From Actinomycetes bacterium (GTDB lineage Bacteria > Actinomycetota > Actinomycetes > S36-B12 > GCA-2699445): a DNA stretch of 54,298 nt. The position numbers and the translations under genes are program-made. Under the pieces are notes generated by a model, which worked only from the letters and a program-made list of their open reading frames with translations, searched no databases and was not told where the DNA came from. The stretch is from the NCBI GenBank assembly GCA_022599915.1, contig JAHZLH010000068.1, forward strand, positions 1 to 54,298, written 5' to 3'. Below, piece by piece: positions 1 to 54,298 of the stretch (position 1 is its first letter; every line of letters begins with the position of its first letter).

Positions 1-140
1 AAATCGATGCTGAGATCAAGCAAGCTCGAAAAAGCAACACCCAGCGCTGGCCAGAGATGAAGCCCGAATCAACTGATCGGGTCGATTTCCTCACCCAATG
101 GCTGAACGAACGAACCGACTGGATGGGAGCCAACCTCTGA
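1..140 (+). CDS. CotH-like protein, C-terminal fragment (gene enters from the left edge)
   Basis: The last 45 codons of a gene run in from outside the window and stop at a TGA. 31 of these 45 residues match the C-terminus of the complete CotH-like protein just downstream, including shared blocks ARKSNTQRWP and TQWLNERTDWMG. It is therefore the tail of a tandem paralogue. Nothing more can be said about its domains because the rest lies outside. Similarity is highest over the last few codons at the DNA level, which suggests recent duplication or gene conversion. Confidence 0.85.
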   Translation, partial: IDAEIKQARKSNTQRWPEMKPESTDRVDFLTQWLNERTDWMGANL

Positions 141-484
141 GAACACGAAGTTAAACTCTGAGCCACTTGCGGGGACCCCAAAGGTCACGTTTGGTGCATC
201 CAGTACGTCGTTCGTCATGCGCTTGATTAACCTTCGACGCCCGCCGCTCAAGGCATGGAACCGCCACCGTGATGCGGCACGGTTCCGGACACATCTCCTA
301 GCGATCCGTGTTGGCTGCCCTTTGGCTCCTAGGGGCACCGGCGCCTTTCCTGAGGAGAGGTAGCGCTTGGCTGGGCCTTTGTTGCTCAAGTTGGGCATTA
401 TTGGGATACGTTTTCACTCATAACCTGTCAGGTGACGTAGGCAGATGGCTCACGTCGAAGTGAGATGACAGACAGGGAAGTGTC
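141..484. other. Intergenic stretch between the two CotH-like copies
   Basis: Apart from the GGAACCG/CGGTTCC hairpin I see no convincing gene. The longer reverse-strand frames here have no good ribosome-binding site and no recognisable protein. The right end must carry the promoter of the complete CotH gene, but I could not pick a clear -10/-35 pair. An AGGGAA sequence eight bases before the CotH ATG serves as its ribosome-binding site. Confidence 0.5.
257..286 (+). terminator. Hairpin downstream of the first CotH-like copy, possible terminator
   Basis: Two exact seven-base arms, GGAACCG and CGGTTCC, surround a 16-base centre that can pair further in part. No T-run follows. The hairpin lies about 117 bases after the stop codon, so terminator function is only an inference. 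Confidence 0.35.
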
Positions 485-2053
485 ATGGTTGCTCGCAGAT
501 TTCCAACAGCGGTGACGCTGTCTGTAGCTGGACTCGCATGGGTGATGGTTTTTGCCGCCCCCAGTCATGCACAAGGCCCAAACTCCACACGGGTAGATCA
601 GCCAGAAGATGTAGCGGTGTCCACTGGCGATGCGGCACGGCAAGCCGAGCGGGAACTTAGGCAGGCCAAGCCAAGTAAACCTCGTGACTTCAAGGCCCTA
701 TCCGGCGCCGGGAAGCTGAAGTTGACGTGGAAAAAGCCGTCGAGCGGCGGGAAAGTCAAGTACGAAGAACGGCACCGGCTGGAGTCCAAATCAAAGTGGT
801 CCAAGATCAAAACCACAGGTTCACGGTCGATGACGGTGAAAGGTCTTAAGAAAGGCAAGTACCAGTTTCAGGTTCGAGCTCGGAATGCGACCGGGACCGG
901 GAAATGGGCCAAGCGCACGACCCAGTCATACGTGGCCACGCTTCCTATCGTTTCCATCGTCACCGATAAGCGAGAACCCATCGTCAGCAAAGACGATTAC
1001 CTTGACGCTTCAATGAAGATCAAGCCCAACGGGACGAAAGTGAAGAGCTTCAAAGGAGACCTAGAAATCCGCGGGCGCGGCAACAGTTCATGGACTTTGC
1101 CGAGGAAGCCGTACAAGCTGAAACTGGCGGAGAAAAGCAAGCTGATGGGGATGCCCGAAAGTAAGCACTGGGCGCTCCTGGCGAACTGGGCTGACCCTAG
1201 CCAGTTACGGAACTCAGCAGCCATGTTCCTCGGGGAGCAAACGACGCTGGCATGGACTCCGAAAATGCGCCACGTCGAAGTGCAAGTCAACGGCAAGTAC
1301 ATGGGCCTCTACCAACTCGCGGAAACGGTTCGAATCGAAGGCAACCGAGTCGACATAATCGAAATGTCGCCCAGTGACACAGGCCCAGTGGATATCACCG
1401 GCGGTTACTTGCTCGAACAAGACGGACGTCGTGTGGAGAATCAGGAGTTTGGCTTTCTTTCTAAGCTCGGACAAGACATCGTGGTGAAGAATCCAGAACC
1501 GGATGCCAAGGATGGGATCTCCGAGCAGGACCTCGCCCCCCAACTGGCATATATCAGTGACTATGTGAACGGCTTCGAAGCCAGCCTTCCCTCGGGATAC
1601 GCGCAATTCATCGATACTCGCTCGTTCATCGACTGGTACCTCGTCCAAGAGCTTGTTCGCAATCCCGATTCCAGTTTCGCCTCCAACTTCCTATACAAAC
1701 CCCGTTCTGGACTACTATTTGCCGGACCCCTGTGGGATTTCGACCATGCGATAGGCCGGCAAGAGGTGGAAAGGTCTCCCGTTGGTTGGATATTGAGAGA
1801 GGAATCGCCGTGGTACTCCAGGCTCTTCACCGATCCCACCTTCGCCAGCCAGACACGGCAGGCGTGGGCTGAAGAGGTCCCCGGCTTTAGAGGGGTCGAA
1901 ACTTTCCTCAAGAAAACTAATGCCGAGATCAAGAAAGCTCGAAAGAGCAACACCCAGCGCTGGCCAGATAATGAGCCTGGAGAGATCGACAAACTCAAGT
2001 TCGTCACCCAATGGCTGAACGAACGAACCGACTGGATGGGATCCAACCTCTGA
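485..2053 (+). CDS. Secreted CotH-like kinase-fold protein with FN3-like domain
   Basis: This 522-residue protein begins with a Sec signal peptide (hydrophobic stretch, then AAPSHAQ near residue 29). Residues about 60-150 read as a fibronectin type III-like domain (KLKLTWKKP, YQFQVRARNATG). From about 155 onward it is a CotH domain. Visible hallmarks are RGRGNSSW with the following KPYKLKL, NWADPSQLRN, and PLWDFDHAIG (Asp418 and Asp420, the expected metal-binding pair). CotH of Bacillus is a spore-coat protein kinase; secreted CotH proteins of other bacteria are mostly uncharacterised, so kinase activity is inferred. Start choice: ATG with AGGGAA upstream. A tandem paralogue precedes it. Substrate unknown; FN3 suggests cell-surface or polymer contact. 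Confidence 0.85.
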   Translation: MVARRFPTAVTLSVAGLAWVMVFAAPSHAQGPNSTRVDQPEDVAVSTGDAARQAERELRQAKPSKPRDFKALSGAGKLKLTWKKPSSGGKVKYEERHRLESKSKWSKIKTTGSRSMTVKGLKKGKYQFQVRARNATGTGKWAKRTTQSYVATLPIVSIVTDKREPIVSKDDYLDASMKIKPNGTKVKSFKGDLEIRGRGNSSWTLPRKPYKLKLAEKSKLMGMPESKHWALLANWADPSQLRNSAAMFLGEQTTLAWTPKMRHVEVQVNGKYMGLYQLAETVRIEGNRVDIIEMSPSDTGPVDITGGYLLEQDGRRVENQEFGFLSKLGQDIVVKNPEPDAKDGISEQDLAPQLAYISDYVNGFEASLPSGYAQFIDTRSFIDWYLVQELVRNPDSSFASNFLYKPRSGLLFAGPLWDFDHAIGRQEVERSPVGWILREESPWYSRLFTDPTFASQTRQAWAEEVPGFRGVETFLKKTNAEIKKARKSNTQRWPDNEPGEIDKLKFVTQWLNERTDWMGSNL

Positions 2054-2081
2054 GTTCGCGACCCTAGTTGGTGGCTAACGA

Positions 2082-2108
2082 CCCAGGCGGACAGGTCCGG
2101 AACCTGGG
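2082..2108 (+). terminator. Hairpin after the complete CotH gene, likely terminator
   Basis: CCCAGG and CCTGGG arms enclose a second short self-complementary element (GGA/TCC). It begins about 28 bases after the CotH stop. There is no T-run, which is common in high-GC actinobacteria. Likely but untested. Confidence 0.45.
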
Positions 2109-2222
2109 CACCTCACCCCTTCCGGCCAGAAGTTGGACACCGACCGCCTCGAACCACCCGCCAACGGTGGCCCCGATCGGGACCGAACCAATGTCCGAGC
2201 AGCACACGCCAGCAATCCCCGA

Positions 2223-3179
2223 TCAGCCGGATTCGCCGCCGGGATTCGCCTCCCAGCGGAAACTCTTCTTTGGCAGCTTGATGCGTCTAACCAGACCGAG
2301 GCGCTGCAATATCGGTAGTTGCCATTTAGGGAGCATGTGACTATCCCGGTACATCTTTTTCAATCCGGCAGTGCCACCCGCCCGATCAAGTTTTCGAAAC
2401 TTTTTCAAGTGTTTCATTCGATTGCCGCGAAAGCCGCTCTCCGCAAAGCCACTGCGATCATGCCATTTGTCGTACCACTGATCGAATGAGCCCGTGTCAT
2501 AGTGCAACACCCACAAGCGAGAACTCTTTAAACTCCGCATTTCTTGTTTGTCGTAAATCGATGCGCGATGAAGCCGTACCCGAGAAACCACCCCATCAAG
2601 TTTGACGGCTATCTTTCCGGACGAATAGCCTCGCAGGAATCTCTTGCCTTGAAATCCACTAGCGACGCCCCACCTCTTGGCCCGCAACTTGGGCTCCGGA
2701 TCCTTGGGGTCGTGCTGCTTGAACCATCGCACTTCCAGAAAGGGGTCTGACATATCGGGCGAAGGTGGAATGGCCTCGAGCGGCGGCAAACGCAAGACCG
2801 AGAGTCCGTCATCTTCCGCGATAACGCTTTCGATCAGGCCATCCGGTGCGTAAATCAACTCATCACTATCAATGTGGATGAGCCAATCAAGGTCCTGTCG
2901 TCGCTCTCGAAGCACCCAGTTGACGTTAGACAGTTACCGGTGTTGGACAAAATCCGGTCGTGGATCGCGCACGTGACGCCAATGTTCGTCATCACACGGG
3001 ATTGCGGTTACCCCTGGCTTACTCTTAACTGCTCCGATAGCCGGGTCCTGAGGATCATCAAAGAACAGGATAATTTCATCTACGCCGAGATGACGGTGAT
3101 AGGCCGTGAATTGCAGGACCTGATCAACTGGCGCCTTGAGAGTTGTGACCGAAGCGATTCTCGGTCGTCGTGTCGTCAT
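2223..3179 (-). pseudogene. Glycosyltransferase (Glyco_tranf_2_4 / GT92-like), interrupted by one in-frame stop
   Basis: Two pieces in the same frame together make a normal-length glycosyltransferase closely related to the intact one at 23663-24640. The first piece holds the N-terminal YHRHLGVDEIILFFDDP block. The second holds DLDWLIHIDSDEL, the DxD-type nucleotide-sugar/metal site, and the basic C-terminus. They are separated only by a TAA at 2934-2936. The intact paralogue has Gln at this position (PPRQTANADW against QHR-stop-LSNVNW), so a single CAA-to-TAA change explains the break. The frame is otherwise undisturbed, so this is a young lesion, a sequencing error, or readthrough. A GTG just after the stop could restart translation, but the product would lack the first Rossmann part. 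Confidence 0.85.
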
Positions 3180-3743
3180 CAGCTCCCATCCAGTCAGCGA
3201 AAGCGAGCCGTGGCAGGCGTCGCGTCATCCGGCCGAAGTCTACATCGGTGAGTTTCCTATCTGTTTAGACAAGTGACGTCGAAGCCCCGCAGAAACACTT
3301 GACGCCTCCGGAGAGTCCCGATTTACATGCGTAGACGATTCGACGACGTGAATTGTGATGACACCGATTGGCAACCGCATCGGTCACGGCGACCTCGTCC
3401 CCGCACCGGCTTCTCACAGCCAGTTGAACACCTCGAACTTTCTTCCAGCCGCGTGGTTTAGTCGCGCGAGCATCGGGCACCTCCTGATCGAGAGCCAACC
3501 AGTCCAGTGTGGACGCAGGCAAGGAGGGAGTAATCATGTACCAGATACCACTGTGGGACTACCAAGATCGCGTTGGTCGCGTTGTAGTGTGCTCGACGCG
3601 CGTCACAGCAGACGAACGGACCAGTTCCACCGCCAGGCCACAGACCAAGTAACCGGGGGTATGGCCGCTGGATGACGATCGGTGTGACCCGACGTTAGGG
3701 GCGCAAGCCTGACAGGATGTAGATCGAGTGAGGGAATGAGCTC
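3180..3743. other. 564-base gene-poor stretch containing one small ORF
   Basis: No recognisable family appears here on either strand. Longer open frames (a 90-residue reverse one and a 106-residue forward one) have no good start signals and low-complexity, non-protein-like sequence. The only well-signalled start is the 38-codon ORF listed separately. The stretch separates the degraded glycosyltransferase from the nucleoside hydrolase and may be the remains of lost genes. Confidence 0.5.
3536..3652 (+). CDS. Putative 38-residue small protein with a near-perfect Shine-Dalgarno
   Basis: The ATG is preceded by AAGGAGGGAG, one of the strongest ribosome-binding sites in the window, at a normal distance. 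The product begins MYQIPLWDYQDRVGRVVV and ends with a polar tail before TAA. I do not recognise a family; there is no membrane segment and one cysteine. It stands in an otherwise gene-poor stretch and shares its strand with the nucleoside hydrolase 91 bases downstream. It could be a genuine small protein, a leader peptide or a gene remnant. Confidence 0.35.
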   Translation: MYQIPLWDYQDRVGRVVVCSTRVTADERTSSTARPQTK

Positions 3744-4718
3744 ATGACAAAGAAGATTCTCATCGATACTGACATCGGGACGGACTCTGATGATGCAATT
3801 GCGCTTGCGTTAGCAGCCGCCAGCCCTGAACTAGAGATCGTCGGTGTCATCGCCACCGGAAAGGAAGCACGACATCGAGCTCGACTCGCCAAGAAGTTCC
3901 TTAACCTGGCGGGACGGCCACAGGTTCCGGTGTTCGTAGGGGCGGATGTCCCGGTCGGCGAAGGTGAACTGTACTGGTTCGGTCATGAGGGCGAAGGGGT
4001 CATCACTGATGACGAAGAACTTGAGTTAGATCCCAGATCAGGTGTAGAAGCCTATCGAGATCTGTCGAACGACACCCCTGATCTGGAGGTTGTCGCGATC
4101 GGGTCTATGTCGACATTGGCGCGGGCCATTACTGCCTACCCAGACATTACCGACCAGATCTCGCGAATCACCATCATGGGTGGCCAAATCCGACCAACGG
4201 TCTATGCCGATACGACGATCGGACCCGGTATCGACTACAACCTGTGTATTGATCCAGCTGCGTCCATGACTGCGCTCACTTCTGGGGCCACGATCACTTT
4301 GATCCCGTGCGAAGTGACACTGCAGACTTGGCTGACTTTCGCCGACGCAGATCTTCTGGGAACCACCGGGCCGGTTGGGCAGGCCCTGCAGACATGCGTG
4401 CAAGCTTGGGCCCCCATTCAGCAGGCCATCTTCACCGGAGTTGGAGTTGGAGTTGGCGACAACTACGACCCCAACAACGCCGATTTCCTTCATGACCCAT
4501 TGACAGTCGCAACCACCTTCGCCTCCGATGTTTGTGTCTACGAGGATCTCTGGATCGAGCCCACCACGGTTGACGGTATTTTTCGAACGCTAGAACGTCC
4601 GGCGGACACTCCCGGAGCAGTGCTGCTGCAATGCGCCACTCAAGTACGAACAACCCGTTTTCACGAACTGCTCATGGGACGTCTCACCGAGGGCGCTGTG
4701 GGTCCATCAGCGAGCTAA
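3744..4718 (+). CDS. Nucleoside hydrolase (inosine/uridine-preferring type)
   Basis: The 324-residue protein belongs to the nucleoside hydrolase (IunH/URH) family, which splits the N-glycosidic bond of nucleosides to give free base and ribose. The calcium-binding N-terminal signature is DTDIGTDSDDAIAL at residues 8-21, the variant found in one subgroup. The C-terminal LHDPLTVA carries the usual active-site His. Length fits the family (about 310-330). No signal peptide is present, so it acts in the cytoplasm in salvage. Start: ATG with GAGGG upstream. No operon partner; the next gene is convergent. Exact base preference cannot be read from sequence. Confidence 0.88.
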   Translation: MTKKILIDTDIGTDSDDAIALALAAASPELEIVGVIATGKEARHRARLAKKFLNLAGRPQVPVFVGADVPVGEGELYWFGHEGEGVITDDEELELDPRSGVEAYRDLSNDTPDLEVVAIGSMSTLARAITAYPDITDQISRITIMGGQIRPTVYADTTIGPGIDYNLCIDPAASMTALTSGATITLIPCEVTLQTWLTFADADLLGTTGPVGQALQTCVQAWAPIQQAIFTGVGVGVGDNYDPNNADFLHDPLTVATTFASDVCVYEDLWIEPTTVDGIFRTLERPADTPGAVLLQCATQVRTTRFHELLMGRLTEGAVGPSAS

Positions 4719-4829
4719 GATCACATCCTCGGGGTCTATCCATCGCTACGGTGATGAGTGAGAATCCGGAGGCCTCATGCGAATACGTTCACTCGCCATC
4801 ATTCCGATCTCGGTACCTGTGCCAACCTG

Positions 4830-5540
4830 CTAGCGCTGTGCCACGTACACCGTATTTGCCGACGTTCCCCGGGTAAGGGGATTGGGGAACTCCACCACGT
4901 GAGCTGCCACTGCCGGGAAGACCTCAGCTAACCGAGTCATGAAACTTTCGTCCGGTGGATCATCTGACCACAGCGCGAAGACACCGTCGGAAGACATGTG
5001 GTCCAACAGGTGAGTCAACCCATCAGTTCGATAAAAACTGGCGTGGCTGGGATGCAGCACATGATCCGGTGAATGATCGATGTCTAACAGAATCACATCG
5101 AACTGTGCCGGAGCACCGGCTGCCACCGGACCCATCTGAGCGATCACATGGAAGAAATCATCTTCGACGAGGTGAACCCGTGAGTCGGCTGCCAGTCCAA
5201 CCGTCTCCGGCAGAAGTTCGCGGCGATGCCAATCGATAACGGGTGCCACCGCATCGATCACGATGAGCTCGCTGACCCGAGGATCCGCAAGCGCTGCCGC
5301 TGCGGTGTAGCCCAGTCCCAGACCACCCACCAAAACATCGATCCGATCTACCGTGGGTTGTGCCAACCCCAGCCGTGCCAATTCCTCTTCGGCAACGGTG
5401 AACAGACTAGACATCAGGAACTCTTCGCCAAGTTTCACCTCGTAGACTTCTACGCCAAGTGTTGGTTCCACCCGCCGGCGCAAGCTAATCTCACCGATCG
5501 GGGTCTGCTGCCAATCAAGTTCCTCGAAGCGGCTCGGCAT
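4830..5540 (-). CDS. Spermidine synthase-like methyltransferase-fold protein
   Basis: The 236-residue protein has a Rossmann methyltransferase fold of the spermidine-synthase type. LVGGLGLGYTA (near residue 70) is the glycine-rich loop, ELIVIDAV the acidic strand end, and DVILLDIDHSPDH the motif-IV region. No S-adenosylmethionine decarboxylase is nearby, so true polyamine synthesis is not supported; many actinobacterial members are annotated only as spermidine-synthase-like. The longer open frame upstream would run into the divergent gene and lacks a ribosome-binding site. I chose the ATG preceded by GGGAGA at eight bases. It converges with the nucleoside hydrolase. Confidence 0.75.
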   Translation of the reverse strand: MPSRFEELDWQQTPIGEISLRRRVEPTLGVEVYEVKLGEEFLMSSLFTVAEEELARLGLAQPTVDRIDVLVGGLGLGYTAAAALADPRVSELIVIDAVAPVIDWHRRELLPETVGLAADSRVHLVEDDFFHVIAQMGPVAAGAPAQFDVILLDIDHSPDHVLHPSHASFYRTDGLTHLLDHMSSDGVFALWSDDPPDESFMTRLAEVFPAVAAHVVEFPNPLTRGTSANTVYVAQR

Positions 5541-5672
5541 GTCATCATCTCCCGGTACATGTCTGAGCCACGAAGTGGTCCAGACTCGCAACTGTAGCGG
5601 TGCGGGATCTTGCAGCCGCTTGCGAACGAGATTCCACCAGCCCGGGTCTAGATCGATGCGACCTACCCGGAT

Positions 5673-5684
5673 TAGGATCGCGGC
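5673..5684 (+). promoter_or_regulatory. Leaderless-type promoter of the sugar dehydrogenase gene
   Basis: TAGGAT is followed by exactly six bases (CGCGGC) and then the ATG. This spacing would start transcription at or one base before the start codon. No strong -35 is visible. Confidence 0.55.
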
Positions 5685-6836
5685 ATGGCGCCTCGAAGGA
5701 CTCTCACATTTGTCGCCGTCGCTGGCCTGACCGCCGCGGCGCTGACTGGGTTGACCGCGACCACCGCGAGTGGTGCGGGACCGGAGGACGTGCGACTGAA
5801 AAAGATTGGCAACTTTGACACTCCCATTTACGTTACTGGTGCCCCAGGTGACGGCAAACGGGTCTTCGTGGTGGAACGCGCTGGCCGGGTCCTCGTGCTC
5901 AAGAAAGGCAAACTGCTGGGCAAACCGCTGCTCAACATCAGTAAGAAGACCAGCGTTGATGCTGAGCGTGGCTTGCTGTCGATAGCGTTCTCCCCCAAGT
6001 TCGCCAACAACCGCAAGTTGTACGCGAACTACACCGACAAGGAAGGTCACACCCGCATCGCGGAATACAAAGTCAAGAAGGACAATCCCAACCGGGTAAA
6101 GAACAAGTCAGCCCGAAACGTGATGAAGATCAAGCAGCCCTACAGCAACCACAACGGTGGTCAGATTCAGTTCGGCCCGGACGGCTACTTGTACATCGGC
6201 ATGGGTGACGGCGGCGGCGCCGGTGATCCAGACGGATACGCCCAGAACATGGAATCGCTTTTGGGCAAGATGCTGCGAATTGACCCGCGCGCAAAAGGGA
6301 ACAAGGAGTACCGCATTCCCAGCGATAACCCGTTCGTTGGCAAGTCAGGCGTAAGGCCACAGATTTACTCGTCCGGGCTGCGGAACCCGTGGCGGTTCTC
6401 GTTTGACGCGGACAACGGTGCGCTCACTATCGGCGATGTTGGCCAGAACAAGATCGAAGAGATTGACTACACGCCAGTCGGCGAAGCCAGTGGTGCGAAC
6501 TTTGGTTGGCCAATCCTGGAAGGCACCGATCGGTTCAGTGGCGGACCCACCGCTGGTCTGACACCGCCGGTGATCGAGGTTGATCATTCGGAGGGTTGGT
6601 GTTCGATCACCGGTGGCTATGTAGTGCGGGACCCGAAATCCAGTGCGTTTGGCAACTATCTCTACGGCGACTTCTGCGCCGGGGAGATTCGCTCAGCAGT
6701 ACTCGCGGCCGCAGGGGCCTCACAGGAACGTGAACTGAGCATCTCGGTGCCCAGTCTGGTGTCCTTCGGTGAGGACAGCAAGAAACGGGTATACGTGGTC
6801 TCGTTGGGTGGTGCGGTCTACCGCTTGGTTGGTTGA
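5685..6836 (+). CDS. Secreted PQQ-dependent aldose sugar dehydrogenase (GSDH family)
   Basis: The 383-residue protein has an N-terminal signal peptide (LTFVAVAGLTAAALTGL, cleavage near residue 30) with no lipobox Cys. The rest is a six-bladed beta-propeller of the soluble glucose/sorbosone dehydrogenase family. Visible marks are GLLSIAFSPKF, NHNGGQIQFGPDGYLYIG with the expected catalytic His, GMGDGGGAGDP, SSGLRNPWRFSFD and SITGGYVVRD. Such enzymes oxidise aldoses outside the cell and need PQQ and calcium. No PQQ biosynthesis genes are in this window, so the cofactor may be scavenged. It is divergent from the spermidine-synthase-like gene. Confidence 0.88.
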   Translation: MAPRRTLTFVAVAGLTAAALTGLTATTASGAGPEDVRLKKIGNFDTPIYVTGAPGDGKRVFVVERAGRVLVLKKGKLLGKPLLNISKKTSVDAERGLLSIAFSPKFANNRKLYANYTDKEGHTRIAEYKVKKDNPNRVKNKSARNVMKIKQPYSNHNGGQIQFGPDGYLYIGMGDGGGAGDPDGYAQNMESLLGKMLRIDPRAKGNKEYRIPSDNPFVGKSGVRPQIYSSGLRNPWRFSFDADNGALTIGDVGQNKIEEIDYTPVGEASGANFGWPILEGTDRFSGGPTAGLTPPVIEVDHSEGWCSITGGYVVRDPKSSAFGNYLYGDFCAGEIRSAVLAAAGASQERELSISVPSLVSFGEDSKKRVYVVSLGGAVYRLVG

Positions 6837-6922
6837 TTCGCTGACTACCCGTAACAAGGCGGTGCGCACCCGATCGGTTTTGGATACTGCTATCTGCCCG
6901 ACCAGAGTGGCACGATGGCGCT

Positions 6923-7891
6923 ATGACCGTCCTCGACTTTCAGGCTCGCAATACTCCTATCCAGCGAGTTGATGCCCTCGCCGTGGAGTTGGGGCTGACT
7001 CCCGGGCGGCTGTGGATCAAGCGAGATGACCGCACTGGACTGAACTCGGGTGGCAACAAGGCGCGCAAACTGGAGTACCTCGTCGGGGACGCCGTCGATC
7101 AAGGTTGCGACGTACTAGTGACCACTGGAGCTGCCCAAAGTAACCACGTCAGCGCAACGGCAGCAGCGGCGCGAGCCAGCGGGATGGACTGCGTGGCGGT
7201 GCTGTCTACCTTGGGCGCGCAGCATCAGGCTGAGGGAAACCTCGTGCTCGACGATCTGTTTGATGTGAAAGTTGTTTGGTGTCATCCGAATGAGCGCCAG
7301 TCACAGTTGGCGGCAACTACTGCCGAACTTGCCGAACAAGGTCGCCGCCCGTATCCCATCCCCATCGGCGGCACTAACGCGCTGGGGGCTTCCGGCTACG
7401 TCGCTGCCGCCGAGGAGATCGTGACGGTAGTGCCTGACCCCGTTGCCGTGTGCGCGGTGGGAACGGGTGGCACCCAAGCCGGGCTGACAGTAGGGATGGG
7501 CGACCACGAGCGGGTACTGGGATTCGACGTTGCGGCAATCCGAGATCTCGATGACACGGTGCCGCAGGTGATCAACGACTGTGCGGAACTGCTGGGACGA
7601 CCCACCCCGGTGGGGGCTTGGTCAGTGGATCGCCGCCAAGCCCGGGAGCCGTATGGCAAGCCGACTGCCGCCACCCACGAAGCCATCCGGCTCACCGCCC
7701 GAGCCATCGGATTGGTTCTCGATCCGGTGTATACCGGTCGCGCTATGGCGGGACTCATCGAACGTGCCCGCAACAGTGACCTTCCCGATGCCCCCATCGT
7801 GTTCGTGCACAGCGGTGGTATGCCAGCGCTATTCACCCATAGCTACCAACATTGGTTTTCCGTTCCCGCAGAACTATCCTCCGGAAAATAA
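6923..7891 (+). CDS. PLP-dependent D-cysteine desulfhydrase / ACC deaminase family protein
   Basis: The 322-residue protein is a fold-type II PLP enzyme. Lys46 in GGNKARKLEYL is the expected Schiff-base lysine. TGAAQSNHVSATAAAA is the substrate-carboxylate and PLP region, and VGTGGTQAGLTVG is the phosphate-binding loop. The family contains D-cysteine desulfhydrase and 1-aminocyclopropane-1-carboxylate deaminase. I cannot separate the two with confidence, though D-cysteine desulfhydrase is the commoner annotation for this type. The ATG sits six bases after CACGAT, a weak version of the leaderless promoter pattern seen elsewhere in the window. It converges on the fetB-like gene with a three-base gap. 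Confidence 0.8.
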   Translation: MTVLDFQARNTPIQRVDALAVELGLTPGRLWIKRDDRTGLNSGGNKARKLEYLVGDAVDQGCDVLVTTGAAQSNHVSATAAAARASGMDCVAVLSTLGAQHQAEGNLVLDDLFDVKVVWCHPNERQSQLAATTAELAEQGRRPYPIPIGGTNALGASGYVAAAEEIVTVVPDPVAVCAVGTGGTQAGLTVGMGDHERVLGFDVAAIRDLDDTVPQVINDCAELLGRPTPVGAWSVDRRQAREPYGKPTAATHEAIRLTARAIGLVLDPVYTGRAMAGLIERARNSDLPDAPIVFVHSGGMPALFTHSYQHWFSVPAELSSGK

Positions 7892-7894
7892 CCA

Positions 7895-8686
7895 TCACGA
7901 ACTAGCCGCTGCGGTTGTGGTGCGGCGCAATCGATGGGCCTCGTCGAACAGGCTGCGCTCCGCCAACCGGGTTGCCACCGCAGCCGCTATCGCTGGCGCT
8001 GCCAGCAGCATGTACATCACCACAATCTGGTAGCGGATCGCCTCCATTGGTTCGGTACCCGCCAGAATCAAACCCGTCATCGCCCCAGGCAAGGCGATCA
8101 ATCCGACCACTTTCGTGGAATCCATCGCCGGCAGCAAAGCACCGCGGACCGAACCCTGCCGTTGCGCAGCGAAGGCCGTCTCCGCAGACAGACCCAGTGC
8201 GAGCCGTGCTTCCACCTGATCGCGTGCAGCGGCTGCGGAGTCACGGATGCCTCGCAGCGATAGCCCGGTCGCAACCATCGCGCCGCTGATCACCATGCCA
8301 CCCACCGGGATCACGACAGTGGGGGTGGTCTCGATGATCCGCAAGCCCAGTAACAACCCGATGGTGGCAGCAGCAGCGATAGCCAAACCGATCGTGGCCA
8401 CCTTGCGGGAACTCGGCAGACCGGCAGCTCGCCGTCCGGCGACCTGACCGCCAATTACCACCATGATCGCTAGCCACCCGAAAGCAGCAGGCAAACCCCC
8501 GAATTCGAAGATCACCCCCAACAGCAATCCGATCGCGACAAGTTGGGCGAAGGCACGCGCCGCAACAATGACGAGTTCCTTCGTCAGGCCGAGCTGCAAT
8601 CGCCAGCACACCAGACCGGCAACCAGAACGAGACTCAGTGCGGCCGCCACCCCCGACCAGGTAGGAATTTGTGCCACTTCAGTCAT
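7895..8686 (-). CDS. fetB: FetB-like ABC transporter permease (UPF0014 family)
   Basis: The 263-residue protein is an integral membrane protein with about seven hydrophobic segments (for example WSGVAAALSLVLVAGLVCW and AFAQLVAIGLLLGVIFEF). Conserved family features include LRGIRDSAAAARDQVEARLALG and GLIALPGAMTGLILAGTEP. In Escherichia coli FetAB exports iron and raises oxidative-stress resistance; the metal in this organism is not shown. Its ATG overlaps the fetA-like stop as ATGA, so the two are translationally coupled and form a two-subunit ABC system. Confidence 0.85.
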   Translation of the reverse strand: MTEVAQIPTWSGVAAALSLVLVAGLVCWRLQLGLTKELVIVAARAFAQLVAIGLLLGVIFEFGGLPAAFGWLAIMVVIGGQVAGRRAAGLPSSRKVATIGLAIAAAATIGLLLGLRIIETTPTVVIPVGGMVISGAMVATGLSLRGIRDSAAAARDQVEARLALGLSAETAFAAQRQGSVRGALLPAMDSTKVVGLIALPGAMTGLILAGTEPMEAIRYQIVVMYMLLAAPAIAAAVATRLAERSLFDEAHRLRRTTTAAASS

Positions 8687-9402
8687 GGTGTACCTCCGGA
8701 TTCCTCAGCAAGATAGGACAACGATTCGGGTGGCCCTTGCTGCACCACTCGCCCAGCACGAAGCACTACGGCATGATCAGCGAGGCGGCGGACTCGGTCG
8801 AGGTCATGACTCACCACAACCACCGCGCAACCGTGATCAGCCAGACTGCCGATGATCTCGTCGACAGCCGTTGCGGCCTCGGCGTCCAAGGCGCTGGTCG
8901 GCTCATCGAGCAGCAACACCTCTGGCTCAACCGCGAGCGCACGAGCCAGTGATAGCCGCTGCAGTTCACCGCCGGAAAGTCCTGCGGTGCTGCGTTGCGG
9001 ATCTAGGTAGGCCAGCCGCACCACTCGCAGTAATTCCATCAACTCAGACCGCCCCAACTCCGATCTGCCTACGCGCACCTCGTCTGCCACCGTCGCAGTG
9101 AGCGCCACCGGGCGCTGGCCCACCAACCCAACACGACGCCGCAGCGCTAGCACGTCTAGTTCAGGCAGCGGCATTCCATCCAACAGGATCTCGCCTTGAT
9201 CGGGTTCCTCAAATCGATTGAGTAGCCGCAGCAGCAGCGTCTTCCCTGCCCCACTGGGACCCAGCAGTGCTGTCACCGCACCCCGCGGCATCCAGCAGTC
9301 AACCCGATCCAATAGCGGGCTGCCGTCGCTGACAAGCGACACCGAGTTCACCGCAAAAAGGGGCGCCGAAACGGGTTTTCCTTCAGGCACCGGGCCAGTC
9401 AC
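8683..9402 (-). CDS. fetA: FetA-like ABC transporter ATP-binding protein
   Basis: The 239-residue ATPase has Walker A GPSGAGKT, signature LSGGELQRLSLARAL, Walker B LLLDEPTSALD and an H-loop His in VVVSHDLD. It is the nucleotide-binding partner of the overlapping UPF0014 permease. The start is GTG, six bases after TACCGT, so the mRNA is probably leaderless. It is divergent from the PF10081-like hydrolase, whose promoter uses the identical hexamer. Confidence 0.87.
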   Translation of the reverse strand: MTGPVPEGKPVSAPLFAVNSVSLVSDGSPLLDRVDCWMPRGAVTALLGPSGAGKTLLLRLLNRFEEPDQGEILLDGMPLPELDVLALRRRVGLVGQRPVALTATVADEVRVGRSELGRSELMELLRVVRLAYLDPQRSTAGLSGGELQRLSLARALAVEPEVLLLDEPTSALDAEAATAVDEIIGSLADHGCAVVVVSHDLDRVRRLADHAVVLRAGRVVQQGPPESLSYLAEESGGTP

Positions 9403-9483
9403 ATCTCAACGGTACGCGCCCCCGGCCCCCGGCTGTAGCCAACGGAGCAAAGCGGGAAGATCGCGACAACTTACCGTGGCAGC
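9403..9483. promoter_or_regulatory. Divergent pair of leaderless-type promoters sharing the hexamer TACCGT
   Basis: On the reverse strand TACCGT (9409-9414) lies six bases before the fetA GTG. On the forward strand TACCGT (9472-9477) lies six bases before the hydrolase GTG. The two hexamers are identical and symmetrically placed, 57 bases apart. No strong -35 element is evident. Shared control of both genes is possible. Confidence 0.55.
9472..9477 (+). promoter_or_regulatory. -10 hexamer of the PF10081-like hydrolase gene
   Basis: TACCGT is six bases before the GTG start. It is part of the symmetric pair with fetA. Confidence 0.55.
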
Positions 9484-11610
9484 GTGTCAGGGCCCTCGAT
9501 AACCGGCATGATGGCTCTCATGGCCAAATTCATGGCGGCAGCCCGGAAGAATATCGGCGAGACGCTGAGCAAGTTCACCACCGATCCGGCGGTTCGGGTC
9601 GGCATCTTGCAAGCGGCGTGGAGCGTCGCCCCATCCTTTGCTCGCGGGCTTTTGCCACGCAGCCCCAGCCAGCAGGCAATCATCGTGGGCGTCAACGCCG
9701 CGGCGCAATATGCGCTGGGAACCACTGGTTGGTCTCTCATCTCGTCCATTGCCGCTGGTGTCCCTGGCCATCATGCCGGACAGCGGGCGTTGGCGATCAC
9801 CGCCGCAACTACCGGGACCACGTCGCTGGCTTTGGAGCGACAACTACGCCCGGTCTCCGGGGAAAACTTCGCCTCAGCCGCCGCGTGGACCGCTGCAAAG
9901 ACCACCGCCACCACCTCCCTTGCTGGCGGCTTAGTGCTGGCCTCCGACATGCTCATTCATGGCCTGCTGAAGAAGGAACCAGGCATCAAGACCACCCTGG
10001 CTATTGACATCGGCGCCGGAGCGATCATGGCCACCGGTACTTTGGTCCGCCGCCACCGACGGGCTCGCAAGTTCGGCATGGTGGAAGAAGAGCGAGCCGC
10101 GGTCAAGAAAATGCGTGGTCCCAAGGCCTACGCATCCATGTCTGTGATCAGTGCCGGCACTACCGTCGGGATTGCCGCGCTAGCGGTCGGGGAGCAAGCC
10201 GCTTCTCGAGCTATCGATCGCGGGCTCAGCAGGCTGGTGGGGCGAGAACTGGGTGAAACTGGTGTCCTTTTAGGCCACGGTCTTACCGCGGTGGCACTCG
10301 CTGGCGTCGCCTATGCCGGTCTGCAGCGAGTTCGGACGCGGACTGCGCGGGACAACGAAGTCATCGAACCGGCGTACCCCGATCCGCCCAAGTCACCGCA
10401 CGTTTCCTGTGGCCCAACCAGCCTGGTGGAATTCGACGACATTGGGAAGGAAGGCCGGCGGTTTGTCCTGATGACGCTGGACGCCAAGCAGATCAATAAC
10501 GTCATGGGTGAGGAGGCCGCTGAGCCAGTTCGCGCTGTGATTCCTCGGGAGGGCGCAATTGCGGATCGCGCCCAACTAGCCGTCGATGAGTTGGAACGGC
10601 TGGGCGGACTGGAAAAGTCCATGATTGTGGTCGCCTCACCGACCGGCGTTGGCTACGTGAACTACATCATGGCGGAAGCCCTGGAGTATCTGACGCTGGG
10701 CAACTGCGCCATTGTTGTTCCGCAGTACGCGATGGTTCCCTCCGCTTTGGCACTCAACAAGACTGACGAGGGCACCGAACTGCAGGGAGCGATCTTGCGT
10801 CTCCTACAGGAACGGCTGGAAGGCATTCCCGAAGTCCGCCGGCCACGAATCTTCCAGTTCGGTGAAAGTCTGGGAGCGCAAACCGCGTTGGATGTTGCTG
10901 CCGAGGGCGGCATCGACCGACTGGATCGGTTGGGGGTTTCCGGCGGCCTCTACCTCGGGGTGCCATTCCGCAGCAAGGCTTGGAACATCTGGAAGCGCGA
11001 CCGAGAGATCATCGATCCCGATGGCCGAATGGTGCTGTCACCAGATGCTGATGAAGCTCCGCGTCGTTCCGGGATGCATCTGATGCTCGTGCACCACGAC
11101 GATCCGGTGAACATGTTCAGCTACGAAATGGTCGTTAAGCGTCCAGACTGGTTCGGCCCACCTGCAGATCGGCCACCCAAAGTCCCCCGTGAGGTGTTAT
11201 TCCGCCCGGTAGCCAGTTTCGTGATCACCCTGATCGATCTCATGAACGGTATGGATCAGCGACCCGGAAACTTTGTTCGCGTCGGACACGACTATCGGAT
11301 CGACATGCGCCAGGCTCTCGAGAAGGCCTACAACCTGCGATCGTCGCGTACGCAAGCAGATGCGATCGAAAGTTCCTTGCGGACTCGTGAGGAGATGTGG
11401 GCGCAAGCGCGAATGGTGCTGCGGAACATGAATCGGGCGTTGACCAATATCTCGGCCACATTGGACAAATGGGGTCAATCAGCAATGACATTGCAGTTTG
11501 CCGAAGAGCAAGGATTCAGCCTCCCGGCTTTGCTGCAGCAGGCCAAAGACAACGGCGTGATGTCAACGCTATCGAGTAAAATGGAAGGATTGGGAGATTC
11601 CAGCAACTAG
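9484..11610 (+). CDS. Membrane-anchored alpha/beta-hydrolase (PF10081-type serine hydrolase)
   Basis: The 708-residue protein has an N-terminal half (about residues 50-285) with several hydrophobic, Gly/Ala-rich segments that look membrane-spanning. The C-terminal half reads as the alpha/beta-hydrolase domain PF10081. Supporting motifs are VASPTGVGYVN, VVPQYAMVPSALAL and the nucleophile elbow FGESLGAQ with Ser462. Start: GTG six bases after TACCGT (leaderless pattern); an ATG eight codons in is an alternative. Actinobacterial members of this family are poorly characterised; a lipid or cell-envelope ester substrate is plausible but unproven. The extreme C-terminus is long, helical and charged, beyond the core fold. 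Confidence 0.75.
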   Translation: MSGPSITGMMALMAKFMAAARKNIGETLSKFTTDPAVRVGILQAAWSVAPSFARGLLPRSPSQQAIIVGVNAAAQYALGTTGWSLISSIAAGVPGHHAGQRALAITAATTGTTSLALERQLRPVSGENFASAAAWTAAKTTATTSLAGGLVLASDMLIHGLLKKEPGIKTTLAIDIGAGAIMATGTLVRRHRRARKFGMVEEERAAVKKMRGPKAYASMSVISAGTTVGIAALAVGEQAASRAIDRGLSRLVGRELGETGVLLGHGLTAVALAGVAYAGLQRVRTRTARDNEVIEPAYPDPPKSPHVSCGPTSLVEFDDIGKEGRRFVLMTLDAKQINNVMGEEAAEPVRAVIPREGAIADRAQLAVDELERLGGLEKSMIVVASPTGVGYVNYIMAEALEYLTLGNCAIVVPQYAMVPSALALNKTDEGTELQGAILRLLQERLEGIPEVRRPRIFQFGESLGAQTALDVAAEGGIDRLDRLGVSGGLYLGVPFRSKAWNIWKRDREIIDPDGRMVLSPDADEAPRRSGMHLMLVHHDDPVNMFSYEMVVKRPDWFGPPADRPPKVPREVLFRPVASFVITLIDLMNGMDQRPGNFVRVGHDYRIDMRQALEKAYNLRSSRTQADAIESSLRTREEMWAQARMVLRNMNRALTNISATLDKWGQSAMTLQFAEEQGFSLPALLQQAKDNGVMSTLSSKMEGLGDSSN

Positions 11611-11753
11611 GGACTCAGCGAGCAGGGCGCCTGTCTGAGTGCGGCGCTGCGGTGGGTGCCAACATCACATCGCTAGCAGGCCAAGTTGGGCCGTTGAGAG
11701 CAATCGGAAGAGCGTTTGCCCGGCTCAACGACGGCCGGCGGTGCCCTGGAGTA

Positions 11754-12038
11754 CTACCGCGGTGCGCTGTCGCGCGCTCCTGCCAGATCGATAGTGTTGG
11801 AGCGGGCATTGGTCTGTTGCGGGATGGGGACCTGGCTTGCCGGTCGGTGGCCGGTCGTTTGCCGCAGCAGACTGTAAACCTCCTCGGCGCGGAAGCGTCG
11901 GTGTCCACCAAGCGTGCGGATAGACGTCAACTTGCCAGCCTTAGCCCACCTTGTGACTGTCTTGGGGTCCACCCGGAAGAGTGACGCCACCTCCGAGGGA
12001 GTCAAGAGTTCCTCGCCGTCAAGTGAGCGTCCAGCCAT
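11754..12038 (-). CDS. bldC: BldC-type MerR-like DNA-binding regulator
   Basis: Residues 11-60 carry the BldC signature almost unchanged: LLTPSEVASLFRVDPKTV followed by TRWAKAGKLTSIRTLGGHRR. In Streptomyces BldC is a small developmental regulator of the MerR-like winged-helix class that binds direct repeats and delays differentiation. Here the protein is 94 residues, longer than the usual 68 or so, because of a Gln/Asn-rich tail of about 30 residues after the HTH. Start: ATG with AGGAGG five bases upstream. The neighbours DUF3073, purM and purF are the usual actinobacterial context. Confidence 0.92.
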   Translation of the reverse strand: MAGRSLDGEELLTPSEVASLFRVDPKTVTRWAKAGKLTSIRTLGGHRRFRAEEVYSLLRQTTGHRPASQVPIPQQTNARSNTIDLAGARDSAPR

Positions 12039-12417
12039 GGGAGCCTCCTAAGGACCCGGCGGTTCGGACTGTCCCGACACCCGCCTTGTTGCTGTTATTC
12101 TGTGAATGTTGCACACGTCACACTTTCCGGCAACCGATTGTCACAAATCGAATACAACTTTCTTCAGCTTTTACTGCGCAACCCGCTGCAACCGGGCAAA
12201 AACTGCTAGGGAGCGGTCCGGTTTGCGGTTGGCGGCCCGGCGTCATGGCGGCGATCACCAGACAGACAAGGTGTCGCGTTGCCGCTGAACGACCCTGGTC
12301 ACAGCCAACTGCCCATAAGTGTCGCCGGGTGGGCCCCACAACTAGTAGAGTGTGGGTACGAGATTTCAGTGAACGAGCCCACACCACGGGCCAATCGATG
12401 TGCGAGGGGGTCGAGCC
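12039..12417. promoter_or_regulatory. Divergent control region between bldC and the DUF3073 gene
   Basis: No gene is visible in these 379 bases. Two symmetric elements stand out. One is CGATT-N6-AATCG at 12135-12150 inside an AT-richer patch. The other is CCCACA-N10-TGTGGG at 12335-12356, whose centre contains TAGAGT, a possible -10 for the DUF3073 gene. If so, the DUF3073 mRNA has a leader of about 60 bases. The strong AGGAGG of bldC sits at the left edge. In Streptomyces a branched-chain amino-acid dehydrogenase gene lies in this gap; here it is absent. Confidence 0.45.
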
Positions 12418-12621
12418 ATGGGGCGCGGCCGGGCAAAGGCGAAGCAAACGAAAGTCGCGCGACGACTGAAGTACAGCGGACCTGACACCGACCTGGAACG
12501 ACTCGAAGCCGAGTTGACAGGTAAGGGCGACGATGACGAGGTCAGCGACGCCGAACCAGACGATTCATACGCCGATGATCCGTACGCGAAATACATCGAG
12601 GACTCAGAATCTGACGACTGA
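12418..12621 (+). CDS. DUF3073 family small protein
   Basis: The 67-residue protein begins MGRGRAKAKQTKVARRLKY, the conserved opening of DUF3073, and ends in a long acidic Asp/Glu-rich tail (YAKYIEDSESDD). The basic head and acidic tail are typical. The function is unknown; nucleic-acid contact by the basic head is a guess. I set the start at the ATG preceded by GAGGGGG rather than an earlier in-frame GTG, because the family always begins MGRGR. The gene converges on purM, as in Streptomyces. Confidence 0.9.
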   Translation: MGRGRAKAKQTKVARRLKYSGPDTDLERLEAELTGKGDDDEVSDAEPDDSYADDPYAKYIEDSESDD

Positions 12622-12642
12622 CGGACAGGACGCCCCGGGTTC

Positions 12643-13785
12643 CTAGCCAGCCGTGGGGTAATCTCCCGTCAACATAGCGATGCCACCTGTGCCACCTTTC
12701 GCGGGTGCGTCACCCTGATCCCCCTGCTGCTGCACCCGGACTTCGCCCATAGCTACCGCTGGGACCCCGGCTTGAGCAGCCTGTTCAAAAATTCCGGTTA
12801 GCGATGCCGGTTCAGCCACCACAACCATGCCGATGCCCATATTGAAGGCGGTCTCCATCTCTAGTCGCGAGATATTCCCCCGCTCTGCGATCAGCGAGAA
12901 GATCGGTAGTGGCGCCCAGGTGGCACGACTAATCACCGCAATCAGACCCTGCGGAAGTACCCTGCCCACGTTGGCAGCCAAACCGCCGCCAGTGACGTGG
13001 GACATCGCGTGCACCCCGATGTTCGAGCGAGCCAACGACAAGCAGAGTCGAGTGTAAATCCGAGTGGGCTCCAGTAGTTCTTCCCCGATGGTCCGCCCAA
13101 GCGCTGGGACGACCTCGGCAAGTGCCGCCGGATCGTCCCGATGCAACACCGCCCGAGCGAGCGAGTAGCCATTGGAGTGCAACCCCGAGGCCCCAAGGCC
13201 GACTAGCACGTCGCCGGGCTTTACGAGGTGCGGACCCAGTCGCAAGTCTGCTTCGACGATACCGGTTGCTGCCCCGGCGAGGTCGTACTCGTCTGGAGCC
13301 ATCAGTCCAGGATGCTCCGCGGTCTCTCCGCCGATTAAGGCAACACCCGCCTCCGCGCACCCGGCGGCAATCCCCGACACGATGGCCGCGATTCGCTCAG
13401 GTTCCACTCGACCAGTCGCAATGTAGTCGGTAAGGAACAATGGCTCCGCGCCGGTGACCACAATGTCGTCCACGATCATTGCCACGAGATCTCGACCGAT
13501 GGTGTCGTGGCGATCTAGCGCGCGGGCGATGGCGACCTTGGTGCCCACTCCATCAGTGGACGTCGCAAGTACCGGTCGCTGATATTCCTTGGCGATCGAT
13601 AGGTCGAACAACCCGGCAAAACCGCCGAAGCCGTCGAGAACTTCCGGTCGCGTGGCTGCCGCCACACTGGTCCGCATCAGATCGACGGCACGCTCACCCG
13701 CGACCACGTCAACCCCGGCCGCCGCATAAGACGCAGGCGCCGGAGCGGCTTGGCCATTGCCAGCAGCACCATCAGCACCAGTCAT
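12643..13785 (-). CDS. purM: Phosphoribosylformylglycinamidine cyclo-ligase (AIR synthetase)
   Basis: The 380-residue enzyme closes the imidazole ring, converting FGAM and ATP to AIR (step 5 of purine synthesis). Family motifs are SYAAAGVDVVAGERAVDLM near the N-terminus, STDGVGTKVAIA (ATP/substrate loop) and LVGLGASGLHSNGYSLAR. An N-terminal Gly/Ala-rich stretch of about 17 residues precedes the core and is probably disordered. The ATG overlaps the purF stop as ATGA, so it is translated after purF. Confidence 0.95.
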   Translation of the reverse strand: MTGADGAAGNGQAAPAPASYAAAGVDVVAGERAVDLMRTSVAAATRPEVLDGFGGFAGLFDLSIAKEYQRPVLATSTDGVGTKVAIARALDRHDTIGRDLVAMIVDDIVVTGAEPLFLTDYIATGRVEPERIAAIVSGIAAGCAEAGVALIGGETAEHPGLMAPDEYDLAGAATGIVEADLRLGPHLVKPGDVLVGLGASGLHSNGYSLARAVLHRDDPAALAEVVPALGRTIGEELLEPTRIYTRLCLSLARSNIGVHAMSHVTGGGLAANVGRVLPQGLIAVISRATWAPLPIFSLIAERGNISRLEMETAFNMGIGMVVVAEPASLTGIFEQAAQAGVPAVAMGEVRVQQQGDQGDAPAKGGTGGIAMLTGDYPTAG

Positions 13786-15305
13786 GACGGCTGGGCTCCA
13801 ACCTCAGTCCCATCGCGCAACATCGTGGCACCTGGCAGCGAGGCGGTGAGCACATCCCCCAGCGCGTGTTCCGCGGGAAGTGGCATCGGATAGACCCCGT
13901 CGAAGCAAGCCCGGCAAAGTTGATCAGCAGGAACGCCGGTGGCCTCCGTGAGTTCAGCTACCGAGACATATCCCAGGCTGTCTGCGCCGATAGATTCGCA
14001 AATCTGGGCGACTGTCATCTTGTTAGCAATGAGCTCGGTCCGAGTAGCGAAGTCAATGCCGAAGAAGCAGGGCCATTTCACTGGTGGGCTGGAAATGCGC
14101 ACGTGAACTTCACGAGCACCATACTCCCGCAGCATTTTGACCAAGGCGGCTTGAGTGTTGCCCCGCACGATGGAGTCGTCGACAACGACCAACCGCTTAC
14201 CCTCGATAACTCCTCGAAGTGGGTTCAACTTCAAGCGGATGCCGAGCTGTCTGATGGATTGTGACGGCTGAATGAAAGTACGGCCTACGTAGGAGTTCTT
14301 AACCAATCCTTCAGCAAACGGAATCCCGGACTCTTGGGCATAGCCGATGGCTGCATATCGGCCAGACTCTGGGACCGGAATGACGAGGTCAGCGTCGGCC
14401 GGAAACTCACGAGCCAACCGTCGGCCAGTGTCCGTGCGCACTTCTTCAACCTGGCGACCGGAGATCCGAGTGTCAGGCCGAGCCAAGTAGACAAACTCGA
14501 ACAGACAGCCTTTCGGCTCAGCCGGGGCGAAGCGCTGGCTACGCACACCAGAGTCATCGATCTCGATGAGTTCGCCTGGCTCGATTTCACGCACGAAGGC
14601 GGCACCGACGATGTCGAGGGCTGCCGTTTCGCTCGCTACCACCCACCCCTGCTGCAACCGGCCCAGCACCAGCGGACGGATACCGTGCGGATCACGAGCG
14701 GCATACAGGGTGTGCTGATCCATAAAGACCAGCGAAAACGCCCCTGCCAAATCCGGCAGTACCGACAGCGCGGCATCGGCGAGCGACCCGCCAGAATGCG
14801 CTGCCAACAGCGTCGCCATCAGTTCGGTGTCTGATTGGGCCAGACCGGCGCCCAACTCAAGTTCGCCAGACTCGGCCGCGGCCGCGGCTGCGGCTGCCTG
14901 ATCGGCGAGTTGCGCCGTATTCGTCAGGTTGCCGTTGTGAGCCAAAGCGATACTGCCACCGGAGGTTGGCCGGAATGTAGGTTGCGCGTTCTCCCAAACA
15001 CTGGCACCAGTCGTGGAGTAGCGGCAATGCCCAATCGCGAAGTGCCCTGGCATACTTTCCAGAATTTCCTCGTTGAAGACTTGGCTAACCAGCCCCATCT
15101 CCTTGTAGACCACGATCCGGCTGCCGTCGCTTACCGCGATCCCCGCTGACTCTTGCCCGCGATGCTGCAGCGCGTACAGCCCGAAGTAACTGAGTTGGGA
15201 AACCGCCTCACCGGGCGCCCAAATTCCGAACACGCCACACTCGTCTTGAGGGGCCTTGTCATGATCGAGAAGGTTGTGATTCAACCGCCCGTCTCCGCGC
15301 GTCAC
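13782..15305 (-). CDS. purF: Amidophosphoribosyltransferase (glutamine PRPP amidotransferase)
   Basis: This 507-residue enzyme makes phosphoribosylamine from PRPP and glutamine, the first step of purine synthesis. Cys23 in DECGVFGIW is the expected N-terminal nucleophile after propeptide removal, which fits the Bacillus-type enzyme. The four iron-sulfur ligands of that type are present: KGCLFEF, KWPCFFGID and the pair in QLCRACFDG. The PRPP loop is VVVDDSIVRGNT. No ATG exists near the start. I chose GTG because TACACT lies exactly six bases upstream. A TTG one codon earlier and a TTG at 15284 with a GGAG upstream are alternatives. Confidence 0.95.
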   Translation of the reverse strand: MTRGDGRLNHNLLDHDKAPQDECGVFGIWAPGEAVSQLSYFGLYALQHRGQESAGIAVSDGSRIVVYKEMGLVSQVFNEEILESMPGHFAIGHCRYSTTGASVWENAQPTFRPTSGGSIALAHNGNLTNTAQLADQAAAAAAAAESGELELGAGLAQSDTELMATLLAAHSGGSLADAALSVLPDLAGAFSLVFMDQHTLYAARDPHGIRPLVLGRLQQGWVVASETAALDIVGAAFVREIEPGELIEIDDSGVRSQRFAPAEPKGCLFEFVYLARPDTRISGRQVEEVRTDTGRRLAREFPADADLVIPVPESGRYAAIGYAQESGIPFAEGLVKNSYVGRTFIQPSQSIRQLGIRLKLNPLRGVIEGKRLVVVDDSIVRGNTQAALVKMLREYGAREVHVRISSPPVKWPCFFGIDFATRTELIANKMTVAQICESIGADSLGYVSVAELTEATGVPADQLCRACFDGVYPMPLPAEHALGDVLTASLPGATMLRDGTEVGAQPS

Positions 15306-15317
15306 CAACCCAGTGTA
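15306..15317 (-). promoter_or_regulatory. Leaderless-type promoter of purF
   Basis: TACACT is followed by six bases (GGGTTG) and the GTG start. It lies in the short gap after the lipoprotein gene, so purF-purM can be transcribed independently of the upstream set. A leaderless purF leaves no room for a 5-prime-UTR riboswitch. Confidence 0.6.
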
Positions 15318-15368
15318 GGGGGCGCTGCCAATACACCGAAACGCTGTGGGGGTGTCGGGGAGTTTGAG

Positions 15369-15875
15369 TCACTTGGCATTGCCTGCGACAACCTCAGCCA
15401 ACTGCACAATCTGCTCATCAGTAGCACCGGGAATCAGGGTGGTTACCTCGGTGTAGTTGCCAGCCACGATCATGCCGACTCTCCCTAGACGGGGAAGGAG
15501 GTAAGCAGACTCAGCCCCCTTCACCTTGACCTGCTGTACGGCGCCGATATTTTCCTCGGCCGCGCGAACATTTTCGCGATATAGGAACTTGCCGCCACCA
15601 TCAGAAACCTTCACCAGCACCAGCGCGGCTTGATCTGCGGCCGTCCATTGACATTCTGCTTGCTGTTGATTTGAGGCCGAAGTGGGGGTGGGACCGGTGA
15701 ACTCTTTGCCAAATAGCTGCTGGAGTTGTTCCGATGTCACCAGATCACAGCGTTGATCCGCAGTAGCGGGTGCGGTTGTCGCTGCGGTCGGCACATCCGC
15801 TGGATCTTCGGCTGAGATACACCCAGTAAGCGCGGTGACTAGTGCCGCGACCGCCGCAATTGCCAGCCGATTCAT
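15369..15875 (-). CDS. Lipoprotein, DUF3558-like
   Basis: The 168-residue protein has a short signal sequence ending in the lipobox LTGC (Cys19), then a Thr/Ala/Pro-rich linker. A small domain follows, with CDLVTSEQLQQLFG and ECQWTA. That pairing of a Cys-Asp-Leu opening with a later EC-W motif resembles the DUF3558 family of actinobacterial lipoproteins, whose role is unknown. The ATG overlaps the stop of the sterol-carrier-like gene as ATGA. It would be anchored on the outer face of the membrane. Confidence 0.7.
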   Translation of the reverse strand: MNRLAIAAVAALVTALTGCISAEDPADVPTAATTAPATADQRCDLVTSEQLQQLFGKEFTGPTPTSASNQQQAECQWTAADQAALVLVKVSDGGGKFLYRENVRAAEENIGAVQQVKVKGAESAYLLPRLGRVGMIVAGNYTEVTTLIPGATDEQIVQLAEVVAGNAK

Positions 15876-16243
15876 GGTGTCTGTGTCCTGTCCGCTAGCA
15901 CTGCCGGGAACATTACCGACAAGTCGGAGCGCTCCCCACTCGCGTGGATGTCTCCACTCCCTACTTGATCCTGCCAGGACAGATCCCCCGTGATCAGGCC
16001 TAGCAGCGATTCCGCTGACATTTCCACCGTGGCCGCAGGGGTGCCTCGCCGATGAACCGGCCCAGCAATGATCTGCGTCGCCGCGACTGGAATCACCCGC
16101 AGCTCAACGGACCGACCCGGGAACTGCCGATTCAAGTCGGCCAGGGCGGCTCTGACCGCTACCGCTGTACCGGTGCCATCGGTGCGCCACTGCTGCAGCG
16201 CAGTTGTGGCTGCTATCGAAAGCCGCAACCGTTGTTCGGTCAT
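15872..16243 (-). CDS. Small sterol-carrier-like (SCP-like) protein
   Basis: The 123-residue protein resembles the sterol-carrier-like domain that actinobacteria keep beside purF. Visible marks are SVELRVIPVAATQII, HRRGTPAATVEMSAESLLGLITG and a DIHASGERSDLSVMFP end. In other actinobacteria this domain is often fused to a DinB-like N-terminal part; here it stands alone. A longer frame exists, but the ATG chosen overlaps the upstream stop as ATGA. Lipid or hydrophobic-ligand binding is the family inference only. Confidence 0.65.
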   Translation of the reverse strand: MTEQRLRLSIAATTALQQWRTDGTGTAVAVRAALADLNRQFPGRSVELRVIPVAATQIIAGPVHRRGTPAATVEMSAESLLGLITGDLSWQDQVGSGDIHASGERSDLSVMFPAVLADRTQTP

Positions 16244-16905
16244 GCCCCAAGAATTAGCAGATCGTCCGCAATCAGGTTGCGGCGCTGCTCTTCGCTGACT
16301 TCCGCCCGATCTGGATGCTGCGACATAGCGAGCGAATCCAGCAGGCTCAAGCATATGTGGCGATGGTAGGCCAGCGCCTTCCGCGGATTCTCTCGGAGCG
16401 CAGCGGCATAGCTAGCTACCAGTCGGGATTCCTGATCCAGCGAATCCAGGTATCCGCCGCTAATCCCCAGCAGGATGAGTGCTGGGTGGTGTGGGGTGAA
16501 CATCTTGCGAGCCAGCCGCGGTTGATCGCCATGGACATTCAGGATCTCACTGTCGAGAAAAGCAAGATCGGTGAGCGGATTCAGTTTGCCGGTGGCAATG
16601 ATTGCGCCAGCGAAATAGTCAGTACTGATTTCTCCGCTGGTGACGTCGCGGCTGGTAACGCCCAGCGCGTCGATGTCTTCAATCTCTTCTAACGCGATGA
16701 CCTCGTGCCCGATGAGGACATCGGCCGCGCCGGCTACCACTATGTCCGGCGATCGGTCGTAGCCCACCGCCGGGATTCCCACCGCTTGCAGGGCCCGCAG
16801 AGCGGTAGACCCGCGGATTCCGGTTCCGATGACCGCCCAGGCATCAGGTGCGGGGTTGATGGTGCTCGGGCGCCGTAAAACAGGCTCCACTGAAGCAATC
16901 GACAT
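16240..16905 (-). CDS. Compact flavin-monooxygenase-like protein lacking the NADPH domain
   Basis: The 221-residue protein opens with WAVIGTGIRGSTALRAL, a GxGxxG dinucleotide loop followed by an acidic strand end (GYDRSPD). It then has DYFAGAIIATGK, matching the conserved ATG motif of flavin monooxygenases, and RKMFTPHHPALILLGISGG, matching the segment near their C-terminus. Normal FMOs have about 450 residues with an NADPH domain between these parts; here it is missing. It could be a degenerate oxidoreductase, an FAD-binding scaffold or an enzyme using a partner reductase. Start: ATG after GGAGG (spacing four); an ATG six codons earlier is possible. TAGTAT at 16945-16950 (reverse strand) is a likely -10. 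It overlaps the next gene by ATGA. Confidence 0.6.
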   Translation of the reverse strand: MSIASVEPVLRRPSTINPAPDAWAVIGTGIRGSTALRALQAVGIPAVGYDRSPDIVVAGAADVLIGHEVIALEEIEDIDALGVTSRDVTSGEISTDYFAGAIIATGKLNPLTDLAFLDSEILNVHGDQPRLARKMFTPHHPALILLGISGGYLDSLDQESRLVASYAAALRENPRKALAYHRHICLSLLDSLAMSQHPDRAEVSEEQRRNLIADDLLILGA

Positions 16906-16991
16906 AAGTCCTCCCACCCACATCTTCCACCCTCGGCGCCCCGAATACTAGACCAGGCCGTTGCAAAATCGTAATGCTTGGACCCTGCCCG

Positions 16992-17003
16992 TACACTCGT
17001 CGG
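16992..17003 (+). promoter_or_regulatory. Leaderless-type promoter of the TerC gene
   Basis: TACACT is followed by CGTCGG and the GTG start. It uses the same hexamer as purF. Choosing the earlier in-frame ATG would place the promoter inside the coding region, so the GTG is preferred. Confidence 0.6.
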
Positions 17004-18044
17004 GTGGATCTTGAGCTCACGGCGGGCGTTTGGCTCGTCACGCTAGCCGTCATACTCGGGCTCTTTGTTCTGGACCTCGGTATGGCGGTTGCCCGCCCGC
17101 ATGCAGTGGGGTTCCGCGAGGCCGCGATCTGGTCAGTCTTCTACATTGGCGTCGCCATCGTCTTTGGCATTGTGTTCAGCGTGTGGGCCGGGGGTGATTT
17201 CGGGGCGCAGTACTTTGCCGGCTATATCGTGGAAAAGACGTTGTCGATCGACAACTTGTTTGTCTTCGTAATCATCATGTCGGCGTTCGCGGTACCGCCC
17301 CAGCACCAGCAGAAACTCCTCATTTTGGGAATCGCGCTGGCGTTAGTCATGCGAGCGATCTTCATCGCCATGGGTGCCGCGCTGCTTGCCTACTTCTCCT
17401 TTATGTTCCTACTTTTCGGCGTTTTGCTGATCTACACCGGGTTCGCCCTATACAAGCACCGTGACGAGGACCCCGATGTTGGCGATAACGTACTCGTGGT
17501 TGCCACTAAGAAACTCCTACCCACCACGGATGAATATGTCGGCGGGAAACTCTTCACCCGGATCAAAGGTAAGCTCACTGCCACCCCGATGTTCATCGGA
17601 CTAATAGCCATCGGCACCACCGATCTGCTGTTCGCATTGGACTCGATCCCCGCCGTTTTCGGCGTGACCTCAGAGCCATATATCGTGTTCGTCGCCAACG
17701 CCTTCGCCCTGCTAGGCCTGCGGGCACTGTTCTTCTTAGTGAAGGGGCTATTAGACCGGCTGGTACATCTGTCAATCGGCCTGGCCATCATTTTGGTGTT
17801 CATCGGCGTCAAGCTCGTCCTGCATTGGGCGCACGGGATCTGGCCGGCAGTTCCTGAAGTAAGCACCGGATTCTCGCTGGCCGTTATCCTCGTCGTCATC
17901 ACCATCACCACAATCACCAGCGTGCTAGCGGTGCGTAAGGATCCGAGCCTGGTCGCTCATGCCGGCTCAGTCCGCGGCCACGACGACACACCAGCGGCGC
18001 CCGCGGCTGAGACTCCCAGTGATGAACGACCCACCGAGTCGTAG
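17004..18044 (+). CDS. TerC/Alx family integral membrane protein
   Basis: The 346-residue protein has about eight to nine transmembrane helices and the two acidic TerC motifs EKTLSIDNLFVFV and DLLFALDSIPAVFG, which carry the conserved intramembrane Asp residues. TerC/Alx proteins are linked to tellurite resistance and, in several bacteria, to manganese export, including metalation of secreted proteins. The C-terminal tail is polar and charged and probably cytoplasmic. The start follows the leaderless pattern; an ATG ten codons upstream is the alternative. It is divergent from the compact FMO-like gene and converges on the MFS exporter. Confidence 0.9.
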   Translation: MDLELTAGVWLVTLAVILGLFVLDLGMAVARPHAVGFREAAIWSVFYIGVAIVFGIVFSVWAGGDFGAQYFAGYIVEKTLSIDNLFVFVIIMSAFAVPPQHQQKLLILGIALALVMRAIFIAMGAALLAYFSFMFLLFGVLLIYTGFALYKHRDEDPDVGDNVLVVATKKLLPTTDEYVGGKLFTRIKGKLTATPMFIGLIAIGTTDLLFALDSIPAVFGVTSEPYIVFVANAFALLGLRALFFLVKGLLDRLVHLSIGLAIILVFIGVKLVLHWAHGIWPAVPEVSTGFSLAVILVVITITTITSVLAVRKDPSLVAHAGSVRGHDDTPAAPAAETPSDERPTES

Positions 18045-18061
18045 CGACCAGCGAGTTGCGC

Positions 18062-19765
18062 CTAGGTGACCAGCCAGATCACTACGTAGATCACGGCCGC
18101 GACTCCGACAAAAATCCCCAGGAACTTCAGCAGCCGCTTCGTTGCGGAGCCAGATGATTCCGCGGCATCGCCGGCTTGCTCTCCCTCAATCGCAGCTACC
18201 CGTCCACCTGGATGACGCAGCGCAGACAACGCCGCCAAGAGCATGACGGCCGCCATCCCGTAGATCACCCAGGTCAGTGCCGAAGCGATGTCACCGGGAA
18301 CCTCGGATAGGAATGCCTCCTGAACTTTTTCGGGCACGTTAGCGAGCGCCCCGGCAGCTCCGCCACTCGTCTGGCCACTCAAACTGCCGACTAGCGCCTC
18401 CGAGGTCGACTCATCCAGGCCAAACTTCTCCGCACTGGCAGCAATCTGGTCTGCGATCTGGTTGGACATGATGGAGCCCAGGATGGCTAAACCCAGCGCA
18501 GCGGCGTAGTTGCGCACCGTCTGCGTGATGCCGGTAACCTCCCCGTAGGTTGCGTTGATCGCCCGGTTTACTGCGTCGGTACTCGCTGGGCCCAGCATTA
18601 GACCTGCACCCGCACCAGCGACCACGATCCACGGCGAGACCGCCCCGGCCGATAGCGAGTCTGCGTTGATCGCCCAGCCGGTGTAGCCCACTGCTCCGAT
18701 AAGCCCACCGAGCAGCATCGGGGGTTTCGAACCACGGGAATCCAGCAGCGCACCACCGACTTGGGCTGCGATGACGAATCCGAGGAAGAACCACATTAGG
18801 AATAGACCAGATTCTTGTGCGCTATATCCGAGTGCGGCCTGGGCGTAGACGCTCAAGAAGAAGAACACCGGGACGAAAGCCATCGATAAGAAAAACAGCA
18901 CCGCGTTGTCCGCCTGGAATGCCCGGTCGGTGAAGATTTGGACCTTGATGAGCGGGTACTCCTGCTTGGTCTCGTAACGCAAAAACAGTGCTAACACGGC
19001 GAAGCCACCGAGTATGCAGCTCCAGGTCGCCGGACTCTCCCACCCCCAAGTTCCCGCCTGTTGGAAGCCGAGGACCGACAGTCCCATGCCAACAATCGTG
19101 AACACCGCCCCGCCCCAGTCGATCGGCTCATCCTGGCGTTGCGTCTCCACATGACACAGGCCGGTAAGGACGAGAGCGATCACCGCGATCGGAATGTTGA
19201 CCCAGAAGATCGACCGCCAGTCCCACTCGACTAGGTACCCGCCGAGCAGTGGACCAATGGCAGTAAGTCCACCGGTGATGGCAAAGAACAGCGCCAGTGC
19301 TCGACCGCGAGTGGAAATCGTAAATGCCGCTACGACGATGGCCAGCGCCGCCGGGAATAGCATGGCGGCGCCGACTCCTTCGATGAAGCGCCAGCCGATC
19401 AACCACACCCCGGCCCACTCCCCGCTGGGTGTCAGCCCGCACATAAGCGAGGAAAAGGCGAAGACGACGGTCCCGATGATGACCATGCGACGATGGCCGT
19501 AGACATCGGCCATCCGACCCATCAGGGCGAAGGTCGCAGCCAATCCCAACAGATACCCGTTGATGATCCACTGAACGGCTTCATCGGAAATGCCGAGATC
19601 TTTCTCGATGACCGGCGCACCGATGGAGACGATCGTCTGATCGATGAAGGTCATCCCGGTGACGAACACCATGGCTGTAATAACCAGCGTGCGCTGCCCG
19701 GAAGATTTGCCGCCAGTGTCGCTGGCGACAGAACTAGTTCCTGTGCTTGATGTTGACTCAGCCAT
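18062..19765 (-). CDS. MFS transporter, DHA2 (14-helix) family
   Basis: The 567-residue protein has 13-14 transmembrane helices. Motifs fit the EmrB/QacA drug:H+ antiporter group: IDQTIVSIGAPVIEKDLG in helix 1, WIINGYLLGLAATFALMGRM and ADVYGHRRM (motif A) after helix 2, and RFIEGVGAAMLFPAALAIV (motif C region). Such proteins export drugs or other small molecules; the substrate is unknown. A Ser/Thr-rich N-terminal tail and an extra C-terminal helix (LGIFVGVAAVIYVVIWLV) are present. An Rrf2-type regulator is divergently placed 104 bases away and could control it, though this is inference. The start has no strong ribosome-binding site. Confidence 0.87.
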   Translation of the reverse strand: MAESTSSTGTSSVASDTGGKSSGQRTLVITAMVFVTGMTFIDQTIVSIGAPVIEKDLGISDEAVQWIINGYLLGLAATFALMGRMADVYGHRRMVIIGTVVFAFSSLMCGLTPSGEWAGVWLIGWRFIEGVGAAMLFPAALAIVVAAFTISTRGRALALFFAITGGLTAIGPLLGGYLVEWDWRSIFWVNIPIAVIALVLTGLCHVETQRQDEPIDWGGAVFTIVGMGLSVLGFQQAGTWGWESPATWSCILGGFAVLALFLRYETKQEYPLIKVQIFTDRAFQADNAVLFFLSMAFVPVFFFLSVYAQAALGYSAQESGLFLMWFFLGFVIAAQVGGALLDSRGSKPPMLLGGLIGAVGYTGWAINADSLSAGAVSPWIVVAGAGAGLMLGPASTDAVNRAINATYGEVTGITQTVRNYAAALGLAILGSIMSNQIADQIAASAEKFGLDESTSEALVGSLSGQTSGGAAGALANVPEKVQEAFLSEVPGDIASALTWVIYGMAAVMLLAALSALRHPGGRVAAIEGEQAGDAAESSGSATKRLLKFLGIFVGVAAVIYVVIWLVT

Positions 19766-19856
19766 AGTTGATCTTTTCGTATCAGCCCCCGCATCGCAGT
19801 GAATGCCGCCAATCGGTCGAAAGCCACGCCAAGGTCGAAGCGCTTAACGAGCGGAG

Positions 19857-19868
19857 TACTGTCGGAAG
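19857..19868 (+). promoter_or_regulatory. Leaderless-type promoter of the Rrf2-family gene
   Basis: TACTGT is followed by CGGAAG and the GTG start of the regulator. No separate ribosome-binding site is needed under this model, although CGGAAG is purine-rich. Confidence 0.5.
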
Positions 19869-20294
19869 GTGCGATTAACCGGCCGGATCGACTACGCCGT
19901 GCGGGCCGCGGTAGAACTCGCGGCTCGACAGGGCTACGTCCCCCTAGATGAACTGGCCGAAGCGCAGGGGCTGCCCACGGAATACGTCAGAGCAGCCATG
20001 CGCGATCTACGCCGGGCTGGGATCGTAGCCAGCAAGCGCGGTCATGACGGCGGCTACGCACTGGATCGCGCAGCAGAGATTGTCACGCTGGCCGACATCA
20101 TCCGAGCGGTGGACGGGCCCCTCACCGAGGTCCGCGGCGAGCGGCCCGATGATGTCAACTACCGCGGTGCCGCCGAACCCTTGCGAGACGTGTGGCTTGC
20201 CCTGCGGGCCCATGAGCGGGCAGTTCTGGAACAGGTCACGCTAGCCGACATCATCAAAGATGATCTGCCTGAAGTCGTCAAGCAGGAGCTCTAG
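19869..20294 (+). CDS. Rrf2-family transcriptional regulator without cysteines
   Basis: The 141-residue winged-helix protein opens with the Rrf2 pattern RLTGRIDYAVRAAVELA. The recognition region is LAEAQGLPTEYVRAAMRDLRRAGIV and the wing SKRGHDGGYALDRA, followed by VTLADIIRAVDGPL. Iron-sulfur Rrf2 proteins (IscR, NsrR) need three cysteines in the later loop; this protein has none at all, so it cannot hold such a cluster through Cys. It must sense something else or act constitutively. The downstream AlkD-like gene is on the same strand. Confidence 0.88.
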   Translation: MRLTGRIDYAVRAAVELAARQGYVPLDELAEAQGLPTEYVRAAMRDLRRAGIVASKRGHDGGYALDRAAEIVTLADIIRAVDGPLTEVRGERPDDVNYRGAAEPLRDVWLALRAHERAVLEQVTLADIIKDDLPEVVKQEL

Positions 20295-20323
20295 CTCAGT
20301 AGCCCAGCTGCTGCCGGGAGCTA
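20292..20323 (+). repeat. Two-part RNA hairpin between the Rrf2 and AlkD-like genes
   Basis: TAGCTC and GAGCTA form an outer six-pair stem. Inside it, AGTAGC and GCTGCT can form six more pairs around a CCA loop, leaving a small bulge. The outer stem begins on the Rrf2 stop codon and ends two bases before the GGGAG ribosome-binding site of the next gene. It could attenuate or uncouple downstream translation, or be a weak terminator. Confidence 0.4.
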
Positions 20324-20335
20324 ATGGGAGAACCG

Positions 20336-21067
20336 ATGAACGAGTTCGGAACCGATGCGTTGCGAGCGGCGCTCGCCGAGCGGTCCGATCCGGCGGTGCA
20401 GAAACATTGGCAGCGTTACCTCAAGGGCGAGGCTGATTTCATCGGCGTGCCGATGGCAGGAGTGCGGGCCACTGTGACCCAGTTCTGGCACAACGGATTG
20501 GTCGACGCTGGTGTTGAGCAGCAGCGACAGGTGTTCTCGGCCTGGGCAGCCCAGCCCTACACCGAGGAGCGACTCGCGGCAGTGCTACTGCTTGCGGAAC
20601 GTCTTGCCAACGAACTGACTGACGACGATCTCGCCATGCTGGTGCAACCGTTGTCCTCCGGCGCTTTTGCCGATTGGAACATCGTGGATTGGTACAGCAC
20701 CAAAGCACTGGCCAAGTTTGTCGCCGGAGGTGACCGAGAACAGCGCAGCGACGCGGTTCTTTCCTGGGCGAACTCAGATCAGTTATGGCAGCGGCGAGCG
20801 GCTGTGGTGAGTTTCGTCCCTCACGCGCAGCAGCCGCGGGACTTTCTTACCGATTTGCCGGAGAAGCTGCTGTTAGCCTGCGACGGCAACATCCAAGCGT
20901 CAGTTGAGCGATTTGCTCACACCGGGGTGGGTTGGCTGCTACGAGAAATGTCGCTCGCCGAACCGGACTTAGTGACGGAATACGTCACTGGCCACCCAGA
21001 ACTCAGTGCCGAAGCTCGTCGGATGGCTACCGCCAAACTGCGACCCGGCCCGTACCGGCGTCGGTAG
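20336..21067 (+). CDS. DNA alkylation repair (AlkD-like HEAT repeat) protein
   Basis: The 243-residue all-helical protein fits the AlkD/AlkC-like HEAT-repeat family that removes positively charged alkylated bases. Supporting segments are KYLKG-like KHWQRYLKGEADFIGVP near residue 30, DWNIVDWYSTKALAKFV in the middle, and LWQRRAAVVSFV plus GVGWLLREMSL toward the C-terminus. These match the order seen in AlkD. The start is the ATG after GGGAG, four codons into a longer frame. It lies 41 bases behind the Rrf2 regulator and may share its transcript. Confidence 0.78.
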   Translation: MNEFGTDALRAALAERSDPAVQKHWQRYLKGEADFIGVPMAGVRATVTQFWHNGLVDAGVEQQRQVFSAWAAQPYTEERLAAVLLLAERLANELTDDDLAMLVQPLSSGAFADWNIVDWYSTKALAKFVAGGDREQRSDAVLSWANSDQLWQRRAAVVSFVPHAQQPRDFLTDLPEKLLLACDGNIQASVERFAHTGVGWLLREMSLAEPDLVTEYVTGHPELSAEARRMATAKLRPGPYRRR

Positions 21068-21208
21068 TACGAGATGCAGTCGAGCCATTACCCGCTCTTG
21101 CGCAGATTCGCCCCGCCTGAGATCAAAATGGCCCTTGCACACGCCAGCACAGATACGTGTTGGGTCAACTGCTGACCTGAACGCCGTCGACGGAAGCGCG
21201 AGCCGCTC

Positions 21209-22033
21209 CTAGGCCTTGTCGGGATCAGCGATCTCGGGGAAAAGGTCTCCCTGGCCAGCCAGCGATCCAGACCGACCACCACCTCGGCCACGAAGCACAA
21301 AAGCGAAACCGACTGCGGCTGCTGCACCGACCAACGGCCCGATCAGATAGATCCAGTAGGTACTCAGCTCGGCGCCGACGAAGTTGGGCCCGAAGGTGCG
21401 GGCTGGATTCATTGAGGCACCCGACAAGGAGGCCGCCCATAGGCCCGCCAAGGCGATATAGGAACCGACTCCAATCGCCGCAATGATCCCGATGTTTTGC
21501 GCACCAGATGCGGTCCCCAAAATGACGCTCACCAATCCGAAGGTCAAAATTGCCTCTGTCGCTAGGGCTGCGAAGTCGGTGGTGCTACTCCCTGGGTAGG
21601 AACCTCCTTCTTTGGCGCTGACAGTGACCAGCCACTGCAAAAACAATGCGGCCGTGGTGGCCGCTAGTAACTGGATAACGATGTAGCCAGGGACTCGACG
21701 CCACGGAAAATCCCCTCGCAGGGCGAACGCACAACTCACAGCGGGATTGAGGTGCGCCCCTGACACTTTTCCCATAAACATGATGATCGCCATGACCATG
21801 GCACCGGGTGCGATCACCGCGGCAGCTTGCGAGAAGGTACCCGGGTACAGCTTTCCCACCATGGGGGCACCAGCTGCGACGAGGACGAGAAAGAATGTCC
21901 CCACAAATTCGGAACATAATCGCCGCCACTCTTGATGTGGATCGGCGAAGTCTTGGATACGAGCCTCAGCATCCGCAGCAAACTGTTGCAACAGACTCGT
22001 ATCATTCGCTGGCGGCTGCTGATCTGCGGTCAC
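21209..22033 (-). CDS. Aquaporin / MIP-family channel
   Basis: The 274-residue membrane protein has six predicted helices and the two channel NPA boxes, HLNPAVS in the first half and SMNPARTFG in the second. Arg after the second NPA is the usual selectivity-filter residue. An N-terminal cytoplasmic extension of about 38 residues precedes helix 1, and the C-terminus is Gly/Arg-rich. Whether it carries water, glycerol or other neutral solutes cannot be read with certainty. The start is a GTG with no clear ribosome-binding site, 27 bases after the stop of the DGYHR protein gene, so both are probably cotranscribed. Confidence 0.85.
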   Translation of the reverse strand: MTADQQPPANDTSLLQQFAADAEARIQDFADPHQEWRRLCSEFVGTFFLVLVAAGAPMVGKLYPGTFSQAAAVIAPGAMVMAIIMFMGKVSGAHLNPAVSCAFALRGDFPWRRVPGYIVIQLLAATTAALFLQWLVTVSAKEGGSYPGSSTTDFAALATEAILTFGLVSVILGTASGAQNIGIIAAIGVGSYIALAGLWAASLSGASMNPARTFGPNFVGAELSTYWIYLIGPLVGAAAAVGFAFVLRGRGGGRSGSLAGQGDLFPEIADPDKA

Positions 22034-22060
22034 GGTTTCGCCGAAGCTTGTGGGTCGTGC

Positions 22061-22477
22061 CTAGCTATCAACATCGATAACACGTGCTGGAATATCGGTG
22101 TTCTCGCTCAGGACGTAGCTGGCGCACACTCGGTGATACCCATCAGCAATCACAGCTGGCAGACCGTGACGAATATTTCCCCGGATCAGCAGTACCGGTG
22201 ACCAAGCCTCCCCATTGACAGCCTTATTCAGATCGATCTGCACGTGCGGGTCATCCGCGCCCAATCGCGGGAGCTGCGCGGCGCGCAGGATGTCTTTCGC
22301 CTTAAACATTTCTATTGGGGCCTTCTCAAGGCGGTCCGCAAGTGTTTGCGCCTCACCAGGAGGTGCGACAAGGCCCAAGTAGTTGGCAGCGGCCGGGTAA
22401 TCATGGTTGTCCGGTTGCTCCTTCCAGTTCACTGAGTCGGCGTCATTGGCAACCTCTGCGACAGATTTTTTTGACAT
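22061..22477 (-). CDS. Uncharacterised ParB/sulfiredoxin-like fold protein (DGYHR motif)
   Basis: The 138-residue protein contains VQIDLNKAVNGEAWSPVLLI followed by GLPAVIADGYHRVCASY. A buried position list followed by DGYHR resembles the catalytic core of ParB N-terminal/sulfiredoxin-like folds (compare DGHHR or NGNRR motifs). I do not recognise a named family and claim no activity. The conserved Asp-Gly-Tyr-His-Arg suggests nucleotide or phosphate handling. Start: ATG with AGAGG upstream. It is the first gene of a likely pair with the aquaporin. Confidence 0.6.
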   Translation of the reverse strand: MSKKSVAEVANDADSVNWKEQPDNHDYPAAANYLGLVAPPGEAQTLADRLEKAPIEMFKAKDILRAAQLPRLGADDPHVQIDLNKAVNGEAWSPVLLIRGNIRHGLPAVIADGYHRVCASYVLSENTDIPARVIDVDS

Positions 22478-22688
22478 GTGTGACCTCTAGACCGTGACGG
22501 GCAGACACCCGCGCTTCGACATGACCCTAGCCGGAATACCGGGGGGTCGCCTGCGCACGGCAGCCGCGGTTTGATCACCGACAACACAGCCACTCACGAT
22601 GGCGGTGGCAAGAATCCTGCTAGCGGCTAAAGTCCGGTGGACCTCGTGCTCACATCGGCAGCGCGACCAAACTGGTCTCGGCGGAGAA

Positions 22689-23666
22689 TCATTGGTTGCC
22701 CGAGTTCTCCTGGAGTGCGACCGCCGCGCTCACGAGGGAAGCAGCCACGACTGCTGCGCCTTCGTCGCTGATCTCCGGCTGAGTCGCAGGCGGTGGCGTC
22801 TTGGGATTGAAAAGAGTTGGCCGCCCCGGGAAGTACTCTTGCCGGACCCACTCGTTGCTATCAGCGAAGGCACGATCGTAGTAGCGCCACACGTAGTCAG
22901 GTTGGCTGTATCGAGGAGAGTTAAAGAATGGCTCGACAAGATTTCGATAGACAAACTGTCGTAACCGACTGAGGTCTTCCTTATTGAGGTAAGTGTGGTC
23001 CCTGGCTAGGACATCGTTGACGTGGTTCATCACTGTGATACCAGTATGCGAGATTTGAGCGTTGGCTCGCGGGAGCTGAACGAAGTCCTCGTAATCGGGA
23101 ATGCCGGCGGCTGCCAAGAAGTCGGTTGTCAGGGAGCCAGCAATGAAACTACTCGACTCAAACACTCGCGGAGTCACAACTGATCCGCCAAAGACTCCCG
23201 CCCAATTCTTCATAGTGGATCGGTGGTCACAGATCAGGTCAAGATAGGGGCTCAGCGGCTCTTGTTGAAGCGACTTGTTGTGCTGTGCTGCGGTAGATGC
23301 CATCGAGTTAGCGATGTCGGCAGGATTTCGCAGATAGACGATTACAAGCGTGGGTTCTAGCCCAAACTTTTCCAGCAGGATCTTCAGATCTTCAATGAGC
23401 TCACGTGACTTCAACCTGGAGTGCAGCCGTTCGGCCGAGCACAAGATTGTGTCGTAGACAGCGGCCGTCTCCAATATTTTTTCAATGTGTGGCCGTGCCT
23501 GCGAGTACCGCTGCGGCCAGCGAACCAACTGCCACAACAGATTTCCCAGACGTTTGCTATACCAAATTTCACGCTCCAACAGCAACTTCCGGTTGGCTTT
23601 CAGGTTCGACTGAATTGAGGTGGATCCAGTCTTTTCCGTGCCGATATGAAGGATAATTTTCGTCAC
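22689..23666 (-). CDS. Sulfotransferase-like protein (PAPS loop)
   Basis: The 325-residue protein begins with KIILHIGTEKTGSTSIQ, the PAPS-binding P-loop of sulfotransferases. LVIVYLRNPADIANS is a good match for the second, 3-prime-phosphate-binding element (Arg-x-Pro followed by a Ser). The family transfers sulfate from PAPS to glycans or small molecules; the acceptor is unknown. The start I prefer is GTG overlapping the stop of the adjacent glycosyltransferase as GTGA, rather than an ATG four codons earlier. It is cytoplasmic by sequence. It pairs with the upstream glycosyltransferase and faces a second sulfotransferase gene. Confidence 0.75.
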   Translation of the reverse strand: MTKIILHIGTEKTGSTSIQSNLKANRKLLLEREIWYSKRLGNLLWQLVRWPQRYSQARPHIEKILETAAVYDTILCSAERLHSRLKSRELIEDLKILLEKFGLEPTLVIVYLRNPADIANSMASTAAQHNKSLQQEPLSPYLDLICDHRSTMKNWAGVFGGSVVTPRVFESSSFIAGSLTTDFLAAAGIPDYEDFVQLPRANAQISHTGITVMNHVNDVLARDHTYLNKEDLSRLRQFVYRNLVEPFFNSPRYSQPDYVWRYYDRAFADSNEWVRQEYFPGRPTLFNPKTPPPATQPEISDEGAAVVAASLVSAAVALQENSGNQ

Positions 23667-24640
23667 GTCGGTGACCATCCAAACCAGCTCGGATCCAGCT
23701 TGATCTTCCGCACCATTCCCAGCATCCGCAGGAAGGGAATCTCGCGCTTGGGCAACATATAGAGCTTTGTGTACAACTCCAACAGGCCATCGTCATCTTG
23801 TTGTTCGTCCAACCGAACAAACTCATCCCATTGGTACTGTCTGTCGCTGTAGCCGTGGCCAACGAACTCGGAGCGTCCCCGCCATTTACGCTTCCAATCG
23901 TCGAAGGACGCGGCATCGAAGTGGAGCACCCACATGCTGCCGCTTGGCTCTCTGCGGAACCTCTCTTCGTCGACTTCTCGAGGGCGATGAATCCCCATGC
24001 GACGTACAACGCCGTTCGGCTTCACTATGGCTTTGCCGCTTACGTGCCCTCGGAAGAATCTTCTTGGCTCCACTTTCGAGAATCCCGTGGTCAGGTGAAG
24101 GCGTTTCGCTTTCCGATACTTCTTTCTGTTGTGCACGCGGAAGAGTGACACATCTTGAAAGGGTCGGGAGATATTGGGATTCGGGGGAATCGCCTCAAGG
24201 ACTCTCAACTGGAGGACCGTCAAACCCTCTGACTCTCGGGCTATCGACTCGTGCAACCCGTCAGGTGCGTACACCAGTTCGTCACTGTCGATGAAGATGA
24301 TCCAGTCAAGATCCTCCGACCTAGTTCGCAATAGCCAATCTGCATTAGCTGTTTGTCGGGGTGGAACCCGCGCGGGCCTTTCCCCCTTTGGCCCCACACC
24401 CGACCAATGCGCTGCGTCACATCTGAACACGGTGACACCTTCAACACCGTCAAGCGCGTCCGCCGCCACATCAGTCGGATCGTCAAAGAACAAGATGATT
24501 TCATCGACACCTAGGTGGCGGTGGTATGAGACAAACTGGAAAGTCTGCTCCGGCGTTGTCTTTAAGACGGTGGCTGTTGCGACCCGTGGTCGCGAACCCG
24601 CAATAGCGTCCGATGGACCCTTTTCCATTTTGGCTCGCAT
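23663..24640 (-). CDS. Glycosyltransferase (Glyco_tranf_2_4 / GT92-like)
   Basis: The 325-residue protein has SYHRHLGVDEIILFFDDPTD near the N-terminus and DLDWIIFIDSDELVYAPDG in the middle, where the DSD triad is the expected nucleotide-sugar and metal site. A basic C-terminal region ends RMLGMVRKIKL. It is the intact relative of the broken gene at 2223-3179 and shows what that gene should look like. The donor and acceptor sugars are unknown. Its stop overlaps the next GTG, so glycosyl transfer and sulfation are probably coupled steps on one product. An internal ATG four codons in is an alternative start. Confidence 0.8.
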   Translation of the reverse strand: MRAKMEKGPSDAIAGSRPRVATATVLKTTPEQTFQFVSYHRHLGVDEIILFFDDPTDVAADALDGVEGVTVFRCDAAHWSGVGPKGERPARVPPRQTANADWLLRTRSEDLDWIIFIDSDELVYAPDGLHESIARESEGLTVLQLRVLEAIPPNPNISRPFQDVSLFRVHNRKKYRKAKRLHLTTGFSKVEPRRFFRGHVSGKAIVKPNGVVRRMGIHRPREVDEERFRREPSGSMWVLHFDAASFDDWKRKWRGRSEFVGHGYSDRQYQWDEFVRLDEQQDDDGLLELYTKLYMLPKREIPFLRMLGMVRKIKLDPSWFGWSPT

Positions 24641-24896
24641 TTACTCAGATCTTCCTTTGGGTCTTCACGCCAATCGACGATCACCCGACAATGAAACATC
24701 AATCGCGACAATCGTAGTATGCGAGTGGCATTTGGCGTCCTACCTAGCCACTCCTCGCCCCCAGAAATCTGCAACTGGGGGCCCGGCTGCCACGACGATC
24801 AGCAAACCCGTAGGTAGCGAAGCCGCCCCCACCCGGTCAACGCACTTCACACTAACCGGCACCTGCGACCCAGATTCAAGTCGAATCCCGCTGTAG

Positions 24897-24908
24897 TACT
24901 CTCTACTC
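24897..24908 (+). promoter_or_regulatory. Leaderless-type promoter of the second sulfotransferase gene
   Basis: TACTCT is followed by CTACTC and the GTG start. The 268-base gap to the divergent glycosyltransferase contains no gene that I can support. Confidence 0.5.
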
Positions 24909-25997
24909 GTGGAACTGGGAGCCATCCCCGAGTCGGGTGTCTTGCTGCACATTGGTGTGATGAAGACCGGAACTACCAGTCTTCAACGAGATCTGTTGGG
25001 TTCACTTGGGCAGTTGCAGCGGTCCAACATCTTGGTGAAGACACCAGACACCTGGTACAAGAACTACAGTCTGATGGACGGCAAACCTGCGCGAGAGCAG
25101 GCCTGGCAGGAACTCGAACAAGAGATTTCGGGTCACACTGGCCGGGTAGTCATTAGCAACGAATCGATCTGCGCGGCAACTGCAGAACAGGCAGAGCGGC
25201 TCGTCAGTCGGCTAGACCGGCCGGTGACGGTCATGGTTTCCATGCGCTCCATGTCCGATCTACTGCCGTCTACCTGGCAGCAGCGGATCAAGATGTGCAG
25301 GAGCCTAAAGCTGTCGTACCAAGATTGGCTCCGTGAGATTATTGCGGACGAGCAGCGCTCGAACGCTGTCTTTTGGGAGAAACAGGATCTCGCCAAAATC
25401 CTGCAAAATTGGGGGGCCGCAGCAGGTGAAGAGAACCTTGTCTTCGTCATGGTCGACAAGAGGTCTCCCGATATCCTTCCTCGAGTGACTGAACGGTTGC
25501 TGGGTCTAGAGCAAACAACGCTAGGAGTCGACGGAAAGCCCCGGGAATCGAATCAATCCTTGTCGTACGACGCAGCAGAGCTCCTGCGACAAGTGGTTCT
25601 AGAATCAGGGCTACCCACCAGGGATAAGCAACGCAAGCTCTCCAAACTCCTTCGCCGAAGACTCGCGCAATCAGAACAAATCCGCGAATCAATTCCGATA
25701 CCCACGTGGGCTGCAGATGGCATCCGGCCGGTGGCCGCAAGCTTCGCAGCTGATCTACGCGCCTCAGCTGCCACTCTCATCGGAGACGTCGATCAACTGG
25801 CTGTACCGACTCGCCCGACTGTCGATTCACTTCCAGAACCAAGTTCAGTCCCATTCCCCTACGCACTCATCGCAAGCAAAGCGGCCCTGGACTTCGGTCT
25901 AGGCAAGCGGTCCGCCAAGTCTTCTGAATCTGAGACCAGTTCGACAGAGCGGCGCTACCGGAAACTGCTCAAGAGTGCTAGGTCTCGGTCCAAGTAG
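24909..25997 (+). CDS. Sulfotransferase-like protein (second copy, divergent)
   Basis: The 362-residue protein has VLLHIGVMKTGTTSLQRDL at the N-terminus, a clean PAPS-binding loop, and VTVMVSMRSMSDLLPSTWQQ as the second PAPS-contact region. It is of the same class as the reverse-strand sulfotransferase but only distantly similar. A charged, Ser-rich C-terminal tail (about 40 residues) follows the core. The start is GTG six bases after TACTCT. Together with the divergent glycosyltransferase-sulfotransferase pair it points to a sulfated glycan, an inference from gene content only. Confidence 0.75.
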   Translation: MELGAIPESGVLLHIGVMKTGTTSLQRDLLGSLGQLQRSNILVKTPDTWYKNYSLMDGKPAREQAWQELEQEISGHTGRVVISNESICAATAEQAERLVSRLDRPVTVMVSMRSMSDLLPSTWQQRIKMCRSLKLSYQDWLREIIADEQRSNAVFWEKQDLAKILQNWGAAAGEENLVFVMVDKRSPDILPRVTERLLGLEQTTLGVDGKPRESNQSLSYDAAELLRQVVLESGLPTRDKQRKLSKLLRRRLAQSEQIRESIPIPTWAADGIRPVAASFAADLRASAATLIGDVDQLAVPTRPTVDSLPEPSSVPFPYALIASKAALDFGLGKRSAKSSESETSSTERRYRKLLKSARSRSK

Positions 25998-26146
25998 GCC
26001 CGAGCAGCAACGATCACTGTTCCAAGGGGTCCTCGGTTCCCATTCCCGCCTCGCCAGTGACCCGGCTACCCAGTAACGGTGGCACCCCAACGGACTCGCT
26101 GGGCGACTTTATCCCGCTGCCAAGTGGTGCGTGCGGATCGCCGTGC

Positions 26147-28447
26147 TCACTCGTAAGCGAAGAGTTCCGGCAGCACCTCGCTGTGGACGGCTCGTAAGAT
26201 ATCCAGCGGCAAAACCACGGTCTCGCCGTAGACTCGGTCTACGGCGAGAACCTGCTGATCGGCGTGGCCGTGATCAGCGCCCAGCCCACTATCCACCGCT
26301 CCGATCCGTACCGCTGGCAATCGACGAGCAGCGCACATGCTGGTGAAGCGCTGTTCCTCGCTGCGGGGTAGTACCACGACGGCTCGACCGGCGGACTCAC
26401 TGAACAGCTGCACGAACGGGTCGATGTCATCTGGGATCCACACTCGAGCACCCACGTCTGCCAGCAGCGCCATCTCGGCCAACGCCACCGCAACACCGCC
26501 ATCGGAAACATCGTGGGCGGCGCTGATCATGCCGTCCCGACTACCCGCCACCAGCACCTCAGCTAGGAGTTGCTCCCGTTCCAGATCAACCGCCGGCGGG
26601 GTACCACCAAGCTGACCGTGCACAACGTGCGCCCACTCCGAGCCACCGAACTCATCCCGAGTGTCACCCAGTAGGTAGATCACTTCGCCATCGGCTTGCC
26701 AGGCCTGCGGGGTGCGACGCTCGACATCGTCGATGACACCGAGAACCCCCACCACCGGGGTCGGATGAATCGCGACATCGCCGGTGGAGTTATAGAACGA
26801 TACGTTGCCGCCCGTCACTGGGGTCCCCAACTGCAAGCAGCCGTCCGCAAGCCCACGAGCGGCCTCGGCGAACTGCCACATCACGCCTGAGTCTTCCGGT
26901 GAGCCGAAGTTCAGACAGTTAGTCACCGCCAGCGGTACCGCACCGGTGACTGCGACGTTGCGATAGGACTCAGCCAGAGCCAGTTGGGCGCCAACGTAAG
27001 GGTCTAGTTTGGCGAACCGACCGTTGCAGTCGGTGGAGATCGCCACACCACGGCCGGTGTTCTCGTCGATACGGATCATGCCGGAATCCTCTGGCTGTGC
27101 CAGCACCGTGTTACCCCGGACGTACCGGTCGTACTGGTCGGTGACCCAGGACTTATCTGCCAGGTTCGCGGAACCCAACAATTGCAGCAGCGTGCTACCG
27201 ATATCGGCCGCGGTGCTGGGCCTAGTCAGGTCTTGGGGTCCGGCGGCCTGCAGTTGATCGAGGTAGTCCGGGCGTTGCATGGGGCGTTCGTAGACCGGGC
27301 CGTCGTGGGCAACGCTGCGCGGCGGAACGTCCACGATCTGCTCACCGTGCCAATCGACGGTGAGTCGACCGCTGTCGGTGACCTCTCCGATCACGGTGGC
27401 CTCGACATCCCATTTCCCACAGATCGCTAGGAAGTCTTCGATGTGCTCTGGCGTGACTACCGCGCACATCCGCTCCTGGGATTCACTCATCAGGATTTCT
27501 TCGGGGCTGAGCGTCTGATCGCGCAATGGCACCCGATCCAGCCATACGTGCATGCCACCGTCGCCATTACTGGCTAGTTCACTAGTCGCACACGAAATGC
27601 CAGCACCACCCAGGTCCTGGATGCCCTCAACTAGACCGGCGTGCAGCACCTCCAGCGTGCACTCGATCAGCAATTTCTCCATGAACGGGTCGCCGACCTG
27701 AACACTCGGTCGTTTTGCGGGTCCGTCCGCCTCGAAGGTCTCACTGGCCAACACCGACACGCCACCGATGCCGTCACCACCGGTGCGAGCACCGTAGAGC
27801 ACCACGAGGTTGCCTAGGCCTTTGGCGCTAGCTAGATGAATGTCCTCGTGCTTCATCGCCCCAACACACAAAGCGTTGACCAGCGGATTTCCCTGGTAGC
27901 AGGGGTCGAAGACCACTTCACCGCCGATATTGGGCAGTCCCAGGCAATTGCCGTATCCACCGATGCCGGCGACCACCCCGTGGACAACACGGTGGGTGTC
28001 CAGCTCCTTAGGGTCACCGAACCGGAGTGGATCCATCACTGCCAGCGGTCGGGCACCCATGGAGATGATGTCGCGGACAATGCCGCCGACGCCGGTGGCT
28101 GCTCCCTGGTGGGGCTCCACGTAGGAGGGATGGTTGTGGCTTTCCACTTTGAAAGTGACGGCCCAGCCATCGCCGATGTCCACCACGCCAGCGTTCTCAC
28201 CAATACCGACCAGCAGCGCATCGCTCTTCGGCGCTTTCTCGCCAAACTGCCGCAGGTGAACCTTGCTGGATTTGTAGGAGCAGTGCTCGCTCCACATCAC
28301 CGAGTACATGGCCAACTCACTGGAGGTCGGTCGGCGCCCGAGGATTTCCCGGATGCGCTGATACTCATCCGCCTTCAAACCGAGTTCGGCGAACGGCTGC
28401 TCCATGTCGGTCCCGGTAGTGGCCGCTGAGACGGTATCCAAACTCAT
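26147..28447 (-). CDS. purL: Phosphoribosylformylglycinamidine synthase, large subunit (small PurL)
   Basis: The 766-residue protein is the small-form PurL that works with separate PurS and PurQ to convert FGAR, glutamine and ATP to FGAM. Marks are [32 protein letters not shown] and [15 protein letters not shown], followed by the second half with [11 protein letters not shown] and [18 protein letters not shown]. Length is typical. Its ATG overlaps the purQ stop as ATGA, placing it last in purS-purQ-purL. It converges on the second sulfotransferase gene, with a 149-base gap that holds nothing I can support. Confidence 0.96.
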
Positions 28448-29136
28448 CGCAACCCTCCACTTCCGACCAGACTGTTAAGTACTGATTCAAAGAACCCGCG
28501 GCCATCCGTTCCCGGTGCGCCAGTCAGCGGGTCGATCGCGTGTTCCGGATGAGGCATCAAACCGACCACGTTGCCGCTTTCATTGCAGATGCCGGCGATG
28601 TCGCGGAAAGAGCCGTTGGGGTTGCCACCGATGTAGCGCACCACCACCCGACCATCCGTTTCGAGTTGATCCAACGTAGCGTCGTCGGCAACGTAGCGGC
28701 CTTCGCCGTGCTTAATCGGGATGAGGATTTCCTGCGACTCATCGTAGGAGTTGGTCCATGCGGTGCGACTGTTGTCCACCCGCAGCCACTGATCTCGGCA
28801 GACATAGTGCAACGACTCGTTGCGCGTGAGCGCTCCCGGCAGCAGATGTGATTCACACAAGATTTGGAATCCGTTGCAGATGCCCAGTACGGGCATTCCT
28901 TGTCCAGCGGCCGCAATGACTTCAGACATGATCGGAGCGAAACGGGCGATCGCACCGCACCGCAGGTAGTCGCCATAGGAGAATCCACCTGGCACCAGCA
29001 CGGCGTCGACGCCATCCAACGAATCGGAGGCGTGCCACACCGGCTGGGCAGAAAGTCCAGCAGCATCAAGAGCTCGACGGGAGTCCAGATCATCCAGCGA
29101 ACCGGGAAAGGTGATGACTCCGACGGAAGCGGTCAC
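28444..29136 (-). CDS. purQ: Phosphoribosylformylglycinamidine synthase, glutaminase subunit
   Basis: The 230-residue class I glutamine amidotransferase supplies ammonia to Pur[20 protein letters not shown] gives the oxyanion region, [11 protein letters not shown] carries the nucleophilic Cys, and [11 protein letters not shown] carries the catalytic His and Glu. Start is GTG overlapping the purS stop as GTGA. The order S-Q-L with four-base overlaps supports equal production of the subunits. Confidence 0.96.
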
Positions 29137-29384
29137 TGCTCGTTCTCCAGGCGCAGTGTGTAGTCCTCAATCACCGGGTTAGCCAGTAACTCGGCAGCCA
29201 ACCGGTCTACCGCCGCAGCTCGTTCCGCTTCCACGGGACCGTCGAGAGTTATCTCGAACCGTTTGCCCTGCCGGACATCGGCCACTCCCTCCAGACCCAA
29301 TCTCGCCAGGGCCGCTTGGATCGCCCGACCTTCCGGGTCGAGAATCTCCGGCTTCAACATGACATCAACAACGACGCGAGTCAC
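29133..29384 (-). CDS. purS: Phosphoribosylformylglycinamidine synthase subunit PurS
   Basis: The 83-residue protein opens [18 protein letters not shown] and continues [18 protein letters not shown], both typical of PurS, which bridges PurQ and PurL and helps ammonia transfer. I prefer the second of two close GTG codons because GGAG lies five bases before it and because the family begins just before RVVVDVM. It is the first gene of the S-Q-L operon. Confidence 0.93.
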
Positions 29385-29483
29385 AACCACTCCAGGGTCA
29401 CGGTGAGGTCCGCGGTTGCGAACCAGTACCAGCGTAACTGTGCCGACTGCCGCCGCCGCGCAGGCGTGGCCTGCGCAGTGGCA

Positions 29484-30605
29484 TCAGTCGTGCTCAGTGG
29501 TGACCACCGCCCGATCGGGGTGGCGAGCCCGGTACCGCCACTCCGCCACCACCTGAATGACCAAGACAATGACGATGACCGGAACTAGGACTAAAACCAC
29601 GAGATAGCTGAACGGCTGCAAGGCGTCGTGCTCCTGGGTGCGCAGCAGCAAAAACAGCATGTAAACCAGATAGCTGATCAGGAACAACGCCCCCTCGATC
29701 CGAGAGATTCGGCTTCGAACGTAGGCGACCGGCAACAGCAGCAACGCCACCCCGGTCATGACGAAGAAGTCGAAGTAGGCCGCTCCGGGCGCGACGGGGA
29801 TGCCGCCGGGGACCAATATCGCAGCCAACCCCAAAACACCACCCAAGTTGAAGATGCAGGAGCCCACCACATTGCCCACGGCGAGGTCGGTCTTGCCGCG
29901 CCGGACTGCCGCCACACTGGTGGCCAGTTCCGGCAGCGAAGTCCCAACTGCAACCACGGTGATCCCGATAACGACATCACTGATGCCGAGTGACACCGCT
30001 ATGGATTCCGCTCCTGCGACGAGTACACCCGCCCCGATGACCAACAGACCTACACCAAACCCGACCAGCACCACGCTGGCTGCCACCACCCGAGATTGGG
30101 GCCAGCGGCTCACATCGACTGGCCCTAGCGTCAACTCGGCAGGCTCACTTGGCACGCGTTCACGAGTCCTAAATGCAGCCACCAGGTAGATCAGCAAGGC
30201 TAGGAAAAGGACACCACCCTGCCACCGTTGCACTGCGCCACCGAATGCGAAGAAGGTGGCCAGCACGGAAATACCGATCAGGATCGGGACGTCGAACCGC
30301 AACAACTGGCGGTCCACCACCACAGTTGCCAACGCAGCAGTTGTTCCGAGCACCAACAGGACATTGGCAATATTGCTCCCGACGAGATCCCCGACTGCCA
30401 GGCCAGGTAGATCAGCGAGCACCGCATCCATGGTCACAGCGAACTCCGGTGCCGAGGTCGCGCTCGACACCACCGTTAGTCCCACGACCAAAGGGGAAAG
30501 ACCTGCCGCTGTGGCGATGTTGCCCGCGCCGCGGACCAGCACCTCACCGCCGAGAACGAGAAGAACTAAGCCGCCGACGATCCCGGCGAGCGCCTCGGGG
30601 CTCAT
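29484..30605 (-). CDS. Sodium/calcium antiporter (CaCA family, YrbG-like)
   Basis: The 373-residue membrane protein has about ten helices and the two inverted alpha-repeats of the family. The first is VGLTVVSSATSAPEFAVT with GDLVGSNIANVLLVLG; the second is IGITVVAVGTSLPELATS with GNVVGSCIFNLGGVLG. The second repeat keeps the canonical GTSLPE; the first reads ATSAPE. It exchanges calcium or another divalent ion for sodium or protons. It starts at an ATG six bases after TAGCCT and sits upstream of purS without clear cotranscription. Confidence 0.88.
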   Translation of the reverse strand: MSPEALAGIVGGLVLLVLGGEVLVRGAGNIATAAGLSPLVVGLTVVSSATSAPEFAVTMDAVLADLPGLAVGDLVGSNIANVLLVLGTTAALATVVVDRQLLRFDVPILIGISVLATFFAFGGAVQRWQGGVLFLALLIYLVAAFRTRERVPSEPAELTLGPVDVSRWPQSRVVAASVVLVGFGVGLLVIGAGVLVAGAESIAVSLGISDVVIGITVVAVGTSLPELATSVAAVRRGKTDLAVGNVVGSCIFNLGGVLGLAAILVPGGIPVAPGAAYFDFFVMTGVALLLLPVAYVRSRISRIEGALFLISYLVYMLFLLLRTQEHDALQPFSYLVVLVLVPVIVIVLVIQVVAEWRYRARHPDRAVVTTEHD

Positions 30606-30910
30606 GATCTCAGGCTAATGGTCAGTTGGGCTCGCGTGTCGGCGGGCGCAGAGATCAGTTGTGACCCATTCGGAGTAACTAATCTCAAGAGAGCCTCAAG
30701 ATTGATTGTTTAGCCTTTACCCCCACCAGATTTCGAGGGAGAAGATGAACACGTCGATATTTCGACAACGGCGCTAGGGAGAAATGGTGCATCCATCCCG
30801 GATCATTCCGCGACTAACGACTACTGAGCGGTCCGTCGCTCTCCCAAGTGGCGTTCAACTCGTGGCGGGCAACCGCTCACCACAAACCAGTACCGGCGGA
30901 GGACAGACTG
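30606..30910. promoter_or_regulatory. Divergent control region of the antiporter and FtsH-like genes, with a possible leader ORF
   Basis: On the reverse strand TAGCCT (30612-30617) plus six bases precedes the antiporter ATG, the leaderless pattern. On the forward strand an inverted repeat AATCT-N13-AGATT (30681-30703) sits just before another TAGCCT (30711-30716), a possible -10 with an operator. A ten-codon ORF at 30745-30777 then has a strong GAGGGAG site, and an overlapping 52-codon frame starts at 30784. These could form a leader-peptide arrangement ahead of the protease gene. No larger gene is evident. Confidence 0.4.
30612..30617 (-). promoter_or_regulatory. -10 hexamer of the antiporter gene
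   Basis: TAGCCT (read on the reverse strand) is six bases before the ATG start of the Na/Ca antiporter, consistent with a leaderless transcript. Confidence 0.55.
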
Positions 30911-32752
30911 GTGAACACCTCAGAAACCAACGAACAACCTGATCAGTCGATCTTGCGGGACGTGAGTGACGTCGCGGAGACACGTGAATCCAAACGGCTA
31001 GATCGCTTACGCAAACTTGCCTTGATTCTGGTGATTCCGGCGGCGCTGTTGTACTGGCGCATTAGCGTTGGTGAGCCGTTTACGCTGACGGGCCTCAGCC
31101 TGCCGCAGATTGATCCGATCTACTTGATGATGGGGGTCTTCTTCCTCTTCATGTTGATCTTCCTGTTTGCCATGACTTTAGGTGCAGGCAGATCACCCCA
31201 CGTGCTCTACCGACCCGAGCAACTCGAAATTGGCTTGGACGATGTCGTTGGCATTGAGCCGATCAAAGAAGACATCAACCGATCGGTCGATCTGTTCCTG
31301 GCCCACAAAACCTTTGCTCGCGAGATGGGCGGCACCCCGCGTCGCGGTCTATTGTTCGAGGGTCCGCCCGGAACCGGGAAGACCTACATCGCCAAGGCCA
31401 TCGCGCGAGATGCCGGGGTTCCGTTCCTGTTCGTCAGTGCCACCAGTTTCCAATCTATGTACTACGGCGCAACCAGTCGCAAGATCCGTTCCTACTTCAA
31501 GTCACTGCGCAAGGTCGCCAGATCTGAAGGTGGGGCCATCGGCTTCATCGAGGAAATTGATGCGATTGCAATGGCACGATCTGGGCTTAACAGCTCAGCC
31601 CTCCCCGAGCAGCAAGACAAGTCAGTTGTCCACAAAGCTGTGTCAGAAGGAGTCGGTGGTGTTGTCAACGAACTGCTCATCCAGATGCAGTCCTTTGATG
31701 AGCCGGTCGGCTGGCAAAACTTTCAATCCTGGCTGATTGACAAAGCCAACCTGTTCTTGCCTGCCGGACACCAGTTATCTCGCCCGAAGGTCGACCGCGC
31801 CAATATTCTGCTCATCGCGGCCACCAACCGTGCCGACAATCTCGATCCGGCGCTGCTGCGACCGGGTCGCTTTGATCGACGGATCGCATTTGAGCCACCT
31901 GCACTGGCGGGCCGGCTACTACTGATTGACCATGCGCTCGATCGCTGCCGCCACGACGCCGAACTGGACGCCCCACAGGTGCGGGCAGCAATTGGTGCGG
32001 TCACACAGGGCTACACCCCGGCCATGCTGGAGCACCTGTTCGATGAGGCGCTGGTCAACGCACTGCGCCGTGGGGCCAATGCCCTCGATCGCCGAGATGT
32101 GGAACAAGCCAGGCTCACCGAAGAGGTAGGCATGGGTCAACCGGTCGCCTACACCGACCATGAGCGGCGGCTGATTGCCACCCATGAAGCCGGGCATGCC
32201 ACCATCGCTTATTTGGTCGCGCCCTATCGGCGGCTGGATATCTTGAGCATCATCAAGCGCAAGGATGCCCTCGGCATGCTGGCACACGGCGATTCCGAGG
32301 ACGTATTCACTCGTTCGCAGTCAGAGATGACCGCGATGATCCAGATCGCGTTTGGCGGCCAGATTGCCGAGGAAATCTTTTTCGGCGAAGTCTCCACTGG
32401 CCCGAGCAGTGATCTCACCTACGCCACCACAGTGGGCAGTCAAATGATTGGCTCCTGCGGGATGGGTAACTCTTTGATCAGCCTGCAAGCAGTTTCCGGG
32501 TCCCAATCCTCCAACACGAACCTTGTCGGTCGGGTGCTGGCAGACAAGGAATCCCGGCAAGAATTAGAGGAACTGCTGACTTCACTCAAAGAAAGCGCCG
32601 CCAGCCTGATGCGGGAGAACAAACACGTGGTGGAGGCGTTGCGAGATGCGCTCCTAGACCGTCACGAGTTGATCGGTTCCGAGATTCTGGATGTGATCGA
32701 AGCGGCCAACCAGTCGGTGGCTCTGCTTCCCGCTCAGCAGCAAGCAGACTAG
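30911..32752 (+). CDS. FtsH-like membrane AAA+ zinc metalloprotease, divergent
   Basis: The 613-residue protein has two N-terminal hydrophobic segments (LALILVIPAALLYW and YLMMGVFFLFMLIFLFAM) and an AAA domain with Walker A GPPGTGKT (151-158). The Walker B region reads IGFIEEIDA where FtsH usually has FIDEIDA, and the pore loop reads SMYYG rather than FVG. Insertions lie between Walker B and the NRADNLDPALLRPGRFDRR block. The M41 protease has HEAGH (His425, Glu426, His429) and Asp501 as third zinc ligand. It therefore looks active, but as a specialised FtsH paralogue. I chose a GTG with GGAGG eight bases upstream; a longer frame lacks such a site. Confidence 0.85.
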   Translation: MNTSETNEQPDQSILRDVSDVAETRESKRLDRLRKLALILVIPAALLYWRISVGEPFTLTGLSLPQIDPIYLMMGVFFLFMLIFLFAMTLGAGRSPHVLYRPEQLEIGLDDVVGIEPIKEDINRSVDLFLAHKTFAREMGGTPRRGLLFEGPPGTGKTYIAKAIARDAGVPFLFVSATSFQSMYYGATSRKIRSYFKSLRKVARSEGGAIGFIEEIDAIAMARSGLNSSALPEQQDKSVVHKAVSEGVGGVVNELLIQMQSFDEPVGWQNFQSWLIDKANLFLPAGHQLSRPKVDRANILLIAATNRADNLDPALLRPGRFDRRIAFEPPALAGRLLLIDHALDRCRHDAELDAPQVRAAIGAVTQGYTPAMLEHLFDEALVNALRRGANALDRRDVEQARLTEEVGMGQPVAYTDHERRLIATHEAGHATIAYLVAPYRRLDILSIIKRKDALGMLAHGDSEDVFTRSQSEMTAMIQIAFGGQIAEEIFFGEVSTGPSSDLTYATTVGSQMIGSCGMGNSLISLQAVSGSQSSNTNLVGRVLADKESRQELEELLTSLKESAASLMRENKHVVEALRDALLDRHELIGSEILDVIEAANQSVALLPAQQQAD

Positions 32753-32778
32753 CGCGCAATGGCTCAATGCGGCAGCGG

Positions 32779-32802
32779 GTTAGCAGCAGCCTGTTGTCTA
32801 AC
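32779..32802. terminator. Hairpin between the convergent FtsH-like and pentapeptide genes
   Basis: GTTAG and CTAAC arms, extended by CAGCA/TGTTG pairing with one bulged T, form a stem of about ten pairs around a GCC loop. It lies exactly between the two stops, so it could serve both transcripts. Confidence 0.5.
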
Positions 32803-33653
32803 TAGGGGGTCGGCGTGCACGGGCCGCGGTAGATTTTGCGGTTGACTTCACTACCGTCTGGGAGAACAACCGACGTGCACTGAGCCGCTTCGAAATTGGA
32901 ATTGCTGATTCGACTTCCGGTTGTATCCACCCGCCAAAAGAACGCTCCGGTCAAGTCAGAACCAGCAAGATCTACCTTCTTGAGGTTGCTTTCGACAAAC
33001 GTCACCCCGCGCATAGATGCTTTCCGCAGCTTTACATTCTTCTTCATCGTGGATTGTTCATAGTTCGACTTGTTCATGTTGGACTTGGAGAGGTTCGTGC
33101 GGAGGAGATCGACTTGCAATGTCACCATCTTTCGAAGATCCGCGTCCCGCAAGTCCACGTCGCGCAAAGTCGCCTGTTTGACTAACGCCTTGTGAAAGGA
33201 CGCTCCCTTGAGCGAACTGTCGGCGAGAACGGATTGGTAGACCTCTGACTTGCTGAAGTTCGCGCTCTTCGCGCTGACCTGCTTGAAGTCAGATCGGATG
33301 AAGTGCGCATCCTTGAGGTTGGCGCCATCGAGTTTGACCCTGGTCATTGGGCATTGGAAGATCTCCACCCCTTCCAGATCCGCTCCGCTGAGGTCAACAT
33401 CGGTGAGTGAGCAGCGGTACAGCAAGGCACCTTTGAGTGAGATCCCCCGCAGATCCACTCCGTTGAGAGTGATATCCGTCAGATCCGCCTTGTCACAGTC
33501 GGCTCCCGGCGCGAAGTTGCAGGGCAGCCCAGGGTCGTGACCGGCTGAAGCGTCCCCGTGATTCAAACCCGGCAGCAGCGCTGCCACCAGCAAGGCTACG
33601 ACTGCGAGCGCAATGGATGAGGGCTTCAGCGCAGGTATCGGGGAACTCTTCAT
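32802..33653 (-). CDS. Secreted pentapeptide-repeat protein
   Basis: The 283-residue protein starts with a hydrophobic signal or anchor (IALAVVALLVAALLPG). From about residue 55 to 260 it is built of imperfect A(D/N)LxX repeats, for example DLRGISLKGALLYRCSLTDV and LSGADLEGVEIFQ. These form the right-handed quadrilateral beta-helix typical of the family. Two cysteine pairs flank the helix (PCNFAPGADC and the C-terminal QC/GPC), suggesting disulfides outside the cell. The exact role is unknown; such proteins are usually binding or structural surfaces. TAGCGT lies seven bases before the ATG. Confidence 0.83.
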   Translation of the reverse strand: MKSSPIPALKPSSIALAVVALLVAALLPGLNHGDASAGHDPGLPCNFAPGADCDKADLTDITLNGVDLRGISLKGALLYRCSLTDVDLSGADLEGVEIFQCPMTRVKLDGANLKDAHFIRSDFKQVSAKSANFSKSEVYQSVLADSSLKGASFHKALVKQATLRDVDLRDADLRKMVTLQVDLLRTNLSKSNMNKSNYEQSTMKKNVKLRKASMRGVTFVESNLKKVDLAGSDLTGAFFWRVDTTGSRISNSNFEAAQCTSVVLPDGSEVNRKIYRGPCTPTP

Positions 33654-33754
33654 GAAGATGACGCTACCTCTGCTGAGTCATGTGAGTCAGGCTAAATCGG
33701 ATATTCCGGCCATCCTGGATGAATCACTCAGGTAATCGGACTCCCGAGCAGCCG

Positions 33755-35035
33755 CTAGCCAGAAAAATCTGAACCGACGAGTTGTCGGTAGGCCTCTCGA
33801 TACCTCGCAGCAGTCTGCTCAACGATCTGATCGGGAAGTGGCGGCGGCGGTTCATCGCTGCTCGGTGACCAACCGGATTCCGAAGACTTCAGCCAATCCC
33901 GAGCGAACTGTTTATCGAAGGATGGCTGGCTGCGGCCCGGTTGCCAGGTGTCCAATGGCCAGAATCGGGAGGAATCTGGGGTCAGCACCTCATCAGCCAG
34001 GATCGCGCCGCTGCCGTCAGCGCGATGTCCAAACTCGAACTTGGTATCGGCGACAATAATGCCCCGGTCGCGGGCGACCTCCTCTGCCCGGGAGTAGACC
34101 CGCAGCGACAACTCCCGCAACTGGGTTGCCGTCTGCCGACCGACAACTTCCTTCATCTGTTCAAGGGAAATGTTTTCATCATGGTTGCCGATGTCAGCCT
34201 TGGTGGCTGGCGTGAAGATCGGTTCCGTCAATGCATCGCCTTCGACCAAGCCCCCCGGCAACGGCACGCCACACACCTTGCCCGATTCGTTGTAGTCCGC
34301 CAGACCGGAGCCAGCCAAGTAGCCACGCACAACGCATTCCACTGGATAGATCTGCAACGTCTCGCACACCACGGCTCGACCTCGAACCCGGTGGGGAACT
34401 TCCGTTGAGATCACGTGGTTAGGAACGATATCGCTCAGCTGGTCGAACCACCACAGACTCATTTGGGTCAGAATGGCGCCCTTATCCGGGATCGGTGTTG
34501 GCAACACCCAGTCGTAAGCGGAAATCCGGTCGCTGGCCACGACCAGCAGATTGTGGTCAGGGGTGGCAAACAGATCTCTTACTTTTCCGGAATAGGCGTG
34601 CCGATAGCCCTCCGGTAGATCTAGGTCACCGGCAGTAGGTCTAGGCGGCAGCGGCAGCCACGGCGTTATCACCCTAAAGCGTAACCAGGTGAGTGGCGCT
34701 ATCGGCTCAACGTCACCTGTCACTTCCTCAGCCCGAGCTGATGCTGCCGATTGCCATTCCGCTAGCGAAACGACTGTTGACCCTTCTGCTTCCGCCTGCG
34801 CCCAGGTGGCGGTCACTATCGTGGTACTCGCCGCATCCACTACCTCAGCCACCATTATGGTCGCGTCGCTTTCGTCAACTAGGCGAAACTTCTCCCCCGG
34901 GAGCCAAGCCCGGCTCTGGTCCGCGACGAAAATCGCCACCCGATCGCCACTAAGAATTTGCTCCTTGAGCTCCGGACCGACAGCGCCGCCAAGAGCCGCG
35001 ACTTTGATCGTGGGCAGTTGCTCCTGCTCGCTCAC
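33755..35035 (-). CDS. purC: ASCH-domain / SAICAR synthetase fusion
   Basis: Residues about 135-426 are SAICAR synthetase, which joins CAIR and aspartate (step 7): SGKVRDLF (149-156), VVASDRISAYDWVLPTPIPD, YPVECVVRGYLAGSG and DTKFEFG. The usual enzyme has 240-300 residues; this one has 426. The extra N-terminus (about 20-122) reads as an ASCH domain: LPGEKFRLVD, IMVAEVVDA, EGSTVVSLAEWQSAA and a final LRFRV strand. The GTG start overlaps the purB stop as GTGA, which supports translation of the extension. ASCH domains bind RNA or nucleosides, so a regulatory or ligand-binding role is possible. I know of no established example of this fusion. Confidence 0.85.
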   Translation of the reverse strand: MSEQEQLPTIKVAALGGAVGPELKEQILSGDRVAIFVADQSRAWLPGEKFRLVDESDATIMVAEVVDAASTTIVTATWAQAEAEGSTVVSLAEWQSAASARAEEVTGDVEPIAPLTWLRFRVITPWLPLPPRPTAGDLDLPEGYRHAYSGKVRDLFATPDHNLLVVASDRISAYDWVLPTPIPDKGAILTQMSLWWFDQLSDIVPNHVISTEVPHRVRGRAVVCETLQIYPVECVVRGYLAGSGLADYNESGKVCGVPLPGGLVEGDALTEPIFTPATKADIGNHDENISLEQMKEVVGRQTATQLRELSLRVYSRAEEVARDRGIIVADTKFEFGHRADGSGAILADEVLTPDSSRFWPLDTWQPGRSQPSFDKQFARDWLKSSESGWSPSSDEPPPPLPDQIVEQTAARYREAYRQLVGSDFSG

Positions 35036-36459
35036 AGAATTTCTCCTGGTTGGTAGTTGGCGGCCCGCGGGTGCTCGGCAACGATTGCGGCAATCCGATC
35101 TGCCACGGTGCGTACCTGGCTCGACGCGTCTCCAGTGAACGTCATCGGATCAGCTAGTACGGTCTCGATCTGCTCAGTCGAAAGCCCTAGTCGATCATCT
35201 GACGCCAGCCGCTCGATCAAGTCATTGTCAGCACCGGATTCGCGCATCGCTAGCGCGACCGCAACTGCGTTCCGTTTGATCGCCTCGTGCGCCTCTTCGC
35301 GACCAACACCGTTACGAACGGCAGCCATCAGTACCTTCGTAGTAGCGAGGAAGGGCAGGTAGCGGTCGCGTTCGGTTGCAATCACCGCCGGATAGGCACC
35401 GAAGTCGCGCAGGATTGTCAGGAAAGTTTCAAACATGCCGTCCGCTGCAAAGAAGGCATCCGGCAGCATCACCCGGCGGACCACCGAGCAGGACACGTCC
35501 CCTTCGTTCCACTGCGCCCCAGCCAAGTCATTGGCCATGGTCGCGTAGCCCCGCAGTAGCACCATGAACCCGCCGACGCGTTCGCAGGATCGAGCATTCA
35601 TCTTGTGGGGCATCGCCGAGGATCCAACTTGCCCCGGCTGGAACCCCTCGGTGGCGAGTTCCTGTCCTGCCATCAATCGAATCGTGGTGGCAAGCGAGGC
35701 CGGACCGGCCGCTACTTGGGTGAGCGCGCCCAGCACTTCCGCATCCAGCGATCGCGGATACACCTGACCGACGGAAGCGAGCACTCGCTGGAACCCCAGA
35801 TGAGCGGCGACGCGCTCCTCTAACTCGGACAACTTGTTGGTATCGCCACCCAGCAGATCCAGCATGTCCTGGGCGGTCCCCATCGGCCCTTTGATGCCCC
35901 GCAACGGCAACTGACCAATCAGTCTCTCCACCCGCTCGTAGGCGACCAGGAGCTCTTCGGCGGCTGACGCGAATCGTTTGCCTAGGGTGGTCATCTGGGC
36001 CGCGACGTTGTGGGAACGGCCGGCCATCGGCACCTCACTGTGCTGCACCGCAAGATCGGCCAACATCGCCAACGCAGCCACCATTTTGTCCCGGATCACC
36101 ACCAGCGAATCTCGGACCTGCATCTGCTCGACGTTCTCGGTCAGATCGCGACTGGTCATCCCCTTATGAATGTGTTCGTGTCCAGCGAGTGAGTTGAACT
36201 CCTCGATCCGGGCCTTCACATCGTGTTTGGTTACCAGTTCACGGCGAGCAATTGCGGCGAGGTCAACGACGTTCAACTGCTTCTCGTAGTCAGCAGCTAC
36301 GCCTTGGGGGATGTCCACGCCAAGATCGGCTTGTGCCGCCAGCACCGCTAGCCACAACTGCCGCTCCAACACGATCTTGTGCTCCGGCGACCAGATGTCG
36401 GCCATCGGGTCTGAGGCGTAGCGCGAGGCCAAAACATTTCCGATGTCCAAAGAACTCAC
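35032..36459 (-). CDS. purB: Adenylosuccinate lyase
   Basis: The 475-residue enzyme cleaves SAICAR and adenylosuccinate to release fumarate (steps 8 and the last step to AMP). The fumarase-superfamily signature is SSAMPHKMNARSCERV; MAGRSHNVAAQ and KGMTSRDLTEN are the other active-site regions. Length is normal. I chose a GTG seven codons into a longer TTG frame because purB proteins begin near SSLDIGNVLASRYAS and because GATGAT lies six bases upstream, a weak leaderless pattern. It is followed by purC with a four-base overlap. Confidence 0.92.
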   Translation of the reverse strand: MSSLDIGNVLASRYASDPMADIWSPEHKIVLERQLWLAVLAAQADLGVDIPQGVAADYEKQLNVVDLAAIARRELVTKHDVKARIEEFNSLAGHEHIHKGMTSRDLTENVEQMQVRDSLVVIRDKMVAALAMLADLAVQHSEVPMAGRSHNVAAQMTTLGKRFASAAEELLVAYERVERLIGQLPLRGIKGPMGTAQDMLDLLGGDTNKLSELEERVAAHLGFQRVLASVGQVYPRSLDAEVLGALTQVAAGPASLATTIRLMAGQELATEGFQPGQVGSSAMPHKMNARSCERVGGFMVLLRGYATMANDLAGAQWNEGDVSCSVVRRVMLPDAFFAADGMFETFLTILRDFGAYPAVIATERDRYLPFLATTKVLMAAVRNGVGREEAHEAIKRNAVAVALAMRESGADNDLIERLASDDRLGLSTEQIETVLADPMTFTGDASSQVRTVADRIAAIVAEHPRAANYQPGEIL

Positions 36460-36558
36460 GCTTCTATCATCCTCTCTCAACTACCGCTTTGCGCTAGCAG
36501 TATCCCGCTACTCGATCGAACCGGGTCATTGGTCTTCGTCGCGATCCTGATCCGTCCC

Positions 36559-37833
36559 TCAGCCGGGCAACACGATTGCGCCGAGCCGAGCCGCCCGGGC
36601 GATATCGCTACGGTGATGCGAGCCACGGATCTCGATTCGATCGATGCCCTGGTAGGCCCGATCAGCAGCCTCTGCGAGATCTGCGCCTCGTGCGGTGACA
36701 CTGAGTACTCGACCGCCACTGGTGACCAACCCACTTTCACCGGTCGCAGTCCCCGCATGCACCACTGCTACTTCGGTGACTTGCTCAGCCTCGGGGATAC
36801 CTGTGATCGAATCACCAGTCTGGACCGAAACCGGGTAGCCCTTCGCCGCTACCACGACACACACCGCTGCCCCATCGGACCAGACCGGATCCGGTTGCTG
36901 GCCCAGACTTCCTGCAGCTGCGGAACGCAGCAGCGGAAATAGCGGACTATCCAGCAGTCGTAGCACCGCTTGGATCTCGGGATCGCCGAAGCGAGCGTTG
37001 AACTCGACCACTTTCAAACCGCGGCTAGTCAGCGCCAGCCCGCAGTACAAGACACCCGCGAATGGAGTTCCGCGGCGGGCCATCTCTGTGATCGTGGGTC
37101 GTGCCACCTGAGTCATGATCTGCTCAACCAAATCGGGGGGCGCCCACGGGAGTGGGGTGTAGCTGCCCATACCGCCAGTGTTCGGTCCGGCATCGTCATC
37201 CCCCACCCGCTTGTGGTCTTGCGCGGGGAGCAGTGGCACTGCATCGGCACCGTCGGTGATGACGAAGAGTGATACCTCGGGTCCGTCGAGAAACTCTTCC
37301 ACCACAAGACTGCTGCCCTTGCTGAGACATTCTTGGGCGTGCCGCAGCGCAGCAGCACGATCGTCGGTCACCACGACACCCTTGCCACCGGCCAAACCGT
37401 CATCCTTCACCACGTAAGGAGCGCCGAAACAGTCCAGCGCGGCTACAACCTGATCCTCATCGGTGCAGGTCACACTCGCCGCGGTGGGAACGCCAGCAGC
37501 AGCCATGATTTCTTTCGCGAAGGCCTTGCTGCCCTCCAGTTGCGCGGCAGCGGCACTCGGGCCGAAACACAACAACCCCCGGCTCCGGATTTCGTCCGCA
37601 GCACCATTGACCAACGGCAGTTCCGGACCGATCACGACGAGATCGAACTCACCGTGCGCTGCCAGATCAGCTACTGCTACCGGGTCAGCGACGTCAACCG
37701 GCAGCACGGGAGCGACCGCAGCGATGCCAGCATTGCCTGGCGCCGCAACTACCTGCTCAACACCGGGATCGCTGAGTAATTTGCTTACCAACGCGTGTTC
37801 TCGGGCGCCGGACCCAACGACCAGAACCTTCAC
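36559..37833 (-). CDS. purD: Phosphoribosylamine-glycine ligase (GAR synthetase)
   Basis: The 424-residue ATP-grasp enzyme adds glycine to phosphoribosylamine (step 2). Typical features are MKVLVVGSGAREHALVSKL at the start, YVVKDDGLAGGKGVVV as the ATP-grasp lid, GPNTGGMGSYTPLPW, and KVVEFNARFGDPEIQAVL. The start is GTG overlapping the stop of the PNPOx-like gene as GTGA. It is followed by a short non-coding gap before purB. Confidence 0.96.
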   Translation of the reverse strand: MKVLVVGSGAREHALVSKLLSDPGVEQVVAAPGNAGIAAVAPVLPVDVADPVAVADLAAHGEFDLVVIGPELPLVNGAADEIRSRGLLCFGPSAAAAQLEGSKAFAKEIMAAAGVPTAASVTCTDEDQVVAALDCFGAPYVVKDDGLAGGKGVVVTDDRAAALRHAQECLSKGSSLVVEEFLDGPEVSLFVITDGADAVPLLPAQDHKRVGDDDAGPNTGGMGSYTPLPWAPPDLVEQIMTQVARPTITEMARRGTPFAGVLYCGLALTSRGLKVVEFNARFGDPEIQAVLRLLDSPLFPLLRSAAAGSLGQQPDPVWSDGAAVCVVVAAKGYPVSVQTGDSITGIPEAEQVTEVAVVHAGTATGESGLVTSGGRVLSVTARGADLAEAADRAYQGIDRIEIRGSHHRSDIARAARLGAIVLPG

Positions 37834-38258
37834 GCGTCTGGTCCCAGTCCAAGCCGAAACCTACGACCGCTCACCCGCTCTGGGACTATTTCGACGAAGT
37901 TGTTCTTGGGACCAGCGTTCCACGGGGTCAGTGGCAACTCTTCTAACATCGCCGACTCTTCGTCGGATTCCACGATGCGCGCCGTTCCCTGCACCACAAC
38001 ACTCCACGCTTCACCGGTTTCGGGGAGGTAGCCATCTACCTCGTAGGCGACCTTGGAATTCACCGCAACTGAGACCAGCTTGGAACCCTCAGCGGTTCGA
38101 AACAGCAACCGATTGTCGTGGTGGAGGTGGTTCACGGGGAAGATGTCCGGAAGTCCGGCTGGTGCTACTGCGAGCCGGCCGTGGGCTTCCCGGGCGAGCA
38201 TTTCCCAGCAGGACGATTCGTCCAAAATTTGGATTCCATTGCGGGGGTCAATCTCCAT
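37830..38258 (-). CDS. PNPOx-like flavin/F420-binding split-barrel protein
   Basis: The 142-residue protein fits the pyridoxamine-5-phosphate-oxidase-like split-barrel group. It has HGRLAVAPAGLPDIFPVNHL, SVAVNSKVAYEVDGY and WSVVVQGTARIVE in the family order. Many actinobacterial members bind FMN, haem or cofactor F420 and some are only storage or redox proteins. Which one applies here cannot be decided. The stop overlaps purD as GTGA, a tight coupling with purine synthesis that is unexpected. Start: ATG with GGGAGG eight bases upstream. Confidence 0.75.
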   Translation of the reverse strand: MEIDPRNGIQILDESSCWEMLAREAHGRLAVAPAGLPDIFPVNHLHHDNRLLFRTAEGSKLVSVAVNSKVAYEVDGYLPETGEAWSVVVQGTARIVESDEESAMLEELPLTPWNAGPKNNFVEIVPERVSGRRFRLGLGPDA

Positions 38259-38283
38259 AGTTCGATCCTCCCAGACCTAGTAC

Positions 38284-38301
38284 GGGGGCTCACTCGCCCC
38301 C
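38284..38301 (-). terminator. GC-rich hairpin after purA
   Basis: GGGGGC and GCCCCC surround a TCACTC loop, 22 bases after the purA stop on the reverse strand and before the PNPOx-like gene. It probably separates purA from the PNPOx-purD pair. No T-run follows. Confidence 0.5.
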
Positions 38302-38322
38302 CGATGTTGCGCCGCTGACACC

Positions 38323-39627
<1,305 letters not shown>

Positions 39628-39695
39628 TCAACTGCAGCATTCAGTGAGTGAGCGTAACGCACCGGGACGACTGCGTGGTCAGAAAGCACACCCAC

Positions 39696-39712
39696 CCAGC
39701 TCCAACAGCTGG
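39696..39712 (-). terminator. Small perfect hairpin between fbaA and purA
   Basis: CCAGCT and AGCTGG are separated by CCAAC. It lies 43 bases beyond the fbaA stop. The stem has only six pairs and no T-run, so it may be a weak terminator or a regulatory stem. Confidence 0.3.
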
Positions 39713-39754
39713 AATGGCGCATCCCCACCCGACAGCGGCCGGCGTCGTTGCAGG

Positions 39755-40774
39755 TCAGATCTTGGTGCCCGCGGAACGCAAATCCTCACAAGCATGTACC
39801 ACCCGAGCAGCCATACCTGCTTCGGCAGCCTTACCCCAAGCACGCGGGTCATACTTCTTTTTGTTGCCGACCTCGCCGTCGATCCTGAGTACTTCGTCGT
39901 AATAGCGGAACATGTGGTCGGCCACCGGTCGGGTGAAGGCGTACTGGGTGTCAGTGTCGACGTTCATTTTCACCACACCGAAATCCAATGACTCCCGGAT
40001 CTCGGACAACAGCGATCCGGAGCCACCGTGGAACACCAGATCAAACGGCTTCTCCACCCCATAGTTCTCGCCGACTGCTTTTTGGATGGTGTCCAGGATT
40101 TTCGGCTGAAGCTTGACGTTGCCAGGCTTGTAGACCCCATGAACATTGCCAAAGGTCGCAGCCACCATGTAGCGGCCCCGCTCACCCAGCCCCAGTTTGG
40201 CGGCGGTTGCTAGGCCATCCTCTGGTGTGGAGTACAACTTGGCATCCTGCTTTGCTTCGATGCCGTCTTCCTCACCACCGACTACCCCGATCTCCAGTTC
40301 CATGATGATGTTGGCCCGATGGCACTTATCGAGGAGTTCCTCGGCGATATCCAAGTTCTCGTCTAGGGGGATAGCCGAGCCGTCCCACATATGCGACTGG
40401 AACAGCGGTAGCTCCCCCTTGGCAACCCTTTCCAGTGAGATATCGACCAGCGGGCGCATGTAGCCGTCGAGATGCTGCTGCGGGCAATGGTCGGTGTGGA
40501 GCGCGATATTCACGGGGTACTTATCCGCGACCGTGTGCGCGAAGGCGGCTAGTGCCTCTGCCCCGAGCACCATGTCTTTAACGGTTTGGCCAGACGCGTA
40601 TTGCGCACCACCCCAGGAAAACTGAATGATGCCGTCACTTTCGGCTTCGGCAAATCCTTGTAGCGCCGCCACGATCGTCTGTGACGACGTGCAGTTGATG
40701 GCGGGATAGGCGAACTTGCCGGCTTTGGCCCGGTCCAACATTTGTGCGTAGACCTCGGGTGTTGCAATGGGCAT
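39755..40774 (-). CDS. fbaA: Fructose-bisphosphate aldolase, class II
   Basis: The 339-residue zinc enzyme interconverts fructose-1,6-bisphosphate with dihydroxyacetone phosphate and glyceraldehyde-3-phosphate. Metal and substrate motifs are ALHTDHCP, IIMELEIGVVGGEEDG, GNVHGVYKPGN and VFHGGSGS, in class IIA order. I chose the internal ATG with GGAGATCCC upstream over a longer frame of about 27 extra codons that has no ribosome-binding site and no family match. Confidence 0.95.
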   Translation of the reverse strand: MPIATPEVYAQMLDRAKAGKFAYPAINCTSSQTIVAALQGFAEAESDGIIQFSWGGAQYASGQTVKDMVLGAEALAAFAHTVADKYPVNIALHTDHCPQQHLDGYMRPLVDISLERVAKGELPLFQSHMWDGSAIPLDENLDIAEELLDKCHRANIIMELEIGVVGGEEDGIEAKQDAKLYSTPEDGLATAAKLGLGERGRYMVAATFGNVHGVYKPGNVKLQPKILDTIQKAVGENYGVEKPFDLVFHGGSGSLLSEIRESLDFGVVKMNVDTDTQYAFTRPVADHMFRYYDEVLRIDGEVGNKKKYDPRAWGKAAEAGMAARVVHACEDLRSAGTKI

Positions 40775-40878
40775 GGGATCTCCACTTCTTGCGGTGCGCC
40801 GTAATCCTTGCAGACTGGACCCGGTGAGGCAGAGCCGGTCTGCATGCCAGAACAAATCGGAGCCACTTGCGTCGTTTG

Positions 40879-41940
40879 ATGGACAATGATGCTGTGTTGG
40901 ACATTCTCACTCGACTGGGGACTGCAGCCGCTACCGGTTTGCTCGGTCTGCCGGAATCAGTGATCCGTCGCCTGGCCGGCTCGCCCCACAGCATGGATGG
41001 TGAGACGTTACAGCCAGCCGTGCAGATGATGCTTCGAATGAATCAGGCAGTCGCCGTGGCCGGTACGGGCAGCAGCTCGGTAACTCGGCGTCGACAGGAT
41101 ATGGTCCGGGGCGCCAAACTGGCTATGACACCGCCGCGGCAGGTCGCCGTGGCCGAGTTAACCATTCCCACATCCGCGACAGCACTACCCGCACGCCGGT
41201 ATCGGGATCGAGGCTGGTCCGATGCAGCCCGACCGGTGATCATGTATCTACATGGTGGGGGCTGGGTGGTAGGTGATCTCGACAGCCACGACGCCGTCTG
41301 TCGACAACTCGCGCTAGGCAGCGGCTGCACGGTCGTGTCCGTGGCTTACCGACTGGCTCCGGAACATCCATTCCCGGCTGCCGTCATTGACGCTGTCGCC
41401 GCCTTTCGCTGGCTACGAGACAACCCGCAGCCGGAAGATCTCCCTGGGATCGTCGCCGTCATGGGTGATAGCGCTGGTGGGAACCTGGCGGCAGTGACCT
41501 CGATGGCCATGCGGGACGCCGGCGAGCAGCTTCCGGCAGCCCAGGGCCTGATCTATCCGGGTACAGATCTGCGCATGGGCATGCCGTCGATTAACAAGTT
41601 CGCCGACGGTTTCTTCCTCACCAAAGCAGACATGGAGTGGTACCGCAGCCACTACGCGCCGGACCCAGAACAGTGGCGCAACCCGCAGGTCTCACCGCTG
41701 CTGGCCGGTGATCACCGCGGACTGCCCGCCACGGCGCTGTGGACTGCCGGGTTTGACCCGCTGCGAGACGAGGGCTCCGCCTACGCACAACAGCTTCGTG
41801 ACAGCGGCATTATGGTTCAGGAGCAGTGCTTCACCGATCAAGTGCACGGTTTCGCCAACATGGGTTTTCTTCCCGGTGGGGCGGCGCGAACCCGCAGTCT
41901 CGGGCAGCAACTGGCCACCCTGATCCACAGTCAACTGTGA
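40879..41940 (+). CDS. Alpha/beta-hydrolase (hormone-sensitive-lipase family esterase)
   Basis: The 353-residue protein belongs to the HSL-type esterase family. YLHGGGWVVGD is the oxyanion-hole motif, VMGDSAGGNLAAV the nucleophile elbow, FDPLRDEG carries the acid and QVHGFANMG the catalytic His. It acts on short-chain acyl esters as a rule; the substrate is unknown and there is no signal peptide. The start is uncertain: this ATG, an upstream TTG, or a GTG five codons in that lies six bases after GACAAT. It converges on the SDR gene with a four-base gap. Confidence 0.83.
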   Translation: MDNDAVLDILTRLGTAAATGLLGLPESVIRRLAGSPHSMDGETLQPAVQMMLRMNQAVAVAGTGSSSVTRRRQDMVRGAKLAMTPPRQVAVAELTIPTSATALPARRYRDRGWSDAARPVIMYLHGGGWVVGDLDSHDAVCRQLALGSGCTVVSVAYRLAPEHPFPAAVIDAVAAFRWLRDNPQPEDLPGIVAVMGDSAGGNLAAVTSMAMRDAGEQLPAAQGLIYPGTDLRMGMPSINKFADGFFLTKADMEWYRSHYAPDPEQWRNPQVSPLLAGDHRGLPATALWTAGFDPLRDEGSAYAQQLRDSGIMVQEQCFTDQVHGFANMGFLPGGAARTRSLGQQLATLIHSQL

Positions 41941-41944
41941 GCCG

Positions 41945-42784
41945 CTATCGCTGATTCGGCGACAACTCGGCTTCGTCCAGGTTGGCCAGCGTCACCCCAG
42001 AGGCGGCCGGTCTACCAGCAAAAAGCCCCCCATCTACTGGAAGCACCGCACCGTTGATGTAGTCAGCGGCGGGGCTGGCCAGGAAGAGGATGACATCTGC
42101 CAGTTCCGTTACCCGCGCTAGCCGCTTGGCCGGTATCTGTTCAATCTTTCCGCTCAGCACATCGAGGTCACTCCAAAATTCCCGACCCATATCGGAAAGA
42201 AAAATGGTGGGGCAAATGACGTTGGATCTCACCCCGTGCGGCCCCAACTCGGTTGCCAGGCAAGTACTGAGCATTTGCAGGGCTGCCTTCGATACCGAGT
42301 AGGCCAACGAGCCTCTACTTGGTCGGAGACCGCTGTGCGAAGAGACGCTGATGATTCTTCCCCAACCGCGCTCCATCATCGGCACTGACAACGCTTGGCT
42401 CAGGAGAAAGGGTGCGGTCACGTTCACCGCCATTGTTGCCGACCAATCCGCCGGGTCAATTTCAGCCAGCGAGCCTGGATGGGCCACCCCAGCGCAGTTC
42501 ACCACAATGTCCCATTGGCTCCTAGTGGCGTCGGCAATCACGCCCTGCACACCTTCCGTTGTGGCCAGATCGCCGGTAAAGGCCATTACCCGTTGCCCAG
42601 GGGTGGCGCGGTGCTGTTCAACATCAGTCACGGCGGCCGCTACCGATTCTGGTTGCCGACCCAGTAGTCCCACGTCGGCGCCAGCACGGGCTAGGGCTCG
42701 TGCACTCGCAAGACCTAGCCCGCGACTGCTCCCGGTCACGAATGCTCGCCTGCCGGATAGATCGACCTGTAATGCCTGAGTCAT
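41945..42784 (-). CDS. Short-chain dehydrogenase/reductase (SDR)
   Basis: The 279-residue classical SDR has TGSSRGLGLASARALA (NAD(P)-binding), NCAGVAHPG, a catalytic Ser in ISVSSHSG, and Tyr/Lys in AYSVSKAALQ. Its shape resembles gluconate 5-dehydrogenase or 3-oxoacyl-ACP reductase-like enzymes. The substrate is not determinable. It is divergent from a broken LacI-type regulator, which in working form may have controlled it in response to a sugar or its derivative. The ATG follows TACGCT by six bases (leaderless pattern). Confidence 0.83.
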   Translation of the reverse strand: MTQALQVDLSGRRAFVTGSSRGLGLASARALARAGADVGLLGRQPESVAAAVTDVEQHRATPGQRVMAFTGDLATTEGVQGVIADATRSQWDIVVNCAGVAHPGSLAEIDPADWSATMAVNVTAPFLLSQALSVPMMERGWGRIISVSSHSGLRPSRGSLAYSVSKAALQMLSTCLATELGPHGVRSNVICPTIFLSDMGREFWSDLDVLSGKIEQIPAKRLARVTELADVILFLASPAADYINGAVLPVDGGLFAGRPAASGVTLANLDEAELSPNQR

Positions 42785-42884
42785 GGCCTCAGCGTAGGGA
42801 GAATATCGCCCTGCTGGCAGATCGAAGCCGGGGATTTAGCTTGCGCAGCGACAGACAGTGGCTCGAGTAGGCCACAATCGAATC
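42785..42884. promoter_or_regulatory. Divergent promoter region of the SDR and lacI-like genes with an inverted repeat
   Basis: On the reverse strand TACGCT (42791-42796) plus six bases leads to the SDR ATG. On the forward strand CACAAT plus six bases leads to the lacI-like ATG. Between them GTGGC-N8-GCCAC (42858-42875) overlaps the forward -10 and is a candidate operator; the spacing suits a LacI-type dimer only loosely. Confidence 0.45.
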
Positions 42885-43833
42885 ATGGCTACCTCGCCTC
42901 GGCGCCCAAAACTCGCGCACGTTGCGATGCATGCCGGGGTCAGTCTCGGGACCGCGTCGGATGCCTTACGCGGCAAAGGCCGCATGAGTGACGAGACTCG
43001 CCGGCGAATCATCGCGACTGCTGAGTCCATGGGCTAGCGCCCCAGTGCGCAAGCGCGTGCGCTCGCCACCGGGCACAGCCAGATCGTGGCACTTGTCGTT
43101 CAGGACCACGACACCGCCGCGGCGCCCCGAATCTATTGGCCAAAGTTGCAGGCCGAGTTCACTGAGCAACTGCTGGCTCGCGGTTTCGTCGCCTGCACCA
43201 TGAGGCTGCAGGATCTAGCACAACTCGATGGTCTGCCTTTTGACCTGATCGTATTTGCACACCTGCGGGTGGGGGACGACCTACCCGCAGAAATCCGGCG
43301 CAACTACCGGGTAGTGGATATCGACTTCACCAGTGACTCCCGCTCAACAGCAGATCTGCGGGGTCAATTTGAACGACTCTGTTCCTGGACCCTTGACGCC
43401 CTTGCCGAGCGGGGATCCAAGCAACCAGCGCTGTTTCTCCCCCCTGGCGCAGACTCCCAGCACCCCGCCGCAGCCTGCTACCGGCAATGGTGTGCTGACC
43501 AGTCAATACCGCCAACGATGTTGATCTCGGAATCAGACCAACTAGCCGAAGTGCCCGAGACGACTGACGGGATTTTTTGGTGTTCTGCTAGATCCTGACT
43601 GGCTGGTGGATCAACTCACCCGCCAGGGCCGTGAGGTCAGCGCTTTACCGGTTATCACTCTCGGATCCGAGCCGCAGGGTTCGATGGCGCAGCAATCGAT
43701 CGAGCAACTCACCCTGGATGGCGAGGACCTCGGCAAGCAACTCGCCGACATTGCTGGCGCCGTGATTGCTGGCCAGCCAGCCCAGCCACTGCGGCTGACC
43801 TGGCTGCTCGGCCCACGGAAATTTCCGGGCTAG
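42885..43833 (+). pseudogene. LacI-family transcriptional regulator broken by a stop and a frameshift
   Basis: The start encodes a LacI HTH: KLAHVAMHAGVSLGTASDAL and RGKGRMSDETRRRIIATAES. It then meets TAG at 43035-43037, exactly where LacI proteins have the Tyr of LGYRP; the next codons read RPSAQARALATG, so the frame continues. The sugar-binding domain follows with IVALVVQDHDTAAAP. A second break lies in a run of six T at 43573-43578. One T fewer restores ...DGIFGVLLDPDWLVDQL. Two lesions make a non-functional gene likely, unless one is a sequencing error. The regulator faces the SDR. Confidence 0.8.
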
Positions 43834-43872
43834 CTGACCGGTGGCTGCTTTCGCAGGTTGCGCGAGTTGTCG

Positions 43873-44376
43873 CTAGAGCCCGGTCGTACCGTCGATAGTC
43901 TCTCGGAGCAGATCCGCATGACCATTGTGGCGGGCGTATTCCTCGATCAGGTGAACCAAGATCCACCGCAAACTTGTGGGGCCATCGAGTTTCGGATACT
44001 TCGCCAACGTGTTGAGATCAGCAATCTCGGCCACGATTTGGCGCGACTTCTCCACCTCCGCGTACCAAGCGGCGAAGTCCGCCGAGGGATCTGCATCAGC
44101 CAAGTCAGTGAAGTCCGCGTCGGCAATATCCTTGGACCAGTACAACGGCTTGATCCGCTCTCCTTGCAGTACTCGCTGGAACCAATGCCGCTCCACGTCC
44201 GCCAAGTGACGCACCAGTCCCAGCATGGTCAGGTTGGATGGCGGAACGCTCTGTCGCTTCATTCGCTCGGGATCGAGCCCTTCGGCCTTGCGCTCCAATG
44301 TGGCCCGGTGAAAGTCCAACCATCCCGTCAACATGCGTTTCTCGTCCGCCGTAGTGTCAATACCGGAATAGGCCAT
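43873..44376 (-). CDS. DinB-like / DUF664 family protein
   Basis: The 167-residue four-helix protein opens DEKRMLTGWLDFHRATLERK and has GLVRHLADVERHWFQRVL, which provides His for the metal site. A second site is LVHLIEEYARHNGHADLLRE. These match the DinB/DUF664 group of actinobacteria, thought to be metal-dependent thiol-handling or transferase proteins. Activity is unknown. An earlier in-frame GTG and a longer frame exist; I chose the ATG with GGTGG upstream. It converges on the broken lacI. Confidence 0.8.
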   Translation of the reverse strand: MAYSGIDTTADEKRMLTGWLDFHRATLERKAEGLDPERMKRQSVPPSNLTMLGLVRHLADVERHWFQRVLQGERIKPLYWSKDIADADFTDLADADPSADFAAWYAEVEKSRQIVAEIADLNTLAKYPKLDGPTSLRWILVHLIEEYARHNGHADLLRETIDGTTGL

Positions 44377-44498
44377 AGTGATCGCCACCTTTCCTGATCC
44401 AACTCTTGGACAGTTCATTTCGTAGCGAGTTGTCCGCTACCCAGCAACATCATGATCCTCACCACCGATCGTTGCTGAGTGAACGGCGGCACTGCGCC

Positions 44499-45881
44499 TC
44501 AATCTGGCGGCGTCAGGCAACGCAAGTCCCGTGCCGCCATCACTCGTCGAGCAGCCACCTGCACCGGATCCCAGACCAGCGAGAACGGTGGGGCGTAGGA
44601 CAGGTCAACGTCAACCACGTCCGTTGCGGTCATGCCACTCCACAGGGCAGCGGCCGCGGTATCGATGCGCTTACCTGACCCAGGTCCGCCAACGATCTGA
44701 TACCCCAGCAGTCGACACTCTGGTGAACCAGCCACGACCTTGACGGAAATCGGTGACGAACCCGGAAAGTAACCAGGTTTGGTGCGGGATGTAATAGTGG
44801 CCGTCACCGGGTTCAACCCCAAGTCAATCGCTTGTTGTTCACTGAGCCCGACCCGAGCGATTTCGGTATCCATAAACTTGGTGATCGCGGTCCCCAGAAT
44901 CCCGGGAAAAGTGACGTCGAGACCAGAGATGTTGAGACCGATCACTCGACCGTGTTTGTTGGCGTGGGTTCCCAGCGGAACGTAGGCAGGTCGATCAGAA
45001 ATTCGGTGATAGTTCTCGACACAGTCACCACCTGCCCAAATATTCGTCGTCCCGACGACCCGGCAATGATCGTCAATAGCGATCCCGCCCGAATCACCCA
45101 CCGGCAGCCCTGCGGCCACGGCCAGTTCATTGCGCGGCCGAACACCGAGGCCGAGAAAGACAATGTCGGCGGGGTATTCCCCTGAAGCGGTACGAACAGC
45201 GGCGACCGTGCCATCCGCACCTGCCACAAACTCTGTTGCAGGCTCGTCACCGCGGAAATCAGCGCCGTGGTCGGACATGGCTTCGCGAATCAGCGTTCCC
45301 ATGTCTGGGTCCATGACAGCCATCGGCTCTGGTGCTAAATCGAGCACGGTTGTCGCCAGGCCACGCATCACACAAGCCTCAGCCATCTCCAATCCAATGA
45401 AGCCAGCTCCGACCACCACCGCAGTGCGGGGTGACTCGGCAAGCGCATCGATGGCGGTCAGACCGTTGTCTAACGTGTGCACCCGATGAACGCCGGGCAG
45501 ATCAATGCCTGGGATCGGCGGCGTGAGCGGCGCGGCTCCAGTGGCGATGATGAGGTGGTCGTAGGCAAGTTGTTGCTCATCGGCAGGCGCATCGACCGAA
45601 ACCGCGGTAACGACCTGTGCAACGGGATCAATAGCCGTAGCTCGCACTCGGCTACGGACATCAATCCCTCTGGAGCGGTGCTCTTCGGGGCTACGGGCGA
45701 CGAGGGCCTCCGGCCCGTCCGCTACCTCACCGGCAACCCAGTAAGGGATGCCGCAGGCAGAGTACGAGGTCCAGTCCTGCTCATTCACAACAACGATTTC
45801 GACGCTCTCGCCCAGTTTCCGTTTGATCTGACTGGCCGATGACATCCCGGCGGCATCGCCACCGATTACTACAACATGCAC
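44499..45881 (-). CDS. FAD-dependent pyridine nucleotide-disulfide reductase (CoA-disulfide reductase-like)
   Basis: The 460-residue protein has the FAD loop VVVIGGDAAGMSSASQIKRK, then SYSACGIPYWVAGEV, in which the lone Cys is the redox-active residue of CoA-disulfide reductases. The NAD(P) loop is VVVGAGFIGLEMAEACVMRG, followed by NIWAGGDC and a C-terminal dimer domain. CoA-disulfide reductase, NADH oxidase or persulfide reductase are possible. A much longer frame of about 115 extra codons is not family-like, so I began at the GTG two residues before VVVIGG. A GTG three codons earlier is an alternative. Confidence 0.83.
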   Translation of the reverse strand: MHVVVIGGDAAGMSSASQIKRKLGESVEIVVVNEQDWTSYSACGIPYWVAGEVADGPEALVARSPEEHRSRGIDVRSRVRATAIDPVAQVVTAVSVDAPADEQQLAYDHLIIATGAAPLTPPIPGIDLPGVHRVHTLDNGLTAIDALAESPRTAVVVGAGFIGLEMAEACVMRGLATTVLDLAPEPMAVMDPDMGTLIREAMSDHGADFRGDEPATEFVAGADGTVAAVRTASGEYPADIVFLGLGVRPRNELAVAAGLPVGDSGGIAIDDHCRVVGTTNIWAGGDCVENYHRISDRPAYVPLGTHANKHGRVIGLNISGLDVTFPGILGTAITKFMDTEIARVGLSEQQAIDLGLNPVTATITSRTKPGYFPGSSPISVKVVAGSPECRLLGYQIVGGPGSGKRIDTAAAALWSGMTATDVVDVDLSYAPPFSLVWDPVQVAARRVMAARDLRCLTPPD

Positions 45882-45936
45882 GGACCCCACACTGCCACGC
45901 TCGGTAGCAATACGCCCGGGAAGAGCCGTTTGGCCC

Positions 45937-46599
45937 CTAATCCGGCGGGTCGCCGGCGTGTTGACTGACCCAGGAGTGCATCGCAATCGCAGCGGCGGCT
46001 CCCACATTGATGCTTCGAGTGGAGCCAAAAGAAGCGATTGCCACGACGTCATTGCAGGCGGCCAGTGCCTCCGGTGACAATCCGGCACCTTCTTGACCGA
46101 ACCACAACACGCACTCCTGGGGAAAGACGAACCCCTCGAGCGGCACCGAACCAGACACGTTGTCCAAACCAATGATCGGAATCTGAGTCCTCGCTGCCCA
46201 TTCGGCCAGTTCTGCTGGCGATTCATGGTGGCGAATGTGTTGATACCGGTCAGTCACCATGGCTCCCCGCCGATTCCATCGCCGGCGACCCACCACATGA
46301 ATCTCTGCGGCTAGGAACGCATTGGCCGTACGCACGATAGAACCGATGTTGAAATCGTGCTGCAGGTTCTCGATGGCTACGTGATACGGGAATCGGTGTT
46401 CATCCAAGTCCGCGACGATGGCTGTCATGCGCCAATACCGATAGCGATCCGCCACATTGCGGCGATCACCTTCGCGCAGCAGGTCCGGATCGAATCGGTC
46501 GTCCGTCGGCCACGGCAACGGGTGCGGGCCGACACCTACCGGCGGGGCCGACTCGGCGGATGACGGCGCACCGTCCTCCTGGTGAGCGGAGTCAGTCAT
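45937..46599 (-). CDS. TrmH/SpoU-family RNA 2'-O-methyltransferase
   Basis: The 220-residue SPOUT-fold protein has the three conserved motifs: NIGSIVRTANAFLAAEIHVV (motif 1), LWFGQEGAGLSPEAL (motif 2) and SFGSTRSINVGAAAAIAMH (motif 3, the knot that binds AdoMet). It would methylate ribose in tRNA or rRNA; the exact site is unknown. The N-terminal 40 residues are polar and unlike the core. The ATG follows the stop of the AI-2E permease by one base, so translation is coupled. Confidence 0.88.
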   Translation of the reverse strand: MTDSAHQEDGAPSSAESAPPVGVGPHPLPWPTDDRFDPDLLREGDRRNVADRYRYWRMTAIVADLDEHRFPYHVAIENLQHDFNIGSIVRTANAFLAAEIHVVGRRRWNRRGAMVTDRYQHIRHHESPAELAEWAARTQIPIIGLDNVSGSVPLEGFVFPQECVLWFGQEGAGLSPEALAACNDVVAIASFGSTRSINVGAAAAIAMHSWVSQHAGDPPD

Positions 46600-46600
46600 C

Positions 46601-47770
46601 TCAGTCAGCGGAGACCGCCGGCTCCAACTGTTCGCTGTCGGGTGGCGCCCGATCGGCAATGCGGCCGCCTTCGCCCTGTAACTCGTAGCGGTGGGTGTAG
46701 ATGTTCAGCAGCGAGAGCAGCATGGCGGAGACCGGAACTGCCAGGAAGGCACCTGCAACTCCGAACAGTGCGGCTCCCATCATCACCGAACCGAAAGCGA
46801 CAGCCGGGTGGACGTTGACCGCCTTCGCGCTGATTTTCGGTTCGAAGGTCAGGTTCTCAACCTGCTGGTAGGCGATACCCCAAATCAACGCCAGCACACC
46901 AACTATGGGCTCGTCGCTCAGCAGACCGACCAAGACCGGCAGCGTAATTGCAATGTAGGTTCCGATGGTCGGGACGAACTGCGCCACGATGCCGGTCCAG
47001 ATCGACAGCGCCAACCAGTTCGGCATGCCGATGATCAGGAATACGATGGCAGTTGTGGAGCCGTTAAGGAATGCCAGGATGACGCGCGCGCTAATGTAGC
47101 CGCCGGTCTTCTCGGCAGTGATGTCCCACACGTTAATCACCACGCTCTGCGCCCGGGGCGGGAACAGCGTAGCCAGCCAGCGGCGGAACCTCGGGGCATC
47201 AGCCGACAAGTAGAAGGTGAACAAACCAAAGGTGAAGACGCTGAATACGCCACCGAGGACCGAACCAAGAATCCCGATGGCCTGCCCACCCACCTCCTGG
47301 GCGACTTCGGCGAGATTCTCCGTGGAGATCCCGATGGATTCCAGGATCGCTTCTTGGTCCAGCTCAAGGTTGAACTGTTGATTCACCCAAGCGATCGTGC
47401 TGTCAACCAGACCCGGCAATGACTGGATCAGTCCCACGATTTGATCGAGCAGGAGCTGACCGAAAGCGATAGTGAACAGGATGACGAAAATCGCGAAACT
47501 GATCATCACAAGAATCGTCGCGACGCCACGCGGCATCTTGCGTGACATTCGGTTGACCGCCGGAGCCATAGCGATGGCCGCGAACCAGGACATCAGCACG
47601 GTGAAGATGACGTTCCCGCCGTCCTCCAAGATGAACCGGAGGAAGAGCGCCACGGCAACCGCGGCGAGTACCGCGAATGAGATTCGCCAAACGTTGCGGC
47701 TCTGCAGCACGATGGTGATGTCCCGGCCCTGCTTCTCCTCAGATGGAGCGTCTTGGGTTGTTACCGACAT
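46601..47770 (-). CDS. AI-2E family transporter (PerM-like permease)
   Basis: The 389-residue membrane protein has about seven to eight helices (for example ISFAVLAAVAVALFLRFIL and GVFSVFTFGLFTFYL). It shows the family pattern TAIVFLIIGMPNWLALSIWT, QFVPTIGTYIAITLPVLVG and GIAYQQVENLTFEPKI. PerM-like proteins are linked to efflux of autoinducer-2 or to Na+/H+ exchange; the substrate here is not known. I chose the ATG with AGGGAGG upstream rather than a longer frame of 19 codons. It is followed by the TrmH gene. Confidence 0.85.
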   Translation of the reverse strand: MSVTTQDAPSEEKQGRDITIVLQSRNVWRISFAVLAAVAVALFLRFILEDGGNVIFTVLMSWFAAIAMAPAVNRMSRKMPRGVATILVMISFAIFVILFTIAFGQLLLDQIVGLIQSLPGLVDSTIAWVNQQFNLELDQEAILESIGISTENLAEVAQEVGGQAIGILGSVLGGVFSVFTFGLFTFYLSADAPRFRRWLATLFPPRAQSVVINVWDITAEKTGGYISARVILAFLNGSTTAIVFLIIGMPNWLALSIWTGIVAQFVPTIGTYIAITLPVLVGLLSDEPIVGVLALIWGIAYQQVENLTFEPKISAKAVNVHPAVAFGSVMMGAALFGVAGAFLAVPVSAMLLSLLNIYTHRYELQGEGGRIADRAPPDSEQLEPAVSAD

Positions 47771-47962
47771 CGCACCTCCCTGGGCAACTTGCGCAACTCT
47801 TCGTTTCTTTCCGCACGAGGCATACAAATCTTGTGTGCATTACAGCACACCACAGCAGCGGGGTACGCAGAACAAGCACCCTGCCTTGTTAGGCTCAGAT
47901 CACAATTCGACGTTACCGCTGCGCAACGCCGCACCGGTAGCTCCTAGTGAAAGGTGTCCCTC

Positions 47963-48349
47963 GTGGAGTGGACTTTTGGGTCAGTGTTGCTGACCACCCT
48001 ATGGATCTTCTTGCTATTCGCGTTCTTGATGGTCCTGTTCTACATCTTCTCCGACCTGTTCCGCGACCACACCACTTCGGGTTTGGTTAAAGGCATCTGG
48101 GTCGTTTTCTTGATTATCTTCCCGCCGATTACTGCGCTGATCTACCTCATCGCTCGCGGTAAGGGGATGTCCGAGCGCGCCGTGGCAGAAGCCGAAAAGA
48201 TGAAGCAGGCTCAGGACGAATACATCCGCAACGTGACTGCCGCCGGAACCGATCCGGCTGAGCAGATCGCCAAAGCGAAGCAGCTGCTCGACCAGGGCGT
48301 CATCTCCCAGGAAGAGTTCGACAATCTGAAGGCCAAGGCACTGGCCTAG
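47963..48349 (+). CDS. Small membrane protein with PLDc_N-like N-terminus and SHOCT domain
   Basis: The 128-residue protein has two hydrophobic helices (TTLWIFLLFAFLMVLFYIF and GIWVVFLIIFPPITALIYLI) that resemble the PLDc_N membrane pair. Next come a charged segment and a C-terminal SHOCT motif, DPAEQIAKAKQLLDQG with VISQEEFDNLKAKAL. SHOCT is a short oligomerisation-type helix pair of unknown detailed role. The start is the second GTG, after GAAAGG; a GTG three codons earlier is possible. A strong hairpin terminator follows. Confidence 0.78.
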   Translation: MEWTFGSVLLTTLWIFLLFAFLMVLFYIFSDLFRDHTTSGLVKGIWVVFLIIFPPITALIYLIARGKGMSERAVAEAEKMKQAQDEYIRNVTAAGTDPAEQIAKAKQLLDQGVISQEEFDNLKAKALA

Positions 48350-48365
48350 CAGCCGCCTTAGCTGT

Positions 48366-48403
48366 CAGAAAGCCCCGGCCGAGTATCCGGTCGGGGCTTT
48401 CTG
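48366..48403 (+). terminator. Strong rho-independent-type terminator after the SHOCT gene
   Basis: CAGAAAGCCCCG and CGGGGCTTTCTG are exact complementary arms, with further CCG/CGG pairing toward the loop. It is the longest hairpin in the window, 16 bases past the stop codon. The arms themselves carry the A and T runs. Confidence 0.85.
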
Positions 48404-48514
48404 CTGCTCATGGCTAGTCTGCTCTAAGCCTTGCCCCCTGGCTTGCCGCATAACGGTTGCTGCGCCCACCAACCGTTATGGCCACCATGCGGATCAGTCG
48501 GCCCGAACCCGAGA

Positions 48515-48526
48515 TATCCTCGTGGC
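48515..48526 (+). promoter_or_regulatory. Leaderless-type promoter of the DedA gene
   Basis: TATCCT is followed by CGTGGC and the GTG start. Using this start removes 32 codons of a longer frame that has no family match. Confidence 0.6.
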
Positions 48527-49225
48527 GTGGATCAGATTGCCCTACTGCCTGACTGGCTAGACCCCGAGAACCTGCTCACTCAACTCGGCCCGTGGGCCTT
48601 TTGGGGAGCAGTCGCCATCATCTTTGCTGAATGTGGCTTGCTTATCGGCTTCTTCCTCCCGGGCGATTCGCTGCTGTTTGTTGTCGGAATTTTCATCGGC
48701 AGCGGCTTCATCACATTGAATATTTGGGCCGCCGCGGCGATTCTTGCCCTAGCGGCCATGCTAGGGAATCTGACGGGCTACTGGATCGGAGCCAAAGCCG
48801 GGCCACCCATGTTCGACAAACCTGACTCGAAAATCTTCAAAAAGGAATACGTCGACAAGACCCACGAATTCTTCGATAAACACGGCAACCGCGCCATCGT
48901 GCTGGCTCGGTTCGTCCCGATCGTGCGTACCTTTATCACTGCAACCGCGGGGGTAGCTCGGATGGATTTCCGTCGGTACTTCATCTACTCCGCGATCGGT
49001 GCGGTGCTGTGGGCAGCTGGCCTGACAATCGCCGGCTACTTTCTCGGAAACATTCCGTGGGTGAAGGACAATCTCGAGGCGATGATCTTGCTGATCGTGT
49101 TCGTCTCGATCATCCCCATCATCATCGAGTACATCCGGCACCGCCGGCAGAAGAAGCCGGCTGCGGCAGAATCACTGACCGTCAAAACGGCCCAGCCCGA
49201 GACCGAAACCGATCCGACCTCCTAG
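48527..49225 (+). CDS. DedA family membrane protein
   Basis: The 232-residue membrane protein has DedA/VTT hallmarks: GLLIGFFLPGDSLLFVVG in the first re-entrant region and IVLARFVPIVRTFITATAGV as the conserved Arg motif of the second. RMDFRRYFIYSAIGAVLWA follows. DedA proteins are lipid scramblase-like carriers, notably for undecaprenyl phosphate or phosphatidylethanolamine, and affect membrane and drug tolerance. The charged C-terminal tail is cytoplasmic. It converges on pyrE with four bases between. Confidence 0.88.
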   Translation: MDQIALLPDWLDPENLLTQLGPWAFWGAVAIIFAECGLLIGFFLPGDSLLFVVGIFIGSGFITLNIWAAAAILALAAMLGNLTGYWIGAKAGPPMFDKPDSKIFKKEYVDKTHEFFDKHGNRAIVLARFVPIVRTFITATAGVARMDFRRYFIYSAIGAVLWAAGLTIAGYFLGNIPWVKDNLEAMILLIVFVSIIPIIIEYIRHRRQKKPAAAESLTVKTAQPETETDPTS

Positions 49226-49229
49226 CCAG

Positions 49230-49784
49230 CTAGGCCAATCCCAGGTCTGCCAGGGTGTAGCCGGTGCGGTAAGTCAAACCAGTTTGCTCCACCTTCGGGG
49301 CCGCGCCTCGGTCCACGATGACCGCTACCCCAACAACTTCCGCCCCGGCCTCACGCAGCGCTTCCACCGCAGTGAGGACAGAGCCGCCGGTGGTAGAGGT
49401 GTCTTCCACCGCGAGCACTCGCCGTCCGGCAACATCTGGGCCTTCGACCCGGCGCTGCAGGCCATGGGTCTTTTCGCTTTTGCGAACTACAAAAGCGTCA
49501 AGCTTCTCGCCTCGCGCCGCCGCGGCATGCAACATGGCGGTCGCAACCGGATCAGCGCCTAACGTCAGCCCACCGACAGCGTCGTAGTCCCAGTCGGACG
49601 TCAAATCCAGCATGACCTGACCCACGAGCGGGGCTGCCTCCGCATCCAGCGTCACCCGACGCAGGTCTACGTAGTAGTCGGCTTCTCGGCCACTGGACAA
49701 GACGACCTTGCCGTGGACAACTGCTTTGTCCTTAATCTTCTGTTGCAGTTCCTGTCTGACTGCCGAGTCTTGGCTGGCGCTCAC
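49230..49784 (-). CDS. pyrE: Orotate phosphoribosyltransferase
   Basis: The 184-residue enzyme joins orotate and PRPP to give OMP in pyrimidine synthesis. VLAVEDTSTTGGSVLTAVE is the PRPP-binding loop and KVVLSSGREADYYVDLRRV the orotate-binding region. Start: GTG overlapping the stop of the acyl-CoA dehydrogenase as GTGA; an earlier in-frame GTG is three codons upstream. Coupling with an acyl-CoA dehydrogenase is unusual and may be only positional. Confidence 0.92.
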   Translation of the reverse strand: MSASQDSAVRQELQQKIKDKAVVHGKVVLSSGREADYYVDLRRVTLDAEAAPLVGQVMLDLTSDWDYDAVGGLTLGADPVATAMLHAAAARGEKLDAFVVRKSEKTHGLQRRVEGPDVAGRRVLAVEDTSTTGGSVLTAVEALREAGAEVVGVAVIVDRGAAPKVEQTGLTYRTGYTLADLGLA

Positions 49785-51574
49785 GGCCGCCACTCGTAAG
49801 CTCCGTCGTAAGACAGCACCTCATCGACAAACTTCGCCTCAGCATCAGCATCCAAGACGGGATGTCGGATCAGGCCGAAGGCACCGGAGCGCTGCTGGTC
49901 GGTGGCGGATGCCTGTCCATGCAATGCAACCGCCTGCTCGGCGGTGTCCTGCACGAACACCGCAAACATCCGATCGATGTGTGCCTCAGTGAGCTCTGAT
50001 AGGTCGCTCACCGAGCCGGGTCGGGTCTCGCCGTCGTCCATGGCCAGCGCAGCTGACTCGCAAATGAGTTGGGCGTAGACCACCTGGGCAAACAGTTGGC
50101 CGAGCACCTGCAAGTAGTCCAGATCTTTCTCCTGCGCTTCGGTTGGCGGCGCGGTCATCACTAGCTGGGTCAATGCATCGATTTGCTCGAGGAAGATAGT
50201 CACGTTGGGAAGGTGTGCGTATCGCTTCAGTGCTGGGGTCCAGTCCGCAAATCGGATCTTGCTCAGGCCGCTGGCTGGGCCCTGTTTGAACAGGTAACCG
50301 TCGTCTCCCACATCTTGGCGAACCGGAATCGCGTCGTAATCCTGCGCAGCGCCATGCGCTGCACCCAGATAGGCCGGCATGAATTTCAGCACCAGAGCGA
50401 TGTTGACGTGAACAGTTCCCTCTAGTTTCGGCAGAGCCCGAATATCAGTAACGGCGCGACTGAAATAGGTGTCCTTTTCGAAACCTCGAGCGGCGATAAC
50501 GTCCCACAGCAGGTCGATGACCCGCTCGCCCTCGCTGGTGACCTTCGCTTTTGTAATGGGGTTGAACAGCAGAAAGCGTCGATCGTCCTCGGACGCGCAG
50601 CGGAAGTAATCCGCGGAGCGAGCGGAGAACACCTTCATCGCAATCAGACGGGCGTAGGAATCCGCCAACATCCGCCGGACATGTGGGAAGTCGGTGACCC
50701 GATTGCCGTACAGAATCCGATTGTTGGCATGGGTGATCGCCTCAAAAAAGGCATGCTCAGCAATGCCAATGCTGGCCCACCCGAGGTTGACCTTGCCGAC
50801 GTTGACCGTTGCCAGTGCTGCATCCCACGCAGGCTTGCCCACGTGCAGAATGTCCGCCCGGGAGACCGGGTACTCATGAAGGTCAAAAGCCGCCACGTAC
50901 ATCTGCGAGTGCACGACGTTCTTCAGCAACTCGTACTTTTCATGCTGAGTATCTACGAGGAAGAAGACGTACTCGCCGGGATATTCCGGATCATCATCAG
51001 CAAACTTCCCGAACACACTCAGCCGACCAGCTTTGTTGCCGTTGCCGATGTAGTACTTACCACCACTCGCAGTCCAGCCCTCGCCGGACCTACTGAGGAT
51101 CATGTCTGAGGAGTAGATGTCGGCGCCGTGCTCTTTCTCCGACAGCCCGAAGCCGAAAATCGAGCCGGCCTCCAACATTTTGCCAACAGTCGCTTTGGCA
51201 TCATCGTTGTCACTGGTCCACACCGGGCCAAGACCCAAAACGCTGACCTGCCACACGTACCAGTGGGCGAGTGAGTAGAAACCCAAAATCTCGTTCAGCT
51301 CATTGATCCGGGCGGTATCCCAGCGGGCCTGTTCGCCACCTTCAACACCACCGAGGAGTTGACCCACCTCGGACGGGGTAGCAAAGGTGGAGAAGATGCC
51401 CTCATCGGCGACCATTTCGAGGAAATCGCTGTACCAAACCCCGGAGTAGAACTCTTCCTTGCTGATGTCTTTGCCCTTGCTCTCGAAGAACTCGATCAGC
51501 AACTTCAGCTGCCGTTGGGTCTCCGGGTCAAAGTTAGATGGGTCGTAGGTGCGTGGATTGAACAGCAGGGACAC
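49781..51574 (-). CDS. Acyl-CoA dehydrogenase (FadE5-like, about 600 residues)
   Basis: The 597-residue flavoprotein is of the long FadE5 type, with an N-terminal helical region and a C-terminal extension beyond the usual 380-residue core. GFGLSEKEHGADIYSSDMIL is the acyl-CoA/FAD region and WTASGGKYYIGNGNKAG the beta domain. RSADYFRCASEDD and ILYGNRVTDFPHVRRMLAD are the helical FAD domain. It catalyses the first step of beta-oxidation, probably on medium to long chains. I chose a GTG with GGAGAT upstream; a longer frame of 18 codons lacks support. It is followed by pyrE with a four-base overlap. Confidence 0.9.
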   Translation of the reverse strand: MSLLFNPRTYDPSNFDPETQRQLKLLIEFFESKGKDISKEEFYSGVWYSDFLEMVADEGIFSTFATPSEVGQLLGGVEGGEQARWDTARINELNEILGFYSLAHWYVWQVSVLGLGPVWTSDNDDAKATVGKMLEAGSIFGFGLSEKEHGADIYSSDMILSRSGEGWTASGGKYYIGNGNKAGRLSVFGKFADDDPEYPGEYVFFLVDTQHEKYELLKNVVHSQMYVAAFDLHEYPVSRADILHVGKPAWDAALATVNVGKVNLGWASIGIAEHAFFEAITHANNRILYGNRVTDFPHVRRMLADSYARLIAMKVFSARSADYFRCASEDDRRFLLFNPITKAKVTSEGERVIDLLWDVIAARGFEKDTYFSRAVTDIRALPKLEGTVHVNIALVLKFMPAYLGAAHGAAQDYDAIPVRQDVGDDGYLFKQGPASGLSKIRFADWTPALKRYAHLPNVTIFLEQIDALTQLVMTAPPTEAQEKDLDYLQVLGQLFAQVVYAQLICESAALAMDDGETRPGSVSDLSELTEAHIDRMFAVFVQDTAEQAVALHGQASATDQQRSGAFGLIRHPVLDADAEAKFVDEVLSYDGAYEWRP

Positions 51575-51675
51575 AGAAATCTCCTCCAAGGCCTTAGAAC
51601 GAGAATACGCGGAAACTAGCTGCGCCACGACACCGGATGCGGTGTGGACTTGAGCACACTTGACCTACGGCAACG

Positions 51676-51687
51676 TAACCTCGGCTT
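51676..51687 (+). promoter_or_regulatory. Leaderless-type promoter of the second SDR
   Basis: TAACCT is followed by CGGCTT and the ATG start. It lies in the 113-base divergent gap behind the acyl-CoA dehydrogenase. Confidence 0.55.
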
Positions 51688-52437
51688 ATGGCCACAGCCC
51701 TTGTCACCGGAGCATCTGCAGGAATTGGACTAGCTTTCGCGGAAAGACTTGCCGCCGAAGGCATGGATCTCGTCCTCGTATCACGCAAGCGTGAGACGTT
51801 AGATCAGGTGGCGACTCGTTTGAGCGCTACCCACGGAAACTCCGTTGCGGTGTTGCCAGCTGATCTCAGCGACCGCACCGCGGTCGATCGGGTCGGAGCC
51901 CGACTCGCCGAGGAAGCGCAGCCGATCGAGATTTTGGTGAACAACGCCGGCTTCGGCATCAACGACGGGTTCATCGGCGGCGACCTCGAAGCTGAACAGC
52001 AGCTGCTTGACGTCCTTGTCGCCGCACCGATGCGGCTGAGCCACGCCGCCTTGCCCGGGATGGTAAAACGCAACTCCGGCGCCGTAATCAACGTAAGCAG
52101 CATCGCTGGCTGGATGGTCAACGGCACTTACAGCGCCGCGAAAGCTTGGCTGACGACCTTCACCGAGAGCCTGTCCCGCGATCTAGTCGGGACTGGCGTG
52201 CAGGCGGTGGCGGTATGTCCTGGCCTGACCCACACCGAATTCCACGAACGAGCCGACATGCGCGTTGATCACGCCCCCGAGTGGTTGTGGCTGAACGCCG
52301 ATCAAGTTGTTGAGCGAGCACTGCGGGACGCCGGTCGCGGCAAGCCGATTAGCGTCGCCGGCCGGCAGTACCGGGCTATCAGCCTGTTCACTCGATACGC
52401 GCCTCGTCCGCTGATCCGTCGGATTCGGCCCCGATAG
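51688..52437 (+). CDS. Short-chain dehydrogenase/reductase
   Basis: The 249-residue SDR has TGASAGIGLAFAERLA (dinucleotide loop), LVNNAGFGIND, catalytic Ser in INVSSIAGW and YSAAKAWLTTFTESLS with Tyr and Lys. It resembles the short SDRs close to DltE/YdfG-like reductases. A C-terminal basic tail (RYAPRPLIRRIRPR) is present. Substrate unknown. It is divergent from the acyl-CoA dehydrogenase and precedes glpD on the same strand. Confidence 0.83.
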   Translation: MATALVTGASAGIGLAFAERLAAEGMDLVLVSRKRETLDQVATRLSATHGNSVAVLPADLSDRTAVDRVGARLAEEAQPIEILVNNAGFGINDGFIGGDLEAEQQLLDVLVAAPMRLSHAALPGMVKRNSGAVINVSSIAGWMVNGTYSAAKAWLTTFTESLSRDLVGTGVQAVAVCPGLTHTEFHERADMRVDHAPEWLWLNADQVVERALRDAGRGKPISVAGRQYRAISLFTRYAPRPLIRRIRPR

Positions 52438-52470
52438 TTCGCTCGCCGCGCACTGTGCGACTGGTTGCCC

Positions 52471-52482
52471 TACGTTGCAATC
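52471..52482 (+). promoter_or_regulatory. Leaderless-type promoter of glpD
   Basis: TACGTT is followed by GCAATC and the ATG start. The longer frame beginning 18 bases upstream would place this hexamer inside coding sequence. Confidence 0.55.
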
Positions 52483-54126
52483 ATGGGGCTACGAGACGCA
52501 AATATCGACAAGTTCGACGGTGGAGTCTTTGACGTCCTAATCGTGGGCGGCGGTATTAATGGCGCGGTATCAGCAGCCGCCTTGGCTAGCCGAGGTGCAC
52601 GGGTGGCGCTGGTGGACCGCGGCGACTTCGCTGGCTTCACCTCCATGCATTCATCCAATCTGGTTTGGGGGGGCTTCAAGTACATGGAGAACTACGAGTT
52701 GCGGCTTGTCCGCAACTTGTGCAAGTCCCGCAATCACCTGATTCGCTCCTATCCAGCCAATCTGCGAGAGATCCGCTTCCTAGCCGCCTTGGACAATAAC
52801 TCGCCCTACCCCGCATGGTTCGCCGGGCTGGGAGCTACCGCCTACTGGGTCATTGGCAGCGGTTTTACGAAACCGCCGGCGGTACTGAGCACCGATAAGA
52901 TTCACCATCGCGAGCCGGTTATTCGCACGGATAACATCTTGGGCGGCATTGAGTACTCAGACGCCTACATCGTCGACAACGACTCCAGATTTGTCTTCGG
53001 ATTCATCCGGTCGGCACTCAACTCCGGTGCCATCTGCGCCAACTACGTGGAGTTGCAGCAAGCCCAACAGCGCAATGGCATGTGGCATGCCCAACTACGC
53101 GACACTGATGGCGACCGAGAGTTCCAGGTACAGGCCAAAACCGTCATCAATGCCGCCGGCCCGTTTGTCGACGAGATCAATCAACGGCACGGCATCAGCA
53201 GCAGACACAAGATCGTCTTTTCAAAAGGCATCCACCTGATCGTGCCGCGGCTAGCCGAAAACGAGCGTGTGCTGGCCTTTTTTGATGACACTCAGCGACT
53301 GTTCTACGTGATCCCGATGGGCCCATGTTCGGTGATCGGAACCACCGATGACCGCGTCGACGATCCGGTGACACACGTGACCAAGGAGGACCGCGACTTC
53401 CTGCTCGGACAAATCAACGCAAGGCTGGCACTTGCTGCACCGTTGACGCCCAATGACATTATCTCAGCCCGCTGCGGCGTGCGACCACTAGTGGTGACTG
53501 CCGATGACGATTCTTCTGATGAGGTGGATTGGACATCGCTATCTCGCAAGCACGCGATGGAAACTGATCAGGCCCACAACTGGGTGAGTATTTTCGGCGG
53601 CAAGCTGACCGACTGCGTCAACGTGGGTCATGAGGTGTGTGATGAAATCGCTAGCCTGGGCATCCAACTGAGCAAGGACCGTAAATCTTGGTACGGCGAA
53701 CCACCGAAGGCGACTCGGACTGAGTTCTTCCGTCAGGCGCGGCTCATGGGTTTGGATCGGGTGCGCAAGGGACGGCTCTACGAGACGTTGGCCACCCGAC
53801 TGTGGCGGCGATACGGCCTACGAGCCTTCGCGATGTTGGAGGCTATTCGGGACGACCCCACTATGGCTGATGACGTGATCGAAGGGGCCGACTACGTGCG
53901 GGTGGAGCTGTACTACGCAGCCAAGACCGAAATGATCACCAAGCTGGACGACTTCATGCGCCGCCGATCCAAAATCGCGCTGGTGATCGGCAACGATCAA
54001 GTCGAGGATGCCGAAGGTATCCACGAAGCCTGCGAACTGCTTTTCGGCTCGGAGGCTAAGCGACGCTACGACGAGTACTTCACCGAAGAGCGCCGAGCCG
54101 AATTGGCCGAACTGCGAGCGCCTTGA
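52483..54126 (+). CDS. glpD: FAD-dependent glycerol-3-phosphate dehydrogenase
   Basis: The 547-residue protein has the FAD loop FDVLIVGGGINGAVSAAALA and GDFAGFTSMHSSNLVWGGFKY, related to the SSRSSKLIHGG motif of GlpD but with Trp in place of the usual His. VINAAGPFVDEIN and FYVIPMGPCSVIGTTDD follow, and the C-terminal helical domain runs from about residue 400. It would oxidise glycerol-3-phosphate to dihydroxyacetone phosphate and pass electrons to quinone. The gene is a divergent member, so another glycerol-phosphate-like substrate cannot be excluded. Confidence 0.83.
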   Translation: MGLRDANIDKFDGGVFDVLIVGGGINGAVSAAALASRGARVALVDRGDFAGFTSMHSSNLVWGGFKYMENYELRLVRNLCKSRNHLIRSYPANLREIRFLAALDNNSPYPAWFAGLGATAYWVIGSGFTKPPAVLSTDKIHHREPVIRTDNILGGIEYSDAYIVDNDSRFVFGFIRSALNSGAICANYVELQQAQQRNGMWHAQLRDTDGDREFQVQAKTVINAAGPFVDEINQRHGISSRHKIVFSKGIHLIVPRLAENERVLAFFDDTQRLFYVIPMGPCSVIGTTDDRVDDPVTHVTKEDRDFLLGQINARLALAAPLTPNDIISARCGVRPLVVTADDDSSDEVDWTSLSRKHAMETDQAHNWVSIFGGKLTDCVNVGHEVCDEIASLGIQLSKDRKSWYGEPPKATRTEFFRQARLMGLDRVRKGRLYETLATRLWRRYGLRAFAMLEAIRDDPTMADDVIEGADYVRVELYYAAKTEMITKLDDFMRRRSKIALVIGNDQVEDAEGIHEACELLFGSEAKRRYDEYFTEERRAELAELRAP

Positions 54127-54193
54127 CGCAACCGCCGCAAGGCCACCGGCAATAGCCCAACGATTCGATACTCGAATGCGGCACGATAGTGAT

Positions 54194-54298
54194 ATGCCGG
54201 ATCGCTTGGTGCAGCGCATGCAGCCACACGAGAAAACTATCTTTGGGGATATGTCGGCTAAGGCCGCCCGGCTAGGTGCCATCAACCTCGGCCAAGGT
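54194..54298 (+). CDS. Aminotransferase class I/II, N-terminal fragment (runs off the right edge)
   Basis: The first 35 codons read MPDRLVQRMQPHEKTIFGD and then SAKAARLGAINLGQG, the opening of fold-type I aminotransferases of the methionine/kynurenine group (FAxMSxxAxxxGAINLGQG). The gene continues outside the window. The ATG lies six bases after CACGAT, a weak leaderless pattern. Confidence 0.75.
   Translation, partial: MPDRLVQRMQPHEKTIFGDMSAKAARLGAINLGQG

Follow-up and report, generated by a model that had tools for sequence, protein, structure and literature searches.

Gene fusions that involve the SAICAR synthetase PurC are known, for example the PAICS-type PurC-PurE proteins. Domains of the ASCH type (PF04266) occur in actinobacteria as standalone proteins of about 130-150 amino acids. 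Domains of the ASCH/PUA superfamily have RNA or modified bases as their ligands (PMC7641849, PMC5615036), and the ASCH octapeptide has been defined as G-x-K-x-x-[ETS]-x-R (PMC9599836). Among the described relatives, YqfB of E. coli (1te7, 9kyf) is a free-standing N4-acetylcytidine (ac4C) amidohydrolase of 103 amino acids which is inactivated by each of the substitutions Lys21Ala, Thr24Ala and Arg26Ala (PMC6972931), while ZmASCH of Zymomonas mobilis is a ribonuclease with a basic RNA-binding cleft (PMC5615036). The locus described here lies on contig JAHZLH010000068.1 of an Actinomycetes bacterium (GCA_022599915.1), whose 54,298 nucleotides were analysed as a whole and are referred to as the window. 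In this case, a full PurC core is preceded by a domain which, judged by sequence comparison, is ASCH-derived, so that the partner, unlike that of the PAICS-type fusions, is N-terminal and is not a pathway enzyme. That the fusion exists is established, and it seems not to have been described before: the open-access papers searched, which leave out most subscription journals, yielded no ASCH-PurC protein, in agreement with the preliminary description of this stretch, whose author knew of none.

The fused gene is an open reading frame of 426 amino acids on the minus strand (35035-33755), with a GTG start and 0 internal stops, in which about 125 N-terminal residues and a linker lead into a complete SAICAR synthetase. 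Its parts and its neighbours in the purine cluster are as follows.

34661..35035, minus strand: ASCH-derived N-terminal domain (residues 1-125; hhalign score 51.2, probability 95%; G004 ortholog above the PF04266 cut-off)
34925..34948, minus strand: vestigial ASCH octapeptide (residues 30-37, GDRVAIFV, against GxKxx[ETS]xR; located by alignments and the motif of PMC9599836)
34610..34660, minus strand: proline-rich linker WLPLPPRPTAGDLDLPE (residues 126-142; conserved in part across the four fused orthologs)
33755..34609, minus strand: SAICAR synthetase (PurC) core and stop codon (residues 143-426; NF010568 over residues 143-423, PF01259)
35032..35035, minus strand: GTGA overlap of the fused-gene start and the purB stop (also in G001 and G002; Shine-Dalgarno-like AGGAG upstream)
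35032..36480, minus strand: purB, adenylosuccinate lyase, the upstream neighbour (PF00206 and PF10397; start codon not refined)
36559-37833: purD
38323-39609: purA
29133-29390: purS, named by eye from the sequence

The PurC core matches the equivalog model NF010568 across the full enzyme (residues 143-423; 404.5 bits, cut-off 251, E 2.4e-121) as well as PF01259 (residues 147-392; E 2.4e-76), and no other PurC was found in the genome assembly, which is 98.65% complete. The genes of the cluster are arranged in the order purA, a pyridoxamine-oxidase-like gene, purD, purB and the fused purC, with purQ and purL further on. The cluster is split between purC and purS-purQ-purL by the segment 29484-33653, with genes for a cation-antiporter-like protein, an FtsH-like AAA/M41 protease (plus strand) and a pentapeptide-repeat protein. 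The preliminary description had noticed about 120 extra residues ahead of the PurC core, a GTGA overlap of the GTG start with the purB stop and a frame continuous into the enzyme; all three observations hold, the extension amounting to about 125 residues plus the linker and the coordinates of the overlap agreeing with a purB that ends at 35032.

The GTG of the fused gene and the TGA of purB share the letters GTGA. In the window copy, a Shine-Dalgarno-like AGGAG lies just 5' of this GTG, and two assemblies, G001 and G002, both of the window's genus, show the same GTGA arrangement, with purine-rich sequence at a similar place. Moreover, none of the fused copies offers an in-frame start at a distance of 27 codons or less from the GKVRDL motif. 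Translation from an internal start is, for these reasons, unlikely, and a start near residue 135, which the preliminary description had considered, is disfavoured on the same grounds. If PurC were nevertheless made from an internal start, with the ASCH-like frame forming no part of the enzyme, the candidate would be a GTG at codon 122 in the window and at codon 119 in G004, an assembly of a sister genus in the same family, 28 codons before GKVRDL; however, there is no start codon at the corresponding place in G001 or G002, and GTG122 has only a directly abutting AGG, without a properly spaced ribosome site, whereas the upstream GTG has both AGGAG and the purB overlap. As the frame and the protein sequence of the extension are also conserved, this explanation is most improbable. 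An assembly artefact was rejected as the source of the fusion, since four assemblies carry it.

Taken alone, the domain escapes recognition: residues 1-133 of the window protein gave no match in Pfam at E<=10 and no ASCH match in NCBIfam, and the window copy itself does not reach the PF04266 gathering score. The G004 ortholog, in turn, scores 36.4 bits against PF04266 (cut-off 21.2, E 8.9e-9), covering positions 7-102 of 103, and that of G002 scores 15 bits, below the cut-off. When searched with tblastn, the G004 domain matched Streptomyces entries named 'ASCH domain-containing protein' with 35% identity (E 1e-9). A profile-profile comparison by hhalign left G004 out so as not to depend on it: the sequences of the window's genus, and no others, were aligned with 13 standalone ASCH proteins of actinobacteria over 104 columns, with a score of 51.2 and a probability of 95%, as against 20.2 for the best of 300 column shuffles and 11.2 for the reversed alignment. 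The homology covers the whole domain. The window sequence alone reached a score of 35.4 (probability 79%) against the standalone alignment. Furthermore, with fused and standalone sequences combined in one profile, the PDB ASCH entries 1t62 and 3s9x were retrieved, and YqfB weakly. Searched against the PDB by itself, the window domain gave chance matches only, and the AlphaFold2 model built from this one sequence, with no alignment as input, had a pLDDT of 38.5, a value too low to inform on the PUA-like beta-barrel of ASCH domains. Scans of viral contigs found no ASCH relatives, and weak matches in relatives to a Bromovirus movement protein and to pentapeptide were rejected, since they were isolated, scored under the cut-off and were not shared. 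The G004 match to PF04266, the Streptomyces matches, the profile comparison with its shuffles and the PDB entries together establish, at the level of sequence, that the N-terminal domain is ASCH-derived, a name preferred to canonical ASCH domain since the octapeptide is not matched. The ASCH relationship put forward in the preliminary description was thus borne out by G004 and by the genus-only profile, although direct comparison of residues 1-133 with PF04266 yielded nothing.

The window domain has the same length as the standalone actinobacterial proteins and keeps their motif order (LELG.PG, LVL.G.K, VGE, DV.W, AEGEG, W and the closing RF.LV). It differs from them in being fused to PurC and in the loop directly after GxKxA, which is 5-6 residues shorter in all fused copies. 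The nucleophile Thr, invariant in the standalone proteins, has been lost from every fused copy, Ile, Met, Val or Asp standing in its place; in the window's genus, moreover, Arg replaces Lys, and the His of the following helix and the second EG are lost, the octapeptide reading GDRVAIFV in the window copy. G004 is intermediate, with GAKVADLR (where the Lys is Lys28), EGEG and HxxVW retained. With respect to YqfB, whose G19-G36 loop is of the same length as G30-G47 of the window and gapless when read by eye, Lys21, Thr24 and Arg26 correspond in the alignment to Arg32, Ile35 and Val37, and only Glu74 has a retained counterpart, Glu84 (HMMER alignment), which is kept in all fused copies. Since the Thr is lost and the positions of Lys21 and Arg26 are replaced, ac4C-type hydrolysis by the window domain is unlikely. 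A moonlighting hydrolase fused to PurC, be it a YqfB-like ac4C amidohydrolase or an ASCH ribonuclease, would be in keeping with the homology to ASCH, with Glu84 and with Lys28 of G004, but the nucleophile is gone from all fused copies and the three residues changed in the window are those whose replacement by Ala inactivates YqfB (PMC6972931), which makes such an activity highly improbable.

Some residual binding of a ligand by the domain could survive, because Glu84 is kept and G004 keeps the Lys and the EGEG stretch. This bears on the idea of an allosteric or RNA/nucleotide-binding regulator, tuning either PurC activity or the translation of the pur operon. Such a role would agree with the RNA and modified-base ligands of ASCH/PUA-superfamily domains (PMC7641849, PMC5615036), with the TW.Q.EAE, W and L.W.RF positions, which no fused copy has changed, and with the domain being under purifying selection. 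Nevertheless, the octapeptide is lost in the window's genus, the domain is missing from the PurC of sister genera, and the pI is acidic (4.3 in the window, 4.0-4.3 in the genus), although the latter is only weak evidence against RNA binding because standalone relatives are acidic too; regulation of this kind is, on balance, unlikely. ZmASCH, a member of the same superfamily, has its basic RNA-binding cleft (PMC5615036), whereas the window domain is acidic and lacks GxKxxxxR. That the domain might be a working sensor of a nucleotide, a modified nucleoside or RNA, regulating PurC allosterically, appears improbable; if it were one, purine synthesis in this actinobacterial family would be coupled directly to RNA turnover. 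The sensing role and the moonlighting enzyme suggested in the preliminary description are therefore unsupported, given the octapeptide GDRVAIFV, the replacement of three YqfB-critical residues and the pI of 4.3.

In four assemblies, the reading frame of the fused domain has been preserved, with an identity of about 36-38%. The domain shows an excess of synonymous change in two comparisons, window against G002 (p 1.4e-7) and G002 against G001 (p 8e-8). In those pairs within the genus that allowed dS to be estimated, dN/dS was 0.22-0.52 for the domain, as against 0.08-0.12 for PurC where computable; dS is near saturation in most comparisons, and the ratios of the deeper pairs are rough for this reason. 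The domain is under constraint, since per site it has accumulated nonsynonymous changes far less often than synonymous ones (p about 1e-7), and this constraint is weaker than that on PurC: the two G001 copies show a nonsynonymous divergence of 0.077 in the domain and 0.026 in PurC, a 3 times difference (p 0.019). Between these two copies, taken on their own, the purifying selection on the domain does not reach significance (p 0.11). The faster protein change, together with the loss of the signature residues and the existence of three family members without the domain, would also be expected if the extension were a selectively near-neutral leftover of the fusion, tolerated because it folds without disturbing PurC. 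The conserved frame, the identity of about 36-38% and the clear synonymous excess argue against this explanation, which is a possible one but doubtful.

As regards its distribution, the fusion was found in related genomes, namely in four assemblies from two genera, three of them of the window's genus (including G001 and G002) and one, G004, of the sister genus. A profile of the fused domains, run against 166 genomes of the order, matched only these four assemblies and two standalone proteins. Searches with PF04266 (148 genomes of the order, 396 genomes of the phylum) and with a mixed profile (395 genomes of the class) likewise yielded standalone proteins; among the longest ASCH-containing open frames of the phylum and class searches, none contained PurC outside the known family, although rare fusions elsewhere could be missed since the searched genomes are samples of larger groups. 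At 57 further purC loci of actinobacteria, ASCH matches were found neither in PurC nor in the flanking sequence retrieved, which extended up to 5 kb; a fusion by operon decay, as suggested in the preliminary description, is thus no more than a possibility. Within the family, G003, G005 and G006 have a plain PurC without the extension, the sequence of G007 being cut at a contig end. In the PurC tree, G004 stands beside the unfused G005 with moderate support (89/84), a placement that would fit loss of the domain and counts for the near-neutral explanation. It is compatible both with one gain followed by losses and with a patchier history, and the fusion may have arisen in either way.

Other candidate fusions of ASCH domains were noticed. 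In G211, of the same phylum, a 552-codon frame (L093, 713-2368, plus strand) joins what reads like a class I aminoacyl-tRNA-synthetase-type ligase, with HLGT and KLSKS motifs, to a C-terminal in-frame ASCH domain that reads as a classical one (GRKTTEIR), and in G373, also of this phylum, an 892-codon frame (L092, 128-2803, minus strand) combines ASCH with an apparent sarcosine-oxidase-alpha/aminomethyltransferase-type protein. Elsewhere, two open frames (L091, 1009-2442, and L096, 1623-2657, both plus strand) carry ASCH and a C-terminal GNAT-like acetyltransferase domain, and a 575-codon frame of G326 (L095, 1030-2754, plus strand) reads as a methyltransferase, then ASCH, then a NUDIX-like domain.

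For the ASCH-PurC protein, the reading that we prefer, with about even confidence, is that the ASCH-derived domain in front of PurC is catalytically dead and has been retained for a structural role or for interactions. A domain of the standalone actinobacterial kind, to which homology is clear, would have been placed between purB and purC by a route that we can only infer, and would then have become the N-terminus of PurC by gene fusion. In the fused lineage, the core sequence of the domain was kept and the ligand/catalytic loop was lost. Because the domain has lost the loop, the Thr and, in the window's genus, the Lys, PurC most likely functions like any ordinary SAICAR synthetase. The domain in front of it is probably a support or is carried along inertly, rather than being a second enzyme. 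As a non-catalytic accessory module, it may serve in folding, in oligomer contacts or in contacts with a neighbouring pathway enzyme, and it would be maintained by moderate purifying selection.

The case underlines that part of the ASCH family escapes Pfam and is detectable only through intermediates. A universal, essential enzyme appears here in a domain architecture which was not found described in the literature searched, and ASCH-PurC is a small, testable system of an ASCH domain recruited into core metabolism while its active site was being lost.
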